From: a virus | IMG/VR virus record: IMGVR_UViG_3300032296_002423 | Location: 1 to 26,343 of that record | Length of the DNA: 26,343 nt | Reading direction: 5' to 3' (one strand) | Shown: positions 1-26,343 of the stretch, one piece after another | Numbering within the stretch: the stretch's first letter is position 1 | Layout of the letters: each line of letters opens with the position of its first letter | Notes under the pieces: generated by a model | Seen by the model: only the letters and a program-made list of their open reading frames with translations | The model's database searches: none | What the model was told of the DNA's origin: nothing | Program-made: the position numbers and the translations under genes

Positions 1-414
1 AAGATTATAAACCTCACGACACAACATTCCGGAAGTAAAATCAAGACTTACCCGATCATCAGTTTTTTCTCTTACAATTTCAAGTTTTGGGAATGGTTCA
101 TCAGTAAAGCAAAGGGACCACTTTCTTGTTTTGTCGTCTTTACCTTTGATGTTGAATTTTGGTTTGTAAAGTTTGATAAGTTCTTCCTCTGTGATAATTG
201 CCTCTTGTTCGGATGAGGTAATAACAAACTCAACGTCCCGGATACTCTCAACGAGTGTTTTTGTTTTTTGATCTGTATGATTTTTTTGGAAATAGGATGA
301 GACCCTTTTAGGTAAAAACTTTGACATACCAACATAAATGATCTGGTCCTTGTCATTTTTGAAAAGGTAGCAACCTGGATTTTGTGGTATGTTTTTTAGT
401 TTGTCCTGAATCAT
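1..414 (-). CDS. UvrC-like GIY-YIG nuclease, N-terminal part (cut by window edge)
   Basis: The reading frame opens at ATG (complement of 412-414) and stays open for 138 codons to the left edge, so the C-terminus is missing. The start reads MIQDKLKNIPQNPGCYLF, then IIYVGMSKFLPKRVSSYF. These match the GIY (here GCY) and YIG (here YVG) motifs and the conserved Arg of the UvrC N-terminal nuclease domain. DVEFVITSSEQEAIITEEE and LIKLYKPKFNIKGKDD match the next conserved UvrC blocks, which include the metal-binding Glu region. UvrC makes the 3' incision in nucleotide excision repair. Whether the helix-hairpin-helix and 5'-incision domains follow cannot be seen, so a stand-alone GIY-YIG nuclease is also possible. 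A TATCTTTG box lies four bases before the start. Confidence 0.85.
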   Translation of the reverse strand, partial: MIQDKLKNIPQNPGCYLFKNDKDQIIYVGMSKFLPKRVSSYFQKNHTDQKTKTLVESIRDVEFVITSSEQEAIITEEELIKLYKPKFNIKGKDDKTRKWSLCFTDEPFPKLEIVREKTDDRVSLDFTSGMLCREVYNL

Positions 415-418
415 AAGA

Positions 419-426
419 CAAAGATA
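419..426 (-). promoter_or_regulatory. Bacteroidota-type -7 box (TATCTTTG) before the UvrC-like gene
   Basis: On the minus strand the sequence is TATCTTTG followed by TCTT and the ATG. It matches the TAnnTTTG -7 consensus of Bacteroidota sigma-A promoters. With transcription expected a few bases after the box, the mRNA would be leaderless or nearly so. Confidence 0.55.
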
Positions 427-432
427 ATAAAA

Positions 433-852
433 TTATTGATTCATTTCACTTTCCAATGCACAAATTTCACACTGAACCGCTTTCTTATCGCCAACAAAAT
501 ACTTTTGACAAGTAATACATCTATTGGTGTAAAACCCAGGTGCAAATCCACCAATTGGGTATTTGTTTTTATTATATCTCTCAGTTGCAACAGATACGTT
601 TTCTTTATCGGTGCCAAAAGTTTTATCATAAACTTTTTCAATTATTACAACATCGGAGTCTATAACATCAAATTCACTATCACCAATTGCTATAGTTTCA
701 ATTGTATAATCAACCCAACAATGATCTTCATTTACAAGTCTATTATTTAATAGGTTTTGAAATCTAACTGGGTTATTTGGACTTACCGGTGTTTCTCCGT
801 GTTTATCAATTAAAACTAAATTACCATCTTTTAATTTTACTTTACCTATCAT
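433..852 (-). CDS. Unknown protein with C-terminal four-cysteine zinc ribbon (139 aa)
   Basis: I do not recognise the family by name. The C-terminal third holds two CxxC knuckles, C112-ITC115 and C128-EIC131, joined by a short loop (QKYFVGDKKAVQ). This is the spacing of a treble-clef or zinc-ribbon finger. The N-terminal ~90 residues are beta-rich and contain runs of acidic residues. It lies 18 bases downstream of the UvrC-like start and 2 bases from the next gene, so it reads as part of a minus-strand operon. A role as a small nucleic-acid or protein adaptor is only a guess from the finger. Confidence 0.75.
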   Translation of the reverse strand: MIGKVKLKDGNLVLIDKHGETPVSPNNPVRFQNLLNNRLVNEDHCWVDYTIETIAIGDSEFDVIDSDVVIIEKVYDKTFGTDKENVSVATERYNKNKYPIGGFAPGFYTNRCITCQKYFVGDKKAVQCEICALESEMNQ

Positions 853-854
853 TT

Positions 855-1079
855 TTATTTTGTTTTTTTAGATAATTCTTGAAACTTTATTTTCCAGGTA
901 ACCTCAATTGGTGATATAATAGTTGACTGGTTGAAATAACCCAAATCTCTAATTAATTTATCTTGAAAATTATAGATCAATCTTTTTGCCGAAAATAGTT
1001 GATCTCTGGTCTCACAAGAATTAATAACTTTTTCAATCCAATTTGAGACATCTCCGTAGTGTGTACTTCTTTTTTCCAT
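855..1079 (-). CDS. Unknown small basic protein (74 aa)
   Basis: The open frame starts MEKRSTHYGDVSNWIEKVI and is mostly predicted helix, ending in a lysine-rich tail (SKKTK). No known motif is visible. The stop is 2 bases before the start of the zinc-ribbon gene, so the two are probably cotranslated. It lies just downstream of the terminator of the SPFH gene and so probably begins the transcription unit running leftward. Confidence 0.6.
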   Translation of the reverse strand: MEKRSTHYGDVSNWIEKVINSCETRDQLFSAKRLIYNFQDKLIRDLGYFNQSTIISPIEVTWKIKFQELSKKTK

Positions 1080-1112
1080 ATTACAAATTTAATAATTAAT
1101 TTTTGATAAATC

Positions 1113-1145
1113 AAAAAACCCCACAGTTTTTGTAGGGTTTCTATA
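1113..1145 (-). terminator. Intrinsic terminator of the SPFH operon
   Basis: On the minus strand AAACCCTAC is followed by a short A-rich loop, then TGTGGGGTTTTTT. This gives a GC-containing stem with a T tail just after the stop codon at 1165. Confidence 0.75.
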
Positions 1146-1164
1146 TTTTAGTGTTGTACTAAAA

Positions 1165-2112
1165 TTATTGTTTGATGTTTAGAAAGGTTCCGGATCCACC
1201 AGCCATAGTGGTAGGAAGTTTCCCATCCCAGGCTGAAGCCTTAACAAACTCAACGTACAAAGGTGTTAATTCTTTTTGTTTAATCTTCATTGCCAGAGCC
1301 GCAGCATTTGCATTAATAATTGTTTTTGCGGAGTCACCTCTTGCAATTGCAATTTTTTCAAGAGCTTCAGCTTCGGCCACAAGTTTTCTTTGCATTGCTG
1401 CTTGAGCTTCCTGGACAGCTTTTGTCTTACCTTCAATTGCCTTTTGTAGTGATGTTGGTGGGATGATATTTGTTCTCAACTGGGACACAGTAAACCATTT
1501 AGCAACTCTTTTATTACATTCGGTTACAATTGCCGCCTCAAACTCTTCACGTTTATTAAAGATTGCGTCAACTTCCCACCGATTTGCAACGTCATTTACA
1601 GATGACACGATTGCATTTTTAAGCCAACCTTGTTCTATTTCTTTAATACCCAATCTCAAGTTTATAAACATATCACCAATTGATTCTGTTTTAAGTGAGT
1701 AGTTAAATGTTGGTTTAATTGTTGCCGCAAAACCACCTTTTGTAATTACCGTTTGTTCGTCGTACTCAATATGTTGTTGGAATGTTGGGTACGTGTGTAG
1801 TTCTTCGGCCCAAGTATTATATACAACCCAACCGGCTTTGTATTCATATTTTGCAAGACCTCTTGATGTACCGGTTAGATTAACCTTAAGACCCTTTTCA
1901 CTATTATCAACTCTCTCAATTTTGAATGGTTGGATCATTGAAAGTAGTGTTCCAACAATCAGTGTTCCGATTGGTTTAACCAACCAAGAAGCGTTAAACT
2001 CTCTGGATGTACCAAATCTATTTTCTGTAGCCGTATACATTTTTTCTCTTGTGGCAAATGCAATGAAACCACTAATAAGTAATGTTAAAATAAAAATACT
2101 AAATCCAATCAT
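1165..2112 (-). CDS. SPFH / prohibitin-like (band 7) membrane protein (315 aa)
   Basis: Residues 2-20 form one hydrophobic N-terminal anchor (FSIFILTLLISGFIAF). The body has the beta-rich SPFH pattern, for example YEYKAGWVVYNTWAEEL and the following EYDEQTVITKGG. A long alanine/glutamate-rich helix at about 220-275 (KAVQEAQAAMQRKLVAEAEA) is the typical stomatin/prohibitin coiled coil that drives ring assembly. The tail has AWDGKLPTTMAGGSG, a motif common at the end of prohibitin-like proteins. SPFH proteins scaffold membrane microdomains and can hold proteases or channels. In a phage the role is unknown; remodelling of the host membrane or blocking of superinfection are options. It overlaps the next upstream gene by four bases (ATGA). 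Confidence 0.85.
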   Translation of the reverse strand: MIGFSIFILTLLISGFIAFATREKMYTATENRFGTSREFNASWLVKPIGTLIVGTLLSMIQPFKIERVDNSEKGLKVNLTGTSRGLAKYEYKAGWVVYNTWAEELHTYPTFQQHIEYDEQTVITKGGFAATIKPTFNYSLKTESIGDMFINLRLGIKEIEQGWLKNAIVSSVNDVANRWEVDAIFNKREEFEAAIVTECNKRVAKWFTVSQLRTNIIPPTSLQKAIEGKTKAVQEAQAAMQRKLVAEAEALEKIAIARGDSAKTIINANAAALAMKIKQKELTPLYVEFVKASAWDGKLPTTMAGGSGTFLNIKQ

Positions 2113-2321
2113 TTTTCTTCGTTTTTGTTTTTAAATAAAATTTTAATTGTTTTGCCTACTACATAAATCAAGGCCCATATAACTCCGACAAAACCAAAAA
2201 GTTGTAGGAACCCATTAACTTCTCTACTGATCACATACTCTCCGTAGAATGATACGATTAGATATACAACTAACCACATCAAAAATAATTTAAAATACTC
2301 TTTATTCATTTTATTACCCAT
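2109..2321 (-). CDS. Small two-helix membrane protein (70 aa)
   Basis: Two hydrophobic spans are visible: about 11-28 (LFLMWLVVYLIVSFYG) and 40-62 (FLQLFGFVGVIWALIYVVG). A basic tail (KTIKILFKNKNEEK) follows, suggesting both ends are cytoplasmic. It overlaps the SPFH gene by four bases (ATGA) and the upstream gene by eight, so it is translationally coupled to both. The coupling suggests it is a partner of the SPFH protein. An internal ATG four codons in is an alternative start. No family is recognised. Confidence 0.7.
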   Translation of the reverse strand: MGNKMNKEYFKLFLMWLVVYLIVSFYGEYVISREVNGFLQLFGFVGVIWALIYVVGKTIKILFKNKNEEK

Positions 2322-2505
2322 TTTTACTATTAAAAAGAACTCTCATTTGGTTCATTAATTGTACTTGTCTTTTCTCCAGTTCCTGGACTTTTCTTTTTTC
2401 TTCTGGATTTAGATCAAAACTTCCGGCTTTGATGTCCGAAATCTCGTTCTGGATTTTCCGGTGTTCATTAAGTAATGATTCATAAATTAATCGTACGTCT
2501 TTCAT
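2314..2505 (-). CDS. Small coiled-coil protein (63 aa)
   Basis: Almost the whole protein is charged helix with heptad-like hydrophobics, for example LLNEHRKIQNEISDIKAG and VQELEKRQVQLMNQMRVLF, so a helical hairpin or dimeric coiled coil is likely. The stop and start codons overlap the genes on both sides, showing an operon. Function is not recognised. Confidence 0.65.
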   Translation of the reverse strand: MKDVRLIYESLLNEHRKIQNEISDIKAGSFDLNPEEKRKVQELEKRQVQLMNQMRVLFNSKNG

Positions 2506-2753
2506 TTTTTTACAATTGCTTTTGTTAATTTGTTTATTAGTACTTGAACTTCCTCAAATTTGCGAAACCTAATAAAGGGATCCGTATTGAATATCTCCAC
2601 ATACCATTCGTCATTTTTTATATCGTCCTTTGTTGGTGTGATGAATGTCAATCCCTCAACAATGTCCAGAACATAATAATACGAATCTTCCTGATCATAA
2701 TCAACTAAGTTCTCTTTTTGAAACCCCAATAGTTGTACTTCTTTTTCTGTCAT
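2502..2753 (-). CDS. Unknown acidic protein (83 aa)
   Basis: The sequence begins MTEKEVQLLGFQKENLVDYD and continues with an aromatic-rich stretch (EDSYYYVLDIVEGLTFITP), then a helix ending in LTKAIVKK. It overlaps the coiled-coil gene by four bases (ATGA) and follows the next upstream gene by one base. No motif is recognised. The pattern of short beta strands plus one C-terminal helix resembles many single-domain phage accessory proteins. Confidence 0.65.
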   Translation of the reverse strand: MTEKEVQLLGFQKENLVDYDQEDSYYYVLDIVEGLTFITPTKDDIKNDEWYVEIFNTDPFIRFRKFEEVQVLINKLTKAIVKK

Positions 2754-2754
2754 T

Positions 2755-2997
2755 TTACTCTAATTCTTTTGATTTAATTAATTGGTGTTTTGTTTGAAAT
2801 CTTTTTAGAATTGTTATTAATTCTGGGATATTATCAAAGGCCCATCTTTTTGTTTCAATAACAAAAAAATCGCCACCACCACCGTTCTCAGTTTTAATTG
2901 TTAAAAATTGACCATCACCCCGATCACAACAATCAGCCTCTTGAGTAAATGTCATCTGAAATTCTTGACTTAATAGGTATGTGTTTCTATCTTCCAT
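2755..2997 (-). CDS. Unknown small protein with Cys-Cys and Gly-rich turn (80 aa)
   Basis: Residues 22-31 (DCCDRGDGQF) and a four-glycine turn (ENGGGGDFFVIETKRW) are the distinctive features. The C-terminus is a helix (NIPELITILKRF). It is the first gene of the small-gene operon leading into the SPFH gene, and a Bacteroidota-like promoter lies upstream. No homologous family is recognised. Confidence 0.65.
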   Translation of the reverse strand: MEDRNTYLLSQEFQMTFTQEADCCDRGDGQFLTIKTENGGGGDFFVIETKRWAFDNIPELITILKRFQTKHQLIKSKELE

Positions 2998-3012
2998 TTT
3001 TTATAATATGTG

Positions 3013-3020
3013 TAAAGATA
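3013..3020 (-). promoter_or_regulatory. Bacteroidota-type promoter for the SPFH operon (TATCTTTA)
   Basis: On the minus strand TATCTTTAC lies about 15 bases before the ATG at 2997, with a TTG about 20 bases further upstream at a suitable -33 position. The match is seven of eight to TATCTTTG. Confidence 0.45.
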
Positions 3021-3057
3021 TAAACTTTTTTTTACTTATACAAGTTCCTACAAAAAA

Positions 3058-4068
3058 TTAATTATTTAAATTTTGATACCATTTCCAAGTTGACTCAACC
3101 ATATCATCTATATTGTGTTTTGGTTCCCACCCAAGAATTTTTTTTGCCTTTGTTGAGTCCGAATAAATCTGAACAACATCCCCAGGTCTTTTGTTTCCAA
3201 TTTTATATTTAACTTTTACGCCATTAACCCTTTCAAACGTGTTAATTAATTCAAAGACACTAATACCAGACTCGGAACCTAAATTGAATACTTCCGGTTT
3301 TTTTAGTTTATTTTTCATCATCCATTCAAGAGCTAAAATGTGTGCGTTTGCAATATCTGAAACGTGAACATAGTCACGAATACAGGATCCGTCTCTGGTT
3401 TGATAATCATTACCAAATACAATTAACTCATCACCCTTTACTGAATTACAAACTACCGGCATAATATTATTTGGTTTTGTTACTGGTGATTCGCCAATCA
3501 TTCCTGATCTGTGAGCACCTACTGGATTGAAGTACCTAAGAAGTGTTGCGTTTAATTCAGTTATTTTACAAAAATCTTCAATAATTTTTTCTCCAATTAA
3601 TTTAGTATATGCGTATGGTGACTCTGGATCTGAAATTTTGGTATTTTCATTAACCGGTAATAAATCAACATTTCCATAAAGAGAACAAGAAGAAGAAAAG
3701 ACAAGATTTTTAATTTTAAACTTTTTACAATTTTCAAGAATATTTAATAAAGAATTAATATTATTATCGTAATACTCCAAAGGTTTTTCTACGGACTCAC
3801 CAACAGCTTTTAATGCTGCAAAATGAATCACTCCATCTATTTTGTGACTTGAGAAAATTTTATACATATCTTCCCTACAATCTTTTTCATAAAAAATTGG
3901 TTGTTTACCGGTTTCTAATTTACATATACCAATAATCCTGTCCAAAAATGAAATATCCGAATTTGAGAGATTATCTAAAATCACAACTTCAAATCCGGAT
4001 TTAATCAATTCAACAACTGTATGAGATCCAATATAACCTAAACCACCAGTTACTAATACAGTTTTCAT
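3058..4068 (-). CDS. galE: UDP-glucose 4-epimerase
   Basis: This is an extended short-chain dehydrogenase that interconverts UDP-glucose and UDP-galactose with bound NAD. The N-terminal Rossmann motif is TGGLGYIGSH (7-16) and an acidic residue closes strand 2 (LDN, 31-33). The catalytic set is SSS at 125-127 with Y152 and K156 (YAYTK). LLRYFNPVGAHRSG and SCIRDYVHVSDIANAHILAL are the sugar-nucleotide-binding blocks of GalE. At 336 aa it has full length. In a phage it probably supplies UDP-galactose for glycosylation of virion proteins or DNA, or alters host surface sugars. Its start overlaps the stop of a 34-codon gene (ATGA), so it is translated in an operon. Confidence 0.95.
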   Translation of the reverse strand: MKTVLVTGGLGYIGSHTVVELIKSGFEVVILDNLSNSDISFLDRIIGICKLETGKQPIFYEKDCREDMYKIFSSHKIDGVIHFAALKAVGESVEKPLEYYDNNINSLLNILENCKKFKIKNLVFSSSCSLYGNVDLLPVNENTKISDPESPYAYTKLIGEKIIEDFCKITELNATLLRYFNPVGAHRSGMIGESPVTKPNNIMPVVCNSVKGDELIVFGNDYQTRDGSCIRDYVHVSDIANAHILALEWMMKNKLKKPEVFNLGSESGISVFELINTFERVNGVKVKYKIGNKRPGDVVQIYSDSTKAKKILGWEPKHNIDDMVESTWKWYQNLNN

Positions 4069-4169
4069 CTTTTCTTACTTTTTCTGTACTTACAATAAAC
4101 TTCAAATGGAATTAAAATAAAAATAAAAACCCCAGTTAAACCATATAAAATTTGTTCTATTAATATCAT
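4065..4169 (-). CDS. Micro membrane protein (34 aa)
   Basis: This short frame encodes a single hydrophobic span (YGLTGVFIFILIPFEVY) followed by a basic tail (CKYRKSKKR). Both ends are locked into neighbours by ATGA overlaps: its start overlaps the stop of the 101-aa gene, and its stop overlaps the galE start. That double coupling is strong evidence that it is translated. The positive-inside rule puts the tail in the cytoplasm. Function is unknown. Confidence 0.65.
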   Translation of the reverse strand: MILIEQILYGLTGVFIFILIPFEVYCKYRKSKKR

Positions 4170-4471
4170 ATGTTGAACTTTATTTCTCCGTTTTCCATTT
4201 CAATTTCTACAACACCGTCACCTTCGGTTAATGTGTCAATTTGTCCCTGATCAAGGGTAATCTTTTCCGGACCAAGAAATATTTTAAACGCCTGAGTTAA
4301 TGTTAATTTTGATTCTGTAATTAAACTGATAATTTGTTCGTTACCGCATTCAACAATACTTGGGTATTGTCCTCCAACTGTTACAATTGCTTTATCACCA
4401 ACTTCAATCTTGTCTAATGATACAAGATATGGTTTTTCATCAACCATAAATAATTTTACTTTTTTTGTCAT
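4166..4471 (-). CDS. Unknown beta-rich protein (101 aa)
   Basis: The protein is made of short alternating strands (KVKLFMVDEKPYLVSL, DKAIVTVGGQYPSIVECG) and ends in an acidic beta hairpin (VVEIEMENGEIKFNI). No catalytic motif is seen. It heads the chain of overlapping genes running into the 34-aa membrane protein and galE. The similar beta-only layout of many short phage proteins prevents a function call. Confidence 0.7.
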   Translation of the reverse strand: MTKKVKLFMVDEKPYLVSLDKIEVGDKAIVTVGGQYPSIVECGNEQIISLITESKLTLTQAFKIFLGPEKITLDQGQIDTLTEGDGVVEIEMENGEIKFNI

Positions 4472-4521
4472 AATATTTAAATCTTTTCTTTTATTTAGTA
4501 ACAGTCTTTTCTATAACTATC

Positions 4522-4836
4522 CTACAAACCAAGTTTATTAACACGGTTCATCTCTAAAATATAATCTTTTAAATTTTTTATTAAAGAGTCTGGATCAGGT
4601 TTTTTATATAGTTCTGGGTACCTTTCACTAAGTAATTTATTTTCTTCAAGTTCATCACAACTGGCCAGAACATCCTGGATTATTGATTTTAAGATTTGTT
4701 CTTTGTTGTTTGTTTCCTCAAGATTTTTTTCAAAAAGTTGACCTTCAAGATCACGACAATAATCAATAAGATTATCAACCGGTTCTAAATCCATCAAATG
4801 TTCATTCCCTTTGAATATCTGTCTTATGTCTCTCAC
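4522..4836 (-). CDS. Unknown helical protein (104 aa, GTG start)
   Basis: The frame starts with GTG at 4834-4836, which overlaps the TGA of the upstream HAD gene as GTGA. This overlap is why I keep the GTG over the internal ATG (residue 15). The protein is nearly all helix and acidic (DLEPVDNLIDYCRDLEGQLF; KNLKDYILEMNRVNKLGL). It ends in TAG. Its function is not recognised; coupling to the HAD gene suggests the two act together. Confidence 0.6.
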   Translation of the reverse strand: MRDIRQIFKGNEHLMDLEPVDNLIDYCRDLEGQLFEKNLEETNNKEQILKSIIQDVLASCDELEENKLLSERYPELYKKPDPDSLIKNLKDYILEMNRVNKLGL

Positions 4837-5414
4837 GATAAAAATTTTAAGATTTTTTCTTTAATCCCATTTTGTTTAATACCTTCACTACTTTTTGGTG
4901 TTAGAACAAAATTATTAATCGCCCAATCATCTTTCCAAGGCTCACCGTTTTTACCCATATTAAGATCATCAACTGAAACCCAATGAGTGATTTCCGGATG
5001 ATCGTGTAAGTATTGTTTAATCTCAACAACACGAATCATCTCCAGTTCCCATCGTGGGGACCAGATCCAAGTCTCATCCTTATGCCAAGAACAGGTTTGG
5101 ATATTTGGTGTAAGTGCGATTGGTCGTTTGATAATACCCTGACTTTCATAGTAATCACCAAGTTCTTCAAGTGTTGCGTGTAATTTCCAATCAGATGATA
5201 CAACAATTTCACATCCGGTTTCCTCAATAATTTCATTAAGGATCCGAATAGCTTTCTTGTCAAAATCGTCAAATCGTACTGATACCGGAGCGTCTTTTAT
5301 TTCTTTACTTGATTCTGGATTTGCTGATCTGTATTTAGACCATTTCTTTTTTCGTCCACCCCAGTTATTTGAAAGGCAAATTACACCGTCATTATCTAAA
5401 AATAATACTTTCAT
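4833..5414 (-). CDS. HAD-family hydrolase of the RNA-repair-associated type (193 aa)
   Basis: Motif I is FLDNDGVI with nucleophile D7 and acid/base D9. Motif II is the SS at 73-74 (EIVVSSDWKLH). Motif IV is the DD at 149-150 (HWVSVDDLNMG). The RWELEMIRVVEIKQYL stretch at 121-136 and the SSDW pattern recall the Pfam family 'HAD domain in Swiss Army Knife RNA repair proteins'. That family assignment comes from memory of the motif pattern and would need a profile search. Predicted activity is phosphate removal from a nucleic-acid end or nucleotide. It is the first gene after a TATCTTTG promoter that sits inside an inverted repeat. Confidence 0.8.
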   Translation of the reverse strand: MKVLFLDNDGVICLSNNWGGRKKKWSKYRSANPESSKEIKDAPVSVRFDDFDKKAIRILNEIIEETGCEIVVSSDWKLHATLEELGDYYESQGIIKRPIALTPNIQTCSWHKDETWIWSPRWELEMIRVVEIKQYLHDHPEITHWVSVDDLNMGKNGEPWKDDWAINNFVLTPKSSEGIKQNGIKEKILKFLS

Positions 5415-5419
5415 AATGA

Positions 5420-5440
5420 CAAAGATAAGACATATCTTTG
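5420..5440. promoter_or_regulatory. Inverted repeat containing two opposed TATCTTTG boxes
   Basis: The plus strand reads CAAAGATA, five bases (AGACA), then TATCTTTG: a perfect 8-bp inverted repeat. The left arm is, on the minus strand, a TATCTTTG box five bases before the HAD start codon. The right arm is the same box facing the other way. It could be a promoter with an overlapping operator, or two divergent promoters. Confidence 0.55.
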
Positions 5441-5452
5441 ATATAATCTAAT

Positions 5453-5566
5453 TTAGATATTAGACTTTTGTTTTTTTTTCCACTGAAAGTATTCTTTTCT
5501 ATCTTTTAAAACTTGTAGAACTAAAAATGAAAAAAGAACCGCAGATATTAATAGTGTTTTTATCAT
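5453..5566 (-). CDS. Micro membrane protein (37 aa)
   Basis: The frame begins MIKTLLISAVLFSFLVLQVL, a single hydrophobic segment of about 18 residues, followed by a strongly basic tail rich in Lys and aromatic residues. It has no lipobox cysteine, so it is more likely a single-span membrane protein than a lipoprotein. It stands alone between the HAD promoter region and a terminator-like hairpin. Function is unknown, and translation rests only on the typical composition. Confidence 0.45.
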   Translation of the reverse strand: MIKTLLISAVLFSFLVLQVLKDRKEYFQWKKKQKSNI

Positions 5567-5630
5567 ACAATAATATATAGATTGATTTACACTAAAGTAT
5601 TTTAAGAAATGATTAAGAAATTGTTATATT

Positions 5631-5661
5631 AAAAACCCCCAGTATTACTACCAGGGGTTTT
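5631..5661. terminator. Bidirectional terminator-like hairpin
   Basis: AAAACCCC and GGGGTTTT form an 8-bp stem around a 14-base loop that can itself pair weakly. T runs follow on both strands, with the longer one on the minus strand. Confidence 0.65.
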
Positions 5662-5720
5662 ATATGATTTGATTCAAGAATTAAAAATTGGTCAAAAGAA
5701 GAGTTTTAAGTTTTAATAAA

Positions 5721-5822
5721 ATGACTTTTGACGAGTTGAATTTTGAATTTGGGACCATTACAGTATCAAGATCATTTATCCTTACAGTCGTAGATCAAGA
5801 AGTAAAAACCAATACTTTTTAA
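5721..5822 (+). CDS. Possible plus-strand micro-ORF (33 aa)
   Basis: The frame opens MTFDELNFEFGTITVSRSFI and ends at TAA, in an otherwise gene-free gap within an all-minus region. Just upstream, another frame reads LIQELKIGQKKSFKF and then stops. The two together may be the remains of one frame-broken gene. There is no recognisable promoter or family, so this may be chance. Confidence 0.25.
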   Translation: MTFDELNFEFGTITVSRSFILTVVDQEVKTNTF

Positions 5823-5839
5823 TCTGTCCTCAAATCATA

Positions 5840-6274
5840 CTATATTTCAGTAACCGCATTGAAATGGTCAAGCTCATCCTGGATTTTTTCAATCTTACTT
5901 TCCAATAATTTAATTTCCTCATTTCTTTTAACCAAAGAAATTTCAGAAGTTAATACCAACTCGCTTTCCATTCTATATCGGTCTTTATTTGATTTACCTT
6001 CGGTACAATCCATTTTTTTAAGAGCCGCAATTACTGATTTCATTTCTGCCATCCAGAAAATCTTTTCAAGTACCGGTGTGTTTGCGGTATGAATATTCGC
6101 TTTCAAATTTGATAGTTCACTTGTGTCCATCATTATTTGTTTCAATAGATCAAATGCACTATATGGTCTCTGGTTACCAACCTCAACAGAATTGTACTGT
6201 TGCATTAACTTGGTATTTTCTGCGATCTGTTTGATCAACTTGTTTTTTTGCTTTAAAGCTTGTTTAATTGTCAT
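5840..6274 (-). CDS. Helical protein, possibly DIP1984/septicolysin-like (144 aa)
   Basis: The protein is two long helical regions (residues 1-25 and 95-140) around a short middle containing SNLKANIHTANTP. The layout of N-terminal KQALKQKNKLIKQIAENTKL, a central 'L..I..TN' segment and a C-terminal heptad helix (LLESKIEKIQDELDHF) resembles the DIP1984 family, which has no established biochemical role. The assignment is by pattern memory only. It is a single-gene unit ending in TAG, with no overlap with neighbours. Confidence 0.6.
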   Translation of the reverse strand: MTIKQALKQKNKLIKQIAENTKLMQQYNSVEVGNQRPYSAFDLLKQIMMDTSELSNLKANIHTANTPVLEKIFWMAEMKSVIAALKKMDCTEGKSNKDRYRMESELVLTSEISLVKRNEEIKLLESKIEKIQDELDHFNAVTEI

Positions 6275-6339
6275 ATCTTTTTAATTTGTGTATGAAATAT
6301 TAGTAATACTATTTTTTATTGTCAAGTGGTTGAATGAAA

Positions 6340-6399
6340 AAATCCTAGTGGGATTCAAACCCACACCAAAAATGTGCTAACCAATTACACCATAGGATT
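6340..6399 (-). pseudogene. tRNA-like gene lacking the anticodon arm
   Basis: On the minus strand AATCCTA pairs with TAGGATT (7-bp acceptor stem), TG fills positions 8-9, and GTGT/GCAC form the D stem around AATTGGTTA, with A14 and GG18-19 conserved. GTGGG/CCCAC form the T stem around TTTGAAT. Between the D arm and T arm there are only nine bases (ATTTTTGGT), where about 23 are expected, so the anticodon stem-loop is missing. The T loop also has T where C56 is normally invariant. No CCA is encoded. The remaining arms look like a degraded glutamine-type tRNA (TTTTGG remnant), but identity cannot be proved. A T run directly follows the acceptor stem. Confidence 0.7.
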
Positions 6400-6501
6400 T
6401 TTATGGTTATTCTTAACTACCGAGATACTTTATCTTTATTGCATTTACGGCCGGTTATTAGACAAATGGGTTAAAGTACCAATCTCCCGGAGAGGGTGTT
6501 T
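6400..6501. other. Non-coding gap beside the tRNA relic
   Basis: This 102-base stretch has higher GC than its surroundings and fragments that look like parts of tRNA (for example AAATGGGTTAAAGTACC on the plus strand), but no foldable cloverleaf. I found no credible gene in it. Confidence 0.4.
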
Positions 6502-7110
6502 TTATATATTTTCTTTTTCTTCCACGTACTCAATAAATTTTTCCGTGTTTTTTATTATTTCCTGGGGTACAACATTTATGTACCAATCTTTAAGTTCTCT
6601 TATTGATGAAATTTTTGGTGAATCAAACGTATAAGTTTTATCATATCTATCTATTTCTGCATAATACGTATCTTGTAATGCCCAATCTCCCTTTGTATAC
6701 CAGTTAAATAAAACAGTACCAAAAGATTCATCACTATATCGTGGTTTAATAAATGGATCAAAAAACCCACTGAGTCCATATCTTAAAGGACCACCATCTC
6801 TATTTTTAATAATAGCAAGGTCGGCATTGTAATAGTTCTCGTCACTATAAATCTTTTCTAAATAAATCACATATGGATCTATCTCAAATCTATATGGTAG
6901 AGATTCGGCGGTTAATATGTAATACAATAAGATTTTTCTTAACTGATCAGGTGAAAAGTAATTACCATCCTCCTTTTCAAGTAAGTGATCCAAACTCTCA
7001 ATAGGTAACTTATACCTTTTAATTGTTTCAATTAAACCAACTTCATCAATTGATTTTTTGATCGTATTTTTTACTTTTTCGTATTTTGATTCGGTGATAA
7101 TGAATTTCAT
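6502..7110 (-). CDS. Unknown protein with N-terminal capsid-targeting-like tag (202 aa)
   Basis: The N-terminus MKFIITESKYEKVKNTIK matches the K-x-I-I-T-E-S-K-Y pattern shared with three other proteins in this window. A hydrophobic-x-Glu site (SIDE23-V) follows, as cut by T4-type prohead proteases. Residues 24-60 look like a small helical domain (GLIETIKRYKLPIESLDHLL). The rest is a mixed fold rich in Tyr and Asp (DESFGTVLFNWYTKGDWALQ) with no known motif. The start is preceded by AAAGTATTTATTAAAT, the same box found before the other tagged genes. I infer a virion-packaged protein of unknown activity. Confidence 0.75.
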   Translation of the reverse strand: MKFIITESKYEKVKNTIKKSIDEVGLIETIKRYKLPIESLDHLLEKEDGNYFSPDQLRKILLYYILTAESLPYRFEIDPYVIYLEKIYSDENYYNADLAIIKNRDGGPLRYGLSGFFDPFIKPRYSDESFGTVLFNWYTKGDWALQDTYYAEIDRYDKTYTFDSPKISSIRELKDWYINVVPQEIIKNTEKFIEYVEEKENI

Positions 7111-7115
7111 ATTTA

Positions 7116-7123
7116 ATAAATAC
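7116..7123 (-). promoter_or_regulatory. GTATTTAT box before the tagged 202-aa gene
   Basis: On the minus strand GTATTTAT ends five bases before the ATG, in the context AAAGTATTTATTAAAT. It overlaps the end of the upstream gene. Confidence 0.5.
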
Positions 7124-7124
7124 T

Positions 7125-7424
7125 TTAATCCGGTTTTAATCCAACCAGTTCATCACCATCTAAACCATATTTTTCTTTTACCCAGTTTTTAACAAAATCA
7201 TATGTTTCCTGGTAATCAGTATTAAACATCTTAAAAATTGGTTCAATTACTACATTGGAATTAACATAACAAGTATTATGTTTTTGTTCATAAAGAAATA
7301 ATTTCTTAGATGTATTTTTCTGTCCTAATGCAACAAATTGACCTTCAAGGTGAATAACCTCAACAAGATCTCCATAGTGAAGATTTAAAAATTTTGATAT
7401 AAGATTTTTTTCTTTATCGGTCAT
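7125..7424 (-). CDS. Unknown protein (99 aa)
   Basis: The ATG at 7422-7424 (MTDKEKNLISKFLNLHYG) is preferred over an in-frame TTG eight codons upstream. It overlaps the end of the upstream micro-gene by a few bases, as is usual in this operon. The protein has a helix, a beta core (DLVEVIHLEGQFVALGQKN) and an acidic C-terminus (GLDGDELVGLKPD). No family is recognised. Confidence 0.65.
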   Translation of the reverse strand: MTDKEKNLISKFLNLHYGDLVEVIHLEGQFVALGQKNTSKKLFLYEQKHNTCYVNSNVVIEPIFKMFNTDYQETYDFVKNWVKEKYGLDGDELVGLKPD

Positions 7425-7536
7425 CTTTATTTTTGAAAATTTTTTCAAATGGATGATCGGACCCAGTTATTTTCTTGGATTTAGAAACAAATCCAACGCC
7501 AATAATTAATACAAAAAATAAAATAAATGGGATCAT
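7414..7536 (-). CDS. Micro membrane protein (40 aa)
   Basis: The protein starts MIPFILFFVLIIGVGFVSKS: a 16-residue hydrophobic span, then a polar tail with several lysines. Its stop overlaps the start of the 99-aa gene, and its ATG begins 2 bases after the stop of the HAD gene upstream. The tight fit between both neighbours supports translation. Function is unknown. Confidence 0.55.
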   Translation of the reverse strand: MIPFILFFVLIIGVGFVSKSKKITGSDHPFEKIFKNKDDR

Positions 7537-7537
7537 A

Positions 7538-7963
7538 TTATGATGTTAATTTGTTTTTTCTTTCTTGTTTAACGATTGATAGTGCGTCGAATAATGTCCA
7601 ATATGAGTTCCAAAATCCACCTCTATCATCCAGGAATATATTGGCATATATCTTACCATTAACACCATATGGTTTATTCCATTCATCGTGCATTTTATTT
7701 ATACCGTGAACAACAATTCCTAAATCCTCAACTTGTTGTTTTGCTTTTTCTAATTGGTTTTGACTTCTAGCAGTATTAATTATAAATATAATTCCTTCTT
7801 CTTGACATTCCAGAATCAGATCAACCATTTTTTTGCAGTTGTCTTTAATTTCTTCGTTATATGGAATGATGGTGTCATCAAGATCGCAACCAATTATAAT
7901 TTTATCATTTTTTAACCACTCTGTTGCAAGTCTATTAATGTAAAAATCTGCGTGATGTCTCAT
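7538..7963 (-). CDS. HAD-superfamily phosphatase (141 aa)
   Basis: Motif I is GCDLDDTII with D27 and D29. Motif II lies in FIINTARSQNQ (T64), K104 is a candidate motif III lysine, and motif IV is FLDDRGGF (D112-D113). The small size and absence of a large cap resemble the C0-type HAD phosphatases such as those acting on nucleotides or on 3'/5' phosphate ends of nucleic acids. It differs clearly from the other HAD gene at 4833. It sits between two micro membrane genes. The substrate is not deducible from sequence. Confidence 0.8.
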   Translation of the reverse strand: MRHHADFYINRLATEWLKNDKIIIGCDLDDTIIPYNEEIKDNCKKMVDLILECQEEGIIFIINTARSQNQLEKAKQQVEDLGIVVHGINKMHDEWNKPYGVNGKIYANIFLDDRGGFWNSYWTLFDALSIVKQERKNKLTS

Positions 7964-7965
7964 TA

Positions 7966-8109
7966 TTAAAAATTTATAAGATTCATAATTCTAATTTGTA
8001 GTAGTGTTGCGCTTGACCAACCGAAAAATGAATCCCAGTGCCCAAGAAGTGATGCCCCAATCGCGTTTATTAAGAAAATTACCAATAAAAATTTTTCAAA
8101 ATGTCTCAT
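7966..8109 (-). CDS. Micro membrane protein (47 aa)
   Basis: Residues 6-24 (KFLLVIFLINAIGASLLGHW) form one hydrophobic span. A weakly amphipathic C-terminal part (SATLLQIRIMNLINF) may lie on the membrane. The frame fills the gap between the AAA+ gene and the HAD gene, with its stop 2 bases before the HAD start. No family is recognised. Confidence 0.55.
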   Translation of the reverse strand: MRHFEKFLLVIFLINAIGASLLGHWDSFFGWSSATLLQIRIMNLINF

Positions 8110-8115
8110 AGTTTT

Positions 8116-9084
8116 TTATTTTGTGAATCCAACAGTTGACGTTTTTTTAATTGTTGGTTTTATTTTTAATCCTTCAAGATTTAAAATTGTTTCCTCAAAG
8201 GTTCTACCCATAACAATAACTGAAATTAAAACTTCTTTCAAGTGGGATAATGACATTCCTTCAGTTCTTTTAACCCATTCTTCAATATTGTTTTGTTCAA
8301 TGTCTTCCTGGGTTAGTTTATTTAGAATGTAAGCTCTTCTAATTTCTTTGTTTGGTAATTCAACTTTATATCTTCTATCAAATCTTGATGGTCTATTTGT
8401 GATCCTTTCTTCTAATTTTTCCGGATAGTTTGTTGTTGCAATATACACAACACCCTCAATTTGTTTTACACCATCTAAGATATTAAGAAGTCTGGCTGTT
8501 TGGTATTTGTTTTCTGATGCAATTGAATCAATGTCCTCAAGTAAAACAACTAATGGTCTTTTTGGTTCAATTTTTCTAAAGGTCCCAATAAAAGATGTGA
8601 ATCTATCAACATCTTCTTCATCCTTAATATTAATTACAATCCCATCTCTTTTAATTAGATCCTGACTAATTAACTGGATGATACCAGATTTACCACATCC
8701 TGGTTCTCCATACATAAGAATACCTCTTTTGTGTATAAAATTGTATTCTTTATACTTATCAATTCTATTCCAGAAATTTTCAATATCTTCCAGAATATCC
8801 GTTATTTCCGGTGATGGTAAATGATAAAGTTCATCTGTTTTGAAGGGTTGTTTCTTTAAAGTGTGGGACCCTAAATTTGGGTTCCACCCAATTTCATATA
8901 TCCCAGCTGGTACTTTTGGTACTGTAATATATGCCGGTGCGTACTCATCATTTTTTAAATTACTCCAACAAGAAGGAACATCATAATCTTGTTTTTCTTC
9001 CTCATAATAATCTTCTTGTGTTGTTTCAAAATTTTTTAACATCTCAATTCTTTGTTTTATTTTTTGTTTAAACTCTTCAGACAT
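8116..9084 (-). CDS. AAA+ ATPase (322 aa)
   Basis: The ATG at 9082-9084 is chosen over an upstream TTG because it overlaps the end of the preceding gene by eight bases. Walker A is GEPGCGKS (126-133), Walker B is VVLLEDID (179-186), sensor 1 is ATTN (216-219), and the arginine-finger region is RPSRFDRR (231-238). Together these define a classical AAA module close to the BCS1/FtsH/proteasomal clade, with the Walker B 'EDID'. Residues 1-120 form an N-terminal substrate or adaptor domain that I do not recognise. Likely roles are protein remodelling or unfolding during infection. No protease domain is fused. Confidence 0.9.
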   Translation of the reverse strand: MSEEFKQKIKQRIEMLKNFETTQEDYYEEEKQDYDVPSCWSNLKNDEYAPAYITVPKVPAGIYEIGWNPNLGSHTLKKQPFKTDELYHLPSPEITDILEDIENFWNRIDKYKEYNFIHKRGILMYGEPGCGKSGIIQLISQDLIKRDGIVINIKDEEDVDRFTSFIGTFRKIEPKRPLVVLLEDIDSIASENKYQTARLLNILDGVKQIEGVVYIATTNYPEKLEERITNRPSRFDRRYKVELPNKEIRRAYILNKLTQEDIEQNNIEEWVKRTEGMSLSHLKEVLISVIVMGRTFEETILNLEGLKIKPTIKKTSTVGFTK

Positions 9085-9274
9085 CTTTTTTTTCTTTAAT
9101 ATTATAAATCTTTTCCCATTCAATTCTTGGTATTGCAATTCTTATATTGTCAATAGTTGCAAAAACCTCATCATTGAGAACTTTTATGTCTTTTAAATTA
9201 TTTGGATTAAAACTTATTTTACTATAGTATTCACTTTCATTTGCGAATCTTACATATGTTTCCACTTTTTCCAT
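9077..9274 (-). CDS. Unknown small protein (65 aa)
   Basis: The sequence (MEKVETYVRFANESEYYSKI, then IDNIRIAIPRIEWEKIYNI) is a short beta-rich domain ending in a lysine-rich tail. It overlaps the AAA+ start by eight bases and begins one base after the stop of the 359-aa gene, so the three are cotranslated. No motif is recognised; a partner or adaptor of the AAA+ protein is possible. Confidence 0.6.
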   Translation of the reverse strand: MEKVETYVRFANESEYYSKISFNPNNLKDIKVLNDEVFATIDNIRIAIPRIEWEKIYNIKEKKDV

Positions 9275-9275
9275 A

Positions 9276-10355
9276 TTAAGGTAGTTCGTCTGTATTATTT
9301 CTTAGTGGGAGCAGTGCGCCGACCATATCAAGATAAGCACTTCTTCTTGGTCTAAACTCATCTTCACTTACTGGTATTGGATCCGGTTCTGGCATTGGTA
9401 CAGCTGTGAGTCTAGGTCTTGGTATAAGTCGTCTAGTAACAGCCTGGACAACAGCTTCTGCTCGTTCAGTATTTACAGGTCTATCCTCCTGTTCAACCTT
9501 ATCAACATATAAGTGTGATTCTGGGAAATCAGTATAATTTACCATTAATTTCAATTCATCCTCAGCAAAATGTTTATAGTTTGCGATATTATTTGAATTT
9601 GATAAATCCATTTGATCTGCAATAATTTTCAAAACATCATATGGTAGTCCGGTTTGGAATGAGTCAATTTTTTTATCCTCTTCATTCCAAGATGTAAATA
9701 ATAAATCCTCGTGATCCTCAATTTCATAAGGATTTGCAATTCTTTTATAAAAAGCAAACCTTTTATTTGTCTCCCGGTCAATAAGATAAATTAAAATTCC
9801 TTTTGAGTGTGTATAGAAATACATAGGATCTGTAATCATTGCGGTACACCACTTAGTTTGATAACCGTATGTTGTTGATGCTAGATAGGTTAAAGGTTTA
9901 AATATCAAATACCTTTCATCACTTGGGATAATCTGAATCTCTTTCTCAGCCTTTTTAATTGAGGCTTTATTTTTTGCTCCAAATAATTCTCTTTCCAACA
10001 TTTCCCAACTATCATATTTGGAGATGTCTTTTTCATTTGTGAGTCCTCTTTCCATTAGGTTACAAAAATCAACAAACATATCCATTTGTCCCCAGGAAAA
10101 CAAATAATCACAAACAACCATTCTAATTACCGAATTTTCAAACGAATCAAATGGTACTAACTTTTCAACCTCTCTTCTGTCCCAATCAACATCTTCAACA
10201 TTAGTATATTCTAATTGTTCTTTTAGTTTGTTTGAGAGTTGTTTAACCAAAAATTGTGTATATTTTTTAGTCTTACTCGGATCAAACTTTGATAGCATAT
10301 CAACCAAAGTTAGATTCAAATATTCGTTTTCTTTTTTTAATTTCTTAATTCCCAT
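9276..10355 (-). CDS. Unknown protein with K-W-C-T-A motif and proline-rich tail (359 aa)
   Basis: Residues 1-140 are helical. The middle contains the most conserved-looking part: YLASTTYGYQTKWCTAM, then YFYTHSKGILIYLIDRETN and KRFAFYKR. The invariant-looking W-C-T-A followed by a 'G-I-L-I-Y' strand suggests a structured catalytic or binding pocket. I recall similar segments in other large-phage proteins but cannot name a family. The C-terminal 70 residues are Arg/Pro-rich and probably disordered (RRLIPRPRLTAVPMPEPDP). It overlaps the upstream membrane gene by 11 bases. Confidence 0.7.
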   Translation of the reverse strand: MGIKKLKKENEYLNLTLVDMLSKFDPSKTKKYTQFLVKQLSNKLKEQLEYTNVEDVDWDRREVEKLVPFDSFENSVIRMVVCDYLFSWGQMDMFVDFCNLMERGLTNEKDISKYDSWEMLERELFGAKNKASIKKAEKEIQIIPSDERYLIFKPLTYLASTTYGYQTKWCTAMITDPMYFYTHSKGILIYLIDRETNKRFAFYKRIANPYEIEDHEDLLFTSWNEEDKKIDSFQTGLPYDVLKIIADQMDLSNSNNIANYKHFAEDELKLMVNYTDFPESHLYVDKVEQEDRPVNTERAEAVVQAVTRRLIPRPRLTAVPMPEPDPIPVSEDEFRPRRSAYLDMVGALLPLRNNTDELP

Positions 10356-10554
10356 CTTCTTCGTTATTAATTTCTGTTAAGCATGAACTAAATATAAAAA
10401 ATTCAAAGAATACAAACAATACCCCACCCCAGAAATATTGATAAATCCACCAGTTGGTTGGGTTGAACTCTTGATTAAAGACTGAAAATATTGCATACCA
10501 AAAAAGGTTTTTGAATACAAATTCTAAAATATTAAATTTATGTTTTGGGATCAT
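10345..10554 (-). CDS. Small aromatic-rich membrane protein (69 aa)
   Basis: Two hydrophobic, Phe/Trp-rich spans are visible (FVFKNLFWYAIFSVF and WIYQYFWGGVLFVFFEFFIF), separated by a polar loop (NQEFNPTNWW). The tail is acidic. It overlaps the next upstream gene by four bases (ATGA) and the downstream gene by 11. The high Phe content resembles other phage inner-membrane micro-proteins. Function is unknown. Confidence 0.65.
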   Translation of the reverse strand: MIPKHKFNILEFVFKNLFWYAIFSVFNQEFNPTNWWIYQYFWGGVLFVFFEFFIFSSCLTEINNEEDGN

Positions 10555-10781
10555 CTTAAAACAAATGAATGAATTACTATAACAAGTTTATCTTTATTTT
10601 CGTCCGGTACAATGGCTCTGTCATTTAAAACTTTAACATTCATCATACCAAGATCTTCTTTTAATCTATCGGCTTGAGTTTGAACTTCTTTTTGTGCGTC
10701 CTCCTGGCTTTTGAAAAACCCAAAATACGAGTCGCAAATTCCGGTTTTATCACAAACTCCATATATAATTTCACGTTCCAT
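10551..10781 (-). CDS. Unknown small protein (76 aa)
   Basis: The N-terminus IIYGVCDKTGICDSYFGFF has two cysteines six residues apart. It is followed by a charged helix (EDAQKEVQTQADRLKEDL) and a C-terminal strand pair (KDKLVIVIHSFVLR). It follows the RNA ligase terminator and so starts a new transcription unit. The alpha/beta 'activity-regulating' look is not enough to name a family. Confidence 0.6.
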   Translation of the reverse strand: MEREIIYGVCDKTGICDSYFGFFKSQEDAQKEVQTQADRLKEDLGMMNVKVLNDRAIVPDENKDKLVIVIHSFVLR

Positions 10782-10798
10782 ATATAATATAATAAAAT

Positions 10799-10823
10799 GG
10801 TGACCCTATTAATGAGAGTCACC
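10799..10823 (-). terminator. Terminator overlapping the RNA ligase stop codon
   Basis: On the minus strand GGTGAC and GTCACC form a 6-bp stem that includes the last sense codons and the TAA. An AT-rich tail starting ATTTTATT follows. Confidence 0.6.
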
Positions 10824-11936
10824 AACATTGTTTTTTTCTCCGTATATCAAATAGTCCGGATTTATTACTTTACTTACTTTTTTACGATCACCACTTACGT
10901 GTTTAACAACGATTCCTTCGTGTGGTATTTTTGTTCCTTTTATGAAATTATTAAAAACAAATTGATCTTGTTTTTCTTTACTCCATAAACCTATAAATAA
11001 ACTCTCAACCTGTGGTAAATCAAGTAAGTTAAAATGTGATTTTTCAGCAAAAAAACTTTGATAAACACCATCAATCTCAATATCAAAACCAGCAAACTTA
11101 GTGTCTTTAAGTCCATAGTCATAGTTCTTTTGTATACCGGCACCGTAGATCTCACCATAAATAACAAAACCTTTTTCCAAGTCTTGTGGTTTGAAGTGTG
11201 TTTTAACGTGAGTCCAGAGTCTTGATTTTATCAAATATTTATCTGCAACATCTCGCCAAACATCCGTAGAGTAAAACCCTTGAGAGTCGGATCCTTTTTC
11301 AACATTGTGACTTCCGTATACATATTCAAAAGCTGACCATTTAAAACCAAAAAACATTTTAACACGATCCCAAAGTGATAGTTTATTTTTTCTAACAATA
11401 CCGTATCTAGCGTTTGTTCCGTGTAGTTTTCTTGTAATAACTATAGGATCGTCTTCTGTAAACATATCCGGAACATTTTTCTGGTTAGGAAATTTATAAT
11501 AGATATGGAAATTAGGGTTTTGGTGGTACCTAATCTTTCTTCCTCCAACTTCTAAAGGAATTGTTTTAACCGGTGGTTCGTATTTTTGAATACCCAAAAC
11601 GTCCATTAGATCGGTTCCAGGAACATTCTTACTACCCTTTCCTTTAAGGTATTTCATAGGTATGATCAAGCACTCACTATAAACACCTCTTAGTTTTACG
11701 GTTCTAACTCTTTGTCCTTTACGTAGGTACCCAGTAACACCCATATCATCGGATAGTTCTTTTGGTATAACAGCATCAGTTATTGCAACAATTACCGCGT
11801 CATTTTCATTATATTCACCTTTTTTAGTTATAGCACTCCAACCATTAACAACTACCAACTCAATGTTGTCAGCACCTTCTATTGGTTTTACACCATTAAT
11901 AACTCCAACGTAACAAACACTATTTAAATTTTCCAT
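10809..11936 (-). CDS. RNA ligase, DRB0094/DraRnl type (375 aa)
   Basis: The nucleotidyltransferase motifs are all present. Motif I is TRKLHGTN with adenylated Lys K170. Motif III is FVIYGEIYG (257-265), motif IV is HEGIVVK (339-345) and motif V is KVINPDYL. Residues 1-125 form the N-terminal OB-like domain typical of the Deinococcus DraRnl family (VCYVGVINGVKPIEGADNIE; TVKLRGVYSECLIIPMKYL). The family seals 3'-OH/5'-phosphate nicks in RNA, often on a bridging template, using ATP. Within this window it is joined by a kinase-like protein, a phosphoesterase, a cREC protein and a HAD, which suggests repair of host or phage RNA cut by defence nucleases. Confidence 0.92.
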   Translation of the reverse strand: MENLNSVCYVGVINGVKPIEGADNIELVVVNGWSAITKKGEYNENDAVIVAITDAVIPKELSDDMGVTGYLRKGQRVRTVKLRGVYSECLIIPMKYLKGKGSKNVPGTDLMDVLGIQKYEPPVKTIPLEVGGRKIRYHQNPNFHIYYKFPNQKNVPDMFTEDDPIVITRKLHGTNARYGIVRKNKLSLWDRVKMFFGFKWSAFEYVYGSHNVEKGSDSQGFYSTDVWRDVADKYLIKSRLWTHVKTHFKPQDLEKGFVIYGEIYGAGIQKNYDYGLKDTKFAGFDIEIDGVYQSFFAEKSHFNLLDLPQVESLFIGLWSKEKQDQFVFNNFIKGTKIPHEGIVVKHVSGDRKKVSKVINPDYLIYGEKNNVGDSH

Positions 11937-11939
11937 TTC

Positions 11940-12200
11940 TTACAACTTTTGAAATTCTTGTTTTAAATTCTCAACCTCAACTGAGATCTCATTAATTTCT
12001 TTTTCAATTAACTCTCTAACATTTGGTATACTTTTTAAGTAGATTTCTTTTTTACCACCAAATGAACCGGAGCTATACTCAATTTTTACACGAATATGAC
12101 AAGATCTTTTTAAGACATAACGTAATGTGTCACACCTAGTTTCCAATGTCTCAATTTTATCTTGCAGTTCTTTAGCTTGATTAAATTTCTCTAATTCCAT
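11940..12200 (-). CDS. Coiled-coil protein (86 aa)
   Basis: Helices at the two ends (KFNQAKELQDKIETLETRCD and LIEKEINEISVEVENLKQEF) flank a short beta hairpin (IRVKIEYSSGSFGGKKEIYL), giving an antiparallel coiled-coil hairpin with a beta tip. It lies three bases upstream of the RNA ligase gene and directly follows the micro-gene at 12201 (TAA then ATG). A partner role for the ligase is possible but unproven. Confidence 0.65.
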   Translation of the reverse strand: MELEKFNQAKELQDKIETLETRCDTLRYVLKRSCHIRVKIEYSSGSFGGKKEIYLKSIPNVRELIEKEINEISVEVENLKQEFQKL

Positions 12201-12293
12201 TTATTTCCTATTTACATAGTTTCTAATCATAATATCAACGTATGGTCTAACCATAATACCCATACAAATTCCACCAACCAAATATACTACCAT
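12201..12293 (-). CDS. Micro membrane protein (30 aa)
   Basis: The frame encodes MVVYLVGGICMGIMVRPYVD, a short glycine-containing hydrophobic span with a basic tail (IRNYVNRK). Its TAA is immediately followed by the ATG of the coiled-coil gene, so it is probably translated with it. It is the shortest gene proposed in the window, and the evidence is position and composition only. Confidence 0.45.
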   Translation of the reverse strand: MVVYLVGGICMGIMVRPYVDIMIRNYVNRK

Positions 12294-12321
12294 AATTTTT
12301 ATTTTTTTAAATTTTATTTTA

Positions 12322-12744
12322 TTATATACTTAAATGTTTTTTTGCGTTTTCCAAAAATTTCTCAATATTTTCCTTACCTGCTGGATTTGCTGAATGGACA
12401 ATATAATCCGGTAATGGAACATTTTCATCAGCGCAATATTCAACAAGGAATTTTGCACAATCAAGTCCAGTTTTTTCCATACTACCAAATTTCATTATCA
12501 TTTCATCCTCGGACATATTCTCGTAATCCTCTGGTTTGAAATCGTAATGAAAATCCGCCAAATCGTGATCAAACGACACGAACTCTGGTACTCCATTTAC
12601 TTCTACATATGTAACGAACTCATCGTAGTTTCTTACAATGTCCCAATCATTCTCCCAATAAAACTTATTGAACTTGGTTGGTACCAAGTTGATTGCGTCC
12701 TTTGGTATGCGGATGTCGTCCAAGAACAATTTATTATTTTTCAT
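12322..12744 (-). CDS. cREC: cyclic-phosphate-processing receiver-domain protein (140 aa)
   Basis: The N-terminus KLFLDDIRIP carries the receiver-like acidic pair D9-D10. SFDHDLADF (57-65) and VHSANPAGKENI (116-127) are the other two signature blocks of the family that Burroughs and Aravind placed with RNA-repair systems, where it is proposed to process cyclic 2',3'-phosphate ends. It is full length, with all the acidic and His residues of the blocks retained. It lies next to the RNA ligase cluster, which fits a job of preparing RNA ends for sealing. The match is by motif pattern. Confidence 0.82.
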   Translation of the reverse strand: MKNNKLFLDDIRIPKDAINLVPTKFNKFYWENDWDIVRNYDEFVTYVEVNGVPEFVSFDHDLADFHYDFKPEDYENMSEDEMIMKFGSMEKTGLDCAKFLVEYCADENVPLPDYIVHSANPAGKENIEKFLENAKKHLSI

Positions 12745-12976
12745 TTATATATTTTCTAATTAGTTTAAAAATTTCTGTGATGTCCGTAAATTCAGATGGT
12801 GGACTATCATTTCTACCAGGAAGAAACATAATTGTGAATCCGTGGTTTCCGGCAAACTTTTCAGTAACTCTTTTACCACAGATCTCATCAATATAAACCC
12901 AAGGAAAGTTTCCTGATAGTTTTACATCAATTCCAATTTTTTTCAATCTTTCAACAAAAGATTTAAGTTTTTCCAT
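12734..12976 (-). CDS. Unknown phage-type protein (80 aa)
   Basis: I start this gene at the ATG at 12974-12976, four bases after the stop of the zinc-finger gene. Upstream in-frame GTG and ATG codons exist (reaching 13054) but would overlap that gene by 29 bases or more. The conserved-looking core is NFPWVYIDEICGKRVTEKF and the following GNHGFTIMFLPGR. I have the impression that short proteins with this core recur in other phages, but no function is known to me. It overlaps the cREC start by 11 bases. Confidence 0.65.
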   Translation of the reverse strand: MEKLKSFVERLKKIGIDVKLSGNFPWVYIDEICGKRVTEKFAGNHGFTIMFLPGRNDSPPSEFTDITEIFKLIRKYINEK

Positions 12977-12980
12977 ACTT

Positions 12981-13166
12981 TTATCTGTTGCCGTCTGTTT
13001 TGCTTCCATAACATTCCAATTTTTTATCTTTAACATTCCACAAATCCTTAACACCTTCGGTCATATGACAATTATGTCTTTTACCGGTTCTTTTACCAAA
13101 ATCAACAATCATATCATTATGACGATTTCGGATAAAATGGGGACATTCTTTACAGGGTTTTTTCAT
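12981..13166 (-). CDS. Small zinc-finger-like protein (61 aa)
   Basis: Cysteines and histidines are placed as C5-KEC8-PH10, then N-C33-H34 and C52. The layout CxxCPH ... CH ... ECxG resembles small phage zinc-binding proteins of the DUF6283 kind, which carry a CxxCP start and a CH ... CxG end. The middle is basic (FGKRTGKRHN), so nucleic-acid binding is plausible. It lies 1 base downstream of the next gene and 4 bases upstream of the 80-aa gene. Confidence 0.65.
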   Translation of the reverse strand: MKKPCKECPHFIRNRHNDMIVDFGKRTGKRHNCHMTEGVKDLWNVKDKKLECYGSKTDGNR

Positions 13167-13167
13167 A

Positions 13168-13404
13168 TTAACAATGAATTTTATAAATTAAAAACCCCTC
13201 AATATCTCTAAGAATTTGATTAATACCATTTTTAGCTGAGCTTAAATATAAAAAATTACCACCATTTTTAATAGTAACAATTTTTCCATTTGATAGGTGT
13301 ATCCTTTTTTTAGTTTTTTTGGTCACAACAATATCATTATAACCCTCACCAACATTTAAAGATAATAAAAACTTCTCGGATTCTCTAAAATCAATTAAAT
13401 TCAT
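13168..13404 (-). CDS. Unknown beta-rich protein (78 aa)
   Basis: The ATG at 13402-13404 is chosen because it sits one base after the TAA of the upstream gene; an in-frame TTG eight codons earlier would overlap. The protein is a run of short strands (YNDIVVTKKTKKRIHLSNGK, IVTIKNGGNFLYLSS) with a C-terminal helix. No family is recognised. Confidence 0.6.
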   Translation of the reverse strand: MNLIDFRESEKFLLSLNVGEGYNDIVVTKKTKKRIHLSNGKIVTIKNGGNFLYLSSAKNGINQILRDIEGFLIYKIHC

Positions 13405-13405
13405 A

Positions 13406-13723
13406 TTACTCAAAATAAAATTTATCAACCTGGATTCTTTTTTCCATATAGTTTTTGTTTGACTTGTATGTCACTCTCAACTCAGTTCTATTTCTAAAGA
13501 ATGTAACATCCCAACCACCAATTGATTGACCTTTTGTCATAGGTTCAAAACCGATTACATTGTGAGCTTCATTAGTATAAAACCAAAAACCATTACCAAA
13601 GTTTGCCATTTTTTTGATGGTATATTCACCATCAATTACAGAATTAACACCTTTGATCACAAGTTTTGTGAAGTTATTGTGTTTACCTTGTCTAAAGTCT
13701 TCTATTGTCATTTCAAATTTCAT
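13406..13723 (-). CDS. Unknown protein (105 aa), first gene of operon
   Basis: The sequence MKFEMTIEDFRQGKHNNFTK is followed by a strand-rich, aromatic domain (NFGNGFWFYTNEAHNVIGF; GGWDVTFFRNRTELRV). No known motif is present. A TATCTTTG box four bases before the ATG makes it the head of a transcription unit that runs through the zinc-finger gene and the cREC gene. The short promoter-to-ATG distance predicts a leaderless message. Confidence 0.65.
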   Translation of the reverse strand: MKFEMTIEDFRQGKHNNFTKLVIKGVNSVIDGEYTIKKMANFGNGFWFYTNEAHNVIGFEPMTKGQSIGGWDVTFFRNRTELRVTYKSNKNYMEKRIQVDKFYFE

Positions 13724-13727
13724 ATTA

Positions 13728-13735
13728 CAAAGATA
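13728..13735 (-). promoter_or_regulatory. TATCTTTG box before the 105-aa gene
   Basis: On the minus strand TATCTTTG is followed by TAAT and the ATG. This matches the Bacteroidota -7 element. Confidence 0.55.
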
Positions 13736-13754
13736 TGTAAATTTTTTAATAAAA

Positions 13755-13783
13755 CAAAAAATCCCTCCGTAAAGAAAGGATTT
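13755..13783 (-). terminator. Strong intrinsic terminator
   Basis: On the minus strand AAATCCTTTC pairs with GGAGGGATTT (10 bp with two G-T pairs) around the loop TTTAC, then TTTTTTG. It ends the unit containing the 104-aa gene. Confidence 0.8.
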
Positions 13784-13843
13784 AATTTTTTTGTTGTATA
13801 AACGAAATAAAACTACCTATATGTATTAGTTAGTGATAATGAT

Positions 13844-14158
13844 TTAATTTACTCTTTCAAAATATATCGTTTGAGTTGGGCCACCATAATATGTTACTAA
13901 ATGAAAAACAAAATTATCATCGTCAATTTTTGAAACTTTCATTTCTTCATGTCCTGAACCTAATTTAAACTTTTTAAGTTTTTGAAGTAAGTTTTTTTCT
14001 TCACCTTGTTTTAAAAATTTTCCTTTAATTTTGATTTTCTCACCTCCGTATTCTGCGGTAAATAAATCATTATCATCAGATGTATTCAATTTTTTCTTTG
14101 AACTTTCTGTAAGAGCGTTCTTAAAGTTGTCAATGTATTCTCTCATTTCTTTGCTCAT
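13844..14158 (-). CDS. Unknown protein (104 aa), possible processing site
   Basis: The N-terminal helix MSKEMREYIDNFKNALTESS contains a Leu-Thr-Glu site at residues 16-18, a weak match to the prohead-protease consensus but without the I-I-T-E start of the four tagged proteins. The body alternates strands and lysine-rich turns (GEKIKIKGKFLKQGEEKN, FVFHLVTYYGGPTQTIYFE). Upstream lies a TATTTATATATAA sequence about 17 bases before the ATG. Terminators bracket the gene, so it is a single-gene unit. Confidence 0.65.
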   Translation of the reverse strand: MSKEMREYIDNFKNALTESSKKKLNTSDDNDLFTAEYGGEKIKIKGKFLKQGEEKNLLQKLKKFKLGSGHEEMKVSKIDDDNFVFHLVTYYGGPTQTIYFERVN

Positions 14159-14189
14159 AGTTTTGTTTTATATATAAATATAACCTGAA

Positions 14190-14218
14190 ACAAAAAATCC
14201 CTCCGGTTATTTGAGATT
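14190..14218 (-). terminator. Terminator of the metalloprotease-like gene
   Basis: On the minus strand AATCTC pairs with GGGATT (one G-T pair) around an 11-base loop, then a T run. Its 3' half is identical over 18 bases to the terminator at 13755. Confidence 0.5.
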
Positions 14219-14243
14219 GATCTTTAGGGTGTGGTTATTAATT

Positions 14244-15734
14244 TTAGATTCCGAGATACTTTTTTAGAGTACGTTCACCAATACTATATGAATTATCTCT
14301 AGCTTGATGACTCTTGCTTACTTGGTATCCACCTGATCTGTCTTTCCAAAAGTAATACCTTCCATCTGGAATTGAGTTATGATCAGATATTGTAACTTTA
14401 CCACCACTTGGTAGTTCTTTTTTATCTTCATCCTTGGTGTAATCCTTTTCTAATAAATTCAAACCATTCTTAGGTGTTTGTATATTTTTAAGTTCGTCAA
14501 TATAGTCTGTTTGTATTTTTCGTTTTCCGTATTTCTTTTCCATTAATTCCTGGTGAAGATCCCAGTTAAGAATTGATTCATTTGTTAGTTCTTTTTCATC
14601 CGGGATTAATGAATATATTTTAGAGATTCTTTTCATAAGATTCGTTGCAACATAATTAAATTTTTCACACTCATCTTTAAAAAAATCAATTTCTCTATCC
14701 TTATATTTAATAACATATTTTAGATATTTATTTCTAATTTTTTGTTTTCCTTCAGAAGCTTCTTTTCCCTGACCAATCAATCTAGCTAATGGACCAAACA
14801 TATTAAATACCATCTCTTCAGCGGTAAAGAAAAACTTATCAAACATTTCCTTTTTAGAGTTTGTTAAGTTAATGTATACAAGTTTTAATACCTCTTTAAT
14901 TTTTTCCTGATCAGACATCGTTTCAATCTCAGCTCCGGCATATTTAAGAAGTGCATCAACAGCGTCCATTTCTTTCTTTAATTGTGATATTAAATACTCA
15001 AATGAAAATTCTCTAATTTTTTTAAGTTCAACATAAGTAGGATCATTAACCATAAAATCGTAAAATTGATCTCTGGTTATACCCTTTTGTGTCATTCTTG
15101 ATGCAATTTCAGTTGGTCTTACTAAGTTTTCCATAACTTGGATAAAATAACTATACATCATAAAATTATTAAGTACCGGTACACCAAAATTTAACCCACT
15201 TGAAGCATATGCTTGATAGTCAGCGGTATTTCCCATTAATTCATATGGAATATTATGTCTATTGTACTTATGCATCAATTCGTGTGATAAAATTGATATG
15301 GTGTGAATTTCATCTTTTTTAAGATCGTTTATTAGATCATTGGTTGTCCAATTATCAGAAGTAATAAAATTTAAATGTAGATCAACAGTTTGATCTTTTT
15401 TATTTACCTGCATCATTATTCCCTCATCAAAATTAAAATGATTTCCCATTCCCATTGATGCTACTTGGGCTGGTCCGGTATATCCATCTAATTTAGTAAC
15501 TTCAACAGTAATGTTTAATTTGTCAAAAACAACATTTGCAACCTCAAGATTGGCGTCACCAACAAAAAATTCTGTTGTTTTGGATCCAGGTTTTATTTCT
15601 TTTATTTTATCAATTACAATTTCATATAATTTTTTACCAGAATCTAATATTTTTTCCGGAACACCAACAGCTTCATTCATTAATGACTTGGCTAGTAAAT
15701 TAAATTGTTTTTCAGTTAATATAATTTTTCCCAT
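14244..15734 (-). CDS. HExxH metalloprotease-like protein with N-terminal capsid-targeting-like tag (496 aa)
   Basis: The N-terminus MGKIILTEKQFNLLAKSLMN fits the shared I-I-(L)-T-E-x-Q-aromatic tag, followed by a hydrophobic-x-Glu site (LMNE21-A). The zinc-protease motif HELMH is at 151-155 within ISILSHELMHKYNRHN, preceded by a beta-sheet domain (60-135) that may present substrate. The remainder is a large helical domain, then a C-terminal small domain from about 445 (SGGKVTISDHNSIPDGRYYF). The third zinc ligand is not obvious. I infer a protease or peptidase packaged in the virion, perhaps for injection or for cell-envelope work. An ATATTTAT box lies four bases before the ATG. Confidence 0.78.
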   Translation of the reverse strand: MGKIILTEKQFNLLAKSLMNEAVGVPEKILDSGKKLYEIVIDKIKEIKPGSKTTEFFVGDANLEVANVVFDKLNITVEVTKLDGYTGPAQVASMGMGNHFNFDEGIMMQVNKKDQTVDLHLNFITSDNWTTNDLINDLKKDEIHTISILSHELMHKYNRHNIPYELMGNTADYQAYASSGLNFGVPVLNNFMMYSYFIQVMENLVRPTEIASRMTQKGITRDQFYDFMVNDPTYVELKKIREFSFEYLISQLKKEMDAVDALLKYAGAEIETMSDQEKIKEVLKLVYINLTNSKKEMFDKFFFTAEEMVFNMFGPLARLIGQGKEASEGKQKIRNKYLKYVIKYKDREIDFFKDECEKFNYVATNLMKRISKIYSLIPDEKELTNESILNWDLHQELMEKKYGKRKIQTDYIDELKNIQTPKNGLNLLEKDYTKDEDKKELPSGGKVTISDHNSIPDGRYYFWKDRSGGYQVSKSHQARDNSYSIGERTLKKYLGI

Positions 15735-15738
15735 AACA

Positions 15739-15746
15739 ATAAATAT
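15739..15746 (-). promoter_or_regulatory. ATATTTAT box before the tagged 496-aa gene
   Basis: On the minus strand ATATTTAT ends four bases before the ATG. It is one substitution away from the GTATTTAT found before the other tagged genes. Confidence 0.45.
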
Positions 15747-15760
15747 ATTGGGGTTGTGAA

Positions 15761-16414
15761 TTAACCCACAACCCCAATTAGACCATCTAAATGGTGATCA
15801 CCATCCATATCGGAATAAATTTCTCTTTTATCCATTATTTTAATAATGTCTGAAATACTGTATGGATCCATTCCGTTTCCATCAACACCGACATCCATTT
15901 TTTTTCCGGAACCAAATTTACGGTTTTCAGGTAGGTGTACGTGTCCGTGAAGATGGATCACACCTTTATTTAATCCGTGCCAACTTTGGAGCGGGTAATG
16001 ACATAACACGAAATCTTTTCCTTCAATTTTTACTTCAAGGTAGTGTTGGATACTTAAAAATTTATCCTGGATATTGCCCCGGTTATTTTCTATGTGTGTG
16101 TCGTGGTTCCCAAGTATTAGATGAATGTTTTTACAGATCAGACGATCAAGAAAAAGTCCAATATTGTCAAACCCACCAAATGAAACATCCCCAAGCATAA
16201 TTAACGTATCATCCTGACCAACAGAATTATTAATACCATCAACAAGTCGTTGGTTCATTTCCTCTATGGTGTTAAAATCCCTTGTTGAGTCAACCGGTAT
16301 CTCACCATCTTGGGTTCGCCAGTTTGTTACTCCTCGTACAATATTTTTATGTCCAAAGTGAGTATCGGATGTAATCCACACTTTTCCAGTAGTCAGTATT
16401 TTTTTAAAACTCAT
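15761..16414 (-). CDS. Calcineurin-like metallophosphoesterase (217 aa)
   Basis: All five motif blocks are present. They are SDTHFGHKNI (D17, H19), GDVSFGG (D76), GNHD (102-105), CHYP (H139) and HGHVH (156-160). These bind the two metals of a calcineurin-like phosphoesterase. The family includes phage enzymes that remove phosphates from nucleic-acid ends or cleave phosphodiesters. Its start overlaps the stop of the kinase-like gene by four bases (ATGA). A kinase plus a phosphoesterase in one operon is the usual pairing of a two-part 3'/5' end-healing activity, as in Pnkp. The exact substrate is not deducible. Confidence 0.88.
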   Translation of the reverse strand: MSFKKILTTGKVWITSDTHFGHKNIVRGVTNWRTQDGEIPVDSTRDFNTIEEMNQRLVDGINNSVGQDDTLIMLGDVSFGGFDNIGLFLDRLICKNIHLILGNHDTHIENNRGNIQDKFLSIQHYLEVKIEGKDFVLCHYPLQSWHGLNKGVIHLHGHVHLPENRKFGSGKKMDVGVDGNGMDPYSISDIIKIMDKREIYSDMDGDHHLDGLIGVVG

Positions 16415-16803
16415 AACTTAACATTAAAACGATTACGCATTAATTCTAATTTATCCTCCGGAACTCCGTGAGTATTTGTTCCTCCGTGTCTATTTTCAAC
16501 AACAACAGTAAAAACGGTATAACCATATTTTTTTGCTAATTCAAAATATGGTTCCATCTCCCATTCCTGTGTGAAGGTGTTTGATACAACAATTTTATTC
16601 ATATTTAAAATCATACCTCCTTCCACACGGTTTTGACACCATTCGTGTGCTAATTTAATTTTAGAAACATCAAACTTATATTCCCCAGAAATTGGGTCAA
16701 TAAAAAACATATCAGCTTCGTAGTGTTGTCCACCCAAAGTTTTAGCAAATGTTGATTTTCCTGATCCCGGTATTCCTCTAACTATATATAATACTTTTTC
16801 CAT
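16411..16803 (-). CDS. P-loop kinase, polynucleotide-kinase-like (130 aa)
   Basis: Walker A is RGIPGSGKS (G10-S17). The segment around residue 73 (VVSNTFTQEWEMEPYFEL) and the end ENRHGGTNTHGVPEDKLELM resemble the 'N.HGVP' lid of N4BP2/YTH-type small kinases related to polynucleotide kinase. Such enzymes phosphorylate a 5'-OH end of RNA or DNA, or a small metabolite. The gene is coupled to the phosphoesterase and has a TATGTTTG promoter-like box four bases before its ATG. It fits the RNA-repair set, but kinase activity on RNA is inferred. Confidence 0.82.
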   Translation of the reverse strand: MEKVLYIVRGIPGSGKSTFAKTLGGQHYEADMFFIDPISGEYKFDVSKIKLAHEWCQNRVEGGMILNMNKIVVSNTFTQEWEMEPYFELAKKYGYTVFTVVVENRHGGTNTHGVPEDKLELMRNRFNVKL

Positions 16804-16807
16804 ATTG

Positions 16808-16815
16808 CAAACATA
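16808..16815 (-). promoter_or_regulatory. TATGTTTG box for the kinase-phosphoesterase pair
   Basis: On the minus strand TATGTTTG is followed by CAAT and the ATG, matching TAnnTTTG. It lies in the 47-base divergent gap shared with the sigma gene. Confidence 0.5.
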
Positions 16816-16838
16816 GTATTATTTTTTTATATTTCAAA

Positions 16839-16846
16839 GTATTTAT
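16839..16846 (+). promoter_or_regulatory. GTATTTAT box before the sigma-fusion gene
   Basis: CAAAGTATTTATTATT directly precedes the ATG, with the box ending four bases before it. It closely matches the box before the 202-aa tagged gene (AAAGTATTTATTAAAT). Confidence 0.5.
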
Positions 16847-16850
16847 TATT

Positions 16851-17864
16851 ATGAAAATTATTATCTCAGAGAGTCAATATTCACGACTTAAAAGTTATAA
16901 CACACCAAGTATTAATTTTTTAATTAATGAAACTGCCGGTAAAAAAGTAAAACCGCTATCTGAAGCTTGGTATAATTTACTTGGGGATATTGTTGGTGTC
17001 TTTGATCCTACCGGAATTGTAGATACAGCAAATGCAATATCTTACTGGAGTCAGGGTAGAAAAACATTTGCACTTCTTTCTTTGATTTCTGCTATTCCTG
17101 GTTTAGATTTTATTGCAAAACCTTTTATGGTTGGTGGTAAAATTGTTGGTGGTGCATCAAAACTACCTTTACTTGGGTGGCTTGTAAAAACATTATCAAA
17201 ATGGATTGGTAAAGTTCTTGATAAGATTGATAAATTACTTCTTTCAAGAATCCCAATAGTAAAAAATTTTGCAAACGGTATTAGAAGTTTTGTGACCGGT
17301 TTAAGGAATAATTCTGGGATTAACATTAACGAATCAAAAATTGGTAATTTATTAAAAGAAAATGTTGATTTTAATGAGTTATATAATCGTTTATTTCCTA
17401 AAATATATAAATCAGTATGTTTGAAGTACTCAGATGGTGATCGTGAAAGAGCTCAAGATTTTTGTCAGGATGGGTTTATTAAAGCCTACAATAAATTAGA
17501 TCAATTTAGGGGTGAGAATATTGATGGTTGGGTTGCTCAAATTGTTAGAAACAATATTTTAGATGAATTAAGAAAAGAAAATCGGAGATTTAAAACAACC
17601 AGTGCAGATTTTGGTAGACTTGATACCGGAGAAGAGGATTACGAAGATTTATTTATGGGAAGGTTTAGTGAAAAGGATATTCAAGATGCGATTTCTAATT
17701 TAAGTCCAAAATATCAAGATGTGTTCAGAGCTTATTATTTTGATGATATGACTCACGATGAAATTGCTAAAAAATATGGTTTAAGTCCTGGAACATCAAA
17801 ATCAAATCTTTTTAAGGCAAAAGCAAACGTTAAAAAATATTTAGAAAATTTAAAGGAGACCTAA
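16851..17864 (+). CDS. Sigma factor (ECF-like) fused to a tagged hydrophobic N-terminal domain (337 aa)
   Basis: Residues 173-245 are sigma region 2: FNELYNRLFPKIYKSVCLKY, then DFCQDGFIKAYNKL and WVAQIVRNNILDEL. Residues 275-332 are region 4: LSPKYQDVFRAYYFDDMTHD and EIAKKYGLSPGTSKSNLFKA, with a helix-turn-helix. Regions 1 and 3 are absent, as in ECF sigmas. The N-terminus MKIIISESQYSRL matches the tag of three other window proteins and is followed by a LINE27-T site. Residues 36-155 are a Gly/hydrophobic domain (IVGVFDPTGIVDTANAIS, SLISAIPGLDFIAKP) that recalls pre-toxin-type domains. A second tag-like segment (INESKIGNLLKE170) sits exactly at the domain boundary. I infer a virion-packaged sigma factor. 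Confidence 0.85.
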   Translation: MKIIISESQYSRLKSYNTPSINFLINETAGKKVKPLSEAWYNLLGDIVGVFDPTGIVDTANAISYWSQGRKTFALLSLISAIPGLDFIAKPFMVGGKIVGGASKLPLLGWLVKTLSKWIGKVLDKIDKLLLSRIPIVKNFANGIRSFVTGLRNNSGININESKIGNLLKENVDFNELYNRLFPKIYKSVCLKYSDGDRERAQDFCQDGFIKAYNKLDQFRGENIDGWVAQIVRNNILDELRKENRRFKTTSADFGRLDTGEEDYEDLFMGRFSEKDIQDAISNLSPKYQDVFRAYYFDDMTHDEIAKKYGLSPGTSKSNLFKAKANVKKYLENLKET

Positions 17865-17880
17865 AAAGATCTCCTTTTTT
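17852..17880 (+). terminator. Intrinsic terminator of the sigma-fusion gene
   Basis: AAAGGAGA and TCTCCTTT form an 8-bp stem that includes the stop codon, followed by TTTTTT. Confidence 0.85.
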
Positions 17881-17935
17881 GATTAGACACGATTTATGTC
17901 CGACTCCACCACCTTGTTTTAATAAACAAGGAAAC
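17881..17935. other. Structured intergenic gap with 8-bp hairpin
   Basis: CCTTGTTT TAAT AAACAAGG (17912-17931) is a perfect hairpin with no T tail, preceded by GACA ... TGTC (17886-17900). It lies between two convergent genes. Its role is unclear; an RNA 3'-end structure for the lipoprotein mRNA is one option. Confidence 0.5.
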
Positions 17936-18376
17936 TTATTGTCTTGTCATCCAGAAATAATAATTAGTTCCATTTCCAGATCCCATTGTAATATCAGTAA
18001 ACATAAGACCATTAATCACACCAAGATTCAAATTACCTTGATAAACTGATCCACTAATATTACCATATGGTGTAAAATTAAGGGTTAGATTAAATGCTGA
18101 CGCTGTTGGATAAAACGAGTACGGTGATACAACTCCGTTATAACTATACTGGTTTTGTGTTAGAAAAACAAGTGTGTCACTCGTTGGGATTTGATTACCA
18201 ATCTCACCAACCCTATAACCGGTAATTACCCAAACTTCTCCGGCAAGTGTGTATGCTGAATCAATTGGTGTGTTGTTTGTAATAATTGGTTCTGGTGGGT
18301 TTGGTGGATTTACATCTTCTTTATAACAAGAAGAAAGTCCAAACAATACCATAGAGATAAAAAATAGTTTTTTCAT
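17936..18376 (-). CDS. Predicted lipoprotein (146 aa)
   Basis: The N-terminus MKKLFFISMVLFGLSSC is a type II signal peptide with lipobox GLSSC and lipid-attached C17. A proline-rich spacer (NPPNPPEPIITNN) follows, then a beta-rich domain (WVITGYRVGEIGNQIP, SDTLVFLTQNQYSYNG, FNLTLNFTPYGNISGSV) that suggests a small beta barrel. Export would put it in the host periplasm or outer membrane. Phage lipoproteins often block superinfection or phage receptors. It is downstream of the 91-aa gene, separated by one base. Confidence 0.8.
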   Translation of the reverse strand: MKKLFFISMVLFGLSSCYKEDVNPPNPPEPIITNNTPIDSAYTLAGEVWVITGYRVGEIGNQIPTSDTLVFLTQNQYSYNGVVSPYSFYPTASAFNLTLNFTPYGNISGSVYQGNLNLGVINGLMFTDITMGSGNGTNYYFWMTRQ

Positions 18377-18377
18377 A

Positions 18378-18653
18378 TTACTTCGTTACTAGCGCTTCAA
18401 TTTTACTTTTTACTTGTTCTGTCATTGTCAATTCAACAGTGTTTGTTACAATAACACAATCTTTTAGGATTCTACTTGGGATGTTTACCAAAAAAGTATC
18501 ACCATTAAAGAATGTTAGATCATTATCAAGTTCCAAACATCCGTGAACCATCTTCAAAAACAATTTAAACTGAACCTGATCCATAAATGTCTCATTGACA
18601 AGACTACCCATCTTATCACTAAATATTCTAATATTAAATCCTTGTTTACTCAT
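18378..18653 (-). CDS. Unknown protein (91 aa)
   Basis: The sequence (FNIRIFSDKMGSLVNETFMD; VNIPSRILKDCVIVTNTVEL) is a small alpha/beta domain with no recognised motif. It heads the unit that includes the lipoprotein and has a TATCTTTG box four bases before its ATG. It has a Cys near the middle and a short C-terminal helix. Function is unknown. Confidence 0.65.
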   Translation of the reverse strand: MSKQGFNIRIFSDKMGSLVNETFMDQVQFKLFLKMVHGCLELDNDLTFFNGDTFLVNIPSRILKDCVIVTNTVELTMTEQVKSKIEALVTK

Positions 18654-18657
18654 ACAA

Positions 18658-18665
18658 CAAAGATA
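18658..18665 (-). promoter_or_regulatory. TATCTTTG box for the 91-aa gene and lipoprotein
   Basis: On the minus strand TATCTTTG is followed by TTGT and the ATG, giving the same leaderless arrangement seen before the UvrC-like and 105-aa genes. Confidence 0.55.
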
Positions 18666-18684
18666 TATAAATTATCTGTATAAA

Positions 18685-18724
18685 ACAAAAAACCCACAAA
18701 TATTTTTTTACAAATTTTGTGGGT
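18685..18724 (-). terminator. Terminator of the Nudix gene
   Basis: On the minus strand ACCCACAAA and TTTGTGGGT form a 9-bp stem around an AT-rich loop, followed by a T run. Confidence 0.75.
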
Positions 18725-18770
18725 CTTATACTAAACCATTTTTTAATAAGAAGAAGGTGGATTTAGGTTT

Positions 18771-18792
18771 TTGTGTATTATAAATATACACT
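18771..18792. repeat. Small AT-rich palindrome after the Nudix gene
   Basis: GTGTATTATAAATATACAC is a near-perfect inverted repeat in the gap just beyond the Nudix stop, upstream of its terminator on the transcript. It contains TATAAATA, but no gene starts here. Confidence 0.4.
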
Positions 18793-18810
18793 TATGTGTA
18801 TAAAATCAAA

Positions 18811-19230
18811 TTATTTTAATATTTTTTTCAATATTTTTAATAATTGATCATTTTTTTCTGTAATTGGTAGTTCTTCTTTTGAGAAGTACCCACATTCGGT
18901 ATGTTCGTGACCATCCTTTGCTCTTAACAAATTTGGTTTATATTCCCGGTCAGCTTCGTGAAAATAAACATAAATCATACCTCTTTTTGTTGATCCATCT
19001 TTTTTGTATTTGTTAATAAATCCAACAAGATCAAGTTTTTTTGGTAGTATAATATTTGTCTCCTCTTTAAACTCTCTAATCGCAGCATCAAATGGCGATT
19101 CATTTCCCTCTATACCACCAGCCGGAATTGACCACTCACCACCATAGCTATCTTTTGGTGATCTTTTACACAAAAGAACTTTATCTTTGTGTTTAACAAT
19201 TATTCCAGATGATCTTTTAAATTCTGCCAT
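18811..19230 (-). CDS. Nudix hydrolase (139 aa)
   Basis: The Nudix box is GGIEGNESPFDAAIREFKEE with the required Gly, Glu, REF and EE residues, then TNI. The upstream strand IIVKHKDKVLLCKRSPKD and WSIPAGG match the family core. Nudix enzymes hydrolyse nucleoside diphosphates linked to another group, including 8-oxo-dNTPs, NAD derivatives and capped or triphosphorylated RNA ends. The start is set to the ATG at 19228-19230; an upstream in-frame extension would run through the divergent gene. It shares a 19-base gap with the DUF192 gene. Confidence 0.88.
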   Translation of the reverse strand: MAEFKRSSGIIVKHKDKVLLCKRSPKDSYGGEWSIPAGGIEGNESPFDAAIREFKEETNIILPKKLDLVGFINKYKKDGSTKRGMIYVYFHEADREYKPNLLRAKDGHEHTECGYFSKEELPITEKNDQLLKILKKILK

Positions 19231-19237
19231 ATGTATT

Positions 19238-19251
19238 ATATTTATAAATAT
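19238..19251. promoter_or_regulatory. Perfect palindrome between divergent Nudix and DUF192 genes
   Basis: ATATTTATAAATAT is self-complementary. It occupies most of the 19-base gap and touches the DUF192 ATG. It contains TATTTATA in both orientations, the same core as the box before the tagged genes. Confidence 0.45.
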
Positions 19252-19600
19252 GAATGAAGTAATAATAAATAATAATCTATTTAAAGTAATAACCGTAATA
19301 ACACCAAAGGACATTCAGAACGGAATGATGGAAAAAAAATTCAACGATGAATTTAATGGTATGTTATTCATTATGGAATCCGGACCACATTCTTTTTGGA
19401 TGAAAAATTGTAACACTAACTTGGATATAATTTTTATAGAGAATATGAAGGTTTCCAAAATTCACGAGAACTGTCCTCCTTGTAGATCTAATGATTGTGA
19501 ACACTATGAGGGTGATGGTGATTTAGTTCTTGAAATTTCCGGTGGTGATGCAAAAAAATACGATATTAAAGTTGGTGATAGTGTGATTATCAACTCTTAA
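19250..19600 (+). CDS. DUF192 family protein (116 aa)
   Basis: The conserved DUF192 core is present: GMLFIMESGPHSFWMKN, then LDIIFIENMKVSKI and the Cys-containing loop PPCRSNDCEHY, ending in VLEISGGDAKKYDIKVGD. Many cellular DUF192 proteins are exported, but this copy has no signal peptide, so it is probably cytoplasmic. Biochemical function of the family is unknown. Start is set at ATG 19250-19252, directly after the divergent palindrome. The 3' end overlaps the tail of the convergent methyltransferase gene by 11 bases. Confidence 0.85.
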   Translation: MNEVIINNNLFKVITVITPKDIQNGMMEKKFNDEFNGMLFIMESGPHSFWMKNCNTNLDIIFIENMKVSKIHENCPPCRSNDCEHYEGDGDLVLEISGGDAKKYDIKVGDSVIINS

Positions 19601-20438
19601 TTTCATTTTCTAATTGTTCTATATGGTGTTGTAAATACCAAAGAGCCTTTTTCAAATCTTGTAGCTCTTTATCATTACCTTTTTTTCCGGCTCTTGAAAT
19701 ATACTTAACAGTATTCCCCAAACTAAACCCAAGATCCCAGGCATCTATCACCTTAATTGCTTCGTAAGGATTTGTTTCACCTCCATAATGACTTGGGTGA
19801 TTTACGTGTTCGTAATTTTCGCTCATAATTTTTTCATTTGTAATATTTGACTCTTTTTTTTCAGCCCAGAATGCACCATCAATATACCAAGTATTAAATC
19901 CTTCCCAATTTATCGTATCAATACCTTTATTAACACTCGGTATTGGTGCTTTTGTTGACATATAATCGTCAATATACACAATACCACCAACCTTTAATCT
20001 TGGTACTGTATTCATAACATCCTCAATTAAACATTGGAAGGTATGACAACCGTCAATCTCAATAAAATCAAAAAGAAGATCATTTGACATCATAAACCTT
20101 GGAACGGTCTCAAGTGATGACCCAGGAATTAGATTTAAATAAATGTTTTGTTTTTTTGCTTCTTCGGCTAAAATATTAAAATTTGGAATTGTACATTCGT
20201 GTTCACAAATATCAAAAACGTGAATTGATATAGGATCATCACCATAGTTATTATTATTTTTCATTTGTGAAATTATATCACAAATCAAAAGGGCTGAATG
20301 ACCCATATTAAATCCGATTTGGATTAAATTTTTTGGTTTTCTTTCTGAAATAATATCAATTAATGTTTTCTGTCTTTCTGGAAACCAACTGATATTTCCT
20401 TCTTCACAGTCGTTCCTCATTCCCGGTAAAAGTTCCAT
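19590..20438 (-). CDS. Class I methyltransferase fused to DUF3310 (282 aa)
   Basis: Residues 1-195 are a Rossmann methyltransferase. Motif I is IQIGFNMGHSAL (39-50), an acidic residue ends strand 2 (D76), DFIEIDGCHTF is at 124-134 and GGIVYIDDYM is at 151-160. The pattern is that of the Methyltransf_24 class, which includes sugar or small-molecule methylases. Residues 205-282 are a complete DUF3310 domain: VNHPSHYGG, then AIKVIDAWDLGFSLGNTVKY and DLKKALWYLQHHIEQLE. DUF3310 is common in phages, often beside nucleotide enzymes. A fusion of the two is unusual in my experience. The ATG overlaps the stop of the 44-aa gene by one base (TAATG). Confidence 0.85.
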   Translation of the reverse strand: MELLPGMRNDCEEGNISWFPERQKTLIDIISERKPKNLIQIGFNMGHSALLICDIISQMKNNNNYGDDPISIHVFDICEHECTIPNFNILAEEAKKQNIYLNLIPGSSLETVPRFMMSNDLLFDFIEIDGCHTFQCLIEDVMNTVPRLKVGGIVYIDDYMSTKAPIPSVNKGIDTINWEGFNTWYIDGAFWAEKKESNITNEKIMSENYEHVNHPSHYGGETNPYEAIKVIDAWDLGFSLGNTVKYISRAGKKGNDKELQDLKKALWYLQHHIEQLENEIKS

Positions 20439-20572
20439 TACTTATTAATTAGTGTTTTGACTTTATTCTTTTTAATTTGGTTTAAAAATTTTCTAATTTC
20501 TTTTCCTAAATCAATATCATTTGGATATTTTTTAACTAAGTCTTTGATTGTTTCAATTTTAATTGTTTCCAT
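20438..20572 (-). CDS. Micro-protein upstream of the methyltransferase (44 aa)
   Basis: The frame METIKIETIKDLVKKYPNDI continues with a lysine-rich helix (GKEIRKFLNQIKKNKVKT). The protein is small, basic and probably a two-helix unit. Its stop overlaps the methyltransferase start as TAATG, and its start is three bases after the stop of the 258-aa gene, so it is in one operon. Unlike the other micro-genes here it has no hydrophobic span. Function is unknown. Confidence 0.6.
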   Translation of the reverse strand: METIKIETIKDLVKKYPNDIDLGKEIRKFLNQIKKNKVKTLINK

Positions 20573-20575
20573 AAA

Positions 20576-21352
20576 TCACACTTTTAATTCTTCTTTTTGT
20601 TTTTTGTAGTTTTCTATAATTTGTTTTTGATCTATATATGAAATTAACTTTCTTTTAAACAATGGTAGAAGTGTTTCATCAATTGGGAAGTCCCCTCTAC
20701 TAATCATTTCTATAACTGGGAGTTTTGTTTTATCTTCAACATTCCATTTACTAAATGTATCTATAATTTTTGGTATAGTCAAATCCTTCTTGTTTTCAGA
20801 ATATATTAGATTAACAAATACCTTACTCTCCGGTGAATTTTTAGCAGCCGGTTTTTTTTCATATTCCCAGACATTTATTTTACCATCAACTGTATAATAA
20901 AAAAATCCTTTTGACGCTAAAATATTTTTTGTGTTCTTTTTAACTTTAAGATTGATACTGTCAAATACTGTTTCCCATACTGATTTTGCAATTCCAAAAT
21001 ATTCAAAAATTCTTGGTGCACTATAAGTTAAAATTTTAAGAAATTCTTGATATTCTTCAGTTGACATTTCTGGAACATCTTTAATTTTAAGATCCTTAAC
21101 TAACAATTCATCATCAACCGATGAGAATCTTTTATTTGTGTAAAGTAATTTACGATCTTTAAGTAAAGTTTGGACATTGGCTAGATGTAGTGATAATTCA
21201 ATAAATCCCGGATAAAGTTCCATATTATCCAATTTTTCACCCATTTTTTGAAAGTACGATAAAAGTTTGTATTCTTTGTGCTCTCTGTCAATTGGTTTTT
21301 CAAACATCCAGTCGGTGTTCATTAAAAATTCTATTTTCTTTTTTCTTCCCAT
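20576..21352 (-). CDS. Unknown phage protein (258 aa)
   Basis: The basic start MGRKKKIEFLMNTDWMFEKP leads into a helical domain (YPGFIELSLHLANVQTLL) and then a mixed domain (FFYYTVDGKINVWEYEKKPA). I believe similar proteins occur in other large phages, but I cannot name a family. No catalytic motif is visible. A role in virion assembly or as a structural accessory would be only a guess. It heads the unit running into the 44-aa and methyltransferase genes. Confidence 0.7.
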   Translation of the reverse strand: MGRKKKIEFLMNTDWMFEKPIDREHKEYKLLSYFQKMGEKLDNMELYPGFIELSLHLANVQTLLKDRKLLYTNKRFSSVDDELLVKDLKIKDVPEMSTEEYQEFLKILTYSAPRIFEYFGIAKSVWETVFDSINLKVKKNTKNILASKGFFYYTVDGKINVWEYEKKPAAKNSPESKVFVNLIYSENKKDLTIPKIIDTFSKWNVEDKTKLPVIEMISRGDFPIDETLLPLFKRKLISYIDQKQIIENYKKQKEELKV

Positions 21353-21391
21353 TTGACATAATAATAATCATATTTTCTAACTCTGTAAAGA

Positions 21392-22933
21392 TTAATTAAT
21401 TTTCATAACAATGTAGTCGGTGCCATTAATCTCAATAGTATCGTAAGTCCCATCATAACCATTAAGTGCTTCACCATAATCGGCATTCCTTACTAAATCG
21501 TCTAACATTTCTCCTTTATCTATAAAATATTGAAGATCATAACCATAATCTCTAAGACGACTAACCGGATCTCTTCTAATGTCGTATAGTTCATTATCAA
21601 CCGCGTTTTCTATTTCATCTACATTTGGTTCTCCGTCTGGGTCTTCTTGGATACTCTCTATCTCTGACATTAAATCACTTATTTCGTCGTCAATTTCGTC
21701 TTTTCTTGATTCATTACCGTCTTCGTGTATTTCGTCTTCATCATCGTTGTAATCTATAAGATTTGTGTGAGATCCATTTTGATATATTTCCCAGGTTCCA
21801 GTTCCGTGAACATTATCAGTACTCCAATGAACTAAAAAGAAATTATCCATATAATCTTTGAACTTATAATTTTTCATATCACTATTTTCAAGTTCAATAA
21901 GTGGTGTTCTAGCTCCTCTTTCAATTAAAAGTCTTTCAAGTTCAAGTCCTTTTATTTCATTTTCTAATTTTACAATCTCTTCTTCTTGTGATCTACTTAA
22001 TCCTTTTGATACACCATAACTTTCTGGGTCGTCATATATACTTTCTCTTATACCATCTTCAAAATATTCAGCAACCTGATCACCATCAATATAATTTTCC
22101 ATAAAATCATTACTAAAATAGTGTTGTGGTTGGTCAACCATATCTCCATAATACTGTTCAATTGAGTCGTCAGCCATTTGGTATGTTCCAACAGCAAATT
22201 CAAAACCTTCTTCTAATGAAATAAATCGTTTCATTTCATAATGATACCCATCATAAAAAAGATCATACACATCAACTTTTCCGGACATAATTTCATCCCA
22301 CTCATCTTGTAGTTCATCTATTTGTTCCTGGATTTGATCATACATTTCATCATAATCTTCTTCCTCGGCACTTAAATTTTCTTGTTGGTTTTCTAAATCA
22401 GATATTTGAATTTTAAGTTCATCGGCTCTTTCTTTATCATCTTCAGCAAGACCACTAAGTAATCCTTCATTCATTGCATAAGTAAAAACAGCATTTGCCA
22501 TTTCTCCTTCTATATTGGTGTCATCTATATCCCAAGCGTTTTCTTTTCTTAATTCATCTTGTGCATTAAGTTTTTTTCTGAGCTCTCTAGCGGCAACCAC
22601 ACGTTCAAAAGGTGTTTGCCAGTATCTTGGGTGCCCAGTTACTTCAACATCATCTAATGATTTTATATTTGTATATGAAACATCAAGATTTCCTTCAACT
22701 TTTATTGGTCCAAGATCTGTGATTCTTTTGTCATTTTGTAAATCAAGACCCCCAGTAACAACAAGTTTTTTTCCTTTAAATCTTGGGAGTTTTAATATAC
22801 CTTGAGCTTGACCTGCAACTTTTTTAAGTAGGTCTTTATATTCTTCTGGAGAAATTCTTACTTCTTCTTCCTCCTCTTTTAATAATCTTTTAATATATGA
22901 TACTAATTGTGTCTCTGTTAATAATTTTTTCAT
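21392..22933 (-). CDS. Highly acidic protein with capsid-targeting-like tag, beta-repeat and coiled coils (513 aa)
   Basis: The N-terminus MKKLLTETQLVSYIKRLLKE fits the shared tag with a LLKE20-E site. Residues 50-100 carry a short leucine-rich-like beta repeat (LVVTGGLDLQN, GNLDVSYTNIKSLDDV). Two heptad-rich helices follow, near 170-215 (RADELKIQISDLENQQENLS) and 320-345. Much of the rest is extremely rich in Asp and Glu (DYNDDEDEIHEDG). I infer a virion-internal protein. The acidity could aid co-packaging with basic proteins or mimic DNA. A GTATTTAT box lies six bases before the ATG. Confidence 0.75.
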   Translation of the reverse strand: MKKLLTETQLVSYIKRLLKEEEEEVRISPEEYKDLLKKVAGQAQGILKLPRFKGKKLVVTGGLDLQNDKRITDLGPIKVEGNLDVSYTNIKSLDDVEVTGHPRYWQTPFERVVAARELRKKLNAQDELRKENAWDIDDTNIEGEMANAVFTYAMNEGLLSGLAEDDKERADELKIQISDLENQQENLSAEEEDYDEMYDQIQEQIDELQDEWDEIMSGKVDVYDLFYDGYHYEMKRFISLEEGFEFAVGTYQMADDSIEQYYGDMVDQPQHYFSNDFMENYIDGDQVAEYFEDGIRESIYDDPESYGVSKGLSRSQEEEIVKLENEIKGLELERLLIERGARTPLIELENSDMKNYKFKDYMDNFFLVHWSTDNVHGTGTWEIYQNGSHTNLIDYNDDEDEIHEDGNESRKDEIDDEISDLMSEIESIQEDPDGEPNVDEIENAVDNELYDIRRDPVSRLRDYGYDLQYFIDKGEMLDDLVRNADYGEALNGYDGTYDTIEINGTDYIVMKIN

Positions 22934-22939
22934 ACTTCT

Positions 22940-22947
22940 ATAAATAC
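22940..22947 (-). promoter_or_regulatory. GTATTTAT box before the tagged 513-aa gene
   Basis: On the minus strand the sequence is TTAGTATTTATAGAAGT and then the ATG. The box ends six bases before the start. Confidence 0.5.
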
Positions 22948-23016
22948 TAAAAACTTTACAAATTGTGTATTCGTTAGATATTTATAATCAAATAAACATT
23001 CTAAAAACAACTCACT

Positions 23017-23160
23017 ATGGGATGTGGATGCAAAAACAAAGGAAATCAACAAACTACTCAGGCAGCCCCTCAACCGGCGGTACAAAGAGAAGCAGTTAAA
23101 AATCAAACTGTACAGGAGTCAGTTAAAAAAGTAATTGAGAAATATTACAACAAAAAATAA
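23017..23160 (+). CDS. Gln/Pro-rich micro-protein starting MGCGC (47 aa)
   Basis: The protein starts MGCGCKNKGNQQTTQAAPQP, continues with a Val/Lys helix (VQESVKKVIEKYY) and ends in lysines. The MGCGC start, with two cysteines in four residues, could bind metal or be lipidated. I believe short proteins with this start occur in other large phages. The upstream gap contains ATATTTATAA about 30 bases before the ATG. It is followed by a palindrome and a terminator, so it forms a single-gene unit divergent from the 513-aa gene. Base composition is less AT-rich than its neighbours. Confidence 0.65.
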   Translation: MGCGCKNKGNQQTTQAAPQPAVQREAVKNQTVQESVKKVIEKYYNKK

Positions 23161-23164
23161 TTTC

Positions 23165-23176
23165 CTTTGGCCAAAG
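23165..23176. repeat. 12-bp palindrome after the MGCGC gene
   Basis: CTTTGGCCAAAG is a perfect palindrome five bases after the stop codon. It has no obvious role; a protein-binding site is possible. Confidence 0.4.
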
Positions 23177-23183
23177 AAAAACT

Positions 23184-23212
23184 AAGGTGGGAGTAATTTT
23201 CCACCTTTTTTT
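23184..23212 (+). terminator. Terminator of the MGCGC gene
   Basis: AAGGTGG and CCACCTT pair around a 10-base loop, followed by seven Ts. The next promoter-like box starts at the end of the T run. Confidence 0.85.
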
Positions 23213-23220
23213 GTATTTAT
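23213..23220 (+). promoter_or_regulatory. GTATTTAT box before the first paralogue gene
   Basis: GTATTTAT is followed by TAGT and the ATG, as before the tagged genes. It is immediately downstream of a terminator, so it must supply fresh transcription or act in translation. Confidence 0.5.
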
Positions 23221-23224
23221 TAGT

Positions 23225-24334
23225 ATGACATTAAGTGATTATATTGAATATTATAATAATAATGGTTTTGATGGTACTGTGGTTAAGGTTTTTAATAACC
23301 TTAAAAACTTTCTAAAAGTTGTTGCAAAAAAAGAAAGACAAAGTGAAATAGAACTTGAAAACATAGGTTATAGCGATTTTAAGAATAATGATAATCTATT
23401 AGAGTTTTTAGAACAAAGTGGTTATCTTTATAATGTAAATTACGACAACTTTGATGATGTTTTAAAAAACTATTACCTTGAGTATTGGATTAATAAGGAT
23501 TCGGCTGAAGCTCTGAAATATATTTGTTATGAACTTTTAAGCGACGTTGAAATAAGACCTGATGGTTTTTGGTTAAGGCTTCGTGATAGAGAAGAACTCG
23601 CAAATTTTTACGACTCTGGTGGTAGAGATGGTTCTCCAAGGAATTTAGCAAAAGAAGCTTTTGGTGAAGAAGGTCTTGATTTTGATAGATATTGGGATAC
23701 AACCGATGATGTATATGGCGATGTAATTGAGGATCTTGATGAAGCTAACACACAAAATTTAGCAAATTATATTCTTAAAATAATTGGTAACCAAGATTTA
23801 AATGTTGAGGACTATGAATCTGATTTTTTTCACGAATTAGCAGAAATTCAAGCAAGAGGTGAATTTTTTCAAATAACCTCCGAAAATGTTTATGATCTAA
23901 TAAAAGATAGTGAGGCTATGAAAGAATTAATGAAAGGTGAATTAAGTGATTTAAAATCCGAACTATATTCAATTCATTCAAACGCTTATAATAGTGCTTA
24001 CGAAAGTGAGGTGTATGAAAATATTTATGATGGACTTGACGAATTTTTCTCATCTAAAATTGATGAACAACAAGTAAAAAAAGGAGATAAAGTAGTTTAT
24101 GTTTCATATATTAAAATTCGTGATTTCCAAAGTGATATGATGAATTTTATTTTACAGAACCAAGGTTATGGTACATCTGATTCTCTTTTGGAGTATTGGG
24201 GTAACTATACTAGTGTTATGAAACAATTAATTGATGATGGTGTAATTGATGGAATTGATTTTAGAATACCAGATTATGCTGATTGGGATTTAACAAGAAA
24301 ATATATTAATGAATTTTTCACAGATTACATTTAA
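23225..24334 (+). CDS. Unknown acidic protein, tandem paralogue 1 (369 aa)
   Basis: The sequence is acidic and helical and lacks the I-I-T-E tag (MTLSDYIEYYNNNGFDGTVV). It shares a domain with the next gene: DGFWLRLRDREELANFY, then a segment ending in EAFGEEGLDFDRY, DVYGDVIEDLD and LANYILKIIG. These line up with DGYYF, LADTLSGLI, VEEALGSD, YFYDIVKNLD and LKERILYYCG in the 331-aa protein. The C-terminal NEFF motif is also shared. No known fold is evident. The stop overlaps the start of the next gene by one base (TAATG). It probably belongs with the late, virion-related genes because of the GTATTTAT box. Confidence 0.75.
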   Translation: MTLSDYIEYYNNNGFDGTVVKVFNNLKNFLKVVAKKERQSEIELENIGYSDFKNNDNLLEFLEQSGYLYNVNYDNFDDVLKNYYLEYWINKDSAEALKYICYELLSDVEIRPDGFWLRLRDREELANFYDSGGRDGSPRNLAKEAFGEEGLDFDRYWDTTDDVYGDVIEDLDEANTQNLANYILKIIGNQDLNVEDYESDFFHELAEIQARGEFFQITSENVYDLIKDSEAMKELMKGELSDLKSELYSIHSNAYNSAYESEVYENIYDGLDEFFSSKIDEQQVKKGDKVVYVSYIKIRDFQSDMMNFILQNQGYGTSDSLLEYWGNYTSVMKQLIDDGVIDGIDFRIPDYADWDLTRKYINEFFTDYI

Positions 24335-25329
24335 TGAATATTGATGAATTAATAACTGGTTTTAATAGTGAGGATAAACCCACAATAGATAAAATAAAAG
24401 TTTTATTTAGATCAATTCCTATTTTTGTAAAATATCTTATAAAGATCGGTAAGGTTGAGGAGCTTAGCTTGGGTAGTTTTACATATATAATGGATATGGC
24501 TGGTGAACGTGACCTACGTAGTGCTGTTTATTCTGAGATATTAAAATCTACAGGTCCAGACTATTTTTTAAAATATTTTCAACATATAGTAAAAGAGAAA
24601 GATGGGTATTATTTTACCGACTCCTGGAGTTTAGCTGATACATTATCTGGACTGATACCGGATTACGAAACATCAAGAGCTGTTGAAGAGGCTTTGGGTT
24701 CTGATTGGGTTAATATGTTTGACATTTATTCAGACAACATTAATTATTTTTATGATATTGTCAAAAACCTTGATAATTACAATAAAAAATACCTAAAAGA
24801 AAGAATATTATATTACTGTGGTACAGAAAAGTTTCATAAAACAGACTTTAACTGGTGGATACCAAACGAAGAATATTTTGATCAGAGAGGTATGTTTAGT
24901 GTTTACGATAATATTGATGATATTATCCGTAATGATGAACTTTTTGATATGGTAATTGATCTAAAAGTTCTTGATGATCTGAAATTTAGTCTAACCAGTC
25001 TATATAATATTGCTTACAATGAAAGCTGGGGTGATCAAATGAAGGTTATTATATTATCGACGTTTAGTCCTTATTTTGATATGGACACTTTAGTTTCAAA
25101 AGAAGATCGTGGTTTTAAAGTAAAAATTAAAAATTTTGATGAAATACTTTCAAAATATTTTGAGTGTGGTACTCAGGATGGGTTATATATAACTTACGAT
25201 GAAATACTTTATTCTTTATTTTACGATACTCGTTGTATGAAACCTCCAGTGATTAAAGTAATAAATCGTCCAGAGAGAACAAAGGTTAATGAATTTTTAA
25301 ACGAATACTTTATAGACAACGTTCATTAA
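24334..25329 (+). CDS. Unknown acidic protein, tandem paralogue 2 (331 aa)
   Basis: The start (MNIDELITGFNSEDKPTIDK) is coupled to the previous stop by TAATG. The shared domain covers about residues 90-165 (KDGYYFTDSWSLADTLSGLI, YFYDIVKNLDNYNKKYLK). A second shared block is LKFSLTSLYNIAYNESWGD, matching LKSELYSIHSNAYNSAYES of the first protein. The ends also match (NEYFIDN and NEFFTDY). The two genes arose by duplication and have since diverged widely. No catalytic residues are apparent. Confidence 0.75.
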   Translation: MNIDELITGFNSEDKPTIDKIKVLFRSIPIFVKYLIKIGKVEELSLGSFTYIMDMAGERDLRSAVYSEILKSTGPDYFLKYFQHIVKEKDGYYFTDSWSLADTLSGLIPDYETSRAVEEALGSDWVNMFDIYSDNINYFYDIVKNLDNYNKKYLKERILYYCGTEKFHKTDFNWWIPNEEYFDQRGMFSVYDNIDDIIRNDELFDMVIDLKVLDDLKFSLTSLYNIAYNESWGDQMKVIILSTFSPYFDMDTLVSKEDRGFKVKIKNFDEILSKYFECGTQDGLYITYDEILYSLFYDTRCMKPPVIKVINRPERTKVNEFLNEYFIDNVH

Positions 25330-25378
25330 ACTATTTAGTTATTAATTAAAAATCTATATCCATTAAAAAAAATGGTAT

Positions 25379-26074
25379 ATGAGAAAAATTAATAAAAATT
25401 CAAGAAGAGGTGTAATAAATCTATTCGCCGATTTTATTCTAACTAAAATTGATAGAAAAGAAAATTCAATAATCCAGGTAACCGATTGTGGTCCCTTTGT
25501 TGTAATTAATGGTCAAACAACAACTGATAAACCACTTGACATCCCTAAAATAACCTCGGACTTCTTTGAGTGGTTCTCCGATATTTTAAATGAACTTGAT
25601 ATTAAATCATTTAATACTATAGATCTTATCAAGTATGATGAAGATATTAACAATATTGAGAAGGGCTGGGTTAATGTTAATAAATCTATTTTTGTTGAGG
25701 AACCGGAAAACATTCACCAGTTAGCAATTACTTCAGAATTTCCTTATGGTTATTCTATTAATTGTGGTAGACTTATGACATATTATTCACATTATATTTT
25801 TAACCATATGTATAGTTTACTGGGTGTTGATGAGGTTGATTTTTATTTCACAAAAGAAGAGGATGAAAATGAAGATTTTAAAATTAAAGTTGTCTCCAAT
25901 TCAAAAATTAATTCAAAGTCAATTAAGTCTTTGATTCTTGATGTATTTTCCCTTGATTTAAGAGAGTTTAATGAAAAGATTAAGGATTATGATATTTTAC
26001 AGGATATTCTCTTTCCAGATCAAGAAAAACCATATACAAAACAAGATATGTTAGAACACGTAATATTGTTTTAA
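25379..26074 (+). CDS. Unknown protein (231 aa)
   Basis: The basic start MRKINKNSRRGVINLFADFI leads into a beta strand and a TDCGPFVVINGQTTTDK segment. That segment faintly recalls the substrate loop of S-adenosylmethionine synthetase N-domains, but other signatures of that enzyme are not visible, so I do not assign it. The middle has FPYGYSINCGRLMTYYSHYI and the tail is acidic. It is followed by a strong bidirectional terminator. The start is preceded by an A-rich tract with no clear promoter box. Confidence 0.65.
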   Translation: MRKINKNSRRGVINLFADFILTKIDRKENSIIQVTDCGPFVVINGQTTTDKPLDIPKITSDFFEWFSDILNELDIKSFNTIDLIKYDEDINNIEKGWVNVNKSIFVEEPENIHQLAITSEFPYGYSINCGRLMTYYSHYIFNHMYSLLGVDEVDFYFTKEEDENEDFKIKVVSNSKINSKSIKSLILDVFSLDLREFNEKIKDYDILQDILFPDQEKPYTKQDMLEHVILF

Positions 26075-26080
26075 AAAAAG

Positions 26081-26108
26081 AAACCCCACTTTATCGGTGG
26101 GGTTTTTT
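26081..26108. terminator. Bidirectional terminator between convergent genes
   Basis: AAACCCCAC and GTGGGGTTT form a 9-bp stem around TTTATCG, with T runs on both strands. It serves the plus-strand 231-aa gene and the convergent minus-strand gene. Confidence 0.9.
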
Positions 26109-26123
26109 ATTATCTAAATCTTT

Positions 26124-26343
26124 TCATTTCATAATAGTTTCCCATTTATTTTTTAATTCCTCAAACTCATTTCGTAAAACGGGTTCTTTAAATTGAAAGC
26201 CATTTGGGAATCCCATTTCTTTTAGGTCTTTATCTATAAGTTCCATATGTTGCCTATAAACATTGTTGTAAAGTTCTCTTTCATTCTTATTAATTCTTTT
26301 GGAGAACTTGATTTCATCTTGATAATATTTTTCAAGGTATTCC
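26124..26343 (-). CDS. Unknown protein, C-terminal part (cut by window edge)
   Basis: The minus-strand frame is open from the right edge for 72 sense codons and ends at TGA. Visible residues are mostly charged helix (EYLEKYYQDEIKFSKRINKN, ELYNNVYRQHMELIDKDLKE) and end KNKWETIMK. The start and N-terminus lie outside the window. No motif is recognised, but the codon use and position before a bidirectional terminator support a real gene. Confidence 0.65.
   Translation of the reverse strand, partial: EYLEKYYQDEIKFSKRINKNERELYNNVYRQHMELIDKDLKEMGFPNGFQFKEPVLRNEFEELKNKWETIMK

Follow-up and report, generated by a model that had tools for sequence, protein, structure and literature searches.

Does a tRNA gene without an anticodon arm mark a damaged gene, or an RNA that is kept for something other than decoding? 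The question arises at positions 6340-6399 of a viral genome fragment of 26,343 nucleotides (IMG/VR record IMGVR_UViG_3300032296_002423), analyzed over its whole length and called the window below. An earlier note, made from the sequence alone, had described a tRNA gene with perfect acceptor, D and T stems, with U8, A14 and GG18-19 kept, and with only nine bases between the D and T arms. All of these points were borne out on the minus strand, which reads 5'-AATCCTA TG GTGT AATTGGTTA GCAC ATTTTTGGT GTGGG TTTGAAT CCCAC TAGGATT T. The acceptor stem pairs at 7 of 7 positions, the D stem at 4 of 4 (one G-U) and the T stem at 5 of 5, and U8, A14, A15, G18 and G19 are retained. We ran the covariance-model check that the note had proposed, and the Rfam tRNA model RF00005 scored this tRNA fold above threshold, with all three stems present (43.1 bits, where the gathering score is 29; E = 3e-6 across the window). 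The alignment spans the first to the last model position, and its sole gap is the anticodon arm. ARAGORN called no tRNA at 6340-6399.

In place of the arm, the nine-base linker ATTTTTGGT (6365-6373, minus strand) joins the D and T stems. Because its final GGU aligns to variable-loop positions 45, 46 and 48, the Levitt pair A15-U48 is kept. The note was right that position 56 is T rather than C, but this change is less special than it appeared, since at least 5 of 64 typed T loops from ordinary tRNAs of these phages also read TTTGA. A tRNA fragment at an att site, which would hold one gene end only, was excluded because neither acceptor strand and neither side arm is missing. The absence of an anticodon excludes decoding by this tRNA body.

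We searched viral contigs for relatives using two unlike patterns. A pattern with the D arm and T loop close together, allowing C or T at position 56, returned seven other contigs, all with T56. A second pattern, built from the conserved upstream stretch only and free of tRNA sequence, returned the same contigs and seven more. Further scans brought the total to 16 contigs, consisting of the window and 15 other IMG/VR contigs, and the upstream block and the armless body are both present in every one. Since scans with the 5' domain only give the same contigs, each with an armless body, loss of the arm is not an artifact of the search pattern. No readable anticodon arm was present in any of the 16, where the D-to-T spacing is 9-10 nt; looking among related phages for the intact version, as the note had suggested, thus found only armless members in this family. 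Rfam tRNA scores were 34.8-45.4 bits among the relatives listed.

A covariance model of the RNA found one strong copy per record, and weak second matches in L010 and L011 were chance-like. Across 50,697 phage records there was no convincing match; most matches were to the D-arm stretch in ordinary tRNA genes, many of them annotated as tRNA-Gln. The sole match in bacterial and archaeal species genomes (L016) was attributed to chance. Among candidates from a looser armless scan, L018 proved to be a tmRNA, a full tRNA lies within L021, and no such fold is present at the match in L017, L019 or L023.

These comparisons redefined the extent of the feature. The span 6340-6399 stands as the tRNA body, but it is only the 3' third of a non-coding RNA of ~165 nt with approximate ends at 6336 and 6500 (minus strand), a block conserved in the 16 contigs despite differing flanking genes. 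In the window, this RNA lies between a 202-amino acid open reading frame (ORF) at 6502-7110 and a 144-amino acid ORF at 5840-6274. Its order from 5' to 3' is promoter, pseudoknot domain, hairpin and tRNA body.

The pseudoknot domain opens with helix A (GGG/CCC), in which 6486-6489 pair with 6467-6470 (span 6467-6489, minus strand; columns 12-15/31-34 of alignment A1). In the window, a C.A mismatch takes the place of its fourth pair, and the outer pair is A-U, U-A or C-G among members. Helix B has eight pairs between 6473-6480 and 6424-6431 (span 6424-6480, minus strand; columns 21-28/70-77) and crosses helix A in H-type order, with two pairs changed on both sides. A possible helix C joins GCCG at 6448-6451 to CGGU at 6419-6422 (span 6419-6451, minus strand; columns 50-53/79-82); it is invariant among members and therefore offers no covariation evidence. 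The small hairpin GUUA-AGAA-UAAC follows at 6406-6417 (minus strand; columns 84-87/92-95), again with two pairs changed on both sides. An anticodon-like stretch in the 5' domain, UUGUCUAAU, was dropped as a candidate because no stem supports it.

Within the tRNA body, the D arm with its 4-bp stem (6374-6390, minus strand) is the same in all members of alignment A1 except for C25 to T in some, and it is also present in members recovered via the 5' domain only. The linker ends in an invariant GGU, and the T arm, GTGGG TTTGAAT CCCAC with U56, occupies 6348-6364 (minus strand). The 3' strand of the closing stem and a U run (6336-6347, minus strand) pair with the acceptor 5' strand and an A-rich leader (6393-6405) in a terminator-like arrangement. 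Some pairs of this closing stem, including its A/U extension, are changed on both sides.

We then quantified the support for this fold. Across 15 distinct sequences, 96.9% of cells pair at the 41 proposed pairs. Changes on both sides were found in 13 of the 41, against at most 4 in slid-partner controls that remove the effect of relatedness only partly, and they are spread over several helices and several branches. By comparison, U8, A14, A15-U48, G18, G19 and the D arm are near-invariant in alignment A1. The window therefore almost certainly holds one member of a family of ~165-nt RNAs, composed of a pseudoknot, a hairpin and an armless tRNA body, that is maintained by selection. The suggestion in the earlier note that the RNA is kept as a tRNA-like molecule was supported in this respect by the same element in 16 contigs, by covarying stems and by constant core nucleotides.

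Armless tRNAs were not confined to this family. A scan of viral contigs with a different, generic pattern of D arm and T loop gave at least 120 matching stretches. At least 52 distinct stretches of 54-61 nt passed an intact-stem filter (at least 6 of 7 acceptor, 4 of 5 T and 3 of 4 D pairs), whereas a shifted control predicts about 2. Among the matches listed, positions that the pattern left unfixed were those of a tRNA: U8 in 52 of 52, A14 in 52 of 52, and a matched 15-48 pair in 48 of 52 (32 G-C, 16 A-U and 4 other). Retention of these unfixed positions in at least 52 armless examples is strong evidence for a folded tRNA core. CCA is encoded in 4 and G3-U70 present in 10 of the 52 matches listed, counts from which nothing can be inferred because the pattern favors alanine-like tRNAs. 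The generic pattern had no match in 380 bacterial genomes, which are small and give a low expected number.

The armless loci in unrelated phages (among L040-L159) include L104:7165-7222, L133:7793-7849, L150 and L157, and the two genes that we checked (L104 and L157) lie just upstream of a terminase small-subunit gene. Cultured phages also carry them. Polaribacter phage Danklef_1 has one (L160:1495-1552) annotated as 'tRNA-OTHER, Undet_(NNN)', for which we found no discussion in passages of the paper describing the phage, and Lactobacillus phage LBR48 has an unannotated one (L164, about 397-452). Streptococcus suis phage Javan565 carries an intact tRNA with flanks similar to those around the armless L104 form, which makes deletion of the arm from a working tRNA a plausible origin. 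In Streptococcus phage Javan570 (L163, about 345-430), the S. suis phage tRNA retains its acceptor and T arm, but different sequence fills its interior. Taken together, the conserved family and the armless tRNAs of many unrelated phages imply that absence of the arm is maintained and does not reflect damage.

Two side observations concern these searches. In 8 of 53 cases (L049, L079, L084, L089, L098, L106, L118 and L139), the armless tRNA is preceded by a small ORF, basic and rich in cysteine, that terminates 4-11 nt upstream of it, compared with 4% of ORFs having such a tail in the same contigs. Its endings resemble ...CCxxYGTCxCS or ...CSYxGTCxxPCNGDC, and neither Pfam nor PHROG has a family that it matches with a meaningful score. 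Separately, L020 at ~8990-9070 (minus strand) is tRNA-like with its D and T arms close together and has ~20 extra bases, possibly an anticodon-like hairpin, between the acceptor and the D arm; it is perhaps a rearranged tRNA.

The surroundings of the window's family bear on how the RNA might be expressed. The flanking genes fall into three settings, in all of which the RNA is intergenic and shares the strand of its neighbors: that of the window (shared with L003 and L007), that of L006 and L012, with a DnaJ-zinc-finger-like gene downstream, and that of L005 and L008. No neighboring gene is common to all contexts. The neighboring 202-amino acid ORF had no relatives in a protein search, and neither did two flanking genes when searched against the phage collection. 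Judging from gene content, the carriers are tailed phages, and one long record (L012, 112 kb) has predicted contractile-tail genes for a tail sheath and baseplate wedge, together with DnaB-like helicase, UvsX-like recombinase and sigma factor genes. Ordinary tRNAs are found in several family contigs, and a GOLLD RNA lies upstream of the element in four loci (L004, L012, L013 and L014).

In most members, an exact TATTTAT directly precedes the RNA, and the window has a poor match, the weak late-promoter-like TATATAAA at 6501-6508 (minus strand), which overlaps the upstream stop codon. TATTTAT is ~10-fold enriched upstream of genes in the family's contigs, where its distance to the ATG is usually 11-12 or 20-22 nt, and we take this box to resemble the late promoter of phage T4. 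Very commonly, the box is placed just 11-12 nt before an ATG, where it would yield late mRNAs with little or no leader. In L005 and L008, a hairpin resembling an intrinsic terminator, with a T run, precedes the promoter.

Other parts of the window merit brief mention. The minus-strand regions 10809-11936, 12322-12744 and 15761-16803 are likely an RNA-repair set, with a Naegleria-related RNA ligase, a cyclic-phosphate-processing receiver domain protein, a phosphoesterase and a kinase-like ATPase. Four otherwise different proteins (6502-7110, 14244-15734 and 21392-22933 on the minus strand and 16851-17864 on the plus strand) have a short N-terminal motif like MKxIITExQ in common. The motif also occurs in L005 and is perhaps a cleaved targeting peptide.

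We next considered where the RNA ends. Pairing between its A-rich leader and U-rich trailer continues past the acceptor stem in the window's family, at a mean of 4.3 of 5 positions, compared with 1.75 of 5, the chance level, for 53 other armless tRNAs. In the window itself, CCA is not encoded, leader and trailer pair beyond position 1, and a terminator-like site at 6364-6348 is followed by a U run. This pattern suggests that the family's RNA is a primary transcript ending at the U run rather than a tRNA released by processing. Because the acceptor stem extends into a terminator-like A/U stem, the family is unlikely to have the usual processed end of a tRNA.

From these features, we tentatively favor, at somewhat below even odds, a trans-acting mechanism late in infection. 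A phage late promoter would drive the RNA as a separate transcript, whose end would fall at the U run behind the extended acceptor stem. With such an end, the tRNA body would be a fixed 3' domain, uncharged and with no role in decoding. The RNA would then act in trans by offering its folded tRNA core and its elbow to a protein, of host or phage origin, that ordinarily grips tRNA bodies. This protein would be recruited or occupied, while the pseudoknot domain would supply the specific function. RNase P and RNase Z recognize the acceptor-T stack and elbow, and not the anticodon (PMC11693755). Cas12a3 is a further enzyme that grips the tRNA body or tail. An elbow with U56 is still plausible (G19-U56), because the equivalent C41U change in mascRNA had a minor effect and a G-U pair can form (PMC11693755). 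Points against this mechanism are the poor promoter match in the window, the search for a partner protein, which turned up neither a TROVE/Ro gene in 13 fragmentary records nor a constant neighboring gene, and the extended stem, which can equally be read as a mere terminator.

The main rival to a late trans-acting RNA is a processing signal in the style of mascRNA, which we regard as possible but on the unlikely side. The armless tRNA would recruit RNase P (and RNase Z), the upstream RNA would gain a defined 3' end, and the 60-mer would be a by-product. That both enzymes ignore the anticodon is in keeping with this explanation, as are the S. suis phage loci, where intact (Javan565), armless (L104) and interior-changed (Javan570) forms occur as if only the acceptor and T arm matter there. 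In the other armless tRNAs, leader and trailer are unpaired, as in tRNAs that can be processed, and a stop codon immediately precedes some of them. However, leader and trailer pair past position 1 in the window's family, and such pairing normally hinders RNase P. Read in the 7-bp register, 7 of 15 members also have a mismatch at the second acceptor pair, which speaks against the same explanation.

It is also unlikely that the 3' domain is a mere terminator and stability cap derived from an old tRNA gene, with all function in the pseudoknot domain. The terminator-like site at 6364-6348 with its U run and the covarying A/U extension of the closing stem fit this proposal, but a terminator has no need for an invariant D arm, U8, A14, A15-U48 and T loop that stay near-constant while the stems change. 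A decoy or sponge for a defense enzyme that attacks tRNAs by binding the tail, acceptor or core is improbable. These phages do encode many ordinary tRNAs, yet a free CCA end is not expected in the window's family. The more specific version in the earlier note, a decoy for anticodon-cutting enzymes beside RNA-repair genes, is not supported, since there is no anticodon and the window's RNA-ligase OB domain (PF21189) was found in only 2 of the 15 other records, which are incomplete. Finally, that a clean deletion left a decaying relic, the other reading offered by the note, is scarcely credible even with intact and armless versions of one tRNA in S. suis phages, and is refuted for the window's family by 16 of 16 members being armless with compensating stem changes, an unvaried core and a body embedded in a larger conserved RNA.

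When placed in the context of known systems, the element resembles several and coincides with none. It shares with canonical phage tRNA genes (RF00005) the acceptor, D and T stems, U8, A14, the Levitt pair, the elbow and a score above threshold, but it lacks the anticodon arm and cannot decode, is fused to an upstream structured RNA, and has an acceptor that runs into a terminator-like stem. The mascRNA and menRNA of MALAT1 and MEN-beta are likewise non-decoding tRNA mimics of ~60 nt at the 3' end of a longer non-coding RNA, with the elbow kept (PMC11693755). In contrast, mascRNA keeps the equivalent of the anticodon arm and has a reduced D arm, whereas the phage element has an intact D arm and no anticodon arm (PMC11693755). 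For the phage element, the paired leader and trailer argue against RNase P cleavage at the tRNA 5' end.

In tmRNA, a tRNA-like domain without an anticodon arm is linked to pseudoknots. The phage element likewise joins an armless tRNA-like domain with a pseudoknot, but its pseudoknot precedes the body instead of being inserted into it, its D stem is a proper 4 bp, and the window has no G3-U70. Neither ARAGORN nor Rfam (RF00023) called a tmRNA at the element, and no tag reading frame was found there. GOLLD and ROOL are also structured phage RNAs, of large size, with pseudoknots near tRNA genes (PMC12286853), but the element is far smaller and carries its own tRNA-like domain. The Rfam GOLLD and ROOL models had no match at the element, while GOLLD matched elsewhere in some of the same contigs. 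A bacterial Y RNA gained no support: a TROVE gene for the Ro/Rsr partner was found in 0 of 13 records, all fragments, and only the tRNA model scored above threshold at the element. Truncated mitochondrial tRNAs of mites, nematodes and spiders have also lost an arm, but there the D and/or T arm is lost and the anticodon kept (PMC2797822, PMC7730189, PMC6706885). The phage RNAs are the reverse, having kept the body and lost the anticodon arm.

In the open-access literature, we found no description of phage tRNAs without an anticodon arm, and prior work may exist elsewhere. Automatic annotation hides the class, as ARAGORN misses the element of the window and the gene of Danklef_1 is labeled 'Undet NNN'. 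Given that cultured phages carry examples, the class is directly testable. In these phages, the tRNA body is retained while its codon-reading part is gone, and one family has the body built into a larger conserved RNA. This points to a use of the tRNA shape during infection that is unrelated to decoding. It is plausible, albeit short of probable, that phages repeatedly evolve and keep armless tRNA genes for the sake of the tRNA body, and that in the branch represented by the window this body has become the 3' domain of a late pseudoknot RNA that would capture a tRNA-binding factor.
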